DNA of 64,000 nt, from contig NZ_MAEI01000002.1 in the NCBI RefSeq assembly GCF_009933255.1, forward strand, positions 1-64,000. Direction: 5' to 3'. The stretch comes from Enterococcus diestrammenae. GTDB taxonomy: Bacteria; Bacillota; Bacilli; Lactobacillales; Enterococcaceae. Shown piece by piece: positions 1 through 64,000 of the stretch; the first letter of the stretch is position 1; each line of letters starts with the position of its first letter. The translations under genes and the position numbers were made by a program. Under the pieces are notes generated by a model, which was not told where the DNA came from, did not search any database, and saw nothing but the letters and a program-made list of their open reading frames with translations.

Positions 1-178
1 GCGAGATTTCCACAGGGCTTCAACTTCATCGCTTCGATCAGCGGTCAAACGGTTTTGGTTTGACGGCTGGTCGAAACGATGAGATACTAACCCGCTGGAA
101 TCTCGAAAAAATTCTCACAAATCGTGTCCGAGGTATTGACTCAAATCCAGACGTCCTTCAGTGATGAAGGACGTTTTT
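1..178 (+). ncRNA. 3' part of a rod-like structured RNA ending in a terminator (candidate)
   Basis: Bases 26-82 fold into a long hairpin: 26-31 pairs with 77-82, 33-37 with 71-75, 39-42 with 66-69 and 44-50 with 58-64, leaving a 7-nt loop at 51-57. A further stem pairs 2-12 with 96-105. A perfect 10-bp terminator follows (151-160 with 165-174, loop GTGA, T-run 173-177). This much pairing is unlikely in coding sequence. The alternative is the last 53 codons of a gene, open in frame 3 and stopping at 162-164 inside the terminator loop; that peptide resembles nothing I recognise. The 5' part lies outside the window, so the RNA class cannot be named. Confidence 0.4.
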
Positions 179-187
179 GCTTTTAAA

Positions 188-280
188 AGATAAGGGACTG
201 TTAAAAATTAAATTCTAAAAAGGTTATCGTTTCAGAAAGTAAAGAGCTTATCATGCTGTCATTTTTGTGTTACGAAAAAG
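188..280 (+). repeat. Intergenic repeat family A, copy 1 (divergent)
   Basis: About 93 nt directly after the terminator at 151-178. It aligns with almost no gaps to copies at 27347-27439 and 61755-61847. Shared blocks include AAAAATTA, AAAAAG, TCAG, TATCATGC-GTCATT and a final GAAAAAG. Identity to copy 3 is roughly 65 percent by eye. The strand is given by the orientation shared by all three copies. No conserved reading frame runs through it. The rest of the gap (281-440) shows no structure I can name. Confidence 0.6.
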
Positions 281-456
281 GTGAAATTTAGCTCAGTGGG
301 AATTTGTATTTGTCGGTCTCATTACAACCAAAGTGATTCTCCGAAAGCGAGTTTACCCGTAGAATTATCAAGTTGATAAAGGAAATTGGACGATTAGGCT
401 AGATAAATGTTACTGTAAGCATAGAAAATCGTTTAAGGAAAGGTGTGAATCAAGCG

Positions 457-1197
457 ATGAAGTTAACCGTTTTAGGCTGTCTGGGAGCTTATCCTTACCA
501 AGGTGGGGGGACGACGGGGTTTTTGTTACAATCTGGTGACTATCATTTGTTGCTAGATTGTGGGAGTACCACCTTGGTGCGCTTAGAAGAAGTATGGGAT
601 CCTTTACGTTTGGATGGCGTGATTTTGAGTCATTACCATCATGATCATATTGCTGATTTGGGAGTCTTGCAGTATTATTGGCAACTTCACCCTCAGCGAG
701 ATCCGAAAAAAATCCTACCTATTTATGGTCATACCTTGGATCAGGAGCATTTCGCTAGTCTGACGATGCCACAAGTCAGTGAGGGGCGTCCTTATTTTGA
801 AACAAAACAGTTGGAACTGGGACCGTTTTCTGTTACATTTATGGAGACGATACATCCGGTAACTTGCTATGCAATGCGTTTTGTAGAAAATAGTACAGGT
901 AAAATATTTGTATTCACTGGTGACTCGGGGTATTTGGCAAGTTTGACAGAATTTGCCAAAGATGCGGATCTGTTTTTGGCGGATACTTATCTATTTGCCG
1001 GTCAAGAGCGTCATAAAGCGCATTTAACCAGTCAAGAGGCTGGCGAAATTGCAAGAGCAGCGGGCGTGAAGCAGCTAGTTTTGACCCATCTACCTCAATT
1101 CGGTGACCTGAACCAACTGCGGGAAGAAGCATTTCAAGCAGGGGGAGAAGAGGTGCCGGTGGCTTTGGCAGCGATCAAAAAGGTGTTTGAAATCTAG
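457..1197 (+). CDS. MBL-fold metallo-hydrolase, YhfI-like
   Basis: A 246-residue metallo-beta-lactamase-fold protein. The metal-binding motif HYHHDH lies at about residues 59-64, and the N-terminus (MKLTVLGCLGAYP) is typical of the Bacillus YhfI group. The longest frame opens at a GTG at 445, but the ribosome binding site AAGGAAAGG (435-443) is too close to it and correctly spaced for ATG 457. No signal peptide is visible, so it should be cytoplasmic. The lipoate ligase gene follows after a short gap, the same pairing as yhfI-yhfJ in B. subtilis. The family resembles RNase Z and cAMP phosphodiesterases; the substrate is unknown. Confidence 0.85.
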   Translation: MKLTVLGCLGAYPYQGGGTTGFLLQSGDYHLLLDCGSTTLVRLEEVWDPLRLDGVILSHYHHDHIADLGVLQYYWQLHPQRDPKKILPIYGHTLDQEHFASLTMPQVSEGRPYFETKQLELGPFSVTFMETIHPVTCYAMRFVENSTGKIFVFTGDSGYLASLTEFAKDADLFLADTYLFAGQERHKAHLTSQEAGEIARAAGVKQLVLTHLPQFGDLNQLREEAFQAGGEEVPVALAAIKKVFEI

Positions 1198-1280
1198 TGC
1201 GTTACGCCTGATCTGGCTGCGACAGGTTGCCGAATCAAAGCGCAACTGTCGTCACACATCAACGGTTAGGAGACGATTTC

Positions 1281-2285
1281 ATGATTTTTGTACCAAACGA
1301 AAACAATGACCCCCGTATCAACTTGGCAATCGAACAATTTTTGTTACAAGAAATGCCAGTAGCTGAACCGATTTTATTGTTTTACATTAATGAACCTTCC
1401 ATTATTATTGGGCGCAATCAAAACACCATTGAAGAAATCAATAAAGATTACGTGGAGGCTCATGGAATCCATGTGGTGCGACGACTTTCTGGTGGAGGTG
1501 CGGTGTATCACGATTTGGGAAATCTGAATTTTAGTTTTATCATGCCTGACGATGGGAATTCTTTTCGAGATTTTGAAAAGCTCACCAAACCCATCGTAGC
1601 TGCTTTGCATGAGCTCGGGGTAGCAGGCGCACAGCTTAAAGGCCGGAATGATTTAGTTATCAATGATCAGAAATTCTCCGGCAATGCCATGTATGCCACC
1701 AATGGTCGGATGTTTGCCCATGGCACCATCATGTTTGACTCGGACATTGAAGAAGTAGTAAATGCTTTGAAAGTTAAACAGGAAAAAATTGCCTCAAAAG
1801 GCATCAAATCCATTCGTTCCCGAGTGACGAATATTAAGCCTTTTTTACCTACTGATAAACAAGACATGACCACTCAAGACTTTCGTCAGGAGATTCTGCT
1901 AAAAGTATTTGGTGCTACTAGCCTTGATCAAGTGAAGACTTATGAGTTAACAGAGACGGATTGGCAAAAAATCCAACAGATTTCCGACGAGTACTATCGT
2001 AATTGGGACTGGAACTACGGCAAATCACCAGAATTTGCGATTGATAAACAACAGCGTTTTCCTATTGGCTCCATTGAAGTGCGCCTAAATGTGGAACAAG
2101 GGTATATCACGGAAGCGAAGATTTATGGTGATTTCTTTGGTTTAGGGGAAATCCAAGACGTTGAAAATGCCTTAGTGGGGACCAAATATGCGAAGGAAGA
2201 CTTGCGAGGGGTTATCGAGACCATCGATGTCAAAAAGTATTTCGGAAATATTGAAAAAGACGAGTTGTTAAACTTGATCTATTAA
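1281..2285 (+). CDS. lplJ: Lipoate-protein ligase (LplA/LplJ type)
   Basis: A 334-residue ligase that activates lipoate with ATP and attaches it to lipoyl domains of 2-oxoacid dehydrogenases or GcvH. The family signature RRLSGGGAVYHD is at residues 67-78, and the lipoyl-AMP-binding lysine is probably K131 in KFSGNAM. The C-terminal accessory domain covers roughly 250-334. The open frame extends back to a TTG at 1227, but AGGAG at 1268-1272 and the usual family N-terminus place the start at ATG 1281. It probably shares a transcript with the upstream MBL gene and ends at the terminator at 2292-2330. Confidence 0.92.
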   Translation: MIFVPNENNDPRINLAIEQFLLQEMPVAEPILLFYINEPSIIIGRNQNTIEEINKDYVEAHGIHVVRRLSGGGAVYHDLGNLNFSFIMPDDGNSFRDFEKLTKPIVAALHELGVAGAQLKGRNDLVINDQKFSGNAMYATNGRMFAHGTIMFDSDIEEVVNALKVKQEKIASKGIKSIRSRVTNIKPFLPTDKQDMTTQDFRQEILLKVFGATSLDQVKTYELTETDWQKIQQISDEYYRNWDWNYGKSPEFAIDKQQRFPIGSIEVRLNVEQGYITEAKIYGDFFGLGEIQDVENALVGTKYAKEDLRGVIETIDVKKYFGNIEKDELLNLIY

Positions 2286-2291
2286 TCAGCT

Positions 2292-2330
2292 AAGCGATGG
2301 CGGCAAAACCAAGCCTCTGTCGCTTTTTTT
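2292..2330 (+). terminator. Rho-independent terminator after lplJ
   Basis: AAGCGA pairs with TCGCTT, with further GG/CC pairs above an interior loop, followed by a run of eight T. Confidence 0.75.
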
Positions 2331-2447
2331 TGCTTTTTCGGGTGAGTTGGGTCCTTGCTTGATTATCTGTATTCAAAGGAAGGTCCTTTGAAAAGGTGGT
2401 TTATGGTGAAAAAGGGAAGTGGCACTTAGACGTCGTATCTTATAAAA
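2325..2447 (+). repeat. Intergenic repeat family B, copy 1
   Basis: About 123 nt starting in the T-run of the lplJ terminator. It aligns to 27475-27600 through TTTTTTTNCTTTTT, GGGTGA, GATTATCTGT, TTCAAAG, ATGGT-N2-AAAA and TAGA blocks, roughly 65 percent identity by eye. It contains no open frame of note. It lies upstream of, and does not include, the promoter of the moxR operon. Confidence 0.5.
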
Positions 2448-2466
2448 TCGCCAAAATCCCTTCTCG

Positions 2467-2495
2467 TTGCACCAGGAGGGAAATCTCGATACAAT
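2467..2495 (+). promoter_or_regulatory. Sigma-A promoter of the moxR operon
   Basis: TTGCAC-N17-TACAAT, about 38 nt ahead of the moxR start codon. Confidence 0.65.
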
Positions 2496-2532
2496 GAAGA
2501 AAAAGCCCCATCCATGAAAGCGAGGGAGCAGG

Positions 2533-3477
2533 ATGAATGACGAGCAATTTCAGTTGATTCAAGATTTGATTCAAGAAATGGAGAAGGTGGTCATTGGCAA
2601 ACGACAAGTTCTTGAGATGACGCTTACTTCGATGTTAGCCGGTGGTCATGTGTTATTTGAAGATATTCCTGGTGTTGGTAAGACGATGTTAGTCAAGACG
2701 TTGGCAAAAACCATCCAAGGACGCTTTGCCCGCGTGCAGTTTACGCCAGATTTACAGCCTAGTGATATTTCCGGGGTGTCGATTTATAATGAACAATCTG
2801 GCGGGTTTGAATTTCGTCCCGGCCCGGTGTTCACCACGGTTTTATTAGCCGATGAAATCAATCGTACAGCCCCCCGGACCCAAGCCGCCTTGTTGGAAGC
2901 CATGTCTGAAGGGCATATCACCATTGATAACCACACTTATGAATTGGACGAAAACTTCTTTGTCCTAGCCACGCAAAATCCGATTGAGTATGAAGGAACT
3001 TTCACGCTGCCTGAAGCCCAGTTGGATCGTTTTTTATTTCGCTTAGCTATCGGTTATCCTAGCCGGGAAGATGAGTTGACGCTAATGAATGGGCAACAAG
3101 AAAAAGCGTTAGCAGAGGTCCAGCCGGTGATGACCACCCAACAGCTAACCGCCTTGAAGCTACTGGTGGATGAAGTCTATGTGGATGATTTGGTTCTGCG
3201 GTATGCGTTAGATCTGGTACGGGCAAGTCGCGAGTTTCCCGGTGTGGAATTGGGGATTAGTCCTCGTGGGGGCATCGCATTTTTGAAAGCTGCCCGGGCG
3301 TATGCCATGGTGCAAAACAGGAAATATGTAAAACCCGAAGATTTGCAAACCATCTTACCAGCAGTTTTTAGTCACCGCTTGATTTTGCAAGGGGGACTGG
3401 TTTCTCAAAGGAAAATGACGGAGGTCCTGGAGGGAATTTTGCAACAAGTGGTGGTTCCCATCAGGAAAAAATCATGA
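2533..3477 (+). CDS. MoxR-family AAA+ ATPase
   Basis: A 314-residue AAA_3 ATPase of the MoxR group, which acts as a chaperone in maturing or assembling enzyme complexes. Walker A is at residues 44-51 (DIPGVGKT) and Walker B at about 104-108 (LLADE). The conserved DRFLFR segment lies near residue 177. It is the first gene of a three-gene unit with a DUF58 protein and a transglutaminase-like membrane protein, a common bacterial arrangement. Its stop overlaps the next start (ATGA), implying translational coupling. The ribosome binding site is GAGGGAG. The client of the complex is not known. Confidence 0.9.
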   Translation: MNDEQFQLIQDLIQEMEKVVIGKRQVLEMTLTSMLAGGHVLFEDIPGVGKTMLVKTLAKTIQGRFARVQFTPDLQPSDISGVSIYNEQSGGFEFRPGPVFTTVLLADEINRTAPRTQAALLEAMSEGHITIDNHTYELDENFFVLATQNPIEYEGTFTLPEAQLDRFLFRLAIGYPSREDELTLMNGQQEKALAEVQPVMTTQQLTALKLLVDEVYVDDLVLRYALDLVRASREFPGVELGISPRGGIAFLKAARAYAMVQNRKYVKPEDLQTILPAVFSHRLILQGGLVSQRKMTEVLEGILQQVVVPIRKKS

Positions 3478-4544
3478 ATCGCTTGAAGCAAGGAGGGAAG
3501 TTTTTCCTTGTCTTATTGGGCTTTGCATTGCTAACTGCTTATGCCGTGATTTTTAACAATACTTCTGGTTGGCTGTTATGGCTCTTTTATGTGGGCTTTA
3601 TTCTGCTAAATTTGGTGACGCTGGTCTTTCCCCTCCGGCAATTGCAATTGACGGTTTCTGAAACGTTTTGGACCCAAGCCGGCACAACCTTTTTGTTGCC
3701 AGTTACCGTCAAAAGCCGTGGCTGGTTTTGGGTGCCTGCTTTCAGTGTAAGCCTCCCCCAACATGCCCAACAGCCTATTTTTCGGAGCTTTTATCATGGG
3801 CAAAGGCTGACTTTGAACTTTCCGATTGAAGGATTGCAGCGCGGGATTTATCCGGATTTGTCAGTGCTAGTGACAGCGGGAGACTGGTTTGGTTTGTTCC
3901 AAAAAAGCCGCAAATATGTCTTACCCAGTGAATTGGTGGTTTTGCCGGCTGTCGATGAGTCGATGGCGCAGTTTGTCCCACGCCTGCGTAAAGAGCAGCA
4001 AATGACCTTGTTTGGTGAGCGAACAGCAGAGATTCGGAACCATCGGGAGTATCATCGAGGCGACTCCCTCAAACAGATTGACTGGAAATTAACCGCCAGA
4101 AGTCGGCAGTTGATGATCCGGGAGTATCAAGAAAAGCAAGAATCACCAGTTGTCTTCATTTTTTGGGGAGAAGCGGGGCCGTTTTTTGAAACGCAGCTAA
4201 GGGCTTATTTTAACGTGCAACAACAGCTAGCTGGGCTGTTGGCTATTCAGCAGTATTTGGTGACGGCTGCTGGTGGTGAGTTTTTACAAGGAGACCGCGT
4301 GTTTGCTGCCGCCAAAGGGTTTGAGCAGAAGCCCGAGTTGTTTGCCTTTAAAAATAAAACCTTATTAGTATTTACCGGCTCGTCCCAACCCGATACCCAG
4401 TTGACCGCTCAAATCGCTGATTGGGAGCGGACCAATCAAGTGAAGCTCTATGATTTGGTCAGTCTTTCCCACAGTTTAAAAACAAGGACTGAGGCGACTG
4501 CTACACAAGAAAAAACTCCCGCAGAGGGGAGGGAGGAACGATGA
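3474..4544 (+). CDS. DUF58 membrane-anchored protein
   Basis: A 356-residue protein with two N-terminal membrane segments (about 9-26 and 33-52). The DUF58 signature is at residues 188-219: arginine-rich, with GDSLKQIDWKLTARSRQLMIREY. DUF58 has a von Willebrand A-like fold and normally partners MoxR ATPases. The gene overlaps moxR by 4 nt and the following transglutaminase gene by 4 nt, so all three products are probably made in a fixed ratio and work together at the membrane. The exact function is unknown. Confidence 0.88.
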   Translation: MNRLKQGGKFFLVLLGFALLTAYAVIFNNTSGWLLWLFYVGFILLNLVTLVFPLRQLQLTVSETFWTQAGTTFLLPVTVKSRGWFWVPAFSVSLPQHAQQPIFRSFYHGQRLTLNFPIEGLQRGIYPDLSVLVTAGDWFGLFQKSRKYVLPSELVVLPAVDESMAQFVPRLRKEQQMTLFGERTAEIRNHREYHRGDSLKQIDWKLTARSRQLMIREYQEKQESPVVFIFWGEAGPFFETQLRAYFNVQQQLAGLLAIQQYLVTAAGGEFLQGDRVFAAAKGFEQKPELFAFKNKTLLVFTGSSQPDTQLTAQIADWERTNQVKLYDLVSLSHSLKTRTEATATQEKTPAEGREER

Positions 4545-6730
4545 TCGCACGCATTCGTCAGAAAGGGTTTTATGGTTTGGCGGCTTTTGTGGCGCTAGCC
4601 GTGGTGATGAATCAGTTTTTGGCAGTTTATCGGTTTAATGATCATGAAACAGCTATTTATCTTGTCGGTATCATTTGTTTTATTTTTGTCGCCCTCCCAC
4701 GATTCTGGTTGCGGGGACCTTTTGCTTTACTCGCTTTGTTAGTAGCGGGATACCAATACTTCCCTTTAGGACAAAGTTTTGGGCTTGATTGGTTGGTCGC
4801 TTTACAACGGCAACTGCGTCCTTTGGTTTTCGCAGTACAACAAGATGGCTTGGGACGCACCCCGTCGTTATTGGCTTTTAGTTTGATTTTTAGCGGGGTA
4901 GCTCTTTTAGCCCTTTTAATCATTAATTATGAGCATTTTTTAGTGAGCTACAGTGGTTTGTTATTGTATTTGGCGATGTTGGCGGTGTTTAATCACTTGG
5001 ATTTGGTTTGGCAGCTGTTGCTAGTCTGTGGCTGTGGCTTGCTGTCTTCTGGGTTGAAACAGCATCGCCAAAGAGGCGGGCAGGCCAATTTTAGCTACCT
5101 GTTGGCAGCTGCCATCCTCTTGGGAGTATTAGGTTTTGCTGCTGATAAAGTACCAGATGCCCTGGTGCGAGACCGGCTGTCGGCCCAGACCGTTGCAGTA
5201 CGAGATTATTTTAATGCTGCGGGTTTATATAGCTATATCGAAAGAGTAGGCGTGGGGGGCAATAGTCGGACCGGCTTTAGTGAAGATGATGAAGCGTTAG
5301 GAGGGGCCTTGCTAGATGATGAGACCGTATTGTTTGAGGCCCAACAGTTACGACCTCATTATTGGCGGGTGGATAGCAAGGATTTTTATACTGGCAAAGG
5401 CTGGCAGCGAACAACTGCAAGTGAAGGCCAAGTTATTATGGAGAGCCAATTTACCTTGGAGGCCGAAGCGGTAGGGGTTCCCTTTTTAGAGGTTCAGCAT
5501 ATTGATCTGACCTTTCATCAAGAAGAAAACTATCTGCCACTACCTTATGGGTACAATCAGGTGTATTTGGCTGCTGGCTTTGCTGGTTTTGTGTATGCGC
5601 CAGATCAGCGGCGGGTGGATTTATTAGCCCGAGGTGGTGGGGAACCAAGTGTGGAGATTGCCTCCTTAGAACCGATTTATGATGTTGCTAGTTTGCAAAA
5701 GGTTCCGTTGACCAATCCTTCGACAGATACGATTGATTATCTGCAGTTACCCGCTAATTTCCCTATGCGGATTCGAGAGCTAGCCGGGAGAGTCACTGCA
5801 GAAGCGACAACCTTGTACGACCAAGTGACTGCTGTGGAAAGCTATTTGAGTCAATCTGAAGCATTTCGTTATTCCAAAGTGGATGCCGTGGCACCGTTGC
5901 CGGATCAGGATTATGTGGATCAATTTTTATTTGAAACCAAAGTTGGTTACTGTGATAATTTCTCGACGGCGATGGTAACGATGCTCCGAAGCTTAGGGAT
6001 TTCAGCACGTTGGGCAAAAGGGTTTAGTCAGGGGACAGCGATTCCAAGTTTTGATGAACGGAAAACCTATGAAATTAAAAATTTAAACGCCCATTCGTGG
6101 CCGGAAGTTTATTTTGAAGGCTTTGGCTGGGTGCCTTTTGAACCCACCCCTTCCTTTAGTAATCCTCAACGACCAGGCAATGCTGAGGCTGCTACTGAAG
6201 AATCAGTTGCCGCTGGTGTAGCTGACACTAGTACTGAGTCCAACAGTAGTGAAAGTCAGGCAACTTCAGCGACTACTAGTCAGAGTACTAGTGAAAGTGC
6301 TCTGACTAGTGACACAGCAGGAAAAGCCGATCCAAATGGAAAGAGTCGGATTGGCACATGGAAACTCTGGCAAGTGGCACTGCTGTTTGCCTTTGCGCTA
6401 GTGATCGTGGCAGGGGGCACTTGTCTCTGGTATTTTCAGATCAAGCTAGGTCTCTGGCTTAGGCTCCACTTGTATCGGCGCCCCTATGAACAGGGTTATC
6501 TCTTCTTATTGAAAGAGGCGGAAAAATGGCTGCCGCGACAATCCTCAGAAGACTTGACGAGCTATAGCGAAAAACTGGCAAAAGCCTATCCCGAGACTGC
6601 CGCCTTTAGTCAATTGACGAAAACCTACGAAGAGCACCTGTACCAAGGTCGCGAGCTGGGGGCGGCCAGTCGTGAGTTACTATGGCTAGTGGCGGATCAA
6701 CTCACCGCCTTGAAAAAAACGCAGCGTTAA
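4541..6730 (+). CDS. Transglutaminase-like membrane protein (TgpA type)
   Basis: A 729-residue protein. About six hydrophobic segments in residues 10-200 are followed by an extracytoplasmic region with a transglutaminase-like core. C471 (in VGYCDNFST) and H518 (in NAHSWPEV) fit the Cys-His pair; E534 (PFEPT) sits where an Asp is usual. A Ser/Thr-rich linker (about 550-595), one membrane helix (about 608-630) and a cytoplasmic C-terminal tail resembling DUF4129 follow. It ends the moxR-DUF58 operon. TgpA-type proteins are thought to cut or crosslink cell-surface proteins or peptidoglycan; no substrate can be inferred here. Confidence 0.85.
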   Translation: MIARIRQKGFYGLAAFVALAVVMNQFLAVYRFNDHETAIYLVGIICFIFVALPRFWLRGPFALLALLVAGYQYFPLGQSFGLDWLVALQRQLRPLVFAVQQDGLGRTPSLLAFSLIFSGVALLALLIINYEHFLVSYSGLLLYLAMLAVFNHLDLVWQLLLVCGCGLLSSGLKQHRQRGGQANFSYLLAAAILLGVLGFAADKVPDALVRDRLSAQTVAVRDYFNAAGLYSYIERVGVGGNSRTGFSEDDEALGGALLDDETVLFEAQQLRPHYWRVDSKDFYTGKGWQRTTASEGQVIMESQFTLEAEAVGVPFLEVQHIDLTFHQEENYLPLPYGYNQVYLAAGFAGFVYAPDQRRVDLLARGGGEPSVEIASLEPIYDVASLQKVPLTNPSTDTIDYLQLPANFPMRIRELAGRVTAEATTLYDQVTAVESYLSQSEAFRYSKVDAVAPLPDQDYVDQFLFETKVGYCDNFSTAMVTMLRSLGISARWAKGFSQGTAIPSFDERKTYEIKNLNAHSWPEVYFEGFGWVPFEPTPSFSNPQRPGNAEAATEESVAAGVADTSTESNSSESQATSATTSQSTSESALTSDTAGKADPNGKSRIGTWKLWQVALLFAFALVIVAGGTCLWYFQIKLGLWLRLHLYRRPYEQGYLFLLKEAEKWLPRQSSEDLTSYSEKLAKAYPETAAFSQLTKTYEEHLYQGRELGAASRELLWLVADQLTALKKTQR

Positions 6731-6802
6731 GTGCCCACAAGCTTTGGAGCTGATGTTTGGAAAAAGTGAATTTTTGGCACCATCGAAAATGATCTGACGC
6801 TT

Positions 6803-6850
6803 GCTAGACCATCAAATGGCAAAGGAAGACTAATTTGCTGGTCTAGCTTT
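6803..6850 (+). terminator. Hairpin after the transglutaminase operon
   Basis: GCTAGACCA (6803-6811) pairs with TGGTCTAGC (6839-6847), and GCAAA (6819-6823) pairs with TTTGC (6834-6838) inside it. It is followed by TTTTAAA. It is a plausible terminator, though the T-run is short. Confidence 0.6.
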
Positions 6851-6853
6851 TAA

Positions 6854-6985
6854 ATGGAAGACAAAGTTGTAAAGAGAATCAATCGATTAGCGACGAAACA
6901 GAGAGAGTTGCTGGAGGGGGATTCTCCGGAGGCAATTTTGCTCTGTTTTCGTGATGAAACGATCCGTCAAATCGTTGTTGGCTAA
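6854..6985 (+). CDS. Possible 43-residue small protein
   Basis: An ATG-started frame that begins right after the hairpin at 6803-6847 and encodes a charged 43-residue peptide (starts MEDKVVKRINRLA, ends IRQIVVG). No ribosome binding site is visible, because the hairpin's descending strand lies where one should be. The start (KRIN-LA-KQ) and the FRDETIRQI segment faintly recall the DUF896/YnzC family, so it may be a decayed copy, but the resemblance is weak. The rest of the 332-base gap between genes shows no other gene. Confidence 0.25.
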   Translation: MEDKVVKRINRLATKQRELLEGDSPEAILLCFRDETIRQIVVG

Positions 6986-7062
6986 CCCTTTTCCTGAGGG
7001 ATTTACAAATAAGTCGCCTTATGTCAAGATAGAAGGAAAATGATGTGAAAGCCGGTGAGTAA

Positions 7063-7620
7063 ATGATTGTAGTCAGAACAGCAACGCCCCGAGATGCCGA
7101 GGCTTTAGTTGCTATTTATCAACCTTATGTGTTGGAAACAGCCATTACTTTTGAATATCATGTACCGACGATTGCGGAGTTTTCACGACGAATTAGCCAG
7201 ACGTTGGCGCGCTATCCCTTCCTTGTCGCTGAACGCGCTGGAGAAATAGTTGGCTATGCCTACGCCGGTGCATACAAAGGACGCAGTGCTTATGATTGGA
7301 GCTGTGAGGTGACGGTCTATGTCAAACAAGGGATTCAAGTGAAAGGCATCGGGAGTCGTTTGTATCAGGAATTGGAACGTTGCTTGGCCAAACAGCAAGT
7401 GGTCAATTTGACGGCGTGTATCACAGAAGGTAATCAAGGCAGCGTCGCCTTTCATGAAAAATTTGGCTACCAACAAGTGGCGCGCTTTCCCAAAATTGGT
7501 TACAAATTTGGCAAGTGGCACGATGTCCTATGGTTGCAAAAAGCACTCCAAATACCTACGAATCCTCCCAAAGCCTTTCGTCCGTATCCCGATAGCTACC
7601 ACGAATCAGTAAAAATGTAA
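7063..7620 (+). CDS. GNAT-family N-acetyltransferase (Pat/YncA type)
   Basis: A 185-residue acetyltransferase of the phosphinothricin/methionine-sulfone type. Recognisable parts are the N-terminal RTATPRDAEALVAIYQPYV segment, GYAYAG with the AYDWSCEVTVYV strand near 65-85, the acetyl-CoA-binding GIGSRLYQEL loop near 98-107, and FHEKFGYQQVARFPKIGYKFGKWHDV near 130-157. Relatives acetylate small amines, amino-acid analogues or glufosinate-like molecules. Start ATG 7063 has only a modest site (GGTGAG) close by, so translation may be weak. It appears monocistronic. Confidence 0.88.
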   Translation: MIVVRTATPRDAEALVAIYQPYVLETAITFEYHVPTIAEFSRRISQTLARYPFLVAERAGEIVGYAYAGAYKGRSAYDWSCEVTVYVKQGIQVKGIGSRLYQELERCLAKQQVVNLTACITEGNQGSVAFHEKFGYQQVARFPKIGYKFGKWHDVLWLQKALQIPTNPPKAFRPYPDSYHESVKM

Positions 7621-7635
7621 TCGAAGGCTTTTTAG

Positions 7636-7663
7636 TTTACATTTTTTCAGAAAGTGCTATGAT
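7636..7663 (+). promoter_or_regulatory. Promoter of tRNA-Glu(CTC)
   Basis: TTTACA-N16-TATGAT, with the tRNA 5' end 22 nt after the -10 box. A dyad, TTTACAT (7636-7642) and ATGTAAA (7668-7674), brackets the promoter and could be an operator. Confidence 0.55.
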
Positions 7664-7685
7664 AGCCATGTAAAAGATACCGCAT

Positions 7686-7757
7686 GACCTGTTAGTCAAG
7701 GGGTTAAGACGCCACGTTCTCAGCGTGGAGGCACGGGTTCGAATCCCGTACAGGCTA
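7686..7757 (+). tRNA. tRNA-Glu (anticodon CTC)
   Basis: A 72-nt cloverleaf without an encoded CCA end. The acceptor arm is 7686-7692 with 7750-7756, the D stem is GTC/GAC, the anticodon arm is 7712-7716 with 7724-7728, and the TTCGAAT T-loop is 7738-7744. The anticodon CTC is at 7719-7721. The second acceptor pair is an A-C mismatch (7687 with 7755) and the first is G-T. CTC is the less usual glutamate isoacceptor in low-GC Firmicutes, where TTC normally reads both codons. The gene has its own promoter and terminator and lies outside any rRNA or tRNA cluster. Confidence 0.9.
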
Positions 7758-7765
7758 TACTTATC

Positions 7766-7805
7766 GTGGGAGTTGTCGCAATTGCGATGGACTCCCACTT
7801 TTTTT
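7766..7805 (+). terminator. Terminator of tRNA-Glu
   Basis: GTGGGAGT (7766-7773) pairs with ACTCCCAC (7791-7798). An inner TCGCA/TGCGA stem and seven T after the hairpin complete it. Confidence 0.9.
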
Positions 7806-7843
7806 AGCTAAGCCGGTTTTTTTTAGCTTTTGTGAAAAAACGG

Positions 7844-7849
7844 TATAAT
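7844..7849 (+). promoter_or_regulatory. -10 box of the LevR-type regulator gene
   Basis: TATAAT with only a poor -35 (TTTTAG) at the right distance. Transcription from here gives a leader of about 90 nt that contains the mirror-image hairpin at 7876-7894. Confidence 0.55.
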
Positions 7850-7875
7850 AGATACAGCAAATAAGCTCGCAGTTG

Positions 7876-7894
7876 CCACGCTGAGAACGTGGCG
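7876..7894 (+). repeat. Exact reverse complement of the tRNA-Glu anticodon arm
   Basis: These 19 bases are the exact reverse complement of 7710-7728, the anticodon arm of tRNA-Glu(CTC) plus two bases. On its own the element folds as CCACG-loop-CGTGG with loop CTGAGAA. It overlaps an alternative pairing of GTTGCCA (7872-7878) with TGGCAAC (7912-7918), so two exclusive leader folds are possible. It lies in the leader of the LevR-type gene, about 54 nt before the start codon. The function is unknown. Confidence 0.75.
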
Positions 7895-7947
7895 GCAGAA
7901 GCGGTATTAGATGGCAACAGTGGTTTCTAGGTAGAAAGGAGCGTTTT

Positions 7948-10920
7948 ATGAAACGCAGTGAACGGGTTTTTGCCTTTGTTCAATCAAAAGCCAACAATCG
8001 TAGCGCGCAAACTGAGGATAGCGGCGTAACAACGCAAGAGGTAGCGCAGGCGTTGGGAATTCAACGTCCCAATGCCAGCAAAGACCTCAATAGCTTGGTG
8101 CGGGCTGGCCGCATCCAAAAAAGTGATAGCCGGCCAGTACGCTATTACGTCAGCGCTGATATCCAAGCAGCCCCAAGGCATACGGATTTCGGTAGCGAGG
8201 GGCTGGCTGCAAAAACTGTCAGCGGGAACGGTAACGCTCGTGGAGATAGCCAAAGTAATGGCACGCCCTCAGCTAATCAGGGGGATAAGTATGTCGCTAG
8301 CTATATGGAATCACCAGACAGTCCCTTTCTCACGAAGCCGACAGCTGGCAGGCGTTATGGGGCGTTACCTGAGGAGCAGGATATTTTTGCACGTCTTATC
8401 GGGGTGAATGGCAGTATGCGTAATGCCGTCGAACAGGCCAAAGCCGCAATTTTGTATCCGCCAAAGGGTTTAAATTGTTTGATTACTGGTCCGACGGGTT
8501 CAGGGAAGACCTACTTTGCCCACGCCATGTTTCGCTTTGCAGTCAACAGTGGGGTCATCAGCGGGGATAAAGAGTTAATCGTCTTCAACTGTGCCGACTA
8601 TGCCAATAATCCAGAGCTGTTAATGAGTCATTTGTTTGGTTATGCCAAGGGGGCTTTTACCGGTGCTGAGCAAGACAAATTAGGGATTATCGATCAAGCT
8701 GATGGTGGGATCCTCTTTCTGGATGAAATCCACCGCCTACCGCCAGAAGGACAAGAGATGGTCTTTTACTTCATGGATCATGGTACCTATAGCCGTTTAG
8801 GTGAAAGTGCCAAAAAGCACCAAGCCGACGTGCGAATTATCGGCGCGACAACGGAAGATCCAGGTTCCAGTTTGTTGGCGACTTTTGTCCGACGAATTCC
8901 CATCAATATTACCTTGCCGGCGTTTAATCAACGACCAGCCAGTGAACAATTGGAGCTGGTGAAGATGATGGTCGCGCAAGAAGCTGGCCGGATTCAACGA
9001 CGGATTTCCGTGACGGAAGATGTGATTCGTGCCTTGATTGGCAGTGTCAGCTATGGCAATATCGGCCAGTTGAAATCCAATATTCAGTTGGTTTGTGCCC
9101 GCGGTTTTTTGAATCATATGCATCAAGCGGAAATCGCCATCACGATGGAGGACGTGCCTGAAGGGATTCGTTCAGGAATCGTTGCCCTTACCAAAGAACG
9201 GGAAAAAAATGCCGAGCTCTCGAAGATTTTGGAACCACGAATTTTAGTGGACCCTCATGAAAACTTATTGGATATTAAAACAGATGCTTATGAATTGCCT
9301 TATAACCTTTATGACATCATCGGGGATAAGGCAGCTTTGTTAGCTGCTGATGGCTTGGATCAAGAAGCGATTAACCAGTTTATTACCACCGATATCAATA
9401 TCCATCTAAAATCTTTCTATAAAGATCATGGCTTCACCTTTAATGCCGAAAATAAATTGGCTGAGTTTGTTGAAGAAAAAATTATCGATACCACCAATCA
9501 TATTTATGAAATGCTAAAAGATCGGCTAGGCTATGATTTGCAACAAAACTTCTTATACGCCATGAGCCTCCACATCAGTTCATTTTTGAAAAAATTAGCC
9601 AGTGGAGAAGAACGTCAAACCAACGATAATATCCGGCAAATGGTAGCGGCTTATCCCGAAGAGTTTCGGATTGCCCAGAGCATTCGTGAGTATTTGTCGC
9701 AAGTTTTTCAAGTGCGCATTCCCGTGAGTGAAGATTATTATTTGGCAGTCTTGTTGATCTCTTTGGTGGCGAATCAAAAAGAGGGAAAAATCGGCGTAGT
9801 CGTAGCGGCTCACGGAGAAACTACGGCTAGCAGTATGGTGAAAGTGGTTACCCAACTTTTGGGAGTGGATCAAGTTCAAGGGGTAGATATGCCCTTAGAT
9901 ATGTCTCCTCAAATTGCTCTGGAGAAAATCAAACAAGCAGTGACGCAAGTTTCTGAGGGAAGTGGCGTCTTGTTATTAGTGGATATGGGCTCATTGGCGA
10001 CCTTTGGCAAAACCATCACTCATGATACAGGGATTGAAGTGCGGACCGTTGATATGGTAACCACTGCCCTCGTATTAGAAGCTGTTCGTAAAGCTAGTGT
10101 CTTGGGAAGTGACTTGGATTCAATCTATGATAGTTTGAAATCTTTCAATGGCTATGGCTCTGGCGAATTGACAGCCGCTGCTACTCCCCATAAACCACCG
10201 GCTTTGCTGGCGATTTGTGCATCAGGGGAAGGGACTGCAATTCGCATCAAAGAAATGATTCAACGGGCCTTGACCGACCAACAGCAGCAGGAACTGATGG
10301 TACTGACTCAATCAGTAGTGGATTTGAAACAACGCTTGCCTCAATTAAAGGAAAATTACCAGATCATCGCCTCCACCGGTATCGTGGATCCCAAGCTGGC
10401 GGCGCCGTTTATTCCCCTTGATCAGTTTATCGATGCCGATGTCGGGGACTTAATCAGTCGCTTATTGGCGGAAAATGGTAAGGCCCCAGAAGCGGTGAGC
10501 CCTGCTGTGACAAATGAGCAAATTCAGATTACCGCTATGAACTTTATTGAAGAAAACTTTACCTTTCTCAATGTCAAAAAACTGTTTCCGTTGATTTGGG
10601 GCTTTGTGGAAGAACTAGTCGCCGCCTGTGGTTTTGCGGGAGAAAATAGTCAGCCGCTAAAAATCAACCTAGCCATGCATACAGCAGGGATGATTGAACG
10701 GATGTTGGTAAAGGAACCCTTGAGTATCACCCCAGATCAAGAAGCGCAATTATTAGCGGAACCTTTTTATCAACGGTTGCACTTACACATGCAATCCTTT
10801 GAACGGCAATTACGTTTAAAAGTCCCATTACAAGAAGAGTATTATGTGATGGAAATCCTTAAGCTCAAAGGTGTTGAGGCGGAGTCGCCGGCTTTAGATG
10901 CTATTGACCAGTTTGAATGA
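7948..10920 (+). CDS. LevR/ManR-type sigma-54 activator with PRD and EII-like domains
   Basis: A 990-residue activator of the downstream mannose PTS. Domain order: N-terminal winged helix (about 20-68), sigma-54 AAA+ domain with Walker A GPTGSGKT near 181 and GAFTGA near 235-240, PRD1 with H542 (FLYAMSLHISSF), EIIA-man-like domain with H622 (VVAAHGE), EIIB-like domain with C757 (AICASGEG), and PRD2 with H911 (NLAMHTAGM). In LevR, ManR and MptR proteins these residues are phosphorylated by HPr and EII components, so activity follows sugar flux. The start has a good AAAGGAG site. The gene is followed by a long hairpin and then the -24/-12 promoter it should activate. Confidence 0.93.
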   Translation: MKRSERVFAFVQSKANNRSAQTEDSGVTTQEVAQALGIQRPNASKDLNSLVRAGRIQKSDSRPVRYYVSADIQAAPRHTDFGSEGLAAKTVSGNGNARGDSQSNGTPSANQGDKYVASYMESPDSPFLTKPTAGRRYGALPEEQDIFARLIGVNGSMRNAVEQAKAAILYPPKGLNCLITGPTGSGKTYFAHAMFRFAVNSGVISGDKELIVFNCADYANNPELLMSHLFGYAKGAFTGAEQDKLGIIDQADGGILFLDEIHRLPPEGQEMVFYFMDHGTYSRLGESAKKHQADVRIIGATTEDPGSSLLATFVRRIPINITLPAFNQRPASEQLELVKMMVAQEAGRIQRRISVTEDVIRALIGSVSYGNIGQLKSNIQLVCARGFLNHMHQAEIAITMEDVPEGIRSGIVALTKEREKNAELSKILEPRILVDPHENLLDIKTDAYELPYNLYDIIGDKAALLAADGLDQEAINQFITTDINIHLKSFYKDHGFTFNAENKLAEFVEEKIIDTTNHIYEMLKDRLGYDLQQNFLYAMSLHISSFLKKLASGEERQTNDNIRQMVAAYPEEFRIAQSIREYLSQVFQVRIPVSEDYYLAVLLISLVANQKEGKIGVVVAAHGETTASSMVKVVTQLLGVDQVQGVDMPLDMSPQIALEKIKQAVTQVSEGSGVLLLVDMGSLATFGKTITHDTGIEVRTVDMVTTALVLEAVRKASVLGSDLDSIYDSLKSFNGYGSGELTAAATPHKPPALLAICASGEGTAIRIKEMIQRALTDQQQQELMVLTQSVVDLKQRLPQLKENYQIIASTGIVDPKLAAPFIPLDQFIDADVGDLISRLLAENGKAPEAVSPAVTNEQIQITAMNFIEENFTFLNVKKLFPLIWGFVEELVAACGFAGENSQPLKINLAMHTAGMIERMLVKEPLSITPDQEAQLLAEPFYQRLHLHMQSFERQLRLKVPLQEEYYVMEILKLKGVEAESPALDAIDQFE

Positions 10921-10980
10921 CGAGATGAAGTGCCCGTATGAATGACAGGATCATCAGCTAAAGGATTCTTAAAAGTAAGA

Positions 10981-11024
10981 AAAACACACTAAACGATACA
11001 GTGTATCGTTTAGTGTGTTTTTTC
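10981..11024 (+). terminator. Perfect 19-bp hairpin with T-run after the regulator gene
   Basis: 10981-10999 pairs perfectly with 11003-11021 around a 3-nt loop, followed by TTTTTTC. It looks like a strong bidirectional terminator separating the regulator from the PTS operon. Its apex contains the 10-mer ACAGTGTATC that recurs at 11052-11061, so it may also serve as an upstream activator site. Confidence 0.8.
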
Positions 11025-11061
11025 TTAATCTGGATTAAGGTTGATTTAACAACAGTGTATC
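10998..11061 (+). promoter_or_regulatory. Candidate upstream activator sites for the LevR-type protein
   Basis: The 10-mer ACAGTGTATC occurs at 10998-11007 and 11052-11061, 54 bp apart and just upstream of the sigma-54 promoter. The first copy is part of a palindrome. Activators of this family bind such enhancer sites. The assignment is by position and repetition only. Confidence 0.4.
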
Positions 11062-11070
11062 TTTTAAAAG

Positions 11071-11087
11071 TTGGCACGCATTTTGCT
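11071..11087 (+). promoter_or_regulatory. Sigma-54 (-24/-12) promoter of the mannose PTS operon
   Basis: TTGGCAC-N5-TTGCT type match, with the invariant GG at 11073-11074 and GC at 11085-11086 exactly 12 bp apart. This fits the consensus and the sigma-54 activator gene upstream. Confidence 0.92.
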
Positions 11088-11178
11088 TATTAATTAAGTG
11101 AGACAGTAGCTAGGTCTTGTAGTTGGTATTGCTGAGACCAATACCTGGGTGCATTGGATAGGGGGGATCGCCATTAGT

Positions 11179-11682
11179 GTGGATATACGTTTGGCTCGGA
11201 TTGACGATCGTTTAATCCATGGACAAGTGGCCACCGCTTGGTCCAAACAAACCGGTGTCAACCGGATCATCGTCGTCAGTGACGAGGTTGCCAATGACCC
11301 ACTTCGGAATTTTCTTCTCAGAGAAGCTGCGCCACCTGGGATCAAAGTCAATGTCATCGATACGCAAAAAATGATTCGCCTGTTTTTTTCTGGCTTACTG
11401 GCAGGGGAACGTTTGATGCTGTTGTTTACCAAACCACAAGACGTCTTGCGGTTGGTGGAAGCAGGGGTGACACTGACTGTCGTCAATATTGGTGGAATGC
11501 GCTATCTTACGGGAAAAAAGATGATCACCAATTTTATTTCGGTGGACGAAGAAGACATTCGCTGTTTCAGACTTCTTGCCCAGCATCAGGTCGCTTTGGA
11601 AGTACGGAAAGTACCCGGTGATCGCAAACTCGATTTGATGGAGTTGTTGGCCAAGGAGGAAGCCAAATCGTCGTTACAATAG
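11179..11682 (+). CDS. Mannose-family PTS EIIB (stand-alone)
   Basis: A 167-residue EIIB. The phosphorylated histidine is H14 in RIDDRLIHGQVAT. The family starts at the first beta strand, so GTG 11179 is chosen; it lies 10 nt after GGGGGGAT, whereas the frame opens earlier at GTG 11149. It is the first gene after the -24/-12 promoter. E. faecalis-type mpt operons carry the same extra EIIB ahead of EIIAB. It shares residues with the EIIB half of the next gene but is diverged, with a hydrophobic LFFSGLL insertion. It may have a regulatory rather than a transport role. Confidence 0.88.
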   Translation: MDIRLARIDDRLIHGQVATAWSKQTGVNRIIVVSDEVANDPLRNFLLREAAPPGIKVNVIDTQKMIRLFFSGLLAGERLMLLFTKPQDVLRLVEAGVTLTVVNIGGMRYLTGKKMITNFISVDEEDIRCFRLLAQHQVALEVRKVPGDRKLDLMELLAKEEAKSSLQ

Positions 11683-11832
11683 TCATCTGTTTTAAGCCCT
11701 TATTCTTTTCGACGACTGTTGTTAATGAAATTGTGTCACCTTTTAAATAGATTACATCTGTTTAAAAGCCCCGAGATGTCGTGGCAAGTCAGCCCTGCAT
11801 CTCAGTCAAAAAATGAAATAGGAGGTAGACAA

Positions 11833-12825
11833 ATGGTAGGAATTATCCTAGCGAGTCACGGCGAGTTTGCTGAAGGTATTTTGCAATCAGGATCGATGAT
11901 TTTTGGTGAGCAAGAAAACGTCAAGGCAGTTACCTTGATGCCTTCAGAAGGTCCCGATGACATCAAAGCTAAAATGGAAGCGGCAATTGCCACTTTCGAT
12001 GACCAGCAGGAAGTTTTGTTCTTGGTGGATCTATGGGGTGGGACACCTTTCAACCAAGCAAACAGCTTGTTTGAAGCCCACAAAGAGACTTGGGCAATCG
12101 TTGCCGGCATGAATTTGCCAATGGTGATTGAAGCCTATGCCTCTCGTTTCTCCATGAACAAAGCCCAAGAAATTGCCGCTCATATTTTGGAAACGGCAAA
12201 AGAAGGGGTACGTATCAAACCAGAAGAGCTGGAACCCGCTGAAACAGCACCACAAGCAGCTGCGGCACCAGTAGTCCAAGGCGCTATTCCGCCAGGGACC
12301 GTTTTAGGGGATGGCCATATCAAATATGTGTTGACCCGGATTGACTCTCGTTTGCTTCACGGCCAAGTAGCGACAGCATGGACCAAATCAGTACTCCCTT
12401 CACGGATTATCGTCGTCTCCGATGCGGTAGCAAAAGACGATCTGCGTAAGAAACTGATCGAACAGGCTGCTCCTCCAGGGGTCAAAGCCAATGTCGTGCC
12501 AGTGGACAAAATGATTGAAGTTGCCAAAGACCCACGCTTTGGGGATACGAAAGCCTTGTTGCTTTTTGAAAACCCCCAAGATGTGGTGCGGGCAATGGAT
12601 GGTGGCGTCGACATTAAAGAAGTCAACGTCGGTTCGATGGCTCACTCTGTCGGCAAAGTGGTTGTAAGTAAAGTGTTGTCTATGGGAGATGAGGATGTCA
12701 AAGCCTTTGAAACCATGAAAGAACGCGGTGTGACTTTTGATGTTCGGAAAGTGCCAAACGATTCCAAAGACAATATGGATGAAATCCTGAAAAAAGCTAA
12801 AGCTGAGTTAGCAGCAAATAAATAG
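11833..12825 (+). CDS. Mannose-family PTS EIIAB
   Basis: A 330-residue two-domain cytoplasmic phosphotransferase. The EIIA domain is residues 1-135 with H9 (ILASHGEFAEG). An Ala/Pro-rich linker covers about 137-158. The EIIB domain is about 162-330 with H176 (DSRLLHGQVATAW). It passes phosphate from HPr to mannose or glucose entering through IIC-IID. ATG 11833 follows AGGAGG at 11820-11825; the longer open frame from 11719 has no support. The 150-base space before it holds an imperfect hairpin (GAGATG pairing with CATCTC) that could be a processing or attenuation site. Confidence 0.95.
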   Translation: MVGIILASHGEFAEGILQSGSMIFGEQENVKAVTLMPSEGPDDIKAKMEAAIATFDDQQEVLFLVDLWGGTPFNQANSLFEAHKETWAIVAGMNLPMVIEAYASRFSMNKAQEIAAHILETAKEGVRIKPEELEPAETAPQAAAAPVVQGAIPPGTVLGDGHIKYVLTRIDSRLLHGQVATAWTKSVLPSRIIVVSDAVAKDDLRKKLIEQAAPPGVKANVVPVDKMIEVAKDPRFGDTKALLLFENPQDVVRAMDGGVDIKEVNVGSMAHSVGKVVVSKVLSMGDEDVKAFETMKERGVTFDVRKVPNDSKDNMDEILKKAKAELAANK

Positions 12826-12847
12826 TCAAATAGGAGGGAAAGATATC

Positions 12848-13660
12848 ATGAGCGATTTAAACATTATTCAAATGATATTGGTGGTTCTAGTAGCCTTTCT
12901 AGCTGGTATGGAAGGGATTTTGGATGAATTCCAATTCCACCAACCACTAGTAGCTTGTACATTAATCGGATTGGTAACTGGTAATTTAACTGCCGGTATC
13001 ATGCTAGGTGGCTCTTTGCAAATGATCGCCTTAGGTTGGGCGAACATCGGGGCAGCCGTGGCACCAGATGCTGCCTTAGCATCCGTTGCTTCTGCAATTA
13101 TTTTAGTTTTAGGTGGGCAAGGAGAAGCGGGGATTCCTTCCGCAATTGCCGTAGCCGTACCGTTGGCTGTTGCCGGTTTGGCTTTGACTATGGTGGTTCG
13201 GACGTTAGCCGTGCCAATCGTTCACATTATGGATAGTGCCGCTGAAGAAGGGGATTACCATAAAATTGAATTGTGGCATATTATTGCCATCTTGATGCAA
13301 GGGATTCGGATCGCCTTGCCAGCTGCGTTGCTTTTGTTTATCCCTGCTGAAACTGTCCAGAGCTTCCTACAAGCCATGCCTGCATGGTTGACTGATGGGA
13401 TGGCTATCGGTGGTGGGATGGTAGTAGCCGTGGGTTATGCCATGGTTATCAACATGATGGCTACCAAAGAAGTTTGGCCTTTCTTTGCGATTGGTTTCGC
13501 TTTGGCGGCTATTTCCCAATTGACTTTGATTGCCTTAGGTGTGATCGCTGTTTCCTTAGCCTTCATTTACTTGAACCTGTCTAAATCTGGTGGTTCTGGT
13601 TCTGGTGGCTCTAGCAGCAATACTGGTGACCCATTAGGCGACATTTTGAACGACTATTAA
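12848..13660 (+). CDS. Mannose-family PTS EIIC
   Basis: A 270-residue integral membrane component, the sugar-conducting channel with EIID. Multiple hydrophobic helices run through residues 5-240. GGSLQMIALGWANIGAAVAPDAALASV near 55-81 is typical of the mannose IIC family. The C-terminal tail is Gly/Ser-rich (about 245-262), a known variable feature. It has a strong AGGAGG site and lies in tight linkage between EIIAB and EIID. IIC/IID proteins of this family are also receptors for class IIa bacteriocins in enterococci and listeriae. Confidence 0.95.
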   Translation: MSDLNIIQMILVVLVAFLAGMEGILDEFQFHQPLVACTLIGLVTGNLTAGIMLGGSLQMIALGWANIGAAVAPDAALASVASAIILVLGGQGEAGIPSAIAVAVPLAVAGLALTMVVRTLAVPIVHIMDSAAEEGDYHKIELWHIIAILMQGIRIALPAALLLFIPAETVQSFLQAMPAWLTDGMAIGGGMVVAVGYAMVINMMATKEVWPFFAIGFALAAISQLTLIALGVIAVSLAFIYLNLSKSGGSGSGGSSSNTGDPLGDILNDY

Positions 13661-13681
13661 TCTTGAAGGAGGAGAAAGACA

Positions 13682-14593
13682 ATGGCAGAAAAGATTACTT
13701 TATCGAAAAAAGATCGTATGTCCGTAGCGTGGCGCTCTACCTTCATTCAAGGTTCCTGGAACTATGAACGGATGCAAAATGGTGGTTGGTGTTATGCCAT
13801 CATTCCTGCGATCAAAAAATTGTATAAAACCAAAGAAGACCGTGCCGCAGCTTTGAAACGTCACTTGGAATTCTTTAATACCCACCCATATATCGCTTCA
13901 CCAATCATGGGGGTTACCTTGGCGCTGGAAGAAGAACGGGCCAATGGTGCACCAGTGGATGATGTAGCGATTCAAGGGGTAAAAGTTGGGATGATGGGTC
14001 CTTTGGCCGGTGTCGGTGATCCGGTATTCTGGTTTACGGTCCGTCCGATGTTAGGGGCTTTAGGAGCTTCCTTAGCACTCACAGGTAGTATCTTGGGACC
14101 AATCATTTTCTTCGTCGCTTGGAACATTATTCGTTGGGCATTCATGTGGTACACACAAGAATTTGGCTACAAAGCAGGTTCTAAAATCACTGATGATTTG
14201 TCTGGTGGTTTGTTGCAAGACGTTACAAAAGGTGCCTCTATTTTGGGGATGTTTGTCCTGGGAGCACTCGTGGAACGCTGGGTAAATGTGAAATTCGTTC
14301 CTGTCGTTTCAGAAGTTAAACTGTCTGATGGTGCTTATATCGACTGGAAATCTTTACCAGCCGGGACAGAAGGTATTCGCAAAGCCATTTCTGACTTTGC
14401 TAGTGGCTTGTCCTTGACGGATGTGCAAACGAAAACCTTACAAGATAACTTGGATTCCTTGATTCCAGGTTTGGCAGCAGTCTTGTTGACCTTCTTGTGC
14501 ATGTGGTTGTTGAAGAAAAAAGTGTCACCAATCATCATCATCTTAGGGTTATTCGTGGTTGGGGTTGTCTTCCACGTAATCGGCTTGATGTAA
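13682..14593 (+). CDS. Mannose-family PTS EIID
   Basis: A 303-residue membrane component that forms the permease with EIIC. Recognisable family features are the N-terminal SWNYERMQNGGWCYAIIPAI segment near 26-45, MGPLAGVGDPVFWFTVRPMLGA near 105-126, and C-terminal membrane helices from about 255 to 303. The inserted region at about 210-250, between helices, corresponds to the variable extracellular loop linked to bacteriocin sensitivity. The ribosome binding site is AGGAGG. A terminator follows at 14607-14636, so manO is transcribed separately or by read-through. Confidence 0.95.
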   Translation: MAEKITLSKKDRMSVAWRSTFIQGSWNYERMQNGGWCYAIIPAIKKLYKTKEDRAAALKRHLEFFNTHPYIASPIMGVTLALEEERANGAPVDDVAIQGVKVGMMGPLAGVGDPVFWFTVRPMLGALGASLALTGSILGPIIFFVAWNIIRWAFMWYTQEFGYKAGSKITDDLSGGLLQDVTKGASILGMFVLGALVERWVNVKFVPVVSEVKLSDGAYIDWKSLPAGTEGIRKAISDFASGLSLTDVQTKTLQDNLDSLIPGLAAVLLTFLCMWLLKKKVSPIIIILGLFVVGVVFHVIGLM

Positions 14594-14606
14594 ACGTAAA
14601 AGCAAG

Positions 14607-14636
14607 GGGACCGAAGTTTCGGTCTCCTTTTACATA
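14607..14636 (+). terminator. Terminator of the mannose PTS operon
   Basis: GGGGACCGAA pairs with TTCGGTCTCC across a 2-nt centre, followed by TTTTACAT. Confidence 0.8.
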
Positions 14637-14655
14637 GGTGTGCTTGGCCTGTCGA

Positions 14656-14684
14656 TTGGTGAAAGCCGCTGAATAGGGTATACT
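14656..14684 (+). promoter_or_regulatory. Promoter of manO
   Basis: TTGGTG-N17-TATACT, ahead of the DUF956 gene and after the PTS terminator. Confidence 0.6.
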
Positions 14685-14731
14685 TAAAAAGAACTATCGA
14701 TTTTTGAGCAAGTTTGAGAGGTGGGATAGCG

Positions 14732-15106
14732 ATGGTACAATCGTTAAATACGAAAGTCGATCTAACAATTGAAGCAACCTCATTTATGGGGCTGAATGAA
14801 TATGGCAAACTGATGGTGGGAGACAACGCCTTTGAGTTTTATAATGACCGGGACCAACGAAAATATATCCAAATCCCTTGGGAAGAAGTCGATTATGTCG
14901 TGGCTTCAGTGATGTTTAAAGGCAAATGGATTCCCCGCTATGCCATCCAAACGAAGAAAAATGGAACCTTTAGTTTTTCTTCTAAAGAGCCTAAAAAAGT
15001 TTTGCGGGCTATCAGAGAATACGTGCCGGAAGAGCGGTTGGTGCGTTCCTTGAGTTTTTTTGATGTCTTGAAACGAGCATTTACTCGGAAGAAAGCTACG
15101 AAGTGA
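14732..15106 (+). CDS. manO: ManO, DUF956 protein of the mannose PTS
   Basis: A 124-residue soluble protein of family DUF956. The segment YNDRDQRKYIQIPWEEVDYV near 34-53 is characteristic. It is found almost only next to mannose-family PTS genes in lactic acid bacteria and is thought to modulate their expression or activity. ATG 14732 is chosen because GAGAGGTGGGA (14716-14726) precedes it; the longer TTG frame would place the ribosome binding site inside the gene. It has its own promoter and a terminator at 15128-15158. Confidence 0.88.
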   Translation: MVQSLNTKVDLTIEATSFMGLNEYGKLMVGDNAFEFYNDRDQRKYIQIPWEEVDYVVASVMFKGKWIPRYAIQTKKNGTFSFSSKEPKKVLRAIREYVPEERLVRSLSFFDVLKRAFTRKKATK

Positions 15107-15127
15107 ACAACTATTGAAAATGACCAG

Positions 15128-15158
15128 AAAACGCTGAGGGTTCTTGGCGTTTTTCTTT
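15128..15158 (+). terminator. Terminator of manO
   Basis: AAAACGC pairs with GCGTTTT, followed by TTCTTTT. Confidence 0.65.
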
Positions 15159-15270
15159 TGGACATGGGGCCATAATCGTTTCTATTTTTCTGAAAGGGCA
15201 AGCTGTGCTATGCTAGAAATTAAATAAGCGATGGGCAAGTTTGTCCATCAGAGTTAAAGGAGGAAAACGC

Positions 15271-15507
15271 ATGCTTTGGACTTTGATTGTGGGGGCTTTG
15301 ATTGGCGCCATTGCCGGCATGATTACCGGGGAACGGCGGGGTTGTTTGTTTAATATCGTGGCGGGATTGATCGGCTCTTATATCGGAGAACGTTTGTTTT
15401 CTGATTGGGGACCTCAGTTGGCAGGAATGTCAATCGTGCCAGCGGTGATTGGCGCGGTGATTTTTGTCGCGGTGGTGAGTTTGTTTTTTGGCCGGAGTAA
15501 TTCCTAG
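15271..15507 (+). CDS. GlsB/YeaQ/YmgE-family small membrane protein
   Basis: A 78-residue hydrophobic protein of the transglycosylase-associated (GlsB/YeaQ) family. It has three glycine-rich membrane helices, a GxxxGxxxG-like N-terminus (VGALIGAIAGMITG) and a RRGCLFNIVAGLIGSYIGERLF core near 25-44. These proteins are envelope-stress associated in enterococci (glsB next to gls24), but here it stands alone. ATG 15271 lies 6 nt after AAAGGAGG; the open frame extends to TTG 15241 without support. The precise role is unknown. Confidence 0.85.
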   Translation: MLWTLIVGALIGAIAGMITGERRGCLFNIVAGLIGSYIGERLFSDWGPQLAGMSIVPAVIGAVIFVAVVSLFFGRSNS

Positions 15508-15536
15508 TAAAAGCGCCTTTTATTCAAGGATAGATT

Positions 15537-15545
15537 TGTTATAAT
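15537..15545 (+). promoter_or_regulatory. Extended -10 promoter of the aminopeptidase gene
   Basis: TG-N-TATAAT (TGTTATAAT) with no good -35 box. Confidence 0.55.
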
Positions 15546-15579
15546 AGAACAGAAATCAGTAGAAAGAAGGAATCAGGTC

Positions 15580-16647
15580 ATGATGTTACGCGTGGAAAAA
15601 TTACGAGAATTAATGAAAAAAGAACAAGTGGATGGCTTTTTGGTTACCAGTCCCTACAATTTGCGGTACTTGACAAACTTCACCGGCACGACTGGCTTGG
15701 CGGTCATCACTATGAGTAAAGCATTTTTTGTCACTGACTTCCGCTATACCGAACAAGCGGCAGCTCAAGCGCAAGGCTTTGAAATCGTCAAAAACGTTGG
15801 ACCGATTTTTGATGAAGTCGCCAAAATCTGTAACCAAGAAGAAGTTAATGCGTTAGCTTTTGAAGAAACCCAAGTCAGTTTTGCCGACTATTCTATCTTG
15901 GAAGATTTGCTGGAAGAGACGCCACTCATTCCGATTTCTGGTATGATTGAAAGCTTGCGGGAAGTCAAAGATGACCAAGAAGTGGCGATCATTGAAAAAG
16001 CCTGTGCTATCGCGGATCAAGGTTTTGACCATGTCTTGAAATTCATCAAACCGGGAATGACAGAAATCGAAGTTGCCAATCAGCTGGATTTCTTCATGCG
16101 GTCTTTAGGTGCGACGAGTGTCTCCTTTGATACCATCGTCGCTTCTGGCCTGCGTTCGGCGATGCCCCACGGCGTGGCTTCTGAAAAAGTCATCGAACAA
16201 GGGGATCTGATTACCCTAGACTTTGGCTGCTACTACCAAGGCTATGTTTCTGATATGACTCGGACTTTTGCTCTTGGCGATCCTGGAGCAAAATTAAAAG
16301 AAATCTATCAAATCGTTCTAGAAGCCCAATTGAAAGTCTTAGATGCAGCTAAACCAGGAATGACAGGGATTCAGTTGGACGCGGTGGCGCGCGACCACAT
16401 CAGCCAAGCGGGCTATGGTGAAGCCTTTGGTCATTCCACTGGCCACGGGATTGGCTTAGAAATTCATGAAGGACCAAACGTTTCTTTCCGAGCAGACAAA
16501 GCCTTTGTTGTCGGGAATGTCATCACTGACGAACCGGGGATTTACCTGCCTGGTATCGGTGGGGTGCGGATTGAAGATGATTTGTTAATCACCGCTGAAG
16601 GCAATAAAGTCTTGACCCACTCACCAAAAGAGTTGATTATCTTATAA
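15580..16647 (+). CDS. Xaa-Pro aminopeptidase/dipeptidase (M24)
   Basis: A 355-residue cytosolic M24 peptidase. The N-terminal creatinase-like domain (about 1-125) precedes the pita-bread catalytic domain. The five metal ligands are visible: D214 and D225 (LDFGCYYQGYVSDMTRTF), H285 (GHSTGHGIG), E318 (TDEPGIYLP) and E332 (VRIEDDLL). The size matches the Bacillus YqhT and Lactococcus PepP type. It removes residues next to proline from peptides. It lies directly upstream of efp, as yqhT does in B. subtilis, and EF-P acts on proline-rich nascent chains. A terminator separates the two genes. Confidence 0.9.
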   Translation: MMLRVEKLRELMKKEQVDGFLVTSPYNLRYLTNFTGTTGLAVITMSKAFFVTDFRYTEQAAAQAQGFEIVKNVGPIFDEVAKICNQEEVNALAFEETQVSFADYSILEDLLEETPLIPISGMIESLREVKDDQEVAIIEKACAIADQGFDHVLKFIKPGMTEIEVANQLDFFMRSLGATSVSFDTIVASGLRSAMPHGVASEKVIEQGDLITLDFGCYYQGYVSDMTRTFALGDPGAKLKEIYQIVLEAQLKVLDAAKPGMTGIQLDAVARDHISQAGYGEAFGHSTGHGIGLEIHEGPNVSFRADKAFVVGNVITDEPGIYLPGIGGVRIEDDLLITAEGNKVLTHSPKELIIL

Positions 16648-16660
16648 GCAAACATCTGGG

Positions 16661-16694
16661 GAGCCCCTCACACAGGAGGGGCTCTCTGGCTTTT
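16661..16694 (+). terminator. Terminator after the aminopeptidase gene
   Basis: GAGCCCCTC (16661-16669) pairs perfectly with GAGGGGCTC (16676-16684), followed by a T-rich stretch with TTTT. Confidence 0.85.
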
Positions 16695-16812
16695 GCTAGA
16701 GGCGTAGGCAATGGTTTTGTATAGCCTAACTGCCCAAAGAATGATAAACTAAGAAAGAAGAATAACTAGTTTGCTTAGTTATCGTGATGACTAAAGTTAA
16801 AGGAGGATGGCC

Positions 16813-17370
16813 ATGATCTCAGTAAATGATTTCAAAACAGGCTTGACCATCGAAGTTGATGGAGATATCTGGCGGGTCGTTGATTTCCAACACGTCAAAC
16901 CCGGGAAAGGGGCCGCTTTTGTCCGTTCCAAATTGAAAAACTTGCGAACTGGCGGCGTCCAAGAAAAAACCTTCCGGGCAGGTGAAAAAGTCGGGAAAGC
17001 ACAAATTGACAACCGCAAGATGCAGTATTTGTACGAAAGTGCTGGCAGCCATGTCTTTATGGATTTGTCTAACTACGAACAAATCGAAATCCCTGAAGAA
17101 CAAATCAAAGACGAACTGAAATACATGTTGGAAAACATGGAAGTCAATATCATCATGTACGGCTCTGAAATCCTAGGGGTGGACTTACCAAATACGGTGA
17201 CGTTGACTGTTGAAGCAACCGATCCTAACATCAAAGGGGATACGTCTTCTGGTGGTTCCAAACCAGCGACGATGGAAACGGGCTTGACTGTCAATGTACC
17301 GTTTTTCGTCAACCAAGGAGACAAACTGATTATCAACACCGCGGACGGGACTTACGTTTCCCGCGCATAG
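16813..17370 (+). CDS. efp: Elongation factor P
   Basis: A 185-residue EF-P, the usual family length. It rescues ribosomes stalled on polyproline. The conserved loop [10 protein letters not shown] carries K32, the position modified with 5-aminopentanol in Bacillus relatives. Three beta-barrel domains are evident by alignment, ending [13 protein letters not shown] 16813 is chosen because AGGAGG (16801-16806) abuts the in-frame ATG at 16807. It starts a run with yqhY and nusB. Confidence 0.96.
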
Positions 17371-17387
17371 AAATGGAGGCAGTTGTT

Positions 17388-17813
17388 GTGGCAGATGAAA
17401 AAAATCTGGTTTTAAACAGCAATCAAGAATTAGGAGAAATCGTCATTGCACCGGAAGTTATTGAAGTAATCATCGGGATAGCAGCTTCCAAAGTGGATGG
17501 CGTTTATGAGATGCAAGGGACTTTTGCTAACAATGTCACAGAATTGCTTGGCCGTTCTGCTCATGGCAAAGGCGTCTATCTCACCATCGATGAAGAAGGC
17601 ATCAAAGTTGATTTGTATTGCTATATCAAATATGGCATGTCTGTGCCCAAAATTGCTATGGCTATCCAAGATCGGGTAAAACAACAAGTTCTGTTTATGA
17701 CTGATGTGGAATTGGCAGAAGTCAATATTCATGTGGTAGCAGTCGTTCCAGAAAAAGTAACCCCACCTGATTTGGAAGAATTATTCGGAAGCGAAGAGGA
17801 AGAAAATGAGTAG
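17388..17813 (+). CDS. yqhY: Asp23/Gls24-family protein YqhY
   Basis: A 141-residue Asp23/Gls24 (DUF322) protein. Core motifs are GEIVIAPEVIEVIIGIAASKVDGVYEM near residues 16-42 and the YGMSVPKIAMAIQDRVKQQV helix near 84-103, with an acidic C-terminal tail. In Firmicutes YqhY lies between efp or accBC and nusB and has been linked to acetyl-CoA carboxylase control. GTG 17388 fits the AGGAGG-like site GGAGG inside the apparent ATG start at 17373; the exact start is uncertain. Its end overlaps nusB by 8 nt. Confidence 0.88.
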   Translation: MADEKNLVLNSNQELGEIVIAPEVIEVIIGIAASKVDGVYEMQGTFANNVTELLGRSAHGKGVYLTIDEEGIKVDLYCYIKYGMSVPKIAMAIQDRVKQQVLFMTDVELAEVNIHVVAVVPEKVTPPDLEELFGSEEEENE

Positions 17814-18264
17814 TCAAGAAATTTCCCGTCACATCATTCGGCAGATGGCTCTGCAAGCTTTGTTCCCATTGGATTTCAATGCGGACTTATCCAAACAAGA
17901 TGCCATCTATCATGCCATCGAACTAGAGCACCAAGACATGTTAGATGAAGAACAAGAAAACTTTGTCCCTGCTTACTTGGATCGCCTAGTAGCAGGAGTT
18001 TGTGCCCATAAAGCTGAATTGGATGACACGATTCAAAAACATTTGAAAAAAGGGTGGACCTTAGCTCGGTTGCCTAAAATGGATCTTACCATTTTACGAA
18101 TCGCCATCTATGAAATGGTTTATGAAGCGGACGTGCCTAATAAAGTCGCTTTAAATGAAGCCATTGAGTTGGCGAAAACCTTTAGCGATGACCAATCACG
18201 TAAGTTCGTCAACGGCTTGTTGTCGACGATTAATGGCGAGCTTGAAGAGAAAGCCAAAGCCTAA
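17806..18264 (+). CDS. nusB: Transcription antitermination factor NusB
   Basis: A 152-residue NusB, an RNA-binding all-helical protein that pairs with S10 (NusE) on boxA in rRNA operon transcription. The N-terminal RQMALQALF segment and the C-terminal NKVALNEAIELAKTFSDDQSRKFVNGLLSTI block are diagnostic. It overlaps yqhY by 8 nt, suggesting coupled translation. A strong terminator follows. Confidence 0.95.
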   Translation: MSSQEISRHIIRQMALQALFPLDFNADLSKQDAIYHAIELEHQDMLDEEQENFVPAYLDRLVAGVCAHKAELDDTIQKHLKKGWTLARLPKMDLTILRIAIYEMVYEADVPNKVALNEAIELAKTFSDDQSRKFVNGLLSTINGELEEKAKA

Positions 18265-18272
18265 TAGGAAAG

Positions 18273-18321
18273 AAAGCTAGCAGTCAATGGAGAATTCCTC
18301 CTTTTGATTGCTAGCTTTTTT
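18273..18321 (+). terminator. Terminator of the efp-yqhY-nusB run
   Basis: AAAGCTAGCA-TCAA pairs with TTGA-TGCTAGCTTT, followed by six T. Confidence 0.85.
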
Positions 18322-18363
18322 GGAACGCGTTTTAATTATCGGCTGCCAAATATTTTTGTCATT

Positions 18364-18409
18364 TAAAAAACTTGGTGTCCTTACTAATTTGCGAGTAACA
18401 ACACCAAGT
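18364..18409 (-). terminator. Terminator of proS
   Basis: Read on the minus strand, ACTTGGTGT pairs with ACACCAAGT, with an inner TTACT/AGTAA stem, then TTTTTTAAA. Confidence 0.8.
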
Positions 18410-18487
18410 ATCAGGGTACCTATTTATGAGCGTCATCGGTCAATGTCACCTAAATGATCGAGATGATATCAGCGACCCCAGTTTTTC

Positions 18488-19927
18488 TTAATAAGCCCGG
18501 GCAATCCACACCGTGTATTTCGCAGGTTTACCGCTAACGATATCGACGGTTTTTTCCATTGGTACTTCAAAAGGAATATTCCGGGTGGTAAAACCAGTTT
18601 CTTCTTTGATTTTGGCTTCGGTTTCTTCGGTGCCATCCCAGCCAATCAGAACAAAGCCAGTTGGCCGTCCTTCATTTTTGCAGGTTTCAATGTGTTCTTT
18701 TAGTTGGTCCAAAGTATCGATGTCATAGTGTTCATTTGCTTTATTGCGGGCCCGCGCAGCTTCTAGCAACCGTTTTGGCATGATGGCTAGCTGTTCTTCT
18801 ACATAGGCAGCTAAGTCCTCAAAGGCCACGGCGGTTTTTTCGCTTAAGTCACGAATTTTCACCATGACATGTCCGTTTTCCAAATCTCGTGGGCCACATT
18901 CGATTCGCAGACAAGCCCCTTTAAGTTCCCATTCGTTAAATTTGTAGCCAGGTGAATTGTCCGTATCATCCAAACGGACGCGATAACCAGCTTTTTTGAA
19001 TGAGGCAAAGAGTTCATCTAGTTTTTCCATGATGGCAGGGTTCTTTTTCCATGGGCCGACTGGCATCAAGACAATCTGTGTAGGAGCAACGGTTGGCGGG
19101 AAGACCAGCCCGTTGTCATCTCCATGAGTCATGATCAGTGAGCCTAACAAACGTGTTGAAACGCCCCAAGAGGTAGTATGGACATAAGTGTGTTGGTTTT
19201 CTTTGGTCAAGTAAGTGATGTCGAAAGCTTCCGCAAATTTGGTCCCAAGATAATGGGAAGTTCCAGCTTGCACCGCTTTGCCATCTTTCATCATAGCTTC
19301 GATGGAATAAGTATCCACGGCACCGGCAAAGCGTTCTGAAGGGGTTTTTTGGCCTTTGTAAACCGGAATAGCCAGAAATTCTTCTGCCAAGCGGGCATAT
19401 TCATCTAAAATACTCATGGTCCGATGGCGGGCGTCAGCTTCGTCTGCATGGGCAGTGTGGCCTTCTTGCCATAAAAACTCTGAGGTACGTAAGAAAGGCA
19501 GGGTTTTCTTTTCCCATCGGAAGACGTTGGCCCATTGGTTGATTTCGTAAGGTAGATCCCGATAGGAGTTGATCCAGTCAGAAAAAGCGGAACCGATCAT
19601 CGTTTCAGAAGTTGGGCGTAACGCTAGGGGTTCTTCTAACTTTTCGTTACCGACTTCTGTTACCCATGGGAGCTCAGGGGCGAATCCTTCGATGTGATCC
19701 GCTTCTTTCATAAAGAAGTTGCGAGGGATTAGCATCGGAAAATAGGCGTTGCGGATATCTTCCGAACGTAAAAATTTGTTGAACTCTTCTTGGATGTGTT
19801 CCCAGAGTTCATAGCCATCGGGACGGAAGATGATGGAGCCTTTGACCGGGGAGTAGGCCATCAGTTCTGCTTGTTGGATCGTTTGGGCGTACCATTCAGT
19901 GAAGTCGTTGGTTTGCTTTTCAGCCAT
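18488..19927 (-). CDS. proS: Prolyl-tRNA synthetase, archaeal/eukaryotic type (type 3)
   Basis: A 479-residue class II synthetase that charges tRNA-Pro. It lacks the large editing insertion of bacterial-type ProRS. Class II motifs are clear: ALRPTSETM (motif 2 region) near 101, FRWEKKTLPFLRTSEFLWQEGHTAHA near 135-160, and the C-terminal anticodon domain. The terminal zinc module is degenerate: the usual CxxxxC and CxxC positions read D431xxxxT436 and D462xxS465. The start has an AAGGAGG site. A proline T-box leader precedes it. Many Firmicutes carry this enzyme as a second ProRS; whether a bacterial-type copy exists elsewhere cannot be seen. Confidence 0.93.
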   Translation of the reverse strand: MAEKQTNDFTEWYAQTIQQAELMAYSPVKGSIIFRPDGYELWEHIQEEFNKFLRSEDIRNAYFPMLIPRNFFMKEADHIEGFAPELPWVTEVGNEKLEEPLALRPTSETMIGSAFSDWINSYRDLPYEINQWANVFRWEKKTLPFLRTSEFLWQEGHTAHADEADARHRTMSILDEYARLAEEFLAIPVYKGQKTPSERFAGAVDTYSIEAMMKDGKAVQAGTSHYLGTKFAEAFDITYLTKENQHTYVHTTSWGVSTRLLGSLIMTHGDDNGLVFPPTVAPTQIVLMPVGPWKKNPAIMEKLDELFASFKKAGYRVRLDDTDNSPGYKFNEWELKGACLRIECGPRDLENGHVMVKIRDLSEKTAVAFEDLAAYVEEQLAIMPKRLLEAARARNKANEHYDIDTLDQLKEHIETCKNEGRPTGFVLIGWDGTEETEAKIKEETGFTTRNIPFEVPMEKTVDIVSGKPAKYTVWIARAY

Positions 19928-19984
19928 TGTGTTTCCTCCTTAAAATAGACAGTGGTGAGTTCTTGAGGGGTGGTTTGAAAAAAT

Positions 19985-20208
19985 AAAAAACACGCATTTC
20001 CTCCTTAAAAAAGGACGAAATGCGTGTGACATTCGCGGTACCACCTTTGTTGACCGAAAGTTTTCGGTCCCCTCGACAGAGCGTTAAGGGGCTCTTCCCC
20101 GATCGTTTGTAGCGATCTTGACGTGGGTAGGTTCCTTGGGCCAGCGGGTATCACCTTTTCAGCGGGCAGGCGACTCTCTAAAACCATGGAGCAAGTACTA
20201 TTCCAACT
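19985..20208 (-). promoter_or_regulatory. T-box leader, proline specific, upstream of proS
   Basis: On the minus strand the leader carries an AGAGAG motif, a specifier loop GAA-CCT-A whose CCT is a proline codon (plus-strand about 20126-20135), and the T-box sequence AAAGGTGGTACCGCG near 20033-20047. The intrinsic terminator CACGCATTTC/GAAATGCGTG (19991-20026) ends in TTTTTTATTT. Uncharged tRNA-Pro should favour the antiterminator and switch on proS. Confidence 0.9.
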
Positions 20209-20214
20209 GCTTCT

Positions 20215-20243
20215 ATGCTACTGTCAATCAAAGGAAAAAGCAA
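20215..20243 (-). promoter_or_regulatory. Promoter of the proS T-box transcript
   Basis: On the minus strand, TTGCTT-N17-TAGCAT. The -35 overlaps the descending arm of the preceding gene's terminator. Confidence 0.45.
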
Positions 20244-20281
20244 GTATTAATTCCTTGGAAAAGAAAATACTTGCTTTTAAC
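20232..20281 (-). terminator. Terminator of the degenerate sensor-kinase gene
   Basis: On the minus strand, AAAAGCAAGTATT pairs with AATACTTGCTTTT, followed by T-rich sequence. The hairpin is symmetrical and may also act on plus-strand transcripts. Confidence 0.8.
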
Positions 20282-20288
20282 TGAGATT

Positions 20289-22124
20289 TTAGACAGATAA
20301 GGTGATGGCGACACTGTCGGTTTTTTCGGTATTGCTTTTTTTGAGAGCGCCGGCGTACTTCTTGGAGATTTTTTCCAATACCCAAAGATCGAATTCTTCT
20401 TTTTCTGGCAGATCGGTATTAATCCCCCGGTCGAAAATGTTTTCATAATAATTGGCGGTATGTTCACAATAAAAATGAATTTTTCCTTGGTCACAATAGA
20501 CCTGTAAGGTAATTTTTCGTTGGCTGGGATCTGTGATGGCGTAAGTCTCTCGAAAGGCATGTTCCAATAAATGAGCAAAAAGTTTCGTCAAATCAGTATC
20601 TGTGATGGCGATAGTTGGTGGCAAGACGATGTTGAAGCTGGTATCGATACTGCGCTTTTCCGCCAGTTTTTGATAACGAGACAAAATTAAATTGGTCAAG
20701 GAGTGCTCAGTAAAGCGAGGCAAGCCGTCCATTCGTTTGGTATCTTCCATCAATTCGGCTAAATATTCTTGGGTGCCGGTAAGGTTGCCATCTTCCACCA
20801 ATAGTTGCATCATTTGCAGATTTTTACGAAAGGCTTTTTTGATTTGTTCCACTTCTGCTAAGTGATGGTTCATTTCTTCGCGGCTTTCTTCTAACAAAGC
20901 AGTTTTGACTTCTAAAAAGTTCATCTGCTTGCGGTTTTTTTCTTCATTGGTCAAAAATTCGGATACCGTGTAAATGAAGATCACCAGTAAGATAACAATG
21001 AAGAATAGGCCACTAAAGTTAATGTGGTTGTAAGGCGTGCCCATGATTTCCATAATATACAAAAAGCAGTGAGCCAAGGCGACTAAGACAATCCAAGGAG
21101 TACAAAAGACATAGAAACGGTTCTTTTGATGACTTTCACAGATTGCGGCAATGGTGATGGCTAGTGTACCAAAGAGATTCACAGCATCAATCCAAGGCTT
21201 AATTTCTGGCATATCCAATGGGGTGAAAGCCACGCTAATTAACAGTGACAGACTAAAAATTAGATGTGGAATTACCCAATATTTATAATATGTATTCATT
21301 ACGGTCATCTTGTGGCAGTAATAGACAATCAGAAATAACGGGCTCAAGGCAGCTAAAATAATCGCTACCGTGGAGTTGACGATGGGACTAAACAACAAGC
21401 CGGCTACGATATCGCTCGCGGCTGCTTCCAAACCAATCGTCATGGCAAATGCCGCCAGAAGTAACAGTTGAACATCCAAGCGCTGTTGTTTTTTTAGCGT
21501 ACGTCCGACGATTAACAGTAAGACGACACTGATGCTAATCCCTAAAATCATCATTAACACTTGCGGAATTGAAAGGGTAAAAATATAGGCCATCAAGGAA
21601 TTGGCTTCACCCACAAAAACTCGTGCCGGCAACCCAGAGTAGCTTTGATAGGGGCTAGCGACTTCGACTTTTAGAACGCTACCCAAATAATCGGCAGGAA
21701 GCTGGATTTCTTTTAAGGATTTCCCAGGATTATCACTGGCTAGTCCACCAGTGGAGGTGGGGGTGTATTCATAAATCAGGTGATCATCGATGGTTACTTT
21801 AATCCATTGGTGATTGCCTTGAATGAGTAACATCGGGTTTTCCACTTCTGTCTTCATTTTCCGTTCCATCACCATGATTTGATTGGGGCGGATTTGTGGT
21901 AAATGTTTGACATAGCGACTCTTAAAGGTGCTGTCTGGACTGTTTTTGGGATAATAGGTCCACGTCTCAGTAATTTCAGCAACTTGATTTTGGCTAAAAG
22001 GATGACTGAAAGCATAACAAAAGAAGCCGATAACTGTCAGACACAAAGCCACGACGGATGCAAAGCCGAGCTTGCGTAAGCCACCGTTTGCTTTTAGCTT
22101 TTCGTAGTTATTTAAAGATTCCAT
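20289..22124 (-). CDS. 7TM sensor histidine-kinase homologue lacking catalytic residues
   Basis: A 611-residue membrane protein. It has an N-terminal signal-anchor (about 18-38), an extracytoplasmic region (40-175), seven or so membrane helices (178-390, 7TM-DISM-like), a dimerisation helix pair and a GHKL-like ATPase domain (475-611). Compared with AgrC-type kinases, the phospho-acceptor HD of the HDxxNHL motif reads K430-A431 (KKAFRKNLQ). The N-box asparagine (LLDNA) reads H522 (LLEHA), and the G-boxes are unrecognisable. No response regulator gene is adjacent. It is probably a pseudo-kinase with a sensing or binding role. It has its own promoter and is divergent from the signal-peptidase-like gene. 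Confidence 0.75.
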   Translation of the reverse strand: MESLNNYEKLKANGGLRKLGFASVVALCLTVIGFFCYAFSHPFSQNQVAEITETWTYYPKNSPDSTFKSRYVKHLPQIRPNQIMVMERKMKTEVENPMLLIQGNHQWIKVTIDDHLIYEYTPTSTGGLASDNPGKSLKEIQLPADYLGSVLKVEVASPYQSYSGLPARVFVGEANSLMAYIFTLSIPQVLMMILGISISVVLLLIVGRTLKKQQRLDVQLLLLAAFAMTIGLEAAASDIVAGLLFSPIVNSTVAIILAALSPLFLIVYYCHKMTVMNTYYKYWVIPHLIFSLSLLISVAFTPLDMPEIKPWIDAVNLFGTLAITIAAICESHQKNRFYVFCTPWIVLVALAHCFLYIMEIMGTPYNHINFSGLFFIVILLVIFIYTVSEFLTNEEKNRKQMNFLEVKTALLEESREEMNHHLAEVEQIKKAFRKNLQMMQLLVEDGNLTGTQEYLAELMEDTKRMDGLPRFTEHSLTNLILSRYQKLAEKRSIDTSFNIVLPPTIAITDTDLTKLFAHLLEHAFRETYAITDPSQRKITLQVYCDQGKIHFYCEHTANYYENIFDRGINTDLPEKEEFDLWVLEKISKKYAGALKKSNTEKTDSVAITLSV

Positions 22125-22151
22125 AAAATAAAAAATGCTCCTTTCGCTATC

Positions 22152-22180
22152 AGTTTATTTTCTTTTCTACTATAAGTCAA
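22152..22180 (-). promoter_or_regulatory. Promoter of the sensor-kinase-like gene
   Basis: On the minus strand, TTGACT-N17-TAAACT, 28 nt before the start codon. Confidence 0.7.
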
Positions 22181-22261
22181 TATCAGTAATTTAATAACGT
22201 TTGCTTTGTTTTGAAATGAGAGGAAAGGATTAAAAAGATTAAAATAAAACACAAATTTTAG

Positions 22262-22288
22262 TTGTAAGTATTCGTTTTTCATTATAAT
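22262..22288 (+). promoter_or_regulatory. Possible promoter of the signal-peptidase-like gene
   Basis: TTGTAA-N15-TATAAT, with a second overlapping TATAAT 5 bp further on. The spacing is short. The AT-rich 276-base divergent intergenic region shows no other recognised feature. Confidence 0.4.
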
Positions 22289-22400
22289 ATAATAAACGCA
22301 CAGAAACTTTAGTGGGTCCTGTTAAGGGATGATTTTATTGCTAATTATCGTGCTATTAAATTACAAATACTAAGATGATCTAGGGAATGGAGGGGCCGCG

Positions 22401-22937
22401 TTGGCGAAGATAAAACAAATTAAAACTATCAGCTCCTTTGTATTAATTTTTTTAATGGCCATCGTTTTGTTAGTGACCTTGATTCCCCATCTTTTTGGAC
22501 TCAATATTGCAGTTATTCGGGACAATGCCATGCAGGGGAGTCTTCCTAATGGCAGCCTGATTTTTGTTAAAACGACACCGGTTGCTGAAATTCAAGTGGG
22601 GGATTTGATTACTTACTATAGGGGGGAAGGGGAAGATATTTTGACACGGCGGGTCGTGGCGATGGACTCTCACCGACAAACCTTTTATACGAAAGGTGAT
22701 CGCAATTCCCAAGCAGAGGAAGGATCCGTTGACCAAAGCCAATTGATTGGGCAACCAACCTTTCACTTGCCATATTTTGGATTGGTGGCGACGAAAACTT
22801 TCTTGTTGGTGGCCCAAATTCTGTTTTGGATTGCGGCTCTGACCATTACTTTTACCACCATCACTACTTTGATTCGTCAGTCTCGCCCCCTCAAAAAACA
22901 GGATGATCCTTGGCTGTTTGAGGATAAAGAACAGTGA
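22401..22937 (+). CDS. SipW-like signal peptidase homologue lacking the catalytic dyad
   Basis: A 178-residue protein with membrane helices at about 10-32 and 128-158 and an outside domain between them. The domain follows the SipW/Sec11 (ER-type) signal peptidase fold: GSLIFVKTTPVAEIQVGDLITY near 51-72, TRRVV near 82-86, FYTKGDRN near 95-102 and an IPYLG-like LPYFGLV near 123-129. The nucleophile Ser of the usual SGSM is A43 (RDNAM) and the general-base His of THR is R83. It should therefore be inactive as a peptidase; a chaperone-like role, as for the SipA protein of streptococcal pili, is one possibility. It starts at TTG 22401 after GGAGGGG. Confidence 0.75.
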   Translation: MAKIKQIKTISSFVLIFLMAIVLLVTLIPHLFGLNIAVIRDNAMQGSLPNGSLIFVKTTPVAEIQVGDLITYYRGEGEDILTRRVVAMDSHRQTFYTKGDRNSQAEEGSVDQSQLIGQPTFHLPYFGLVATKTFLLVAQILFWIAALTITFTTITTLIRQSRPLKKQDDPWLFEDKEQ

Positions 22938-22942
22938 GAGGA

Positions 22943-22971
22943 TTGCGTCAAAGCTCAGGTTTGTCTATAAT
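22943..22971 (+). promoter_or_regulatory. Promoter of trmR
   Basis: TTGCGT-N17-TATAAT. The -10 box touches the hairpin at 22974-23001. Confidence 0.65.
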
Positions 22972-22973
22972 GA

Positions 22974-23001
22974 AGCTGTCGTTTGCTGACGGCTTTTTTA
23001 T
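22974..23001 (+). terminator. Terminator between the signal-peptidase-like gene and trmR
   Basis: AGCTGTC pairs with GACGGCT (one G-T pair), followed by TTTTTTATTT. It terminates the upstream gene but also lies in the first bases of the trmR transcript, so it could attenuate trmR. Confidence 0.65.
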
Positions 23002-23082
23002 TTGGCTAAATTTACTGGCCGCAAGCATGACAGCTTGTCGGGCGTTTAAAACTGGCAAAAGCCGGTTTAGAAAGGAACAGAA

Positions 23083-23799
23083 ATGCAAAATGAAATGATG
23101 CACCGTCCAGTGGTGAAAAAAGAATTAGTGGCATATATGCGTCAACGCCAAAAACCATTAACCGGAGAATTGGGAAAACTAGAAGGAGAGGCCAATCGTC
23201 GTGGGGTTCCGGTAATTCCACACGAAACAGTGGTCTTTATGGAATTTTTATTAGGACAACTACAACCTCAACATGTTTTAGAAATTGGTGCTGCGATTGG
23301 CTTTTCTGCAAGTTTGATGGCTCAATTTGTCGGGGAAAACGGGCATGTTACAACCATTGATCGCTATGATGTGATGATCAAAGAAGCCAAAGCCAATTTT
23401 TCTCGGCTGGGGCTGGAGGATAAGGTGACTTTATTAGAAGGGCAAGCCGCTGATATTCTACCTACGTTAACGGGGCCTTATGATTTTATCTTCATGGATA
23501 GTGCTAAATCCAAATACATCGAGTTTTTACCTGAATGCCTGCGGGTTCTTCGCAAAGGTGGGGTGTTGATGGTAGATGATATCTTCCAAGGGGGGACGAT
23601 TTTGGATGCTACCGAGGATATTCCTCGTAAAAATCGCGCCATTCACCGCAAACTGAATGCCTTTTTGGATCTGGTAATGAGTCACCCGCAGTTGACTTCG
23701 ACCTTGGTTCCATTAGGGGATGGGCTTATTTTGATCACAAAAGACGTAGAGGAAGTCAGCTTTGAGGAGCAAGCAGAGACGACGGAACAATCAGAATAG
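23083..23799 (+). CDS. trmR: tRNA 5-hydroxyuridine O-methyltransferase TrmR (YrrM)
   Basis: A 238-residue class I SAM methyltransferase of the O-methyltransferase_3 family. The SAM-binding motif VLEIGAAIGFSASLMA lies near 66-81, the acidic TTIDRYD loop near 92-98, and metal-binding DFIFMDSAKSKY near 138-149 and LMVDDIFQGG near 165-174. YrrM of B. subtilis methylates 5-hydroxyuridine at tRNA position 34 to give mo5U. It has an AAAGGAACAG ribosome site and its own promoter. The C-terminal acidic tail is not conserved. Confidence 0.88.
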   Translation: MQNEMMHRPVVKKELVAYMRQRQKPLTGELGKLEGEANRRGVPVIPHETVVFMEFLLGQLQPQHVLEIGAAIGFSASLMAQFVGENGHVTTIDRYDVMIKEAKANFSRLGLEDKVTLLEGQAADILPTLTGPYDFIFMDSAKSKYIEFLPECLRVLRKGGVLMVDDIFQGGTILDATEDIPRKNRAIHRKLNAFLDLVMSHPQLTSTLVPLGDGLILITKDVEEVSFEEQAETTEQSE

Positions 23800-23826
23800 G
23801 ACTTGTCCGTTGTCATTTTGGCCCAC

Positions 23827-23862
23827 AAAAAAGCCCTTCTACTGAGAAGATAGAAGGACTTT
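23827..23862 (+). terminator. Terminator after trmR
   Basis: CCCTTCTA pairs with TAGAAGG, extended by AAAG/CTTT with one mismatch. T-runs exist in both orientations, so it may also end the tRNA-Arg transcript. Confidence 0.65.
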
Positions 23863-23878
23863 TGGTAAGCTATTAAAA

Positions 23879-23952
23879 CATCGCAGGAGGGGTTCGAACC
23901 CCCGACCGTCCGCTTAGAAGGCGGATGCTCTATCCAGCTGAGCTACTGCGAC
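23879..23952 (-). tRNA. tRNA-Arg (anticodon TCT)
   Basis: A 74-nt cloverleaf on the minus strand. The acceptor is GTCGCAG/CTGCGAT, the D arm has AGCTGGATAGAGCA, the anticodon arm is TCCGC-CTTCTAA-GCGGA, and the T arm has GGTTCGAACC. Anticodon TCT reads AGA and AGG. No CCA is encoded. Confidence 0.95.
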
Positions 23953-24008
23953 ATACTGGCAACATGTTTCATTATAGAAAACGGCCAACTTGTTGTCAAG
24001 AAAATGTG

Positions 24009-24050
24009 AAAAAAGTCCTGGGTAAGCCGCTGTTCTTGGTTCACCCAGGA
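24009..24050 (-). terminator. Terminator of the DUF2238-like gene
   Basis: On the minus strand, TCCTGGGT pairs with ACCCAGGA, then TTTTTT. Confidence 0.8.
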
Positions 24051-24085
24051 TTTTATGCTTTTGCGAGACTAAGATGCTGACGGGG

Positions 24086-24757
24086 TTATTTAATCAAGCG
24101 AATCCGATAAGCTTCAAAATACAGGGGATCCTTGCGTTTTTTGAAAAAGGCGTAAGTTCCCATAATCAGTGCGCCAGCTGTGTTGGTAAACATATCACCC
24201 ATCGTATCCATCAAAGCTGCACGACCAATCAAGGCGGGGCCGCTGTTGTCCGGTGAATCCAAGTAGCGTTGCAGGTTCATATTCGCCACCGTGTCACAGA
24301 GAAATTCCCAAAATTCCCAAAGGACACCACAGACGCCAGCAAAAGCAAAACCAAAGATTAAAAAGAGCCAAGGGGAGACATCACTAATACTCTTATCTTT
24401 TAAAAGCAAGCCACAGATGCCATAGCCTAACGCGGTTAGTAGCATTGGGCTGACCCCATGAAGCAGTTTATCCCAGCCGGGAATAAAGCGAATCAAATGA
24501 AGGCAAGTGCCTAAAAAGACGGAAAGGCCTAAGAAAAACCAGTAGAAGTAGATGATGGTCACCGGCAATTGCACTTTTAGAAATTTCCGAATCAGTTGCG
24601 GAAGATAGATTAAGGCGATACCGGCGAGACATTCCAGCATTACGACTGCCATTTCTCCCCGAGGTAAGCGCGCGGTAATCAATTCGTAGAGGTTAAAGAG
24701 AAAGACGAGAATGCCAAATATTGTAAAGGCATGTTGTATCTTTTTTTGAGTAATCAT
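24086..24757 (-). CDS. DUF2238/YjdF-like integral membrane protein
   Basis: A 223-residue protein with about six or seven membrane helices. Conserved polar residues sit in the helices: GWDKLLHGVSP near 93-103, GVLWEFWEFLCD near 144-155, and LMDTMGDMFTNTAGAL near 180-195. This pattern matches the DUF2238 (YjdF) family of unknown function. It is monocistronic on the minus strand between tRNA-Arg and the divergent glycosyltransferase gene. The ribosome site is AGAAGGAGC. A catalytic role for the buried D, H and E residues is possible but unproven. Confidence 0.7.
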   Translation of the reverse strand: MITQKKIQHAFTIFGILVFLFNLYELITARLPRGEMAVVMLECLAGIALIYLPQLIRKFLKVQLPVTIIYFYWFFLGLSVFLGTCLHLIRFIPGWDKLLHGVSPMLLTALGYGICGLLLKDKSISDVSPWLFLIFGFAFAGVCGVLWEFWEFLCDTVANMNLQRYLDSPDNSGPALIGRAALMDTMGDMFTNTAGALIMGTYAFFKKRKDPLYFEAYRIRLIK

Positions 24758-24897
24758 TTGTTAGCTCCTTCTTGTTTTCTTGATTTTATCACAGATTGCC
24801 AAAGAGGGAAAAAAGGAAGCTAGCATCAGAGCTAAGCGGTCGTTACTTAGCCGCCAGTCTCTCCGTCGCCAGTCTGATTTTTTGTTGGGGGCGTTTA

Positions 24898-24906
24898 TGC
24901 TATAAT
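24898..24906 (+). promoter_or_regulatory. Extended -10 promoter of the glycosyltransferase gene
   Basis: TGC-TATAAT with a T-rich -35 region. Confidence 0.6.
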
Positions 24907-24946
24907 CTGTTTTAGTGGTTAAATTATAAGCGTGAAAGGAATTGCC

Positions 24947-26011
24947 ATGATTTCAATTACAATGTTGTCGCGAGCAGATACGGTCAAAGGTCAAGGGGTA
25001 GGTAGTGCCTACAATGAGCTGGTGCGTATGCTGCAAGAACGTTTTTCAGATGAGTTTAAGATCGAGATCAATTCGGCTAAAAAAGCGGATGTTTCTCATT
25101 ATCATACAATCAATCCAGAGTTTTATCTCTCCACTTTGACTCCGAAAAGTCGAGGAGTCAAAGTCGGTTATGTTCATTTTCTACCAGAAACCTTAAAAGG
25201 AAGCATTGATTTATTTAGGCCTTTTCAAAAAGTCTTTGATTGGTATGTCATGTCCTTTTATAAACGCATGGATATCTTGGTCGTGGTAAATCCGAGTTTT
25301 ATCCCGGAACTGGTAGCAGCGGGAATCCCAGAAGAAAAAGTCTGCTACATCCCCAATTTTGTGTCTACGGAGGATTTTTATCCTCAAACGGCGGCTGAGA
25401 AAAAAGAGAAAAGACAAGAATTGGGCTACGCTAGCGACGACTTTATCGTTTTAGGTGTGGGACAGATCCAAAAACGCAAAGGCTTAGACGACTTTATCCA
25501 ATTAGCCAAAGATCACCCGGAAATGCAGTATATCTGGGTAGGGGGCTTTTCTTTTGGGAAAATCACCGATGGCTATGAAGACTACCAAGAAGTCTACGAA
25601 AATCCCCCGGCAAATTTGCGTTTCACCGGGATTATCGATCGTAACCAGTTGGTAGACTACTATAATATGGCGGACGTTTTCTTGTTGCCCTCATATAATG
25701 AATTATTTCCTATGAGTATTTTGGAATCTTTTAGCTGTCACACACCGGTATTAGTAAGAAATCTAGACCTTTATGAATCGGTGATTTCTGGCTATTACAT
25801 GGGGGCGGATGATCGCCAGCAGATGTCGGAGAAGTTGACAGCTCTGCGACAAGATCCTAGTCAATTAGACGAATATGCCCAGTTGTCAGCCAAAGCTGCG
25901 TTGCATTATTCCGAAGACAATGTGGCAAAGATTTGGCATCGCTTCTATACTGATTTGGCAGCAGGACAAAAGCTGACACTAGATCCGGATAATCGGGAAG
26001 TACAGCCCTAG
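24947..26011 (+). CDS. Family 4 glycosyltransferase
   Basis: A 354-residue GT-B glycosyltransferase (GT4). The C-terminal domain has VLGVGQIQKRKGLDDFIQLA near 165-184, RFTGIIDRNQLVDYYNMADVFLLPSYNELFPMSILESFSCHTPVL near 226-270, and the E(x7)E donor-binding pattern. The N-terminal domain opens with GVGSAYNEL. Membrane-glycolipid glucosyl or galactosyl transferases of lactic acid bacteria (CpoA-like) have this form, but the acceptor cannot be read from sequence. ATG 24947 follows AAAGGAATT; the frame also has an upstream GTG. Monocistronic. Confidence 0.82.
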   Translation: MISITMLSRADTVKGQGVGSAYNELVRMLQERFSDEFKIEINSAKKADVSHYHTINPEFYLSTLTPKSRGVKVGYVHFLPETLKGSIDLFRPFQKVFDWYVMSFYKRMDILVVVNPSFIPELVAAGIPEEKVCYIPNFVSTEDFYPQTAAEKKEKRQELGYASDDFIVLGVGQIQKRKGLDDFIQLAKDHPEMQYIWVGGFSFGKITDGYEDYQEVYENPPANLRFTGIIDRNQLVDYYNMADVFLLPSYNELFPMSILESFSCHTPVLVRNLDLYESVISGYYMGADDRQQMSEKLTALRQDPSQLDEYAQLSAKAALHYSEDNVAKIWHRFYTDLAAGQKLTLDPDNREVQP

Positions 26012-26134
26012 AGCTTGTCGCTAATGATCTTCTTACTGACCGGCGAAAGGCCAAGATTCTTTAGAAATGGGTTCTTTGGTAAGTTGTGATAAGGTTTTAG
26101 TTTTTGGTGACGAATAGTTTTGAAAGTTTTCACG

Positions 26135-26174
26135 AAACAACGACAACTTGCAGTTGACTTGTCGTTGTTTTTTT
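26135..26174 (+). terminator. Terminator after the glycosyltransferase gene
   Basis: AAACAACGACAA pairs with TTGTCGTTGTTT, then more T. It lies between the -35 and -10 boxes of the rplU promoter. Confidence 0.8.
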
Positions 26175-26182
26175 GATACATT
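26154..26182 (+). promoter_or_regulatory. Promoter of the rplU-prp-rpmA operon
   Basis: TTGACT-N17-TACATT. The spacer is the descending arm and T-run of the terminator of the upstream gene. Confidence 0.65.
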
Positions 26183-26189
26183 ATTCTTG

Positions 26190-26300
26190 TTGTAATTGTG
26201 GGCACCACAGCTACAACCGCACAGAGCAAGTACTAAGCAATGGCGATGCAAGTCTTCATTCACTTGGGATGGCGAGTCTAAGTCTAAATAAGGAGGTGCT
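26190..26300 (+). promoter_or_regulatory. Probable L21 autoregulatory leader
   Basis: About 120 nt of leader before rplU, in the place where Firmicutes carry the L21 leader RNA element. Short paired segments are visible, but I cannot confirm the fold by eye. An open frame happens to run through it into rplU; it has no start signal and is not counted as coding. Confidence 0.45.
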
Positions 26301-26307
26301 TTTGAGT

Positions 26308-26616
26308 ATGTACGCAATCATCAAAACTGGTGGCAAACAAGTCAAAGTCGAAGTTGGTCAAGCAATCTACGTGGAAAAATTGAACGTGGAAGCTGGCGAA
26401 AAGGTTACTTTTGACGAAGTGATCTTGGTAGGTGGCGAATCTACGAAAGTTGGTGCTCCAACTGTCGCAGGCGCAACTGTTGTAGGGACTGTTGAAAAAC
26501 ATGGCAAACAAAAGAAAGTCGTGACTTTCAAATACAAACCTAAAAAACATTCACACCGCAAACAAGGTCATCGTCAACCTTACACTAAAGTTGTCATCGA
26601 TGCCATCAACGCATAA
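26308..26616 (+). CDS. rplU: Ribosomal protein L21
   Basis: A 102-residue large-subunit protein, normal length. [18 protein letters not shown] at the start and [19 protein letters not shown] near 79-97 are diagnostic. ATG 26308 follows AAGGAGGTG. It is first in the rplU-prp-rpmA operon, the standard Firmicutes arrangement. Confidence 0.97.
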
Positions 26617-26641
26617 TTTTTTAAGAAAAGCAGGTTGAACT

Positions 26642-26980
26642 ATGATCATAGGGACATTCAAACGCAATGATTCCGGTCGTATCATCTCCTTTGAACTGAC
26701 AGGCCATGCCCAATCCGGTGAATACGGAAAGGACCTCGTCTGTGCCGCTGCTTCGGTCCTAGCCATCAGCACAGTCAACGGAATTGATGCCATTGCAGGG
26801 GTTACTCCTGCGGTGGATGCCGATGAAGACGGTGGCTACCTCTACGTGGAGATGCCGAAAGATACTACCCAAGAACAAAACAACATTATGACCATTTTGT
26901 TGGAAAATCTTTTGTTAGGTCTTCAGGCCGTTCAAGCGGAACATAGCCAATATCTGCAATTAAAAACTATCACGAAATAA
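26642..26980 (+). CDS. prp: Ribosomal-processing cysteine protease Prp
   Basis: A 112-residue cysteine protease. The catalytic pair is visible: H22 ([14 protein letters not shown]) and C34 ([10 protein letters not shown]). Prp cuts the N-terminal extension off ribosomal protein L27, which is essential in Firmicutes such as Staphylococcus. It sits between rplU and rpmA, and L27 here carries the expected cleavage sequence. Confidence 0.95.
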
Positions 26981-27005
26981 AAACTATCACAGGAGGTGCT
27001 TTTCC

Positions 27006-27299
27006 ATGTTGATGAAAATGAACTTACAATTCTTCGCCCACAAAAAAGGGGGCGGTTCTACTTCCAACGGCCGTGACTCTCAATCCAAACGTTTAGGTGC
27101 TAAACGTGCGGACGGTCAAACGGTGACTGGTGGATCTATCTTGTATCGCCAACGCGGCACAAAAATCTATCCAGGTGTAAACGTAGGTATCGGCGGTGAC
27201 GATACTTTGTTTGCTAAAGTTGACGGTGTCGTACGTTTCGAACGTAAAGGCCGCGACAAAAAGCAAGTTAGCGTTTATCCAGTAGCTGCTGAAGCTTAA
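27006..27299 (+). CDS. rpmA: Ribosomal protein L27 with cleavable N-terminal extension
   Basis: A 97-residue L27. The N-terminus [18 protein letters not shown] contains the Prp cleavage motif NLQFF-A, so the first eleven residues should be removed to expose AHKKGG at the peptidyl-transferase centre. The body ([28 protein letters not shown]) is typical. The ribosome site AGGAGGTGCTTTT is nearly identical to that of rplU. Confidence 0.97.
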
Positions 27300-27309
27300 T
27301 AAACTGATG

Positions 27310-27343
27310 GCTCCGATCCTTGTTAAAGGGTCGGAGCTTTTTT
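27310..27343 (+). terminator. Terminator of the rplU-prp-rpmA operon
   Basis: GCTCCGA-CC pairs with GG-TCGGAGC, followed by six T. Confidence 0.9.
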
Positions 27344-27346
27344 GGT

Positions 27347-27439
27347 AGATAAAGAACTTATAAAAAGTTAAGCGCCAAAAAGCTTGATGCATCAGGAATT
27401 AAGTGGCCTATTATGCCGTCATTGTGATGTCAAAAAAAG
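27347..27439 (+). repeat. Intergenic repeat family A, copy 2
   Basis: 93 nt starting 4 bases after the T-run of the rpmA terminator. It matches 61755-61847 at about 83 of 93 positions by eye and is more distantly like 188-280. It contains the palindrome TGATGCATCA and the block GGAATTAAGTGGCCTA. Confidence 0.85.
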
Positions 27440-27474
27440 ATTTGACACCTTTTTAAGGAAGCAAGACCGGTCTG

Positions 27475-27600
27475 TTTTTTTACTTTTTGGGGGTGAAGTA
27501 GGTGATTGTTTGGATTATCTGTTTCAAAGTCATCCCCTTTTAAAACGTCAGACATGGTAGAAAAACGAAGGGATGTCTAGATGCTGCGCCCCTGCAAAAT
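27475..27600 (+). repeat. Intergenic repeat family B, copy 2
   Basis: About 126 nt, matching 2325-2447. It follows repeat A copy 2 almost directly, so the 426-base gap between rpmA and the thioesterase is mostly repeat sequence. It includes an AGACAT/ATGTCT hairpin. Bases 27601-27715 hold no recognised feature. Confidence 0.5.
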
Positions 27601-27725
27601 ACTTTTTCGGGGAGAATTGGGGCGCTGGGGCGTTTCCGTTTTTAAAGTAGGAAATTACGGGTGCCAGTAGTTTTGATACCCAGAATGGGAGAAAGTTTGG
27701 TAAACTAGCTCCAGAGGTGAACTGT

Positions 27726-28268
27726 ATGGAAGAGTATAAAAAATGCCGAGAGTCACGAGTAATTCAGACGCATCGGATTTTTCCTTTTGATTTGAATCCC
27801 TTTGGCTTTTTATTTGGGGGGAAGCTGATGACGATGATTGATGATGCCGCCTCGATATCGGTTACTCGGCATTGTCGCAGAGGAGCGGTGACGGCGTCCT
27901 TGGATAGCTTAAATTTTCTGCAGCCGTTACACGAAAACCATTCTGTTTGTGTGAAATCCTATGTCTCCGGCGCCCATCATAAATCGATGGAAGTGTTCGT
28001 TAAAATTATCGGTGAAGATCTGGTGACGGGAGAACGGTATTTGGCGGCAACCTGCTTTACCACTTTTGTGGCGATTGCCTCCCATATGAATCCGGAAACT
28101 GACTTTTCGGTGCCAGGGGTTATTCCTGAAACGCCTGAAGAAAAAATGGTTTGTGCAGGCTACGAGAAGCGACGAATCGCGCGGTTAGCCGAACGCGAGG
28201 AGTACCAAGCCTTTGCGGCAAAACTATCCACGGATTTACCTTGGTCAGACGAAGGGTTAGGAGATTAG
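27726..28268 (+). CDS. Acyl-CoA thioesterase, YkhA-like hotdog fold
   Basis: A 180-residue single-hotdog thioesterase. The segment NPFGFLFGGKLMTMIDDAASISVTRHC near 23-49 carries the catalytic aspartate, and FLQPLHENHSVCVKSYVSGAHHKSMEVFVKI near 64-94 is typical of the BFIT/YkhA group. It hydrolyses acyl-CoA, probably for membrane or CoA homeostasis. ATG 27726 follows AGAGGTGA; the in-frame GTG at 27717 overlaps that site. The last 40 residues are a charged tail. Confidence 0.88.
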   Translation: MEEYKKCRESRVIQTHRIFPFDLNPFGFLFGGKLMTMIDDAASISVTRHCRRGAVTASLDSLNFLQPLHENHSVCVKSYVSGAHHKSMEVFVKIIGEDLVTGERYLAATCFTTFVAIASHMNPETDFSVPGVIPETPEEKMVCAGYEKRRIARLAEREEYQAFAAKLSTDLPWSDEGLGD

Positions 28269-28388
28269 TAGAGTTTGCAGGAAGCTGTAAGAAAAGTTTC
28301 GTAAAGATGTGGGATATGCTAGAATAGTTAAAATGAAAAGTTCTCGCTGTTTTTGGACAATAGCCGAGACGAGAAAGGAATGTTGGTT

Positions 28389-29237
28389 TTGGGAGTAAAT
28401 ATTGATGGCAAACAATTAGCAAATTTGCTGCAAGAACAGATGAAGGAAGAAGTTGCGCTACTGAAAGAAAGTGGCCTGACTCCAGGTTTGGTCGTTCTTT
28501 TGGTGGGGGAAGATAGCGCGAGTCAAGTCTATGTCCGCAACAAAGATTTAGCAGCTGCCCGGATTGGGATTGTCTCCAAAGTCGAACGCTATCCAGAGAC
28601 GATTACTGAAGCGGAATTGTTGGCAGAAATCGATAAATACAATGCTGATCCGCAATTTCATGGTATTTTAGTCCAACTGCCCTTGCCAAAACATATCGAT
28701 GAAAACAAAGTGTTGCTAGCTATTGATCCCAATAAAGATGTGGATGGTTTTCATCCGTTAAATCTCGGCGCCTTGTTTGCTGGGCATCCCACGATGATTC
28801 CTTGTACACCATATGGCATTATCAAAATGTTTGAACACTACGATATCGATTTAGAAGGTAAAAACGCAGTGGTGATCGGGCGCAGTAATATCGTCGGCAA
28901 ACCCATGGCACAGCTGTTGCTACAAAAAAATGCGACCGTCACGATGGCCCATTCTAAGACGAAAAACTTGGCTGCCCTTTGCCGCCAAGCCGATATTTTA
29001 GTCGTGGCGATTGGTCGCGGCCATTTTGTAACCAAAGATTTTGTCAAACCGGGGGCGGTAGTGATTGATGTGGGAATGAACCGCAATGAAGCCGGCAAAC
29101 TAATCGGGGATGTGGCCTATGATGAAGTGGCCCCTGTGGCTAGTTATATTACCCCAGTCCCTGGTGGTGTAGGCCCGATGACGATTACAATGTTGATGTA
29201 CCAAACCATTGAAAGTGCTAAAAGATTACACAGATAA
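28389..29237 (+). CDS. folD: Methylenetetrahydrofolate dehydrogenase/cyclohydrolase
   Basis: A 282-residue bifunctional one-carbon enzyme. Conserved motifs: [14 protein letters not shown] near 50-63 (catalytic K in YxxxK), the [11 protein letters not shown] loop near 93-103, [12 protein letters not shown] near 117-128, and [14 protein letters not shown] plus [17 protein letters not shown] for NADP binding. The family N-terminus favours TTG 28389 (MGVNIDGKQ), placed 9 nt after GAAAGGA. The frame is open from 28353, so the start is likely rather than certain. It begins a run folD-xseA-xseB-ispA-tlyA. Confidence 0.93.
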
Positions 29238-29254
29238 GAAATTAGGTGAACAGT

Positions 29255-30601
29255 TTGTCTCAGCAATATTTGACGGTAACCGCCTTGACTCGGTACCTGA
29301 AGCGAAAATTTGACGCCGATCCTTATTTGGATCGGGTCTTTTTAACGGGGGAAATCTCCAACTTTCGCTTACGACCCAATCATCAGTATTTTAGTTTGAA
29401 AGATGATGGGGCCAAGATTTCTGCGGTGATGTTTAAAGGGGCTTTCGATAAAATCAAGTTTCGCCCAGAAGAAGGAATGAAAGTCTTAGTGGTGGGACGG
29501 ATTTCCCTTTATGAAGCGAGTGGCAACTACCAAATTTATGTAGAACAGATGCAACCGGATGGCATCGGGGCCTTGTATCAAGCGTATGAGCAGTTAAAAG
29601 CCAAGCTCACTAAAGAGGGCCTGTTTTCAGCGCCAAAACAAACGTTGCCCCGATTTCCCAAGAAAATAGCGGTCTTAACCAGTCCATCAGGGGCGGTGAT
29701 TCGCGATATCATAACCACCGTCAAGCGTCGTTACCCCATCGCTCAGTTGGTCTTGTTTCCCACTGTGGTACAAGGAGACAAAGCCGCGGATGATGTTGTA
29801 CGAAACATTGCTCAAGTCGAAGCCCTCGGTGATTTTGATACGATGATTATCGGTCGCGGCGGAGGTTCCATTGAAGACTTGTGGCCTTTTAATGAAGAAC
29901 GGGTAGCCCGGGCGATTTTTGCAGCTCGGACGCCGATTATTTCTTCAGTAGGACATGAAACGGATACGACCATCGCTGATTTGGTGGCTGATGTACGGGC
30001 GGCTACACCTACAGCGGCAGCCGAATTGGCCGTACCGGTGTTATCAGAAGAAGTTTTGAAAATTCAACAGCAGCAAAATCGCTTGCAACAGGCCTACCTT
30101 TTGCAGTTGCAACGAAAAAACGAGCGGTTTCAGCGGGTGCTAAACTCCTATGTTTTTTGTCAACCGGAACGTTTATATGAAGCCCAGTCCCTGAAGGTGG
30201 ATCAACTGACCCAACGCCTGAGTCAAAACTTACAACAACTGGTTCGGGATAAAGAGCGGCGTTTCCAACAGACGGATCGGCATTTGCAACAGGCCAATCC
30301 CTTACCACGCCTAAAGCAGTTGCAACAACAAACCAGTTATTTAACTGCTCAGCTTAGTCAGCAAATGGGGTATTTAATGGCAAATAAACGGCAGGCGTTT
30401 CAGCAGCAAGTGCAGTCTTTGGATTTGCTCAGTCCTTTGAAAATCATGGGCTGGGGTTATACGTATACCACCAAAAACCAGCAAGTACTTAAATCTGTGC
30501 AGGAAATCACCTCCGAGGATGAATTGATCATTCACTTCCAAGATGGGGTCGTGGCGGCGACAGTTAGTGACGTCCAGCTGAAATCTAACAATAAATCGTA
30601 A
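29255..30601 (+). CDS. xseA: Exodeoxyribonuclease VII large subunit
   Basis: A 448-residue nuclease subunit. The N-terminal OB fold ([28 protein letters not shown]) precedes the catalytic core ([64 protein letters not shown]). A long glutamine-rich coiled coil covers about 255-390. With XseB it degrades single-stranded DNA. TTG 29255 is preferred because the earlier GTG overlaps the ribosome site TAGGTGA. Confidence 0.94.
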
Positions 30602-30684
30602 ACGTGGGCCGGTCTTTCGTTGGCATAGTTGCTCAACTGGAACCAGAAATCTCACTATTATTTACAATAAAGGAGTTTACAATC

Positions 30685-30906
30685 ATGGCACAACCGACAT
30701 TTGAAGAATCGTTGCAAGAATTGGAACAAATCGTAACTCGCTTGGAAAAAGGCGACGTGCCTTTGGAAGAAGCTCTGGCGGCGTTTCAAAAAGGAATGAC
30801 CTTGAGTAAACAATGCCAAGAAACGTTGACCAACGCGGAAGAAACGTTGACTAAAATGATGCAAGAAAACGGTCAGGAAACTGATTTTGAAGAGCCCAGC
30901 GCATGA
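30685..30906 (+). CDS. xseB: Exodeoxyribonuclease VII small subunit
   Basis: A 73-residue helical subunit. [34 protein letters not shown] is the family signature. ATG 30685 follows AAAGGAG; the longer upstream frame is not supported. The stop overlaps the ispA start by 4 nt. Confidence 0.95.
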
Positions 30907-31787
30907 TGACTTTAGCAGAATTTCAACAAACACAACTACCGTTAGTAGAAGCTGAACTGACAGACTTTCTAAAACAGCATACGACCGATCCCCGACTAGC
31001 CGAAAGTATGCTTTATTCGGTAGCAGCAGGGGGCAAACGCATTCGCCCGCTGATTTTGTTGGCGGTAGTGGCTAGTTTTCGCAAAGAGTTGACCACTGGG
31101 GTTTACCAATGTGGGGCAGCTTTGGAAATGGTTCATACTTACTCCTTGATCCATGATGACTTACCGGCGATGGATGACGATGCCTTACGCCGGGGGAAAC
31201 CTACTAATCATGTGGTGTATGGAGAAGCTTTGGCGATTTTGGCGGGGGATGGCTTATTGACGGCGGCTTTTCAGCTGTTGAGCCAAGCCCAGTTAGCGAA
31301 TGATGAGAAATTGTTGTTGCTTCAATTGTTGGCGGAGAAAGCTGGGAGCCAAGGGATGGTCGCTGGTCAAGCAGCGGATATTCAAGGGGAGCATCGGCAG
31401 CTGACTTTGGAGGAGCTGGAAGGCATTCATCGCCGGAAGACTGGTGATTTATTGCTCTATGCGTTTGTTGCTGGTGGGATTTTGGCCCATCAGCCTGAAG
31501 CTGTGTTGCAGCAGTTGCAACAACTGGCGTTACATGTGGGATTGGCTTTTCAGATTCGCGATGACTTGCTAGATATCACGGCCACTGCAGAAGAAGTAGG
31601 GAAGAACACCCATAAAGACCAACTGGCGGGTAAAAATACCTATCCATCTTTGTTGGGATTTGTAGAAGCCCAGCAGGCGTTGGTAGCGGAACTGGATGCC
31701 GCTGAGCAACTATTATTGGTAATGGGGCAACAATTGGTTTTTGAACCAGCTCTTTTACAGGAAATCCTTTTGAAATTGCGAATGTGA
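30903..31787 (+). CDS. ispA: Polyprenyl synthetase (farnesyl diphosphate synthase type)
   Basis: A 294-residue all-helical prenyltransferase that condenses isopentenyl diphosphate with allylic diphosphates. The first Asp-rich motif DDLPAMDDD lies near 82-90 and the second, DDLLDI, near 220-225; GGKRIRP is near 41-47. The length and the xseB neighbour fit FPP/GPP synthase. Start ATG 30903 overlaps the xseB stop, so translation is coupled. Confidence 0.93.
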
Positions 31788-31797
31788 GGCCGAAAAA

Positions 31798-32613
31798 ATG
31801 AAAAAAGAACGTGTGGATGTCTTAGCTGTCCAACAAGGCTTATTCGAAACCCGCGAAAAAGCGAAACGGGCTGTGATGGCCGGCTTAGTTGTGATGGAAA
31901 AAAACAATTTACGCCTAGACAAACCCGGAGAAAAACTACCTCAAGATACCTTGTTGCGAGTCAAAGGTGAGGTGATGCCTTATGTTTCGCGTGGTGGCTT
32001 GAAACTGGAAAAAGCGCTGAAGCAGTTTGATTTTTCTGTGACGGATAAGATTTTATTGGATATCGGTTCGTCAACGGGTGGCTTTACCGATGTCGCCTTG
32101 CAAAACGGCGCCAAGCTAAGCTATGCCTTGGATGTCGGTTACAATCAGTTGGCTTGGAAATTGCGTCAGGATCCCCGGGTAGTGGTGATGGAACGGACTA
32201 ATTTCCGTTATAGTCAACCTGCTGATTTTCTAGAGGGCTTGCCAGAAGTGGCGACGATTGATGTCTCTTTTATTTCCTTAAAGCTGATCTTGCCGCCGTT
32301 GCATGAAATACTGGTTGCCGGGGGCTCAGTGATGGCTTTGGTGAAACCGCAGTTTGAGGCTGGCAAAGAAGCGGTAGGAAAACATGGCATTGTCCGAGAA
32401 GCTGCTACTCATGAGCGAGTCTTGCAAGAAATCAGCAACTTTGCTTTGGAAACTGGCTTTGATGTAGTGGATTTGGCTTTTTCACCGATTACCGGAGGCG
32501 AAGGTAACATTGAGTTTCTACTATTGTTGACCAAAACGGAAGGTACCGGTCATTTATCTGAAAAAGTGAATATTTCCGAGGTTGTCGCGAAAGCTCATGA
32601 AACGTTGGCTTAA
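31798..32613 (+). CDS. tlyA: TlyA-family rRNA 2'-O-methyltransferase (YqxC)
   Basis: A 271-residue protein with an N-terminal S4 RNA-binding domain (ERVDVLAVQQGLFETREKAKRAVMAGLV, residues 4-31) and a FtsJ-like methyltransferase domain (LDIGSSTGGFTDVALQNGA near 85-103, DVSFISLKLILP near 155-166, VKPQFEAGKEAVGKHGIVR near 182-200). TlyA proteins methylate 16S and 23S rRNA; some relatives are called haemolysins. It closes the folD-to-tlyA run. Confidence 0.92.
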   Translation: MKKERVDVLAVQQGLFETREKAKRAVMAGLVVMEKNNLRLDKPGEKLPQDTLLRVKGEVMPYVSRGGLKLEKALKQFDFSVTDKILLDIGSSTGGFTDVALQNGAKLSYALDVGYNQLAWKLRQDPRVVVMERTNFRYSQPADFLEGLPEVATIDVSFISLKLILPPLHEILVAGGSVMALVKPQFEAGKEAVGKHGIVREAATHERVLQEISNFALETGFDVVDLAFSPITGGEGNIEFLLLLTKTEGTGHLSEKVNISEVVAKAHETLA

Positions 32614-32631
32614 GCTGTGACAGTCGGTTTT

Positions 32632-32678
32632 AAGAAAGGTTTAGGAGCAGGATTTTCCATGAACCTTTCTTTCTTTTT
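32632..32678 (+). terminator. Terminator after tlyA
   Basis: AAGAAAGGTT (32632-32641) pairs perfectly with AACCTTTCTT (32662-32671), followed by T-rich sequence. Confidence 0.85.
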
Positions 32679-32811
32679 GCATAAAAATAAGGTATGATGA
32701 TGAAGTTGAATTGGCCGGCTTTGAGAGCCTGCAAGCGGGTTATTGGCCACCCTGTCAGATAGGTTTTGATAGATTGGTCTTATTATGGATAAAGAAAGGA
32801 GTCACAGCCAG

Positions 32812-33258
32812 ATGCGCAAAAAAGAACGCCATCGTCTAATCACTCGTCTACTAAGTGAAAACAACATCCAAAAACAAGAGGATTTTGTTTCCTTACTGGA
32901 AGAGCGGGGAGTGATGGTGACCCAAGCAACGATTTCTCGAGATATTAAAGAGTTGAAGCTGATCAAGGTGCCTTTTGAAGGGGGTTATCGTTATAGTCTA
33001 CCTGCGGAAACGGCGGAAGATATTGGTGAGAAACTGGCCAAATTGTTAAAGGATGCCTTTGTTTCTGTGGATCAAATGGATAAGATGGTTATCTTAAAAA
33101 CCTTACCCGGCAACGCTGCGGCCATCAATAATTTGATTGATCGGCGCTTCAAGGGGCAGTTGTTTGCCAGCTTAAATGATGATGATTCCGTGTTGATGAT
33201 CGCGAAAACTAAAGAAGCCGCAGAGGCGTTAAAAACTGAGTTACAAGAACTTATTTAA
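32812..33258 (+). CDS. argR: Arginine repressor family regulator ArgR/AhrC
   Basis: A 148-residue regulator with an N-terminal winged helix (ATISRDIKELKLIKVP near 40-55) and a C-terminal arginine-binding hexamerisation domain (PGNAAAINNLIDRR near 102-115). It is placed before recN, the conserved position of ahrC in Firmicutes. ATG 32812 follows AAAGGAG at 32795-32801; an ATG at 32785 is too early. Enterococci often carry several paralogues, so the target is not certain. Confidence 0.92.
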   Translation: MRKKERHRLITRLLSENNIQKQEDFVSLLEERGVMVTQATISRDIKELKLIKVPFEGGYRYSLPAETAEDIGEKLAKLLKDAFVSVDQMDKMVILKTLPGNAAAINNLIDRRFKGQLFASLNDDDSVLMIAKTKEAAEALKTELQELI

Positions 33259-33320
33259 CTTTAGACAAAAGAAAAGCAACGCAACCTAGGCGTGGGTTTG
33301 CTTGAGGAGGAGGCTAGGAG

Positions 33321-35006
33321 ATGCTGTTAGAATTAGCGATTGAAAATTTTGCCATCATCTCAAAATTGCGGTTGACCTTTCACCAGGGTATGACGGCTTT
33401 GACTGGGGAAACCGGAGCGGGGAAATCGATTATCATCGATGCCATGGGCTTGTTAGCCGGCAGTCGTGGTTCGACGGACTATATTCGCCAAGGGGCAGAC
33501 AAGTGTCGGCTCGAGGGGGTCTTTGAGATGCCTGATCAGCCGGCTTTTGTGACGTTACTGGCTGAACTAGGTGTGGAGACAGAAGCTGGAGATCCGTTGA
33601 TTTTGCAACGGGACATGACCTTGAGTGGCAAAAATGTCTGCCGGGTCAATGGGCGCACGATGAATCTTGCTAATCTTCGGCGAGTAGGTAATTTTTTGGT
33701 GGATATCCAAGGCCAAAATGAACACCAAGAATTGCTACAAGAAGACCGTCACTTGCATTTGGTGGATGAGTATGGGGCCGCCAGTTTTCAAAAGCAGTTG
33801 CAAGACTACCGAGAGGCTTATCAGGAGTTTCGGCAATTGGAAAAGCGCGTCCAAAAAATTCAGGCCAATGAACAATCCTTTGTGCAACGCTTGGATATGT
33901 TGCGTTTCCAACAAGAAGAAATCAGCCAGGCTCAACTACAACCAGAAGAAGAAAGTCAACTGGCGGAGGAGCGAGAAAAACTCGCAAATTATCAAAAGAT
34001 TGTCGATGCGTTGGGGCAAAGCTATCAAATTTTGACTGGTGCAGAGCTTAATCCGGTGGATGGTGTAGGGGCTGTTTTGGCGGAAATCCAAGAAGTGTCT
34101 CATCTGGATGAAGAATACAATGCCATCGCTGAAAATTTGCAAAGCGCCTACTATTTGTTGCAAGATGCCGCGGGAGACATTTCTCGGCAACTGGACTTTT
34201 TGGAGTTAGATGAAGAGCGTCTTGAAGCTGTTACCCAACGTTTAGAATTGATTCGACAACTAAAACGCAAGTATGGCGATTCAATCCCAGCAATTTTGCG
34301 TTATTATGAGGAAATTGCTAAAGAATTAGCGGCTTATGATGACTCCGATACAAAATTGGAAGAGTTGGAGGCAAAATTGCGCCAACAAGAAGAGGCCCTC
34401 TGGTTTCAAGCCGAAAAAATCCATCAGGAACGCAAAGCCATTAGTCATTCGTTGGAAAAAGCAGTCATGCACGAGCTGAAGGAACTTTATATGGAAAACA
34501 CCCAGTTTGCAGTGGATTTTCGCAAAAGTCGTCAGCTGACTGAAAATGGCTTTGACGAAGCAGCCTTTTATTTGACCACTAACCCCGGGGAACCTTTGAA
34601 GCCTTTGGTAAAAGTCGCATCTGGCGGAGAACTTTCCCGGATTTTACTGGCTTTAAAAACGATTTTCTCCCAAAGCCAAGGGATTACTAGTATTATTTTC
34701 GATGAAGTGGACACTGGGGTCAGCGGTCGGGTAGCGCAAGCCATCGCGGAAAAGATCGCCAAAATTGGTCAACAATCCCAAGTGTTGTGTATCACGCATC
34801 TGCCACAAGTCGCAGCGGTGGCGGATTATCAGTATGCCATCACCAAGGGCGTCACTAAGGGGCGGACCCAGACGAGTGTGACTCAACTTAGCGATGCTGA
34901 GCGGGTTCAGGAAATTGCCCGAATGCTTTCTGGTGCTGAGGTTACGCCGTTGACTCTTGAGCATGCCAGAGAGTTGTTAACCATGGCTGGGCACTCGTCG
35001 CTTTGA
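33321..35006 (+). CDS. recN: DNA repair ATPase RecN
   Basis: A 561-residue SMC-like protein acting in double-strand break repair. Walker A GETGAGKSI is near residues 28-36. A coiled-coil region runs from about 150 to 370, with the ABC signature SGGELSRILLALK near 434-446 and Walker B SIIFDEVDTGVSG near 456-468. Length matches the family. The start follows AGGAGG. Its 3' side is shared with the convergent DUF4044 gene through the long hairpin at 35043-35093. Confidence 0.95.
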   Translation: MLLELAIENFAIISKLRLTFHQGMTALTGETGAGKSIIIDAMGLLAGSRGSTDYIRQGADKCRLEGVFEMPDQPAFVTLLAELGVETEAGDPLILQRDMTLSGKNVCRVNGRTMNLANLRRVGNFLVDIQGQNEHQELLQEDRHLHLVDEYGAASFQKQLQDYREAYQEFRQLEKRVQKIQANEQSFVQRLDMLRFQQEEISQAQLQPEEESQLAEEREKLANYQKIVDALGQSYQILTGAELNPVDGVGAVLAEIQEVSHLDEEYNAIAENLQSAYYLLQDAAGDISRQLDFLELDEERLEAVTQRLELIRQLKRKYGDSIPAILRYYEEIAKELAAYDDSDTKLEELEAKLRQQEEALWFQAEKIHQERKAISHSLEKAVMHELKELYMENTQFAVDFRKSRQLTENGFDEAAFYLTTNPGEPLKPLVKVASGGELSRILLALKTIFSQSQGITSIIFDEVDTGVSGRVAQAIAEKIAKIGQQSQVLCITHLPQVAAVADYQYAITKGVTKGRTQTSVTQLSDAERVQEIARMLSGAEVTPLTLEHARELLTMAGHSSL

Positions 35007-35042
35007 TTACAGCAAGAGGTACTAGGCGGATAATTTTTGATA

Positions 35043-35093
35043 GCCAAATAGCGAGGCACTACTGATCCTATCAGTAGTGCCTCGCTATTTGGC
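35043..35093. terminator. Perfect 24-bp hairpin between recN and the DUF4044 gene
   Basis: 35043-35066 pairs without mismatch with 35070-35093 around a 3-nt loop (CCT). Neither strand has a T-run after the stem. It lies between convergent genes, so a bidirectional terminator or RNA-end protector is the likely role. Confidence 0.6.
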
Positions 35094-35124
35094 GTCAATT
35101 AAAAAGTGGTGGGGGTGTTGCGTA

Positions 35125-35238
35125 TTAGCCTAATACGCTGATAACAGCCGTCAAAACAACGCTAGCGACTGTTAAGATGAGCATGACCCAAATAAAGCCT
35201 TTAGTAATTTTGGAAAATGTACTCTTTTTTTTCTCCAT
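35125..35238 (-). CDS. DUF4044-family 37-residue membrane protein
   Basis: A short gene on the minus strand: MEKKKSTFSKITKGF followed by one membrane helix (about 15-36) ending SVLG. Basic N-terminus plus single helix matches DUF4044, small proteins widespread in lactic acid bacteria. The ribosome site AAGGATGG lies about 9 nt before ATG. Its function is unknown. Between it and corA (35239-35394) I see no further gene. Confidence 0.75.
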   Translation of the reverse strand: MEKKKSTFSKITKGFIWVMLILTVASVVLTAVISVLG

Positions 35239-35394
35239 GAGAATCCATCCTTTTTCCGATAGTCGTCCGACACTTTTGGCCAAAGAGGAAACGCTTCTGG
35301 GGGAACCTCTGGGCGCTATCGCCGAACAATCACATCATATTCCAGACTAGTGTAACCGCTAATCAGGGATTCTTCAAGTCTAGGGAGGAAAAAA

Positions 35395-36351
35395 TCACAA
35401 AAGATTCTTTTTTCTTAAATATCGAATGGCCCACAGACAGATAGCTATTGTCCCTACAATAATTAAGAGAAAGGCCCATTCTTGATCGGCAAAGGGCAAT
35501 TTAACATTCATCCCATAAAGGCCGCCAATAATTGTTGGAATGGTTAAGACAATGGTTAATGACGTCAAGATTTTCATGATATTGTTCAAATTGTTTGAGA
35601 CGATGGCTGAGAAAGTATCTGTCATCTGATCCACCAACCGCATATAAATCCGGGAGGTACTAACCGCTTGTTTGGTTTCCACCAAGATATCATGGAGGTG
35701 GTTTTGGTAAGCGTGGTGGTTGGCAAACTCAGTGGTGTGGGCCAGTTTTTTCAAGGCTCCGTAATTGGCAGCTGTTGAGGACTCGAAAAAGACTAAGCTT
35801 TTTTGGATATCCATAATCTGATAGAGACGTTTATTTTCAGTAGCTACTTGAATATGGGATTCCAAGAGACTCACCTGATGATTGATTTCTTCTAGATGTT
35901 CATTAAAACTCAATACCAATTCCCACAAAATCAAAAGGGCGATATTCATCCGAGGACTCATATCGTTTTGTTGAATCTTACTAGTGACCACCTTATCGAA
36001 AAACGGCGGTCGATGATTGGCAACGGTGATTAAACGCTTGTCGGGGGTGATGATCACCGACATGGGATAGCTTTGGTATTGTAAATAACCGCTGGGACTG
36101 GTGGTGACGAAGGGAAATTCCACCACCAAAAGAATCGGGCGTTTAAAAACCTCCTGCTCCAAGCCTTCAGTTCGAGCGTTTTCCACGTCATCCAAGACGG
36201 CGGTTAAGTAGTCCATCGGCAGTTGAAACGCTTTGGATAATTCCTTGAGTTCTTCTTTTGGTGGTGTTTCCACGTGTAGCCAACAAATGTCACTGCTTCC
36301 TTTAGCCACGCTTTTGATTTGATCGCCGCTGACAGCGTAATAGGTAATCAT
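35395..36351 (-). CDS. corA: CorA-family magnesium transporter
   Basis: A 318-residue protein with a long cytoplasmic N-terminal domain. Two C-terminal membrane helices (about 257-277 and 288-310) are joined by the family GMN motif (IGGLYGMNVKLPF near 277-289). CorA pentamers conduct Mg2+, sometimes Co2+ or Ni2+. It ends with a basic RYLRKKNLL tail. Monocistronic on the minus strand and divergent from the DUF3397 gene. Confidence 0.92.
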   Translation of the reverse strand: MITYYAVSGDQIKSVAKGSSDICWLHVETPPKEELKELSKAFQLPMDYLTAVLDDVENARTEGLEQEVFKRPILLVVEFPFVTTSPSGYLQYQSYPMSVIITPDKRLITVANHRPPFFDKVVTSKIQQNDMSPRMNIALLILWELVLSFNEHLEEINHQVSLLESHIQVATENKRLYQIMDIQKSLVFFESSTAANYGALKKLAHTTEFANHHAYQNHLHDILVETKQAVSTSRIYMRLVDQMTDTFSAIVSNNLNNIMKILTSLTIVLTIPTIIGGLYGMNVKLPFADQEWAFLLIIVGTIAICLWAIRYLRKKNLL

Positions 36352-36491
36352 GAGGAACCCTTCCTTCTGTTTTGTCGAAAACTTTAAAAAAGCAATTAAA
36401 ATAACTGAAAAAAATCAAATAAACCTTTTGAAAACCGGTTATCGCTACCAATTTTTAAAAGAACTGAAACATTGGTGTAATGAAAATGAAG

Positions 36492-36497
36492 TATAGT
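36492..36497 (+). promoter_or_regulatory. -10 box ahead of the DUF3397-mraZ region
   Basis: TATAGT with a weak -35 (ACATTG, 17-bp spacing). Transcription would start near 36504 and give a leader of about 140 nt. Confidence 0.45.
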
Positions 36498-36503
36498 TAG
36501 CCT

Positions 36504-36646
36504 GATATGGTAGGCTTTCCACGAAATGGTAAGCTTACATAGAAAGAACAATCCAGACCGAAGCCTCACGAATCAGCCACTGGCCCCGTAAAGGTCAGCT
36601 GTCTGATGGAAAGAAGCAAGCTTTGGCTGGGTGGTAAGGAGCGGAC
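36504..36646 (+). promoter_or_regulatory. Structured leader of the DUF3397 gene (candidate)
   Basis: Hairpins visible by eye: GTAGGCTT with AAGCTTAC enclosing CCA/TGG (36511-36539), and CAGC-N3-TGGCC with GGTCA-GCTG (about 36577-36602). It matches no riboswitch class I know. It sits at the head of the cell-division gene cluster. Confidence 0.4.
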
Positions 36647-37018
36647 ATGAATACAACTTTTCACCCTATGATGATTTTTTGGTACGTTTTTCCGGTGATT
36701 CTGCTGTTTGCCACGAGTTTCGTCGTCTCAGCGTTATCCCTGCAAAAAAAATGGCACATCAAAGGCCCGGATTTAGCAGTTCCTTTTTTGTGGCTAGGGC
36801 TTCAGCAAATTTCCACGAATACCTTTGCTGTTTCTATTTTACCGTATTTCGTCATTTCTATCTTGTTTTTAGGTATTCTGCTAGTGGTTTTTCAGGCGTA
36901 TTACTATGGAGAGATCGCTTACAAACGTTACTTTAAGATGTTTTGGCGCTTGGTTTTCTTGTTCACATTGATGACTTATCTGCTGTTAGTCATCATGGAT
37001 ATCGTACATTATTTATAA
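36647..37018 (+). CDS. DUF3397 membrane protein
   Basis: A 123-residue protein with four membrane helices (about 8-28, 40-55, 61-83, 98-121). DUF3397 proteins lie just before mraZ in many enterococci, lactobacilli and streptococci and are presumed to take part in envelope or division functions. The ribosome site TAAGGAG is well placed. It ends before a compact hairpin (37026-37051). Confidence 0.8.
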   Translation: MNTTFHPMMIFWYVFPVILLFATSFVVSALSLQKKWHIKGPDLAVPFLWLGLQQISTNTFAVSILPYFVISILFLGILLVVFQAYYYGEIAYKRYFKMFWRLVFLFTLMTYLLLVIMDIVHYL

Positions 37019-37025
37019 ATAATCG

Positions 37026-37051
37026 AGGCCTTTAAAAAGTTTTTAAAGCCT
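37026..37051 (+). terminator. AT-rich hairpin after the DUF3397 gene
   Basis: AGG-C-CTTTAAAAA pairs with TTTTTAAAG-CCT (one bulge). No T-run follows, so it may be an attenuator or RNA-stability element between DUF3397 and mraZ. Confidence 0.4.
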
Positions 37052-37120
37052 TAAAAAACGCTTGTTTCCAATTTGGTTAAGAATAGTCAAACAAGTTTTC
37101 TGGCACTTTTGCATAAAAAG

Positions 37121-37145
37121 TGGTAGGAAGTGGGGGATTGTGGTA
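37121..37145 (+). promoter_or_regulatory. MraZ operator: three TGG boxes at 10-bp spacing
   Basis: TGGTA (37121), TGGGG (37131) and TGGTA (37141), each separated by 5 nt. This is the direct-repeat layout bound by MraZ in other bacteria (TGGGN with 5-nt spacers). It lies 40-64 bp before the mraZ start and implies autoregulation. Confidence 0.7.
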
Positions 37146-37184
37146 GACTGTGTATATCGAGTGGGGACAGGGGGTTATTTAGCG

Positions 37185-37616
37185 ATGTTTATGGGGGAGT
37201 TTCAACATACGATTGACGCTAAAGGCCGTCTTATCGTGCCTTCAAAACTTCGTGACCAACTGGGCGAAAAATTCGTCGTCACTCGTGGGTTGGATGGCTG
37301 TCTCTTTGGTTATCCCTTAACAGAATGGGAAAAATTAGAAGAGAAGTTAAAAGAAATGCCCCTAGCTAAAAAGGACGCTCGTACGTTTGTACGCTTCTTT
37401 TACTCAGCTGCCACCGAATGTGAAATCGATAAACAAGGCCGAATCAATTTGCCTCAAACCCTACGGACCCATGCCGGTTTGACCAAAAATTGCGTCATTA
37501 CTGGGGTGGCCAATCGGATCGAAATTTGGGATGAAGAAAAATGGCAAGCCTTCACCATTGAAGCCGAAAGTAACTTCAATGAAATTGCAGAAGGTATGAT
37601 CGATTTTGGACTGTAA
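37185..37616 (+). CDS. mraZ: Transcriptional regulator MraZ
   Basis: A 143-residue protein with two AbrB-like (SpoVT-AbrB fold) domains, each with the DxxGR core: [15 protein letters not shown] near 10-24 and [16 protein letters not shown] near 83-98. It is the first gene of the dcw cluster and represses it in other bacteria. ATG 37185 ([15 protein letters not shown]) is the family start; the frame is open from 37062. Three operator boxes lie upstream. Confidence 0.95.
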
Positions 37617-37631
37617 GATAGAAAGAGGAAC

Positions 37632-38588
37632 ATGATGACTTCGGAATTCCAACATTACACAGTGATGAAAAAAGAGACGGTGGCAGGCTTGAACATCAAA
37701 CCTGACGGCGTTTATGTCGACTGTACTTTAGGCGGTGCCGGCCATAGCGAATACCTCCTTAGCCAATTGGGACCAGAGGGACACCTTTATTGCCTCGATC
37801 AAGACCAAAAAGCCTTGGACCATGCTCAGGTTCGTTTAGCACCTTATGTAGCAAAAGGCCAAGTTACTTTTATTAAGAGTAATTTTCGCTATTTAAAAGA
37901 AGCCTTGCTGGCTCACGAAGTCTTTAAAGTAGATGGTATTTTATATGATTTGGGGGTTTCTTCCCCACAGTTGGATGAAGCAGAACGGGGCTTTAGCTAT
38001 CACCAAGATGCCCCACTGGACATGCGGATGGATCAAAGTGCATCTTTTTCGGCCTACCAACTGATTAATGAATATGACTACCACCAATTAGTAAAAATCT
38101 TTTTCCGTTATGGGGAAGAGAAATTTTCCAAACAAATCGCTCGAAAAATTGAAGAAGCCCGGAAGCTGCAACCGATTGAAACAACTGGACAGCTGGTGGA
38201 TTTGATTAAAGCTGCGATTCCTGCGCCGGCTAGACGCAAGGGGGGACACCCGGCGAAACGGATTTTTCAAGCGGTACGCATCGCGGTTAATGATGAATTG
38301 GGAGCAGTGGAAGAGTCCTTAGAAGAGGCCATCGACTTGTTACAGGTCAATGGTCGCATTTCTGTGATTACTTTCCATTCTTTAGAAGATCGCATCGTCA
38401 AGACCATCTTCAAAGAACATAGCACCACCAAAGATTTGCCGCCGGGGCTACCAATTGTACCGGAAGCCGACTTACCGACCTTGAAGCTGATTACCAGAAA
38501 GCCAATTACGCCTTCTGAAAGCGAGCTTTCGGAAAATAACCGCTCTCGTAGTGCCAAACTACGAATCGCTGAAAAAGTAAAAGATTAA
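37632..38588 (+). CDS. rsmH: 16S rRNA m4C1402 methyltransferase RsmH (MraW)
   Basis: A 318-residue SAM-dependent enzyme that methylates N4 of C1402 in 16S rRNA. Motifs: [13 protein letters not shown] near 8-20, [15 protein letters not shown] near 29-43, [34 protein letters not shown] near 102-135, and [11 protein letters not shown] near 248-258. Standard second gene of the cluster, 15 nt after mraZ. Start 37632 or 37635. Confidence 0.96.
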
Positions 38589-38665
38589 TTTTGAAAAAGT
38601 TCATCTTTCAAAGTAACTACCAGACTGACACGATAAAGAGCATGAAAAAGAAAGGAGTGTGGCAC

Positions 38666-39070
38666 ATGGCTGAAGTCAAAAAAGTCGCTGATTACGATTA
38701 CGACTATTCCGACAACTTCAAGCAAGCCCCAGCGCCTGTGCAAACACCACCACAGCGTCCTGAAATCATCAAAATTCCCGCTTCACCTTCTCGCAGATTG
38801 AAGCGCATTTCTCGTCTTGAGAAAATAATTGGCGTGTTGCTACTATTGTCAGTGATTGGTCTGGCGATTTTAACTGTCTACGTACGGACAGATATCAGTC
38901 AGTTGGAACATGAAGTTTCACAAATTGAAGCTGCCACTGCCGAAAAAGGACAAGAAAAAATTCGTCTTGAACAAGAAAAAGCCGAATTGACCACCACCGA
39001 ACGCATTAAAGAGGTGGCGGAAAAACAAGGATTGAAAATTAACGACGATAATTTGGGGACAGTGAAGTAA
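38666..39070 (+). CDS. ftsL: Cell division protein FtsL
   Basis: A 134-residue bitopic protein: Tyr/Asp-rich cytoplasmic N-terminus (about 1-55), one membrane helix (about 58-78), then a leucine-zipper-like coiled coil (about 82-118). It forms the FtsL-DivIC-DivIB complex at the septum. ATG 38666 follows AAAGGAG; the longer frame is not supported. It abuts the PBP gene without a gap. Confidence 0.9.
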   Translation: MAEVKKVADYDYDYSDNFKQAPAPVQTPPQRPEIIKIPASPSRRLKRISRLEKIIGVLLLLSVIGLAILTVYVRTDISQLEHEVSQIEAATAEKGQEKIRLEQEKAELTTTERIKEVAEKQGLKINDDNLGTVK

Positions 39071-41287
39071 ATGCGGTTTAAACGAATTCGCCATTTTTTT
39101 AAGAAACATAATTCAACCACAAAGAACAATCGCAAAAAAGTAGGTATTCTCTTATTTGCTACGAGTATTGGATTGTTCTTTTTGTTTGCCGGTCGCTTGA
39201 CCTACATTGTCACAGTAGGGGAGATTGCTGGCAATTCATTGAAAGAAAAGACGGCTAACCTTTATCAAGGATCAAAAACCGTCAAAGCCAAACGAGGGAC
39301 CATCTATGATCGCAATGGTGTAGTCATTGCGGAAGATGCGACCTCGTATTCGATTTATATTGTCACAAGTACCAGTTACGTTTCCGGCAATACGAAGCTA
39401 TATGCGGAAGAAAAGAACTTCGATAAGATTGCCGATGTCCTCCATGAAGTGCTGGGTTCAAAAAAAGCCGATGTGGTGAAGGCATTGGAAAAAGCTAAGA
39501 AAAACAATGCCTATCAAATCGAGCTGGGAACCGAGACCAAGAATCTAACTTTAAAAACCAAGCAAAAAATTGAGGAAATGCTTGCCGGTGACGCCGAGGA
39601 TGACAAGGACGATGTGAGAGGGGTCTACTTCAATGAACATCCCAATCGTATCTATCCAAACGGGGTATTTGCTTCTCACTTAGTAGGGTACACCGATACA
39701 AAAGTAGAAGACAACCAAGAAACGGTGACTGGGGTCATGGGGATTGAAGAAGCCTATGATGATATCTTGAAGGGAACCGATGGCAAAATCATCTACCAAC
39801 AAGACAATTACCAAAATCCATTACCAGGAACGGTAGCAGAAGAAAAACCTGCGAAAGATGGACAAGACATCACCTTGACCATTGATAGTCGTTTGCAGTT
39901 GTATCTGGAGAGTTTGGTGGACAATACCTTTGCCGAATACAAACCGGAAAACATGACAGCGATGTTAGTGGAAGCTAAGACAGGGCAAATCACTGCCATG
40001 ACCCAACGGCCGACTTTTAATCCGGAAACCAAAGAAGGTTTAGACAACAAAGATCTCAATTGGATGAACACCTTGGTACAAGATCATTATGAACCCGGCT
40101 CCACCATGAAATTAATGACGGTAGCCACCGCGATTGATGAAGGCATCTTCAATGAAAATGAAACCTTTGTCTCCGGCTCAATCAATGTTGCCGATACCAC
40201 GATTCGTGACCATGACCTTGGAGCGAAGGGGGTACTGACCATGCGTCAAGCTCTTTCCTGGTCTTCCAACGTGGGAATGGTTACTTTGGAACAACGGATG
40301 AAAGAGGCGTGGCAAGAACACCTAAAACTGTTTGGTTTTGGCACTAGCACCTATTCTGGGTTGCCCTATGAAAATACCGGTAGTTTGCCTAATGACAATA
40401 TCGTTGACCAAGCTATGAGTTCCTTTGGGCAAGCCATCAACGTCACTAATTTTCAAATGATGCGGGCGTTCACCGCGATTGCCAATGATGGTAAAATGCT
40501 AAAACCTCAGTATATTTCAAAAATTACCAACCCTGAAACCAACAAAGAAAAAGTTTTCCAAACAGAAGTCGTGGGCAATCCCGTCTCAGCTGCTGCGGCC
40601 CAAAAAGTGCGGGAATACATGGTGGATGTCACCCAAAGTGCCAACTATGGTTCGGCTTATGGGGTCTATGACGTCCCAGGCTACAATATCGGTGGCAAGA
40701 CCGGGACCGCTCAGATTTACAATTCCGAGACCGGCACCTATTACGACACCGATAACAATTACCTGTATTCGATTGTCGAAATGATCCCGGCCGAAGATCC
40801 GGAATACATTTTGTATATGACGGTTAAAAAACCGGAAAAATGGTCGCAAAAAGCGCTAGGCTCCATTGGGAATCCTTTGTTGAAACGGGCGATGGATTTC
40901 AAAAAATCCGAAGAGCCACAAACTTCTGATAAAGAAGAAGAAAAAATCGTGGTGACGGACTACCGCAAACTAGCTACCGATACTGCGGCAGCCGATGCCA
41001 GTCGAGCAGGTTTGATGCCGGTAGTGATTGGTACAGGCGATGAGGTAGCGGCGCAGTCCACCCCTCACGGCACCGAACTACTACCATCAGAAAAGCTAAT
41101 CTTGAAAACCAATGGCGATACCTTTTATATGCCAGATACCACCGGTTGGTCAAAAGCTGATTTGATGAAAATTGGTAAGCTATTTGACATTCAAGTCAAT
41201 TTTGAAGGTGAAGGGTATTGTGTCAAACAAAGCATCGCTGCCTATCAGAAAATTGAAGGCGATCTGTTGACCTTTACGTTAGAATAG
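39071..41287 (+). CDS. pbpX: Class B penicillin-binding protein (FtsI/PBP2X type) with PASTA domains
   Basis: A 738-residue septal transpeptidase. N-terminal membrane anchor (about 25-47), dimerisation domain, and transpeptidase domain with S344 (GSTMK), S398-S399-N400 (SSN) and K543-T544-G545 (KTG). The C-terminal region carries PASTA repeats (about 625-738). It crosslinks septal peptidoglycan with FtsW and is the target of beta-lactams. It starts directly after the ftsL stop. Confidence 0.95.
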   Translation: MRFKRIRHFFKKHNSTTKNNRKKVGILLFATSIGLFFLFAGRLTYIVTVGEIAGNSLKEKTANLYQGSKTVKAKRGTIYDRNGVVIAEDATSYSIYIVTSTSYVSGNTKLYAEEKNFDKIADVLHEVLGSKKADVVKALEKAKKNNAYQIELGTETKNLTLKTKQKIEEMLAGDAEDDKDDVRGVYFNEHPNRIYPNGVFASHLVGYTDTKVEDNQETVTGVMGIEEAYDDILKGTDGKIIYQQDNYQNPLPGTVAEEKPAKDGQDITLTIDSRLQLYLESLVDNTFAEYKPENMTAMLVEAKTGQITAMTQRPTFNPETKEGLDNKDLNWMNTLVQDHYEPGSTMKLMTVATAIDEGIFNENETFVSGSINVADTTIRDHDLGAKGVLTMRQALSWSSNVGMVTLEQRMKEAWQEHLKLFGFGTSTYSGLPYENTGSLPNDNIVDQAMSSFGQAINVTNFQMMRAFTAIANDGKMLKPQYISKITNPETNKEKVFQTEVVGNPVSAAAAQKVREYMVDVTQSANYGSAYGVYDVPGYNIGGKTGTAQIYNSETGTYYDTDNNYLYSIVEMIPAEDPEYILYMTVKKPEKWSQKALGSIGNPLLKRAMDFKKSEEPQTSDKEEEKIVVTDYRKLATDTAAADASRAGLMPVVIGTGDEVAAQSTPHGTELLPSEKLILKTNGDTFYMPDTTGWSKADLMKIGKLFDIQVNFEGEGYCVKQSIAAYQKIEGDLLTFTLE

Positions 41288-41313
41288 AAGTTAATATTAA
41301 GGAGTAGTTAGTT

Positions 41314-42276
41314 ATGGAATGGACCCAAATGATCATCCCCATCGTCAGTAGTTTTGCTATGACCTTTTCGGTGATGCCCCTATTTATTGGTTATTTTCAA
41401 ATGAAGCGTTATGGACAATCAATTCGTGAAGAAGGGCCGAAATGGCATCAAGCCAAGGCCGGCACCCCCACCATGGGAGGCTTTGTCTTCTTGATTGGGA
41501 TTTTGCTGACGGCAATCTGGGTAGGTGCTTGGCAAAAAGCTTTGACCCCGAATTTGTTTATCTTATTGTTCATCATGATTTTATACGGGCTTTTGGGTTT
41601 CTTAGATGACTTTATCAAGATTTTTAAAAAACGTAATGAAGGCTTAACCTCCAAACAAAAATTGGTGGGACAAATCGCCGGGGCAATCGTTTTTTATATC
41701 GTCTTTTTAATGGATGGCAATAGCAATGTGCTAAATGTCTTTGGCTTTGATTTGCATTTGTCTTATGTCTACGGGCTGTTTGTTTTGTTCTGGCTGGTGG
41801 GCTTTTCCAACGCGACGAACTTAACTGACGGTATCGATGGTCTTTTAAGTGGTCTCGGAATTATTTCTTTTGCTACCTATGGAATTATTGCTTTCCATCA
41901 AGGCCAAATTGACGTATTATTGATTTGCTTGAGTGTGATCGGTGGCTTGGCGGGCTTTTTCCCTTATAACCATAAACCAGCAAAAATCTTTATGGGTGAT
42001 GTTGGTTCATTGCCTCTAGGCGGGCTGTTAGCAGCAATTTCTATCTTGCTTCATCAAGAGTGGACGTTGTTGTTAATCGGTTTGATTTATGTGGTAGAGA
42101 CGGCAAGCGTGATGTTGCAAGTCGCTGTTTTTAAAAAGACTAAAAAACGTCTTTTCAAAATGGCCCCTTACCATCATCATTTAGAAATGAGTGGCTGGAG
42201 TGAGTGGAAGATTGATCTTATTTTCTGGCTCGTGGCAGCTATCATCTCTGCTATCACTCTCATAATCGCCTTGTAG
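41314..42276 (+). CDS. mraY: Phospho-MurNAc-pentapeptide translocase MraY
   Basis: A 320-residue, ten-helix enzyme making lipid I from UDP-MurNAc-pentapeptide and undecaprenyl phosphate. Motifs: GTPTMGGF near 50-57, [10 protein letters not shown] near 93-102, [15 protein letters not shown] near 168-182, and the loop [15 protein letters not shown] near 285-299. Ribosome site AAGGAG. Standard position between the PBP and murD. Confidence 0.97.
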
Positions 42277-42289
42277 GAGCTGAAATGTT

Positions 42290-43660
42290 ATGAAACAAAT
42301 GACAGATTATCAAAATAAAAAAGTTCTTGTGCTGGGATTAGCCAAGAGTGGAGTCAGTGCGGCCAAATTGTTACATGATTTGGGCGCACTTGTTACCGTT
42401 AATGACGGGAAGCCATTTTCTGACAATCCCGAGGCACAAGATCTTTTGGCTTTAGGGATTAAAGTCATCTGCGGCAGTCATCCGATTGAATTGTTGGATG
42501 AAGACTTTTCGTTGATGGTGAAAAACCCGGGGATTCCGTATACCCAACCGCTTGTACAAAAAGCCCTTGAAAAACAAATCCCCGTGATCACGGAAGTGGA
42601 GCTGGCTTATCAAGTCGCTGAATGTCCAATCATCGGGATTACAGGTACCAATGGTAAAACCACCACCACCACGATGATTGCCAATATCTTAAACCAAGGG
42701 ATGGCGACAGGGACGGCCCGTTTATCTGGTAATATCGGCTATCCCGCTAGTGGTGTTGCCGAAATTGCTGAAGCAAAGGATATTTTGGTGATGGAACTGT
42801 CCAGCTTCCAATTGTTGGGCATCAAAACCTTCCATCCAGAAATCGCGGTGATCACCAATCTTTTCTCCGCTCACTTGGACTACCATGGAAGTCGCGAAGA
42901 ATATGTCAAAGCTAAATGGCATATCCAAGAAAATATGACCAATGAGGATACCTTGATTCTCAACTGGAGGCAAGCAGAATTGCGGGAGTTAGCAAAAACC
43001 ACGAAAGCCCAAGTTCTGCCATTTTCTTCCGCAGAAAAAGTGGATGGTGCCTATCTTGAAGATCAGGTCCTTTACTTTAAGGGAGAAGCGATTCTGGCGG
43101 CTAGTGAACTAGGCGTGCCAGGTATCCACAATATCGAAAATGCTTTAGCTGCGATTTGTGTGGCAAAAACCCGTGGAATTGCAACGGAAGCGATTGCCCA
43201 AGCTTTGACTAGTTTTACTGGAGTAGCTCATCGTACCCAGTTTGTCACCAAATTTAACGAGCGACGCTTTTTCAATGATTCCAAGGCCACCAATATCTTG
43301 GCCACCGAGATGGCTTTAGGCGGCTTTGATCACAGCAAACTGATTCTCTTGGCTGGGGGACTGGATCGCGGCAATAGTTTCGATGATTTGATACCTTCAT
43401 TGAAAGATGTTAAAGCTATCGTTTTGTTCGGTGAAACCAAAGATAAACTCGCTGATGCAGCCAAAAAAGCCGGCATTCCAACGATTCTTTTTACCGAAAA
43501 TACCGAAACCGCAGTTCCTATCGCCTATGACCTAAGTGAACCAGGAGATACCATCCTTTTGTCACCAGCCAATGCCTCATGGGACCAATACAAAAACTTC
43601 GAAATCCGGGGTGAGAAGTACATGGCAGCGGTCCGGAACTTAATGGCGACAAAAGCCTAA
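42290..43660 (+). CDS. murD: UDP-MurNAc-L-Ala:D-Glu ligase MurD
   Basis: A 456-residue ATP-dependent ligase adding D-glutamate to the peptidoglycan precursor. Walker-type loop [12 protein letters not shown] near 114-125, the central domain with [20 protein letters not shown] near 194-213, and the C-terminal domain with RTQFV and NDSKATN near 314-335. Coupled tightly to mraY (13-nt gap) with an AGGAG site. Confidence 0.97.
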
Positions 43661-43693
43661 GTTTTACAATCTAAGCAGAAATGAGCGATTCTT

Positions 43694-44788
43694 GTGAAAA
43701 TATTAGTGACTGGCGGTGGCACTGGCGGCCATATTTATCCCGCCTTAGCCTATGTCGAATATGTCAAAAAACAAAATCCCACCGCTGAATTTATGTATGT
43801 GGGGGCCAAACGGGGTCTAGAAAATAAGATCTTGCCCAAGACGGGGATCCCTTTTAAAACATTGGAAATTCAAGGCTTTAAACGTAGCTTGAGTCTGGAC
43901 AACTTAAAAACGATTCAACTGTTTTTGAAAAGTGTCAAAGAAGCCAAGAAAATCGTCAAAGAGTTTGCACCTGATGTTGTGATTGGGACCGGTGGCTATG
44001 CTTCTGGAGCAGTGGTCTATGCGGCTACCAAATTGAAAGTGCCGACGATCATTCATGAGCAAAACAGTGTCCCTGGTGTGACCAATAAATTTTTGAGCCG
44101 GTATGTCTCAAAAATCGCGGTGGCTTTTTCCGACGCGAAGCAATTTTTCCCTAAAGAGAAGACGGTCTTGGTGGGAAATCCCCGGGCAACGGAAGTCGCT
44201 TCAGTGGCGGCCTCTGATGTCTTGACGCAATATGGCTTGCAACCTAATCGACCAACTGTTTTGATTTTTGGTGGGAGTCAAGGCGCATACCGTTTGAATC
44301 AAGCGATGCTAGAAGCCTTGCCTCAGTTTGCTGGCAAAGCGTATCAAGTCTTGTATGCCTCAGGAGATCGTTATTATCAAGAAATCCAAGAAAGCTCTAA
44401 AATTGACTGGGAGCAATTGACAAATGTTCGTGTCGAACCCTATATTGATAAAATGGCAGAAGTGATGATCAACTGTCAATTATTGGTCGGACGGGCAGGA
44501 GCGACTTCAATTGCCGAGTTCACGGCCTTGGGGTTACCAGCAATTTTGATTCCTAGTCCCCATGTGACCAACGACCAACAAACGAAAAATGCGCAAAGTT
44601 TAGTGAAAGTTGGCGCAGTAAAAATGTTAACCGATGCTGAGTTGACCGGTTCATTGTTAGTCGCGACCATCGATGAAATCATGACTGACGAAAGCACTTT
44701 GCAAAAGATGGCGCAAGCTTCCAAAAACGAAGGCATTCCTGACGCCGCCCAACGGTTGCATGAACTTGTTGAAACAGTAATCAAATAG
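43694..44788 (+). CDS. murG: UDP-GlcNAc:lipid I transferase MurG
   Basis: A 364-residue GT28 enzyme that converts lipid I to lipid II at the inner membrane face. [13 protein letters not shown] near 6-18, GTGGYASG near 96-103, HEQNSVPG near 119-126 and the C-terminal GGSQGA near 192-197 and [11 protein letters not shown] near 263-273 are family motifs. It starts at GTG 43694 with a poor ribosome site, so output may be limited or coupled. Confidence 0.96.
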
Positions 44789-44811
44789 TAAAAAAGCCAG
44801 AAAAGGTGGTG

Positions 44812-45891
44812 ATGACCATCAGTAAGAAACAAAAGCCAAACCAGCCGGAGCCTGGTCAAAAACCTTCCCAGCCTGATGATAGCCAATTGACCCCATGGCA
44901 AAAAGCCAACTTGGAATATCAAAAGCAAAATCAACAAGCTGCCAATTGGTCACCAACTGTTATCGAAGGCACCAAAGAAAAGCCGGAAGTAGAAGCGTTA
45001 CCCCTAGACTTATTTGACGAAGAGCTTGCCGAACCTGAATTGGGCACCCGACCTGCAGCAGAAGCTACGATGCCTTTTGCCGATCGGCTACCAAAAGTCA
45101 AGTACCAACGCAACAATCGCTTGTACCGACGGATGGTCTTGCTGATCTTGCTCTTACTGATTCCTTTGATAGGTGTCGTTTATTATGTGTCTCCCTTGTC
45201 AAAACTAGCGGCGGTGACGGTTTCTGGGAATCAAAAGGTGGCGGCTACTGCTATCATCAAAGAAGCGAAGTTTACCACTGAGACGGATTTGTGGCCACAG
45301 TTTTTCCAAAGTTCAACGCATTTACAGCAAGTGAAAAAAGCCCAACCTCGTGTGAAGTCGGTATCACTGGCGATTACTAAGCTGAATCATTTTAAGATTC
45401 ACGTGACGGAGTATCAAGAAGTGGCGGTTTTAGCTCATGACAACAAATACTCACCGATTTTGGAAAATGGGCAGGTGTTGACAGAAACCATGAAAAACCC
45501 TACCGAGAAGTTACCTATCTTGGAAAACTTAGCAGATCAAAAGCGGATTACGCAAGTTTTAGCGGCTTATCATGGATTGTCGCAAGAGCTGCAAGAGGCG
45601 GTTTCTCAGATAAAGTATGAGCCCACTGGCAGCAACAAAGAACTGTTGCGTCTTTATATGAATGACGGCAACCAAGTCATCGTCAACATCTCCAACATGA
45701 CTTCGCAAATGAAGTATTATTCCCAAGTTGCCAAAGAAATGAAAGAAGATGGTGTCATCGATATGGAAGTGGGAATCTTCTCATATCCCTATGGCAATGA
45801 CAAGAAGACCGAATCAAGTACCGATGCCACAGAATCCTCAGAGACTGAGGGAAATCAAGCAGCGGCGGAAGATGTACCAAAATCCGAATAA
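44812..45891 (+). CDS. divIB: Cell division protein DivIB/FtsQ
   Basis: A 359-residue bitopic protein: hydrophilic cytoplasmic N-terminus (about 1-100, Gln/Pro-rich), one membrane helix (about 105-125), POTRA domain (KLAAVTVSGNQKV onward, about 128-200), beta domain to about 320, and an acidic Ser/Thr-rich tail. It stabilises FtsL-DivIC at the septum. The start is uncertain: GTG 44806 and ATG 44812 both crowd the AAAGGTGG site. Confidence 0.9.
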   Translation: MTISKKQKPNQPEPGQKPSQPDDSQLTPWQKANLEYQKQNQQAANWSPTVIEGTKEKPEVEALPLDLFDEELAEPELGTRPAAEATMPFADRLPKVKYQRNNRLYRRMVLLILLLLIPLIGVVYYVSPLSKLAAVTVSGNQKVAATAIIKEAKFTTETDLWPQFFQSSTHLQQVKKAQPRVKSVSLAITKLNHFKIHVTEYQEVAVLAHDNKYSPILENGQVLTETMKNPTEKLPILENLADQKRITQVLAAYHGLSQELQEAVSQIKYEPTGSNKELLRLYMNDGNQVIVNISNMTSQMKYYSQVAKEMKEDGVIDMEVGIFSYPYGNDKKTESSTDATESSETEGNQAAAEDVPKSE

Positions 45892-45936
45892 AAAGGAAAT
45901 AATTTGCAATACATATTTCTAAATTTGGCGGTTTTA

Positions 45937-45945
45937 TGGTATCAT
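45937..45945 (+). promoter_or_regulatory. Extended -10 promoter of ftsA
   Basis: TGG-TATCAT, in the only sizeable gap (148 nt) within the core of the cluster. It gives ftsAZ their own promoter. Confidence 0.5.
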
Positions 45946-46039
45946 TGATAGCAGTGAACAAATATCTAAATGATATAGCGCAAGGAGCAATTTGCTCTGT
46001 TTCGTATATGGATTTATTTTGTAGGAGGGAATCCCATTC

Positions 46040-47365
46040 ATGGCAAAAACGGGAATGTATGTAGGCCTTGATATCGGTACGACATCTGTAAAAGTTGTTG
46101 TTGCCGAGTATGTAGAAAACCAAATGAATATCATTGGTGTCGGAAACGCCAAATCGGAAGGGATTAACCGCGGGATTATCGTGGACATCGAAAAAACGGT
46201 TCAAGCGATTCAGCGGGCGGTACGTCAAGCAGAAGAAAAGGCCGGCATCCAAATTCGCAGCGTGAGTGTAGGGCTTCCTGCCAACCTGCTGGAAGTGGAA
46301 AGCTGCCAAGGGATGATTGCAGTCAACAATGACTCCAAAGAAATCTCTGATGATGATGTCCGCAATGTTTCTTCAGCTGCCTTAGTTCGTTCAGTTCCAC
46401 CTGAGCGACAAATCATCAGCATCTTACCACAAGAATTTACGGTGGATGGCTTCGAAGGGATTAAAGACCCTCGTGGCATGATTGGTGTTCGGTTGGAAAT
46501 GTTTGGCGTTGTCTTTACAGGACCAAAAACGATTTTACACAACATCCGCAAATGCGTCGAAAAAGCGGGCTTGACGATCAATGAAATGGTAATTACACCA
46601 TTGGCTTTGACGGAAAGTATTTTATCTGACGGCGAGAAAGATTTCGGGACGATCGTCATCGATATCGGTGGTGGGCAAACCACGACTGCGGTCATGCACG
46701 ACAACCAATTGAAATTTACCCATGTCAATCAAGAAGGTGGCGAGTATGTCACCAAAGATATCTCCACCGTCTTAAACACTTCCTTTAACAATGCGGAAGC
46801 CTTGAAGATTAACTACGGGGATGCTTATCCAGAACGGACTTCTGCTAGTGAAGAATTCCCGGTGGATGTCATCGGTAAGTCTGAACCAGTGAAAATCGAT
46901 GAACGGTATTTGTCAGAAATCATCGAAGCGCGGATGGAACAAATTTTCAACAAATCCAAAGAAGTCTTAAACGACATCGATGCTTTGAGTTTGCCTGGCG
47001 GTGTAGTTTTAACCGGTGGGGCAGCCAGCTTACCAGGTGTGGTAGACTTGGCGCAAGAAGTCTTTGATACCAACGTCAAATTGTATGTTCCTAATCACAT
47101 GGGCTTACGTAACCCAGTCTTTACCAACGTGATTAGCATCGTCGACTATTCTGCAAACTTAAATGAAGTCTACCAATTGGCTAAATCAGCGGTTACTGGT
47201 GAAAAATCTGTACCACAAGCCCAACCAGAAGCCGTGGTAGCTCAAGAAGTGCATTATGAAGAATATGATAACGCTGATGAAGAAGAATACACAGAACCAG
47301 AGCAACCTGCTGGCGAAAGCGTGAAAGACCGTGTGAAAGACTTCTTTTCCAATATTTTTGACTAA
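46040..47365 (+). CDS. ftsA: Cell division protein FtsA
   Basis: A 441-residue actin-fold ATPase that tethers FtsZ to the membrane. Phosphate-binding GLDIGTTSVKVVV near 9-21, IDIGGGQTTTAVMHD near 208-222, and the adenosine loop LTGGAASLPGV near 324-334. A C-terminal amphipathic helix (KDRVKDFFSNIF) anchors it, after an acidic linker (about 395-425). AGGAGGG ribosome site. Confidence 0.97.
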   Translation: MAKTGMYVGLDIGTTSVKVVVAEYVENQMNIIGVGNAKSEGINRGIIVDIEKTVQAIQRAVRQAEEKAGIQIRSVSVGLPANLLEVESCQGMIAVNNDSKEISDDDVRNVSSAALVRSVPPERQIISILPQEFTVDGFEGIKDPRGMIGVRLEMFGVVFTGPKTILHNIRKCVEKAGLTINEMVITPLALTESILSDGEKDFGTIVIDIGGGQTTTAVMHDNQLKFTHVNQEGGEYVTKDISTVLNTSFNNAEALKINYGDAYPERTSASEEFPVDVIGKSEPVKIDERYLSEIIEARMEQIFNKSKEVLNDIDALSLPGGVVLTGGAASLPGVVDLAQEVFDTNVKLYVPNHMGLRNPVFTNVISIVDYSANLNEVYQLAKSAVTGEKSVPQAQPEAVVAQEVHYEEYDNADEEEYTEPEQPAGESVKDRVKDFFSNIFD

Positions 47366-47389
47366 TCTACCAGGAGGAACTTAAACATT

Positions 47390-48628
47390 ATGGAATTCTC
47401 AATCGATAATAACATCAATGAAGGCGCCGTGATTAAGGTCATCGGTGTCGGCGGTGGTGGCGGCAATGCTATCAACCGTATGATCGAAGAAAACGTCAAA
47501 GGTGTCGAATTCATCGCTGCCAATACTGACGTGCAAGCATTAAAAAATTCAAAAGCAGAAACCGTGATTCAATTAGGCCCTAAATATACCCGGGGTCTTG
47601 GTGCTGGTTCGCAACCAGAAGTCGGCGAAAAAGCTGCCGAAGAATCAGAAGAAGCAATCCGTGAATCATTGGAAGGCGCCGACATGATCTTTATCACAGC
47701 TGGTATGGGCGGTGGTACAGGGACTGGTGCCGCACCAATCGTGGCTAAAATCGCCAAAGAACTTGGCGCATTGACAGTCGGCGTGGTGACTCGTCCATTT
47801 ACGTTTGAAGGACCAAAACGCGGCCGTTTTGCTGCAGAAGGTATCGCTAAATTAAAAGAAAATGTCGACACTTTGTTGATCATCTCCAACAATCGTTTGT
47901 TGGAAGTCGTTGACAAGAAGACGCCGATGTTGGAAGCTTTCCGTGAAGCCGATAATGTATTACGTCAAGGGGTTCAAGGGATTTCTGATTTGATCACTGC
48001 ACCAGGCTATGTCAACTTGGACTTTGCCGATGTGAAAACAGTCATGGAAAACCAAGGAACAGCTTTGATGGGTATCGGGGTTGCCTCTGGTGAAGACCGA
48101 GTCATTGAAGCAACGAAAAAAGCCATTTCTTCTCCATTGTTGGAAACCTCTATTGATGGCGCTGAACAAGTGCTCTTAAATATCACTGGTGGTTTGGATA
48201 TGACCTTATTTGAAGCCCAAGACGCTTCAGATATTGTTGCCAATGCAGCAACTGGTGATGTCAACATCATCTTAGGGACCTCCATCAACGAAGAACTGGG
48301 GGATGAAATTCGCGTCACCGTGATTGCTACCGGTATCGATCCGACTAAGAAAGAAACCAAAGGCCGTAGCTCACGCCAAAGCCAAATCCACAGCATTCCG
48401 CAAAAACCGGTGTTGGATATGGAACAAGCCAAGCCAAGTCAAGCAGATGATGACAATGCATTTGGTGACTGGGATATTCGCAAAGAACAATCACAACGCC
48501 CAAGAGTCGATGACGCCCAATTTGAAACTATCGAAAAGAAAGACTTTGAAACTTTCAATCGTGACGAAGTGAAATCAAATGACGACGATGAATTAAGCAC
48601 GCCACCATTCTTCCGTCGCAAACGATAA
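47390..48628 (+). CDS. ftsZ: Cell division protein FtsZ
   Basis: A 412-residue tubulin-fold GTPase forming the Z ring. The tubulin signature GGGTGTG lies in [13 protein letters not shown] near 104-116, and the N-terminal [13 protein letters not shown] near 19-31. A variable linker covers about 318-395 and the C-terminal peptide is [14 protein letters not shown], which binds FtsA, SepF and others. AGGAGG site 24 nt after ftsA. Confidence 0.98.
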
Positions 48629-48644
48629 AACGGAGGCAGAGCAC

Positions 48645-49319
48645 ATGATTTCTGAGAACTTGCGGGAGGTCCGACAAGAGATACAGAAGTCTTGTGCTCT
48701 TGTTTCGTCCTCACCTGAACAAGTGACGTTGGTAGCTGTAACCAAAACAGTCGATCTGGCGACTACTATCCAGTTGGTCCAAGAAGGAATCGTCCATCTG
48801 GCAGAAAACCGGGTGGATAAATTCTTATTAAAAAAACAAGCAATGGTAGATTTTCCCCAAGTAAATTGGCATTTTATTGGTAATTTACAGCGGAGAAAGG
48901 TAAAATCTATAGTAAATGAGATTGATTTTCTACACTCTTTAGATAACTTAAAACTAGCGGCTGAAATCCAAAAAAGAGCCACCAGTAAACTGAAGTGTTT
49001 TGTCGAAGTCAATGTCTCAGGGGAGGCAGCCAAGCAAGGAATCCCTCCCACAGCAGTGTTAGATTTTGTTGAAGAGCTTGCAGGTTATGATAAAATTGAA
49101 GTAGTTGGTTTGATGACGATGGCTCCACAAGCCGCGTCACCAGTTGAGCAACAACAAGTCTTTCAACGGCTGGCTGCCCTTCGTGATGAAGTGGTAGCAA
49201 AACACCCTTTAACAACTTGTACCCAATTAAGCATGGGCATGTCCAATGATTACCAAGAGGCGATCAAAGCTGGCGCGACTTATGTGCGAATTGGTTCGGC
49301 CTTGTTTAGAGAAGGGTAA
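48645..49319 (+). CDS. ylmE: PLP homeostasis protein YlmE (YggS/PROSC family)
   Basis: A 224-residue single-domain PLP-binding barrel. The PLP-binding lysine is in LVAVTKTVD near 28-36; HFIGNLQRRK near 76-85 and LSMGMSNDYQEAIKAGATYVRIGSALF near 195-221 complete the pocket. It buffers pyridoxal phosphate and amino-acid pools. Standard neighbour of ftsZ and sepF. Confidence 0.94.
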   Translation: MISENLREVRQEIQKSCALVSSSPEQVTLVAVTKTVDLATTIQLVQEGIVHLAENRVDKFLLKKQAMVDFPQVNWHFIGNLQRRKVKSIVNEIDFLHSLDNLKLAAEIQKRATSKLKCFVEVNVSGEAAKQGIPPTAVLDFVEELAGYDKIEVVGLMTMAPQAASPVEQQQVFQRLAALRDEVVAKHPLTTCTQLSMGMSNDYQEAIKAGATYVRIGSALFREG

Positions 49320-49461
49320 TCCAAGATTGGTGATGGTCGCCAAATCTGTTGAAACATGGGTTTTTGGCAAAAGTCAAAGAAGGCAATGAGTGAAACGTTC
49401 TTTTTGCGACAGTCAGTTTGACGACTGATGTGACAAGCCCGACAAAAAGGAGGAACCTTAA

Positions 49462-50028
49462 GTGAGTATATTAAGTAAAGCTGCTGATTTTTTTGGCCTT
49501 TCTGACAATGAAGACTTTGAATACGAGGTAGAAGCGGTAGCGCCACAACCTACCGTGGCGGCGACAGTGGAACGTAGCCAACCAAAGAAAAAAGCAAAAG
49601 TTAGCGAAAACTATCAGTACCAACAAACAGCGGTGGCAGAACAACCTCAAGTCCAGCAGGAAGAGAAAAAAGTTGTTCCGATTCACCAACCTAGCCGGAG
49701 TCAAAATCCTGGCAAACGTCCCGTTACCCGCCCTCACAATGATGGCGGCCAAGCAACTGGCAAAATCACCATTTTGGAGCCAAGAAATTACGGCGAAATT
49801 CAAACCATTGCAAAACATTTGTTAAATGGGGAGGCTGTGTTAATCAATTTCGCGAGAGTGGACGAAGAACAAGCTCGCCGCATCGTGGACTTTCTCACGG
49901 GGACGGTCTATGCCCAAGATGGGGACATCAAACGGGTAGGGGATGAAATTTTCTTGTGTACACCAAAAGACATGGAGATTGAAGGCGCGGCTTCCATTTA
50001 TGGGGAAGCGGATGTGTTTGAAATCTGA
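49462..50028 (+). CDS. sepF: Cell division protein SepF
   Basis: A 188-residue protein: N-terminal membrane-binding amphipathic segment ([20 protein letters not shown]), a Gln/Lys-rich linker (about 25-95), and the SepF domain ([52 protein letters not shown], about 100-152). It bundles FtsZ and shapes the septum. GTG 49462 follows AAGGAGG. The 142-base gap after ylmE has no clear feature. Confidence 0.95.
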
Positions 50029-50040
50029 TCCTAGGAGGAA

Positions 50041-50334
50041 ATGATCATCATTATTTTTCGATTGCTTAATTTATTGATGCGGGCAGTGGATTTGTATTCA
50101 CTTATATTAGTGATTTATGCCTTGCTCTCGTGGATGCCTGGAGGATACGAATCAGGGATTGGCCGCTTTTTGGCGAAGATTTGTGAACCGTTTTTAAACC
50201 TGTTTCGTAAATTGCCCCTCTCTTTTGGCGCGGTGGACTTTAGTATTATGATCGCCATCTTCGCTTTGAATATTGGCGGACGTTTGATTTATCAATTACT
50301 TTGGGGACTAGCAGTACGCTTGTTGACTTTGTGA
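50041..50334 (+). CDS. ylmG: YggT-family membrane protein YlmG
   Basis: A 97-residue protein with two hydrophobic stretches (about 2-30 and 55-95) and the YggT signature YALLSWMPGGYESGIGRFLAKICEPFLNLFRKL near 22-54. Function unknown; linked to cell division by context. AGGAGG is only 2-3 nt from ATG 50041, so a start a few codons later is possible. Confidence 0.9.
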   Translation: MIIIIFRLLNLLMRAVDLYSLILVIYALLSWMPGGYESGIGRFLAKICEPFLNLFRKLPLSFGAVDFSIMIAIFALNIGGRLIYQLLWGLAVRLLTL

Positions 50335-50371
50335 AGCAAGCCTATTTATATTAAAAAAGGGGTGATTTTCT

Positions 50372-51154
50372 TTGAACGCGAATGTCTATCAACATTTTCG
50401 CAATGAGGAACGCCCTTTAATTGACACTGTCTCTGATTGGGTGGAACAAGTCCAAATGCAGTATGCGCCCTATTTAACGGACTTTTTGGACCCACGACAA
50501 GCCTACATTGCGGAAACTTTGATTCGCCAAGAAAGTGAGTTGAAGTTTTTATTTTACGGGGGCTATGAAGCGGCTGAGCGGGTACGTTGTTTGATTTATC
50601 CCGATTATTATCAGCCCACCACCGATGAGTTTGATATCCAACTGTTTGAAATCCATTATCCTGTTAAATTTGCAACCTTGGGTCACGGCCGCGTGTTGGG
50701 GACTTTATTGGGGACGGGGGTCAAACGGGAGTACTTCGGTGATATCATCAGTGACGGTGAAAACTGGCAAGTCTTTGTGGCTAAGGAAGTCGCTTCTTAT
50801 GTTCAGTTACAGGTGGATAAAATCGGTAAAATTGCAGTACGTTTGGAAGAACGTCCTTATACGGCGATTTTACGACCGCTAGATGCCTGGACCAGTGAGA
50901 AAACTACGGTCAGTTCCTTACGCCTGGATACCATCATTTCCAGTGTCTATAATATTTCCCGGCAACGTTCAAAACAGTTGATCGAGTCGGGAAAAATTAA
51001 AGTCAATTGGACCGAGGAGACCCGACCGGATTTTCTATTGGATCTCTTGGACATTGTTTCGGTTCGTGGCTTTGGTCGCATCCAAATCCAGGACGTGGAA
51101 GGGATGACCAAAAAAGAAAAAATCCGCTTATCTTTAGGGGTTTTGCGGAAATAA
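50372..51154 (+). CDS. ylmH: RNA-binding S4-domain protein YlmH
   Basis: A 260-residue protein with a C-terminal S4 domain (RLDTIISSVYNISRQRSKQLIESGKIKVNW near 185-214). YlmH homologues bind stalled 50S-tRNA complexes in ribosome quality control. It starts at TTG 50372 after AAAGGGGTGA. Standard position between ylmG and divIVA. Confidence 0.92.
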   Translation: MNANVYQHFRNEERPLIDTVSDWVEQVQMQYAPYLTDFLDPRQAYIAETLIRQESELKFLFYGGYEAAERVRCLIYPDYYQPTTDEFDIQLFEIHYPVKFATLGHGRVLGTLLGTGVKREYFGDIISDGENWQVFVAKEVASYVQLQVDKIGKIAVRLEERPYTAILRPLDAWTSEKTTVSSLRLDTIISSVYNISRQRSKQLIESGKIKVNWTEETRPDFLLDLLDIVSVRGFGRIQIQDVEGMTKKEKIRLSLGVLRK

Positions 51155-51185
51155 AGAACTAATTAAAGCAAAGGTGGTAACAACG

Positions 51186-51950
51186 ATGGCATTAACTCCA
51201 TTAGATATTAATAATAAAAGCTTTTCTGTAAAAATGCGTGGCTATAGCCAAGATGAAGTCGATGATTTCCTAGACTTGGTAGGGCGGGATTATGAAGCTG
51301 CTGTTCAAAAAAATCGTGAATTAGAAAAAGCTCTGAAACACGCGGAAGAAAAATTGGAATACTTCAATGAATTGAAAGATGCATTGAATCAATCCATCAT
51401 TGTCGCACAAGATACGGCGGATAAAGTTAAAACTTCGGCTAGCAAAGAATCTGAAGTGATTATTACCTCAGCCCAAAACAAATCCGATGAAATGATTGCC
51501 AGTGCTGAAAAACGGGCCAACGAATTGACTACAGCCGCTGAAGCAAAGGCCAAAGAAATCTTAAATGATGCCACGGTGAACGCCCGTCAATTGGCTACTG
51601 AAACCAATGATTTGAAAACGAAGACCCGGGCTTTCCACCAAAACTTGACGGTGATGTTGCAAACTCAATTGGAACAAGCCAAGAGTCCAGAATGGGATGA
51701 AATCTTAAAACCATTTGCTAGTTATGTCCAAGATGGTCATGAAGTCTTCAAAGAACTTGTGGCAAAAGACCTTGACAAAGATGTTGACTCTGAAGTAAAC
51801 TCGGATTCAGTAGTCACTGAAAATCCAGTGAATGTGGTGGAAGCTTCTGAGAAAGTTGTGGAAGTAGCCCCAGATCAAGAACCTACCGTTAAATCTTTAG
51901 ATGATGCCAAAGATTTATTAGATAAAATCGAAGGCAAAGATAAAAAGTAA
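51186..51950 (+). CDS. divIVA: Polar/septal coiled-coil protein DivIVA
   Basis: A 254-residue protein. The N-terminal membrane-binding domain (ALTPLDINNKSFSVKMRGYSQDEVDDFLDLVGRDYE, 2-37) is followed by coiled coils (about 40-175) with an Ala/Lys-rich heptad zone, then an acidic valine-rich tail. It senses negative membrane curvature and directs septum and wall proteins. ATG 51186 follows AAAGGTGG. Confidence 0.95.
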   Translation: MALTPLDINNKSFSVKMRGYSQDEVDDFLDLVGRDYEAAVQKNRELEKALKHAEEKLEYFNELKDALNQSIIVAQDTADKVKTSASKESEVIITSAQNKSDEMIASAEKRANELTTAAEAKAKEILNDATVNARQLATETNDLKTKTRAFHQNLTVMLQTQLEQAKSPEWDEILKPFASYVQDGHEVFKELVAKDLDKDVDSEVNSDSVVTENPVNVVEASEKVVEVAPDQEPTVKSLDDAKDLLDKIEGKDKK

Positions 51951-51967
51951 AACAGAAAAGCTATCGT

Positions 51968-52173
51968 TATCTTTTTAGCGAGCCGGTGAGGGTGGAAGTC
52001 CGGTAAAGCTCTGACGATGGAAAGATCCTTTACTTGCTATTTGCTGCTAAAATTAAGTAGGCGGCAACGGGTGATGGCGTTATTCATCAACGAGTTGGCT
52101 AGTTTTGCTAGTCAAAAAATCGGGTGGTACCACGACACGTTCGTCCCTTTACAGGATGGAGGTGTCTTTTTTT
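51968..52173 (+). promoter_or_regulatory. T-box leader of ileS
   Basis: Stem I pairs CTATCGT (51961-51967) with ACGATGG (52014-52020) and GAGC with GCTC. A candidate specifier ATC (Ile) is at 52025-52027 after GAAAG. The T-box CGGGTGGTACCACG is at 52121-52134, and a terminator hairpin (GACAC-N5-TCC with GGA-N5-GTGTC) ends in seven T near 52173. The specifier placement is less sure than the T-box itself. Confidence 0.85.
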
Positions 52174-52369
52174 GTCGACTGGGGCGTAAGATCTGTGGGC
52201 TTGAAAAATCACTCAGGAAGACTTAAGCGACAAATGATAAGCGATCTGCCCCTAGACGCTAAGCCAGCTGCTTGGGACAAAAGTGATAGCAATCACGCCA
52301 TCCGCCTATTATTGAATTGCACCTGTGAGACTATTTTCGCAGGACAAAATAAAAAAGGAGCGACCAATT
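52174..52369 (+). other. Second leader segment between T-box terminator and ileS
   Basis: About 196 nt between the T-box terminator and the ileS start codon. GGGG (52181-52184) and AGATC (52189-52193) pair with GATCT (52243-52247) and CCCC (52249-52252), and GTGAT/ATCAC forms a small hairpin near 52288. No coding frame with a ribosome site was found. Confidence 0.5.
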
Positions 52370-55174
52370 ATGAAAATGAAGGATACCTTGCATTTAGGAA
52401 AAACCGATTTTCCGATGCGTGGCAACTTGCCTGTCCGAGAAGTTGAATGGCAAAAAGAATGGGAAGAGGCCAATATTTATCAACGCCGTCAAGAATTAAA
52501 TGAAGGAAAGCCTTCGTTTATTCTTCATGATGGACCCCCTTATGCAAACGGCAATATTCACTTGGGCCATTCCCTGAATAAAATTTCAAAAGATATCATT
52601 GTTCGTTCAAAATCCATGTCTGGTTTTCGGGCGCCTTATGTACCTGGTTGGGATACTCATGGTCTACCCATCGAACAAGTGTTGACCAATAAAGGCATCA
52701 AGCGCAAAGAGATGTCAATGGCGGCTTACCGGGAAAAATGTAAAGAGTATGCTTTGTCACAAGTGGACAAACAACGAGCCGACTTTAAACGTCTGGGGGT
52801 TGCCGGTGATTGGGAGCATCCTTATATCACTTTGCAACCGGAATACGAAGCTGAAGAAATCCGGGTCTTTGGTAAGATGGCTGAAAAAGGCTATATCTAC
52901 AAAGGCTTAAAACCCATTTACTGGTCACCGTCTTCGGAATCCTCTTTAGCCGAAGCGGAAATCGAGTACAAGGATGTTAAATCCCCCTCCATCTATGTCG
53001 CATTTCCAGTGGTTGATGGCAAAGAATTGTTGGATACCGATACTTCTTTCATCATCTGGACTACGACGCCATGGACCTTGCCAGCCAATATGGGGATTTC
53101 AGCAAACCCAGACTTTACTTACGTCCAAATCTTGGCTGATGACCGCAAGTTTGTTGTAGCCAAAGAATTGTTGGATACGGTAAAAGAAGCCATTGGTTGG
53201 GAAAAAGTTGAGGTCTTGCAAGAATTCCCAGGAACAGCTTTGGAATTTATGACGGCGCAACATCCTTTCTATGACCGGACTTCCTTGGTAATCTTAGGGG
53301 ACCACGTCACGTTGGATGCCGGGACTGGTTTAGTGCATACCGCACCGGGACACGGGGAAGACGACTACTTTGTTTGGCAAAAATACGGTTTTAAAGATAT
53401 TTTGTCACCAGTGGATAGTCGAGGCATGATGACAGATGAAGCACCAGGCTTTGAAGGTGTCTTTTATGACAAAGCCAATCCGATGGTAACTGATTTGCTG
53501 AAAGAAAAAGGTGCATTGCTAAAACTTGATTTCTTCACCCATAGCTATCCTCATGACTGGCGGACTAAAAAACCAGTGATTTATCGGGCAACGCCTCAAT
53601 GGTTTGCTTCCATTGATAAATTCCGGCAAAATATCTTAGACGAAGTGGAAAAAGTTGATTGGATCATTCCGTGGGGTGAAACGCGTTTGTACAACATGAT
53701 TCGTGACCGAGGGGATTGGGTAATCTCTCGTCAACGGGCATGGGGGGTTCCATTGCCGATTTTCTATGCGGAAAATGGCGATGTCATCTTGACTCCTGAA
53801 ACCATCGAACATGTAGCCCAATTATTTGCGGAACATGGCTCCAATGTTTGGTTTGAACGAGAAGCCAAAGAGTTGTTACCTGAAGGCTTTACGCATCCAG
53901 GTTCTCCAAATGGTCAATTTACCAAAGAAACAGATATCATGGATGTTTGGTTTGATTCGGGTTCTTCACATGAAGCGGTCTTGCGTCAACGTCCAGAACT
54001 CAGTTTCCCAGCAGACCTGTATTTGGAAGGTTCGGACCAATACCGTGGCTGGTTCAACTCCTCAATCACGACTAGTGTAGCAGTCAATGGCGTCGCACCA
54101 TACAAAGCTGTCTTGTCTCAAGGCTTCACCTTGGATGGCGAAGGCCGCAAAATGAGTAAGTCTTTGGGGAATACGATTTTACCAGAGAAAGTCATCAAGC
54201 AAATGGGTGCCGATATCTTGCGCTTGTGGGTCGCTAGTGTTGATACCGAAGCAGACGTACGAGTTTCGATGGATATCTTGAACCAAGTATCTGAAGTTTA
54301 CCGGAAAATTCGCAATACCATGCGTTTCTTATTAGCAAATACAGCAGACTTTGAGCCTGCAAAAGATACCGTTGCTTATGATCAATTGCGTTCTGTCGAT
54401 AAATACATGATGGTCCGTTTGAATCAAACCATCAAAGAAATCCGCGAAAATGGTTATGACAAATATGATTTCTTGACTATCTATAAAACAGTCATGAACT
54501 TTATGACCACCGACTTGTCTTCCTTCTACTTGGATTTTGCTAAAGATGTGGTGTATATCGAGGCTGAGGACAATCATCAACGCCGCTGCATGCAAACAGT
54601 CTTCTATCAAACCGCGGTGGCATTGACAAAACTCTTGACGCCAATCATCCCCCATACGGCTGAAGAAATCTGGAAACACCTGAAAGAGACGGAAGACTAT
54701 GTACAACTAGCAGAATTCCCTGCTTATCAAGAATATCCAAATCAAGGGGAATTATTGGATACTTGGCAAGCCTTCATGGATTTCAGAGATAAAGTGTTGA
54801 AAGCTTTGGAAGCGGCCCGGAATGAAAAATTAATCGGTAAATCCTTGGAAGCAAAATTGACGATTTATCCTAACGAACCAGTGGCAGAGTTGTTGAAAGC
54901 TGTCGATGCGGATATCGCACAATTGCTAATCGTTTCACCAGATTACTTGACCGTGGCACCGGTGGGAGCTGAAGCACCTGCTGCAGCGCAAATCTTTGAT
55001 GACGTGGCTTTATTAGTGGAAAAGGCCGATGGTGAAGTTTGTGATCGTTGCCGCCAAGTCAGAAAAGATGTTGGTGCTGATGCCAAGTTACCAACCTTGT
55101 GTAGTCATTGTGCAGAAATCGTTGAAGCTGGCTTTCCTGAAGCTGTCGCAGAAGGCTTTGAAACTAAAAAATAA
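52370..55174 (+). CDS. ileS: Isoleucyl-tRNA synthetase
   Basis: A 934-residue class I synthetase, bacterial (mupirocin-sensitive-like) length. HLGH of the HIGH motif ([15 protein letters not shown] near 57-71), the editing domain [10 protein letters not shown] type ([13 protein letters not shown] near 222-234), KMSKS in [10 protein letters not shown] near 594-603, and a C-terminal zinc site CDRCRQ-N12-CSHC near 886-909. ATG 52370 follows AAAAAGGAG. It ends the division cluster. Confidence 0.97.
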
Positions 55175-55230
55175 ATCAATTAGTCAGAAGCATATCGCTT
55201 TTTGATGAACTACAATCAAAGGGTTAAAAC

Positions 55231-55277
55231 AAGCCGTGCCTTTCCTATTACGAAATGAGATAGGAAAGGCACGGCTT
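55231..55277. terminator. 18-bp perfect hairpin after ileS
   Basis: AAGCCGTGCCTTTCCTAT pairs without mismatch with 55260-55277, with an 11-nt loop. Only CTTCTTTG follows, a poor T-run. Bases 55281-55415 hold no recognised gene. Confidence 0.65.
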
Positions 55278-55419
55278 CTTTGTGACTAAAGGATGGTAAG
55301 GGTGTAGTCTTCTTTTTTATGGTAAGTTTTTTATTTATCGATAAGGGCTATCGCCAATCATGATAAACCGGTATATCGGAACGAAGACCGCTCTTCATCG
55401 AGAGATTGTTTGGCTATTG

Positions 55420-55449
55420 TTGACATTTGATGTAAGGAAAACTTAGAAT
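55420..55449 (+). promoter_or_regulatory. Upstream gltB promoter
   Basis: TTGACA-N18-TAGAAT, about 130 nt before the gltB start. Confidence 0.55.
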
Positions 55450-55504
55450 AGTTATTAAATCCGAACGATTTTTTTCTTTTATTTTCAAAGGCTAAGGAAA
55501 AATA

Positions 55505-55533
55505 TTTACAGGATTAACAAAACAATGTAAACT
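55505..55533 (+). promoter_or_regulatory. Downstream gltB promoter
   Basis: TTTACA-N17-TAAACT, about 50 nt before the gltB start. Confidence 0.55.
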
Positions 55534-55583
55534 AACAGAAATTAGAATTTTCAGATTATTATTACAAAGGGTGAGGTGTGAGG

Positions 55584-58500
55584 ATGAAGCGAGACCTAGC
55601 GAAAGATAACTTGATGTATGATCCTTCATTTGAAAAAGACGCTTGTGGGATGGGCTTTATCGCACAGAAAGATGGTGTGGCATCACATCTATTAGTTGAG
55701 CGGGCGCTGACCATGTTGGAGCGAATGAATCATCGTGGCGGGACTGGCGCAGAACCAGATACCGGTGATGGTGCGGGGATGTTGATGGCGTTGCCGGATG
55801 CCTTTTTTCAAGGCAAGGCGCAACAAGCCGGGGTGACGTTACCGAAAAAAGGCGAATATGCGGTGGCTATGTTATTTTTGCCCAAGGAGAGCAAGAAACG
55901 CGATGAGCTAACCAAAGCACTGATTCATGACATTTTTACGGCAGGTTTTGATGTCTTATGGACGCGGGCTGTGCCTTATAATTTTTACAACTGTGGCCCT
56001 GGTGCCCAAGCGGTGATGCCAAGCTTTTTGCAGCTGTTTATCGAAAAACCGTTGGATATTAAAAAAGGGCGGGCTTTTGAAGACCAGCTTTTCCGTTTGC
56101 GTCGGAAAATCGAGAAATCCTATGATGCCAATGAAGTGGCGATTTGCAGTCTTTCCTCTAAAACCATCGTCTATAAAGGGATGCTACATGCTTATCAAGT
56201 GGGAGAATTTTTCCCAGATCTCAAAGATCCTGAGATGGCTACTAGTATCGCCTTGACTCACTCACGCTTTTCCACCAATACTTTTCCGAGTTGGGATCGG
56301 GCCCAACCGTTTCGTTTTTTGGCCCACAATGGGGAAATCAATACCTTACGAGGTGCCGAAAATTGGATGCATAGCCACAAAATCGAAATCTATAACGATG
56401 ACAATTCTGATTCTGCCAAATTAGAAAATTGTCTGGAATACTTGTACCGCAATGGCCGGGATATTCCCCATGCTTTGATGATGTTAGTGCCAGAAGCTTG
56501 GTCTAAAGAAGCTAGCCTAGCTCCTGAGTTGAAAGCTTTCAATGAATACAATGCTAGCTTTATGACACCATGGGATGGGCCGGCTGCTTTATGCTTTACC
56601 GATGGAGAGATTGTCGGTTCGGCACTAGATCGCAATGGCTTGCGACCATCTCGTTATTCCATTACCAAAGATGGTTTTATTATTGTCGCTTCTGAATCAG
56701 GGGTGGTGGACTTGGAGCCGGCAACCGTGATTGAAAAAGGCGTCTTAGGTCCAGCCAATATCTTCTTGGTAGATACCCGCAATGGCAAAATTTTGCGTAA
56801 TGATGAAATTAAACACAACTATGCCAAAGCGAAACCTTATGAAAAATGGTTGGCGAAAAACCGTCTTGAGTTGGAGAAGTTGACAGCAACCACTCCAGTC
56901 AAACGAGATTTTTCGGAAGCAGAACGCCAACGCCTATGGAAGTTAAACGGCTATACTGATGAAATATTGCGTACCGTGATTGCTCCGATGGCGAAAAATG
57001 GTGAAGAACCGGTGATTTCCATGGGCTATGATTCACCGTTAGCCGTCTTAAGCGACAAGCCACAATCCTTGTTTACTTACTTTAAACAACAGTTTGCCCA
57101 AGTTACCAATCCGCCCATCGATGCCATTAGAGAAAAGATGGTCATCGGTACCGAGCTGTTTTTAGGACGGGACGGGGATATCAGAAAAGACGTGGCAGAA
57201 AACTGTTGCAAACTCAAAGTCGCCAATCCGATTTTGTCTACTGATGATTTTGAAAAATTATTGGCAGTGAATCAAGGAAAACAAAAAACGCAAGTGCAGT
57301 CGATTTTGTATCAAATGGATACCGACAATCCCAACACGTTGCAACAAGCTCTGGAAGCCTTATTTAAAGAAGCTGAAGCAAAGGTGGACAGTGGCGTATC
57401 GATCCTTGTGCTAAGCGATCGCAACCGCAGCGAAGGGCAGTTGGCGATTCCAATTTTATTAGCGGTAGCCGGCCTGCACAATTATTTGGTAAAACAAGGG
57501 AAGGGTTCCTTAGCATCGATTGTGGCGGATACTGCAGAAGTCTGCGAAGTCCATCATTGTGCCATGTTGATTGGCTACGGAGCCAGCGGGATTCATCCGT
57601 ATCTGGCATATAGTACATTGGTGGCCTATGGTTTGGAAGACAAGGCGGAAAACTATCGCAAAGCCTGTGAAAAAGGGTTGATCAAAGTCATGAGCCGAAT
57701 GGGGATTTCTACCGTGGCGGGCTATCATGGAGCTCAGTTGTTTGAAGCGGTGGGAATTTCGGCAGCGGTATGTGACCAGTATTTTGCTGGAACTGCTTCT
57801 CGTATCGGGGGGTTAAGTTTGCCCCAAATCGAAGCGGAATACGTAGCTCGTTACCAAGACGCTTATGGTTCGCAAGCCAGTGATTATTTACCTTCTGGCG
57901 GAAGTTTCCAATACAAAGCAGACGGAGAACATCATTTGTTCAACCCGAAAACAATCTACAATTTCCAAAAAGCGGTGCGGGCTGGGGATTATCAGTTGTA
58001 TAAAACCTATGCCAACGCCATGAATGAAGAAACTTTAGCAACGCCTACCACTTTACGGGGCATGTGGGAATTTGATGATAGCCGACCAAGCATCCCGTTG
58101 GATAAAGTCGAGCCGGCAGAAAATATCGTGAAACGCTTCAAAGTCGGCGCCATGTCGTATGGCTCCTTGAGCGAAGAAGCCCACAAATGTTTGGCAGAAG
58201 CGATGAATTCCATTGGTGCCAAATCCAATTCTGGAGAAGGTGGCGAGAATCGGGATCGCTTCAAGCCAACTGCTGACGGGCGCAATTTCAATAGTAAAAT
58301 CAAACAAGTGGCATCCGGTCGTTTCGGGGTCAATGCCGAATACCTGATGAGTGCGGAAGAATTGCAAATCAAAGTTGCGCAAGGGGCAAAACCTGGCGAA
58401 GGTGGCCAGTTGCCGGGAAATAAAGTCTTTCCTTGGGTAGCGACGATCCGTGGCTCCACGCCAGGGGTGCGCTTGATTTCACCACCGCCTCATCATGATA

Positions 58501-60089
58501 TTTATTCTATTGAGGATTTGGCGCAGTTGATTTATGACTTGAAAGCCATCAATCCCTATGCTCGAATCAACGTTAAGCTGGTTTCATCCACTGGTGTCGG
58601 GACGATTGCTACCGGGGTCGTCAAAGCTGGCGCGGATGTCGTGGTCATTTCTGGCTATGATGGTGGCACCGGTGCCTCTCCACGAAACTCGGTGCGAGAT
58701 GCCGGCCTGCCTTGGGAAATGGGCTTAGCAGAAGCTCATCAAACGTTGGCGTTGAACGATTTGCGGCAACGAATGACCTTGGAAACCGATGGCAAGTTGA
58801 TGACCGGTCGTGACATTGCCGTTGCGGCTTTGTTAGGGGCGGAAGAATACAGTTTTGCTTCCTTAGCGCTAGTAGCTATCGGCTGTGTGATGATGCGAGT
58901 TTGTAGCTTGAACACGTGTCCGGTGGGGGTAGCGACGCAAAATCCTGCTTTGCGCAAATTCTTCGTGGGCAAACCAGAGCATGTGGTCAACATGATGATG
59001 TACTTGGCCGAAGATTTGCGGGAAATCATGGCAGAACTGGGTTTCCAAACCATCGATGAAATGGTAGGACACACGGAAGTCTTAAAACCGCGCTTTGTGG
59101 CAAAAGGCAAGGCGAAATCCTTGGACTTCTCCAAAATGCTAGGAACCACTATCGGCATTCAACGGAAAACCGTCAATCCTTTCCAAGAAAAACGCCAATG
59201 GCCAATGTTGGACAACTATGCTCAAGCAGCCATTGACAATGGGCAACAAACCACTGTTGCCGCAAGTATCAACAATGTGGAACGCTCTGTTGGGGCGCGA
59301 ATGGGTGGCTGGATTGCCGAACGTTTTGGCAATGATAGCTTACAACCAGGCTTATTGAATTACACCTATACTGGGATTGCTGGGCAAAGTTTTGGTGCCT
59401 TTACCACGCAGGGAATGGAACTAAAACTGATTGGGGAAGCCAATGACTATGTAGCAAAAGGCTTAAGTGGCGGTCGTTTGATTATCGTCCCACCGGCAGA
59501 TGCGGCGTATGATGTGGAAAGTTCACCAATTGTCGGTAATGTAGCTTGCTTTGGGGCTAATAACGGAGAAGGGTATTTCCGCGGGTTGGCTGGCGAACGC
59601 TTCTGTGTCCGTAACTCCGGCGCTCGGGTAGTGGTGGAAGGAGTTGGTGATAATGGTTGTGAGTATATGACCGGTGGCGTGGCCGTTATTTTAGGGAAAA
59701 CGGGTCGCAACTTTGGCGCCGGCATGAGTGGCGGTGTCGCCTACGTGTATGATCCAGAAGGTGTTTTTCCAGCAAAATGCAATCTGGAAATGGTGGACCT
59801 GTACGCTGTGGGAGAATGTGGAGATGATGCCATCTTGAAAGAAATGGTCACCAAACATTATGAGTTTACCAACTCCATCAAAGCGGCAACCTTGTTAGCC
59901 AATTGGGAGGAAGCGGTGACGCATTTCGTCAAAGTCTATCCAACTGAATACCATGCAGTCAATGATGCTATGGCAGAGTTTGCTGCTGAGGGGGTGGCGG
60001 GAGCTGAATTGGTTGCTAAAGCCTTCGAGAAAGTCGTGGGACAACAAGCAGCCCCCGTCGTAACAGCACTTGGAAAGGAGGGGATCTAA
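55584..60089 (+). CDS. gltB: Glutamate synthase large subunit
   Basis: A 1501-residue amidotransferase-synthase making glutamate from glutamine and 2-oxoglutarate. N-terminal class II glutaminase: C21 (DACGMGF) becomes the N-terminal nucleophile after removal of the leader. The FMN/2-oxoglutarate domain includes GGTGASP near 1032, and the 3Fe-4S cysteines are C1101, C1107 and C1112 (CVMMRVCSLNTC). The C-terminal GXGXG beta-helix domain covers about 1250-1460. ATG 55584 has the site AAGGGTGAGG. Full length and apparently intact. Confidence 0.97.
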   Translation: MKRDLAKDNLMYDPSFEKDACGMGFIAQKDGVASHLLVERALTMLERMNHRGGTGAEPDTGDGAGMLMALPDAFFQGKAQQAGVTLPKKGEYAVAMLFLPKESKKRDELTKALIHDIFTAGFDVLWTRAVPYNFYNCGPGAQAVMPSFLQLFIEKPLDIKKGRAFEDQLFRLRRKIEKSYDANEVAICSLSSKTIVYKGMLHAYQVGEFFPDLKDPEMATSIALTHSRFSTNTFPSWDRAQPFRFLAHNGEINTLRGAENWMHSHKIEIYNDDNSDSAKLENCLEYLYRNGRDIPHALMMLVPEAWSKEASLAPELKAFNEYNASFMTPWDGPAALCFTDGEIVGSALDRNGLRPSRYSITKDGFIIVASESGVVDLEPATVIEKGVLGPANIFLVDTRNGKILRNDEIKHNYAKAKPYEKWLAKNRLELEKLTATTPVKRDFSEAERQRLWKLNGYTDEILRTVIAPMAKNGEEPVISMGYDSPLAVLSDKPQSLFTYFKQQFAQVTNPPIDAIREKMVIGTELFLGRDGDIRKDVAENCCKLKVANPILSTDDFEKLLAVNQGKQKTQVQSILYQMDTDNPNTLQQALEALFKEAEAKVDSGVSILVLSDRNRSEGQLAIPILLAVAGLHNYLVKQGKGSLASIVADTAEVCEVHHCAMLIGYGASGIHPYLAYSTLVAYGLEDKAENYRKACEKGLIKVMSRMGISTVAGYHGAQLFEAVGISAAVCDQYFAGTASRIGGLSLPQIEAEYVARYQDAYGSQASDYLPSGGSFQYKADGEHHLFNPKTIYNFQKAVRAGDYQLYKTYANAMNEETLATPTTLRGMWEFDDSRPSIPLDKVEPAENIVKRFKVGAMSYGSLSEEAHKCLAEAMNSIGAKSNSGEGGENRDRFKPTADGRNFNSKIKQVASGRFGVNAEYLMSAEELQIKVAQGAKPGEGGQLPGNKVFPWVATIRGSTPGVRLISPPPHHDIYSIEDLAQLIYDLKAINPYARINVKLVSSTGVGTIATGVVKAGADVVVISGYDGGTGASPRNSVRDAGLPWEMGLAEAHQTLALNDLRQRMTLETDGKLMTGRDIAVAALLGAEEYSFASLALVAIGCVMMRVCSLNTCPVGVATQNPALRKFFVGKPEHVVNMMMYLAEDLREIMAELGFQTIDEMVGHTEVLKPRFVAKGKAKSLDFSKMLGTTIGIQRKTVNPFQEKRQWPMLDNYAQAAIDNGQQTTVAASINNVERSVGARMGGWIAERFGNDSLQPGLLNYTYTGIAGQSFGAFTTQGMELKLIGEANDYVAKGLSGGRLIIVPPADAAYDVESSPIVGNVACFGANNGEGYFRGLAGERFCVRNSGARVVVEGVGDNGCEYMTGGVAVILGKTGRNFGAGMSGGVAYVYDPEGVFPAKCNLEMVDLYAVGECGDDAILKEMVTKHYEFTNSIKAATLLANWEEAVTHFVKVYPTEYHAVNDAMAEFAAEGVAGAELVAKAFEKVVGQQAAPVVTALGKEGI

Positions 60090-61529
60090 ATGGCAGATCC
60101 ATTTGGCTTTATGAAATATCCGCGAAAGGACAACCCTTATCGCGAAGTGGACCAGCGTATCAATGACTGGCAAGAGCTACAGATTCCCTTGGACCAGAAG
60201 GAGCGGCAAGAACAAGCGGCTCGCTGTATGAACTGTGGGATTCCTTTCTGTCACGCCGGTACCTTTTATGGTGAACAACGGGCGGCTTCTGGTTGTCCCA
60301 ATGACAATCTGATTCCGGAATGGAATGATTTGTTGTATCAAGGTTTGGAACAAGAGGCTTTTAAACGTTTGGCTCGTACTAATCCATTGCCAGAGATGAC
60401 CGGACGCGTTTGTCCAGCACCTTGTGAAAAAGGTTGTACCGAATCACTAAATGGCGAGGGCGTGACGATTCATGATAACGAACGCTACATCATCGATACC
60501 GCTTTTGAAAATGGCTGGGTCAAAGAAAGTGGTCTACCGATGGCTGCGACAGGTTTCAAAGTCGCAGTCATTGGCTCAGGTCCGGCAGGCTTGTCGGCAG
60601 CTTGGCGCTTAAACCAGTTGGGCCATGAGGTGACTGTCTATGAACGCAGTGATCGTTTCGGCGGGTTGTTGATGTATGGCATTCCTAATATGAAATTGGA
60701 TAAAGAGATTGTCCAACGCCGAGTGGATCTGATGGCGGAATTGGGGGTTCATTTTGTAGCTAATACCGAAGTAGGCGTAGATATCTCGGTTAAGGAGCTC
60801 AATAAACAGTTTGACCGCATTATTGTAGCAACCGGCGCCAGCGTTCCTCGGGACTTACCGGTGAAAGGTCGCCAGTTGCAAGGCATTCAATTTGCAGTAG
60901 ATTATCTGACTGAAGCTACCAAGGACGTGCTGAAACACGGCAAACAAGCGGAATCCAAAAAACTGGCGGGCAAACACGTGGTAGTGATTGGCGGGGGGGA
61001 TACCGGCAATGACTGTGTCGGCGCAGCTATTCGCCAAGGGGCTCAATCGGTGAAACAACTGGAAATCACCCCAGCCTTACCAACTAGTCGTTCCGCCAAC
61101 AACCCTTGGCCAGAATATCCTTTCACTGCTAAACTAGGCTACGGTCAAGAAGAAGCTGCCTTTGTGATGGGAGAAGAGATTTCTCGCTATAGCACTTCTA
61201 CCACCGGGTTTATCGGTGCGGAACGGGGCCAACTCATCGCGATTGAAACCGTGAAAGTCGATGGGCAATTCCAACCCATCCCTGGTACCGAAGAAGTCCT
61301 CAAAGCAGATTTGGTGTTGCTGGCGATGGGCTTTACGGGAGCAGAACAAGCCTTGTTGGATGCATTTGGGATCAAAGAGATTTTAGATGATTACACTACC
61401 AACAATGAACGGATTTTGGTAGCTGGTGATGCCAAACGGGGTCCAAGTCTAGTGATTTGGGCCATTCGCGAAGGCCGTAAAGTCGCCGAAAAAGTCGACG
61501 CATCTTTGCGTGCGTTGATCTACCAATAA
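60090..61529 (+). CDS. gltD: Glutamate synthase small subunit
   Basis: A 479-residue FAD/NAD(P)H protein that feeds electrons to GltB. N-terminal iron-sulfur cysteines (RCMNCGIPFCHAG, CPAPCEKGC near 48-60 and 110-118), FAD-binding GSGPAGLSAAWRL near 162-174, and NADPH-binding VIGGGDTGNDC near 297-307. It begins directly at the gltB stop with AAAGGAGGGG upstream, so the two are co-transcribed. Confidence 0.97.
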   Translation: MADPFGFMKYPRKDNPYREVDQRINDWQELQIPLDQKERQEQAARCMNCGIPFCHAGTFYGEQRAASGCPNDNLIPEWNDLLYQGLEQEAFKRLARTNPLPEMTGRVCPAPCEKGCTESLNGEGVTIHDNERYIIDTAFENGWVKESGLPMAATGFKVAVIGSGPAGLSAAWRLNQLGHEVTVYERSDRFGGLLMYGIPNMKLDKEIVQRRVDLMAELGVHFVANTEVGVDISVKELNKQFDRIIVATGASVPRDLPVKGRQLQGIQFAVDYLTEATKDVLKHGKQAESKKLAGKHVVVIGGGDTGNDCVGAAIRQGAQSVKQLEITPALPTSRSANNPWPEYPFTAKLGYGQEEAAFVMGEEISRYSTSTTGFIGAERGQLIAIETVKVDGQFQPIPGTEEVLKADLVLLAMGFTGAEQALLDAFGIKEILDDYTTNNERILVAGDAKRGPSLVIWAIREGRKVAEKVDASLRALIYQ

Positions 61530-61532
61530 AGC

Positions 61533-61575
61533 AAAAAAGATGTCGCACTCACTTAGAGGCGGCATCTTTTTCTAA
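61533..61575 (+). terminator. Terminator of gltBD
   Basis: AAAAGATGTCGC pairs with GCGGCATCTTTT (one G-T pair), followed by TTC and more T. Confidence 0.85.
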
Positions 61576-61577
61576 TC

Positions 61578-61626
61578 GACTTGGTATTATAAAATTTTCA
61601 CAAGTAAAATTTTATAATACCAAGTC
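61578..61626. repeat. Perfect 21-bp inverted repeat between gltD and zwf
   Basis: 61578-61598 pairs without mismatch with 61606-61626, 7-nt loop. It is AT-rich (TATTATAAAATTTT in the stem). It follows the gltD terminator directly and has no T-run of its own. Confidence 0.8.
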
Positions 61627-61643
61627 TAACGACATTTGGCTTC

Positions 61644-61741
61644 ACGAACTAGCTCTCTTCGGAGTTAAGTCAAAACCAACACATGATGTTCTTTATCATG
61701 TGTCGGTTTTGACTTAATTCTCGAGAGCGGAACGAGTTCGT
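61644..61741. repeat. Large compound hairpin between gltD and zwf
   Basis: The inner stem 61665-61687 pairs with 61695-61717 (22 of 23 pairs, one A-C mismatch, loop GTTCTTT). Outer helices are ACGAACT with AGTTCGT and GCTCTC with GAGAGC. CTTTTTG follows on the plus strand, so it can act as a terminator between convergent genes. Confidence 0.75.
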
Positions 61742-61754
61742 TCAGCCTTTTTGT

Positions 61755-61847
61755 CAATAAAGAACTTATAAAAAATTATGCTCCAAAAAGCTTGATGTAT
61801 CAGGAATTAAGTGGCCTATCATGCCGTCATTGTGATGCCCGAAAAAG
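61755..61847 (+). repeat. Intergenic repeat family A, copy 3
   Basis: 93 nt just after the compound hairpin, about 89 percent identical by eye to 27347-27439. Its last bases overlap the zwf terminator on the minus strand. Confidence 0.85.
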
Positions 61848-61865
61848 CTAAAAGCCTCTTTGCTT
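61841..61865 (-). terminator. Terminator of zwf
   Basis: On the minus strand, AAGC-AAAG pairs with CTTT-(TA)-GCTT, followed by TTTTC. Confidence 0.6.
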
Positions 61866-61877
61866 CAGCATTAACTT

Positions 61878-63398
61878 TTATAACAAATCCCGCTCCCGGT
61901 ACCATTCATCTGGTTCCCAAATCCATTGGAAGCCATCTTTTGCCACCAAATCATACGCAGCTTTTGGACCCATGGTGCCGGCTTCATAGTTAGGAAAATC
62001 TGGTTCGGTTTGGTCCCAGGCTTGACGGATGGCATCCACGATTCGCCAAGATTGGGCGACTTCATCCCAATGAGTAAAGTTAGTCGCATCTCCTCGTAAA
62101 GCATCCAAAATCAAACGTTCATAAGCTTCGGGACTATTTTCTACGGTCTCGGCACTGTTACGGTAATCTAGTTTGACTGGATGGGTATCAAAGCCTTGGC
62201 CGATTTCTTTGCCATTTAAGGTTAGGTTGAAGCCTTCTGTTGGCTGGATATAGATCGTTAGGATATTTGGCGGAAGTTGGCGTTCTTTGCAGTCAGCATT
62301 GATTTCCGCTTTAAAAAGATTCAGGGGGACTTGCTTGAAGACGATATTGATCCGCGTCCCTTTTTCGGTCAAGCGTTTACCAGTGCGGATGTAAAAAGGT
62401 ACCCCGGACCAACGGAAGTTATCCACGGTAAATTTACCCGCCACGAAGGTTTCTGTTTTGGAATCAGCAGCGACATTTGGCTCCTCCCGATAAGCGGCAA
62501 AGGTTTTGCCATCAAATTTGCCAGCAGCATATTGGCCCCGGACGAAGTTTTTTTGAACTTCTTCAGGGGTGTAAATCCGCACGGCGTTGAGGGCTTTGAT
62601 TTTTTCTGCCCGAATTTCTGTGTTGGAAAAAGCAGCGGGGGGTTCCATGACTAACAAGGATAAAATCTGGAGAATATGGTTTTGCACCATATCTTTCAGG
62701 GCACCACTTTTATCATAGTAGCCACCTCGATCTTCGACACCAAGGCTTTCGGCTAAGTTGATCTGTACGTTGTCAATGTAGCGGTTGTTCCAGAGGGATT
62801 CAAAGATATTATTGGCAAAGCGGATAGCGGAGATATTTTGAATCATTTCTTTGCCTAAGTAGTGGTCGATGCGGTAAATTTCGTTTTCCGCAAAGACTTC
62901 ACCGATTTCATTATTCAATTGGCTGGCTGATTGGAAGTCTGAGCCAAACGGTTTTTCGATAATCACGCGATGAAAGCCTTGGGAATCTTTCATGCCGCTT
63001 TTCTTCAAATTGGTGACGATGGTACCAAAATGGTTAGGTGACATCGCCAGGTAATAGAGGCGATTGCCAGCTAACTGGTATTTTTCATCAAGTTCGTCTG
63101 TGAGCTGCTTGATACTGTCGTAGTGACTGGTATCTTGTACGTCATGGGCTTGATAGTAAAAATGACTAGCAAAGTTTTTGGCTTCTACAGCATCAGGCTC
63201 TAGACTAGCGATGGCTTCTTGGACGATTTCACGATAATGGGCATCGGACCATTCCCGCCGTGCGGTACCGATGACTGCAAAATTTTCTTGCAAGTCCCCC
63301 TTGTGGTAAAGACGGTACAAAGAAGGGTAGAGTTTTCGATAGGCGAGGTCCCCGGTAGCGCCGAAAATGGTAAAGAGGACAGGTTTATGTTCAGGCAT
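61878..63398 (-). CDS. zwf: Glucose-6-phosphate 1-dehydrogenase
   Basis: A 506-residue oxidative pentose phosphate enzyme producing NADPH. N-terminal Rossmann motif IFGATGDLAYRKLYPSLYRL near 8-27, EKPFGSD near 145-151, and the substrate motif RIDHYLGKE near 172-180 with the catalytic histidine nearby. ATG at 63398 overlaps the TAA of the DtxR-type gene by one base (TAATG), implying translational coupling. GGAG lies about 13 nt before the start. Confidence 0.96.
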   Translation of the reverse strand: MPEHKPVLFTIFGATGDLAYRKLYPSLYRLYHKGDLQENFAVIGTARREWSDAHYREIVQEAIASLEPDAVEAKNFASHFYYQAHDVQDTSHYDSIKQLTDELDEKYQLAGNRLYYLAMSPNHFGTIVTNLKKSGMKDSQGFHRVIIEKPFGSDFQSASQLNNEIGEVFAENEIYRIDHYLGKEMIQNISAIRFANNIFESLWNNRYIDNVQINLAESLGVEDRGGYYDKSGALKDMVQNHILQILSLLVMEPPAAFSNTEIRAEKIKALNAVRIYTPEEVQKNFVRGQYAAGKFDGKTFAAYREEPNVAADSKTETFVAGKFTVDNFRWSGVPFYIRTGKRLTEKGTRINIVFKQVPLNLFKAEINADCKERQLPPNILTIYIQPTEGFNLTLNGKEIGQGFDTHPVKLDYRNSAETVENSPEAYERLILDALRGDATNFTHWDEVAQSWRIVDAIRQAWDQTEPDFPNYEAGTMGPKAAYDLVAKDGFQWIWEPDEWYRERDLL

Positions 63399-64000
63399 TA
63401 ATCAACAGCTCCTTTTATCTGATCAACAAAAATCGTGCTACAAGCTTTGTAGCTGACAGCAACTTCTGTGCCGTGTGTATCTTGAATCGTGATGGGGCCT
63501 TCATCAGGGCTGATGGCGGTGATTTGGTAAATGGCACCGAGTTTGATATTCAGTGTGACCAAATAATCCAATAGTTCCCGTTCATCCAAGACCCGAGCGA
63601 TGCGTAAGGTGTCACCAACTGCAAAATCTGTGAGTAATTGGCGTTCTTTTTCGTGGACGGTCTCATGGGCACGGGGAATCATGCCTCCATGAGGACAAAT
63701 TTGGGGATCGGCCATATAGGTAGAGAGGCGTTGAGCGAGTTTTTCTGAGGTGACATGCTCCAAAACTTCCGCATCGTCATGGACTTCATTCCATGAATAG
63801 CCCAAATGCTCTACCAGAAAAACTTCCCATAAACGGTGTTTGCGGATCAATGTACTGGCAGTAGCCAAGCCGGTTTCTGAAAGCTGCACTCCTTGATAAG
63901 GCGTATGGGCGACTAAACCTTCCTTCACCAGTTTGGTAATCATTTCGCTGACAGATGCTGGAGCGACAGCCAGACCCGTGACAATCTGCTTGTTACTGAC
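63398..64000 (-). CDS. DtxR/MntR-family metal-dependent regulator (5' end outside window)
   Basis: 200 residues of a metalloregulator; the start lies beyond the window edge. The visible part begins inside the winged helix (VSNKQIVTGLAVAPASVSEMITKLVKEGLV). The metal-binding/dimerisation domain has KHRLWEVFLVEHLGYSWNEVHDDAEVLEHV and ICPHGGMIP. The C-terminal SH3-like FeoA domain covers about the last 75 residues. The CPHGG form is like manganese-responsive SloR/EfaR-type proteins. It is joined by a one-base overlap to zwf, an unusual partner for a metal regulator. Confidence 0.9.
   Translation of the reverse strand, partial: VSNKQIVTGLAVAPASVSEMITKLVKEGLVAHTPYQGVQLSETGLATASTLIRKHRLWEVFLVEHLGYSWNEVHDDAEVLEHVTSEKLAQRLSTYMADPQICPHGGMIPRAHETVHEKERQLLTDFAVGDTLRIARVLDERELLDYLVTLNIKLGAIYQITAISPDEGPITIQDTHGTEVAVSYKACSTIFVDQIKGAVD

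Follow-up and report, generated by a model that had tools for sequence, protein, structure and literature searches.

The tRNA-Glu(CTC)-mptR interval

The window analysed here is a stretch of 64,000 nt of Enterococcus diestrammenae contig NZ_MAEI01000002.1 (assembly GCF_009933255.1; positions 1 to 64,000, forward strand), in which a tRNA-Glu(CTC) gene lies upstream of mptR (Table 1). The product of mptR was originally predicted to be a LevR-type PTS activator, an assignment that holds given its Sigma54_activat, PRD and EIIA-man domains and the mannose-family PTS genes that follow it, an arrangement matching the description of mptR in E. faecalis (PMC8262876); the available part of that paper contains none of the words tRNA, leader and untranslated. 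Besides ARAGORN, the Rfam tRNA model recognizes the tRNA gene, scoring 56.7 bits on 7686-7757. As an observation in its own right, the acceptor stem of this tRNA (7686-7757) combines an A2-C71 mismatch, also marked by Rfam, with a G1-U72 wobble in 9/9 genus copies; unlike the acceptor mismatch, the arm stem shows compensatory changes among these copies, and an extra Glu tRNA with a conserved mismatched acceptor may be worth attention.

Table 1. Features of the tRNA-Glu(CTC)-mptR region (positions of the window).
Feature	Position	Strand	Remarks
tRNA-Glu(CTC) gene, probable source of the copied arm	7685..7758	+	ARAGORN
Arm 1, anticodon arm	7710..7728	+	Repeat search; stem 7712-7716/7724-7728, loop TTCTCAG 7717-7723
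Probable terminator of the tRNA transcript	7766..7804	+	Hairpin of -21.8 kcal/mol, then T-run; absent from simple terminator scan
Probable -10 box of mptR, TATAAT	7844..7849	+	Between arms 1 and 2; -35 box not clear
Competing long-range stem	7872..7918	+	GTTGCCA 7872-7878/TGGCAAC 7912-7918; predicted minimum-energy fold
Arm 2, exact reverse complement of arm 1	7876..7894	+	Local hairpin 7875-7880/7888-7893, loop CTGAGAA
mptR, LevR-type sigma54 activator	7948..10920	+	

An inverted-repeat search identified arm 2 as the exact reverse complement of arm 1 (19 nt, 100% complementary, 147 nt apart), the longest exact inverted repeat of the window at gaps of 20-1000 nt. The exact mirror of the anticodon arm that had been noted at this place, 54-72 nt before the mptR start codon, is thereby confirmed. 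The 19 nt of arm 1 consist of the 5-bp anticodon stem, the 7-nt loop and 2 flanking nt; since this arm is self-complementary (5-7-5), arm 2 again forms a hairpin, in which the stem is retained and the loop complements the anticodon loop.

T-rich-tailed hairpins like the probable terminator also lie 3' of this tRNA in E. asini and in genome G004, the 24-nt block holding the TATAAT box is 96% shared with G004, and GAAAAA..TATAAT-like blocks occur upstream of mptR in 8 of the 80 relatives compared (the best 80 of 327 mptR relatives). The terminator and the TATAAT block therefore make it probable that the tRNA and mptR are separate transcripts. With the promoter placed at this block, the mptR mRNA is predicted to begin near 7856 and would carry the mirror at roughly +20 to +38, so that the copied arm is probably transcribed as part of the leader. 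The location of the mirror in the mptR leader, as proposed originally, is thus likely from the blocks in relatives, although consensus promoter and terminator scans listed neither this TATAAT nor the 7766-7804 hairpin.

Other motifs around mptR deserve mention. Of the 80 relatives (L035-L114), 27 carry AGTGTATC or GATACACT in the ~210 nt preceding mptR, which suggests, at the level of sequence, that mptR may be autoregulated; AGTGTATC alone is not rare, with 2 occurrences in the window against 0.83 expected. Downstream, the 10980-11087 region holds a 21-nt perfect inverted repeat, AAAAACACACTAAACGATACA, with a gap of 1; AGTGTATC recurs there at 11054, and TTGGCACGCATTTTGCT at 11071-11087 resembles a -24/-12 element. 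The PTS operon thus probably has its activator site and its sigma54 promoter in this region. The mirror itself could in principle be a protein operator, CCACG-N7-CGTGG, whose resemblance to a tRNA arm is incidental: it is palindromic and sits just 3' of the probable promoter. We consider this most improbable and rejected it, because with at most one mismatch the palindrome shows no enrichment genome-wide (51 versus 59 in the control), none of the places listed lies upstream of the PTS operon, and in relatives it is AGTGTATC/GATACACT that occurs upstream of mptR.

Length of the match and its occurrence in relatives

Several comparisons bear on the possibility that the mirror is a chance match, within a leader already holding a GC-rich hairpin, whose apparent length is inflated by the palindromic stem. 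In dinucleotide shuffles of the 189-nt interval the longest tRNA complement was 11 nt, reached in 2 of 3000, and in 12 shuffled windows exact inverted repeats at gaps of 20-1000 nt did not exceed 15 nt. The loci of the 80 relatives (300,899 bases) contained four exact inverted repeats of at least 13 nt at gaps of 40-500 nt, the longest again of 15 nt. Complements within 300 nt of a tRNA were at most 11 nt long for 202 of the 203 distinct tRNA copies drawn from the window and loci L001-L034, the mirror being the sole exception. On the other side, because the anticodon stem is palindromic, 5 of the 19 positions are dependent on others and the independent information amounts to about 14 positions, which with the full discount gives an expectation of 5e-5 per tRNA-flank pair (naively 5e-8), or about 0.007 per genome assuming 70 tRNAs and two flanks; CCACG-N7-CGTGG palindromes are also neither rarer nor commoner in the genome than in the control. 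Since the window was chosen from a scan of many windows, chance retains a small weight, and we regard it as unlikely. The claim that such a match is very unlikely to arise by chance thus survives the comparisons with shuffles, relatives' loci and other tRNAs, but had overlooked the palindromic stem. The mirror is probably an event rather than noise.

A genus search gave a match in 10/10 genomes and this tRNA-Glu(CTC) in nine of them; the best match in G005 (79%) is at the level of tRNA-Glu(UUC). A tRNA lies at most 700 nt upstream of mptR in 4 of the 80 relatives, a count in which loci L062, L080 and L104 end early upstream and L059 is partly masked. All four are tRNA-Glu: that of E. asini is on the mptR strand and those of L039, L043 and L050 are on the opposite strand, 513-527 nt away. 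G004 is a second case of a same-strand tRNA just upstream of mptR, and the 72-nt tRNAs of E. asini (G001) and G004 are identical to that of the window.

The loop complement CTGAGAA does not occur on the plus strand of the ~3.1-kb loci of either E. asini or G004, and within the tRNA-to-mptR interval of E. asini complements to the tRNA reach 6 nt at most. The mirror is likewise absent from the 150-nt leaders of L039, L043 and L050. A second copy of the 17-nt core, with at most one mismatch, was found in no other of 105 family genomes, G001 and G004 having one match each, inside their own tRNA; nor was an exact second copy found in any other of 395 order genomes sampled from a larger group. Regarding covariation, the arms of the window, of the dispar type and of the songbeiensis type matched the 150-nt leaders of the 80 loci over at most 7 nt (L062 and L080 short, L059 masked in part).

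A conserved leader element was also considered and discarded: the best match outside the genome is 24 nt of the G004 promoter region, and no long relative was recovered. Leader searches at E up to 1 returned some match in 100 of the 105 genomes, those listed being short and many falling in the T-rich promoter-proximal part. MptR identity is 79.0% to G004 (414 aa, the nearest compared), 75.3% to E. asini and 71.5% to E. dispar, and the absence of the copy in relatives at these identities makes a gain in the window's lineage the simplest history. The expectation that relatives keeping both the tRNA and the regulator would also keep the complementarity fails in the two same-strand cases, E. asini and G004 (2/2).

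Leader folds and possible tRNA pairing or site-specific recombination

The alternative fold of the leader, GTTGCCA with TGGCAAC, had been described as overlapping the mirror, and it is indeed present. It excludes the local hairpin and is predicted to be the fold of minimum energy, at -26.7 kcal/mol compared with -24.3 when the local hairpin is enforced. The local hairpin pair has a predicted probability of about 0.11; with respect to the transcript end, the local hairpin is predicted to prevail up to 7920 and the long-range stem from 7925 on. Compared with shuffles, the entire leader folds modestly better (z about -2). Neither predicted fold contains a terminator or a changed Shine-Dalgarno hairpin, and so no output is visible; the switch suggested earlier is unsupported. 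As a separate observation, the G004 leader (L010) can form a long-range stem, CGGTCA/TGACCG, at positions similar to those of 7872-7918 but of other sequence, a hint from two sequences only that the long-range stem, and not the mirror, could be the older and possibly conserved element of mptR leaders.

It had also been proposed that the leader pairs with the tRNA or its precursor. The leader hairpin would then sense tRNA-Glu(CUC), either through kissing of its CUGAGAA loop with UUCUCAG or through 19-nt pairing with precursor or unfolded tRNA, and the ensuing shift of leader fold would tune MptR synthesis. The 7-nt loop-loop complement is complete and resides inside two hairpins, the two leader folds exclude each other, and the predicted energies are favourable: co-folding leader and tRNA gives -65.7 kcal/mol against -50.1 for the separate molecules, energies that ignore tRNA tertiary structure, and the predicted leader-tRNA duplex reaches -56.8, compared with a best of -41.1 and a median of -25.1 for the leaders of 79 relatives. 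Such strong predicted pairing is, however, to be expected from a 19-nt complement. Against tRNA sensing, the two same-strand relatives with an identical tRNA have not retained the complement, CTGAGAA being absent from both, and the two folds carry no terminator and leave the Shine-Dalgarno hairpin unchanged. Moreover, Rfam covariance models run on 7500-8300 at E up to 1 matched only the tRNA, the T-box model giving no match, so that a T-box or another known RNA family was dismissed. The proposed leader-tRNA pairing thus lacks support and we judge this sensing mechanism very unlikely; that the mirror would regulate mptR, or contact the tRNA at all, is not supported at the sequence level.

What the locus shares with T-box riboswitches is a codon-like triplet (GAG) in the leader of an mRNA, which could meet a tRNA anticodon. 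The differences are the absence of an Rfam match other than tRNA and of a terminator/antiterminator pair, a regulated gene that encodes a PTS regulator and not a function of amino-acid metabolism, and a complement that spans the whole anticodon loop. A literature search for leaders complementary to an anticodon yielded T-box, antisense-tRNA and unrelated work, among which there was no bacterial case of this kind.

A different possibility is that a tyrosine recombinase uses both arms as core sites, reading the 5-7-5 anticodon arm as an attachment core, so that recombination between them would invert the segment with the probable mptR promoter, as in an inverton, or that the copy is the leftover of an element at the tRNA. 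A dyad stem around the 7-bp anticodon loop corresponds to the canonical core with a 7-bp overlap of anticodon-arm attachment sites, as given in the available part of PMC8371274; here, in contrast, the second copy is inverted and close, and an element, an adjacent recombinase and a direct repeat were not seen. Inverted repeats around a probable promoter, whose assignment rests on the TATAAT block, are shared with the invertible promoters treated in the consulted portions of PMC11892184 and PMC8748976, from which our locus differs in having one arm within a tRNA gene and no recombinase nearby from the two families searched (PF00589 and PF00239). Invertons are often linked to recombinase genes in their vicinity (PMC11892184, in the part available). 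Matches over the cut-off to PF00589 do number 16 in the genome, and those to PF00239 number 9, but none is in the window and the sole match on the contig is ~249 kb away (C2:256341).

Inversion would also replace the 3' half of the tRNA and thereby break it, and an inserted element would leave direct and not inverted repeats. The arm has no third exact copy in the genome, where a single place resembles it with 2 mismatches (4 and 4 for the control with the reversed pattern), and attachment of a mobile element was discarded for lack of that third copy. The only viral contig with the 18-mer (L129) carries it inside its own tRNA-Glu(CTC), in the same anticodon arm; this contig also bears 20 tRNA genes in 14 kb (4565-13304). 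We consider site-specific recombination quite unlikely, and thus neither tRNA sensing nor site-specific inversion is a likely account of the repeat.

Probable origin of the inverted copy

We favour, with a probability of roughly 0.6, that the mirror is a lineage-specific inverted duplication of the tRNA-Glu(CTC) anticodon arm, probably generated by replication template switching. Synthesis in the leader region would have switched briefly to the opposite strand at the anticodon-stem segment of the tRNA and then gone back, leaving a reverse-complement copy ~150 bp downstream of its source. The copy would then be of recent origin and have no selected function. Consistent with template switching, the mirror is an exact reverse-complement copy of a nearby source, and the copy is derived, being absent from E. 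asini and G004 with their identical tRNA. As the related genomes checked have no copy, a recent accident of DNA copying looks more likely than a regulatory switch.

The original prediction had offered, besides regulation, a relic of recombination at the tRNA. This second idea, in the broader sense of a trace left by some event at the tRNA, accords better with the observations than regulation does, although not in the form of attachment-site duplication. Attachment-site duplication ordinarily gives direct repeats, and the inverted orientation of the repeat thus speaks for template switching instead.

Template switching makes reverse-complement copies and can create or edit RNA stems, including the inversion of a loop in Firmicutes, according to the available text of PMC8794818 (Monttinen and Loytynoja 2022). 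The likeness to those events, so far as that text describes them, resides in a short exact nearby copy, a hairpin and an inverted loop. No event accepted there is more than 8 bp away from its source, longer distances being possible according to its authors, whereas the arms described here are 147 nt apart, the copy leads from a tRNA arm into an mRNA leader, and the ancestral state is not reconstructed. Indeed, the leaders barely align and the nearest relatives are too diverged for the breakpoints to be reconstructed. GCTGA, which is visible by eye in the leaders of the window, E. asini and G004, might have acted as a primer for the change of template. Perfect identity of the copy to its source is, on the other hand, equally expected under selection.

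The mirror could also be a newly evolved, lineage-specific tRNA sensor, in which an inverted arm gained by one mutation would kiss the anticodon loop over 7 bp, in T-box-like manner without T-box parts, and so link tRNA-Glu(CUC) to the mannose-PTS activator. We hold this to be highly improbable; were it true, the leader would respond to a tRNA and yet differ from a T-box. Of both readings, only the template-switch copy is reasonably supported at present: the mirror is real, seen in one lineage only, and probably a mutational relic. Should it be a template-switch copy, it would stand as a clear candidate for a hairpin that arose in a bacterium in a single step, copied out of a tRNA gene into the leader of an mRNA, and would illustrate a possible origin of structured leaders.
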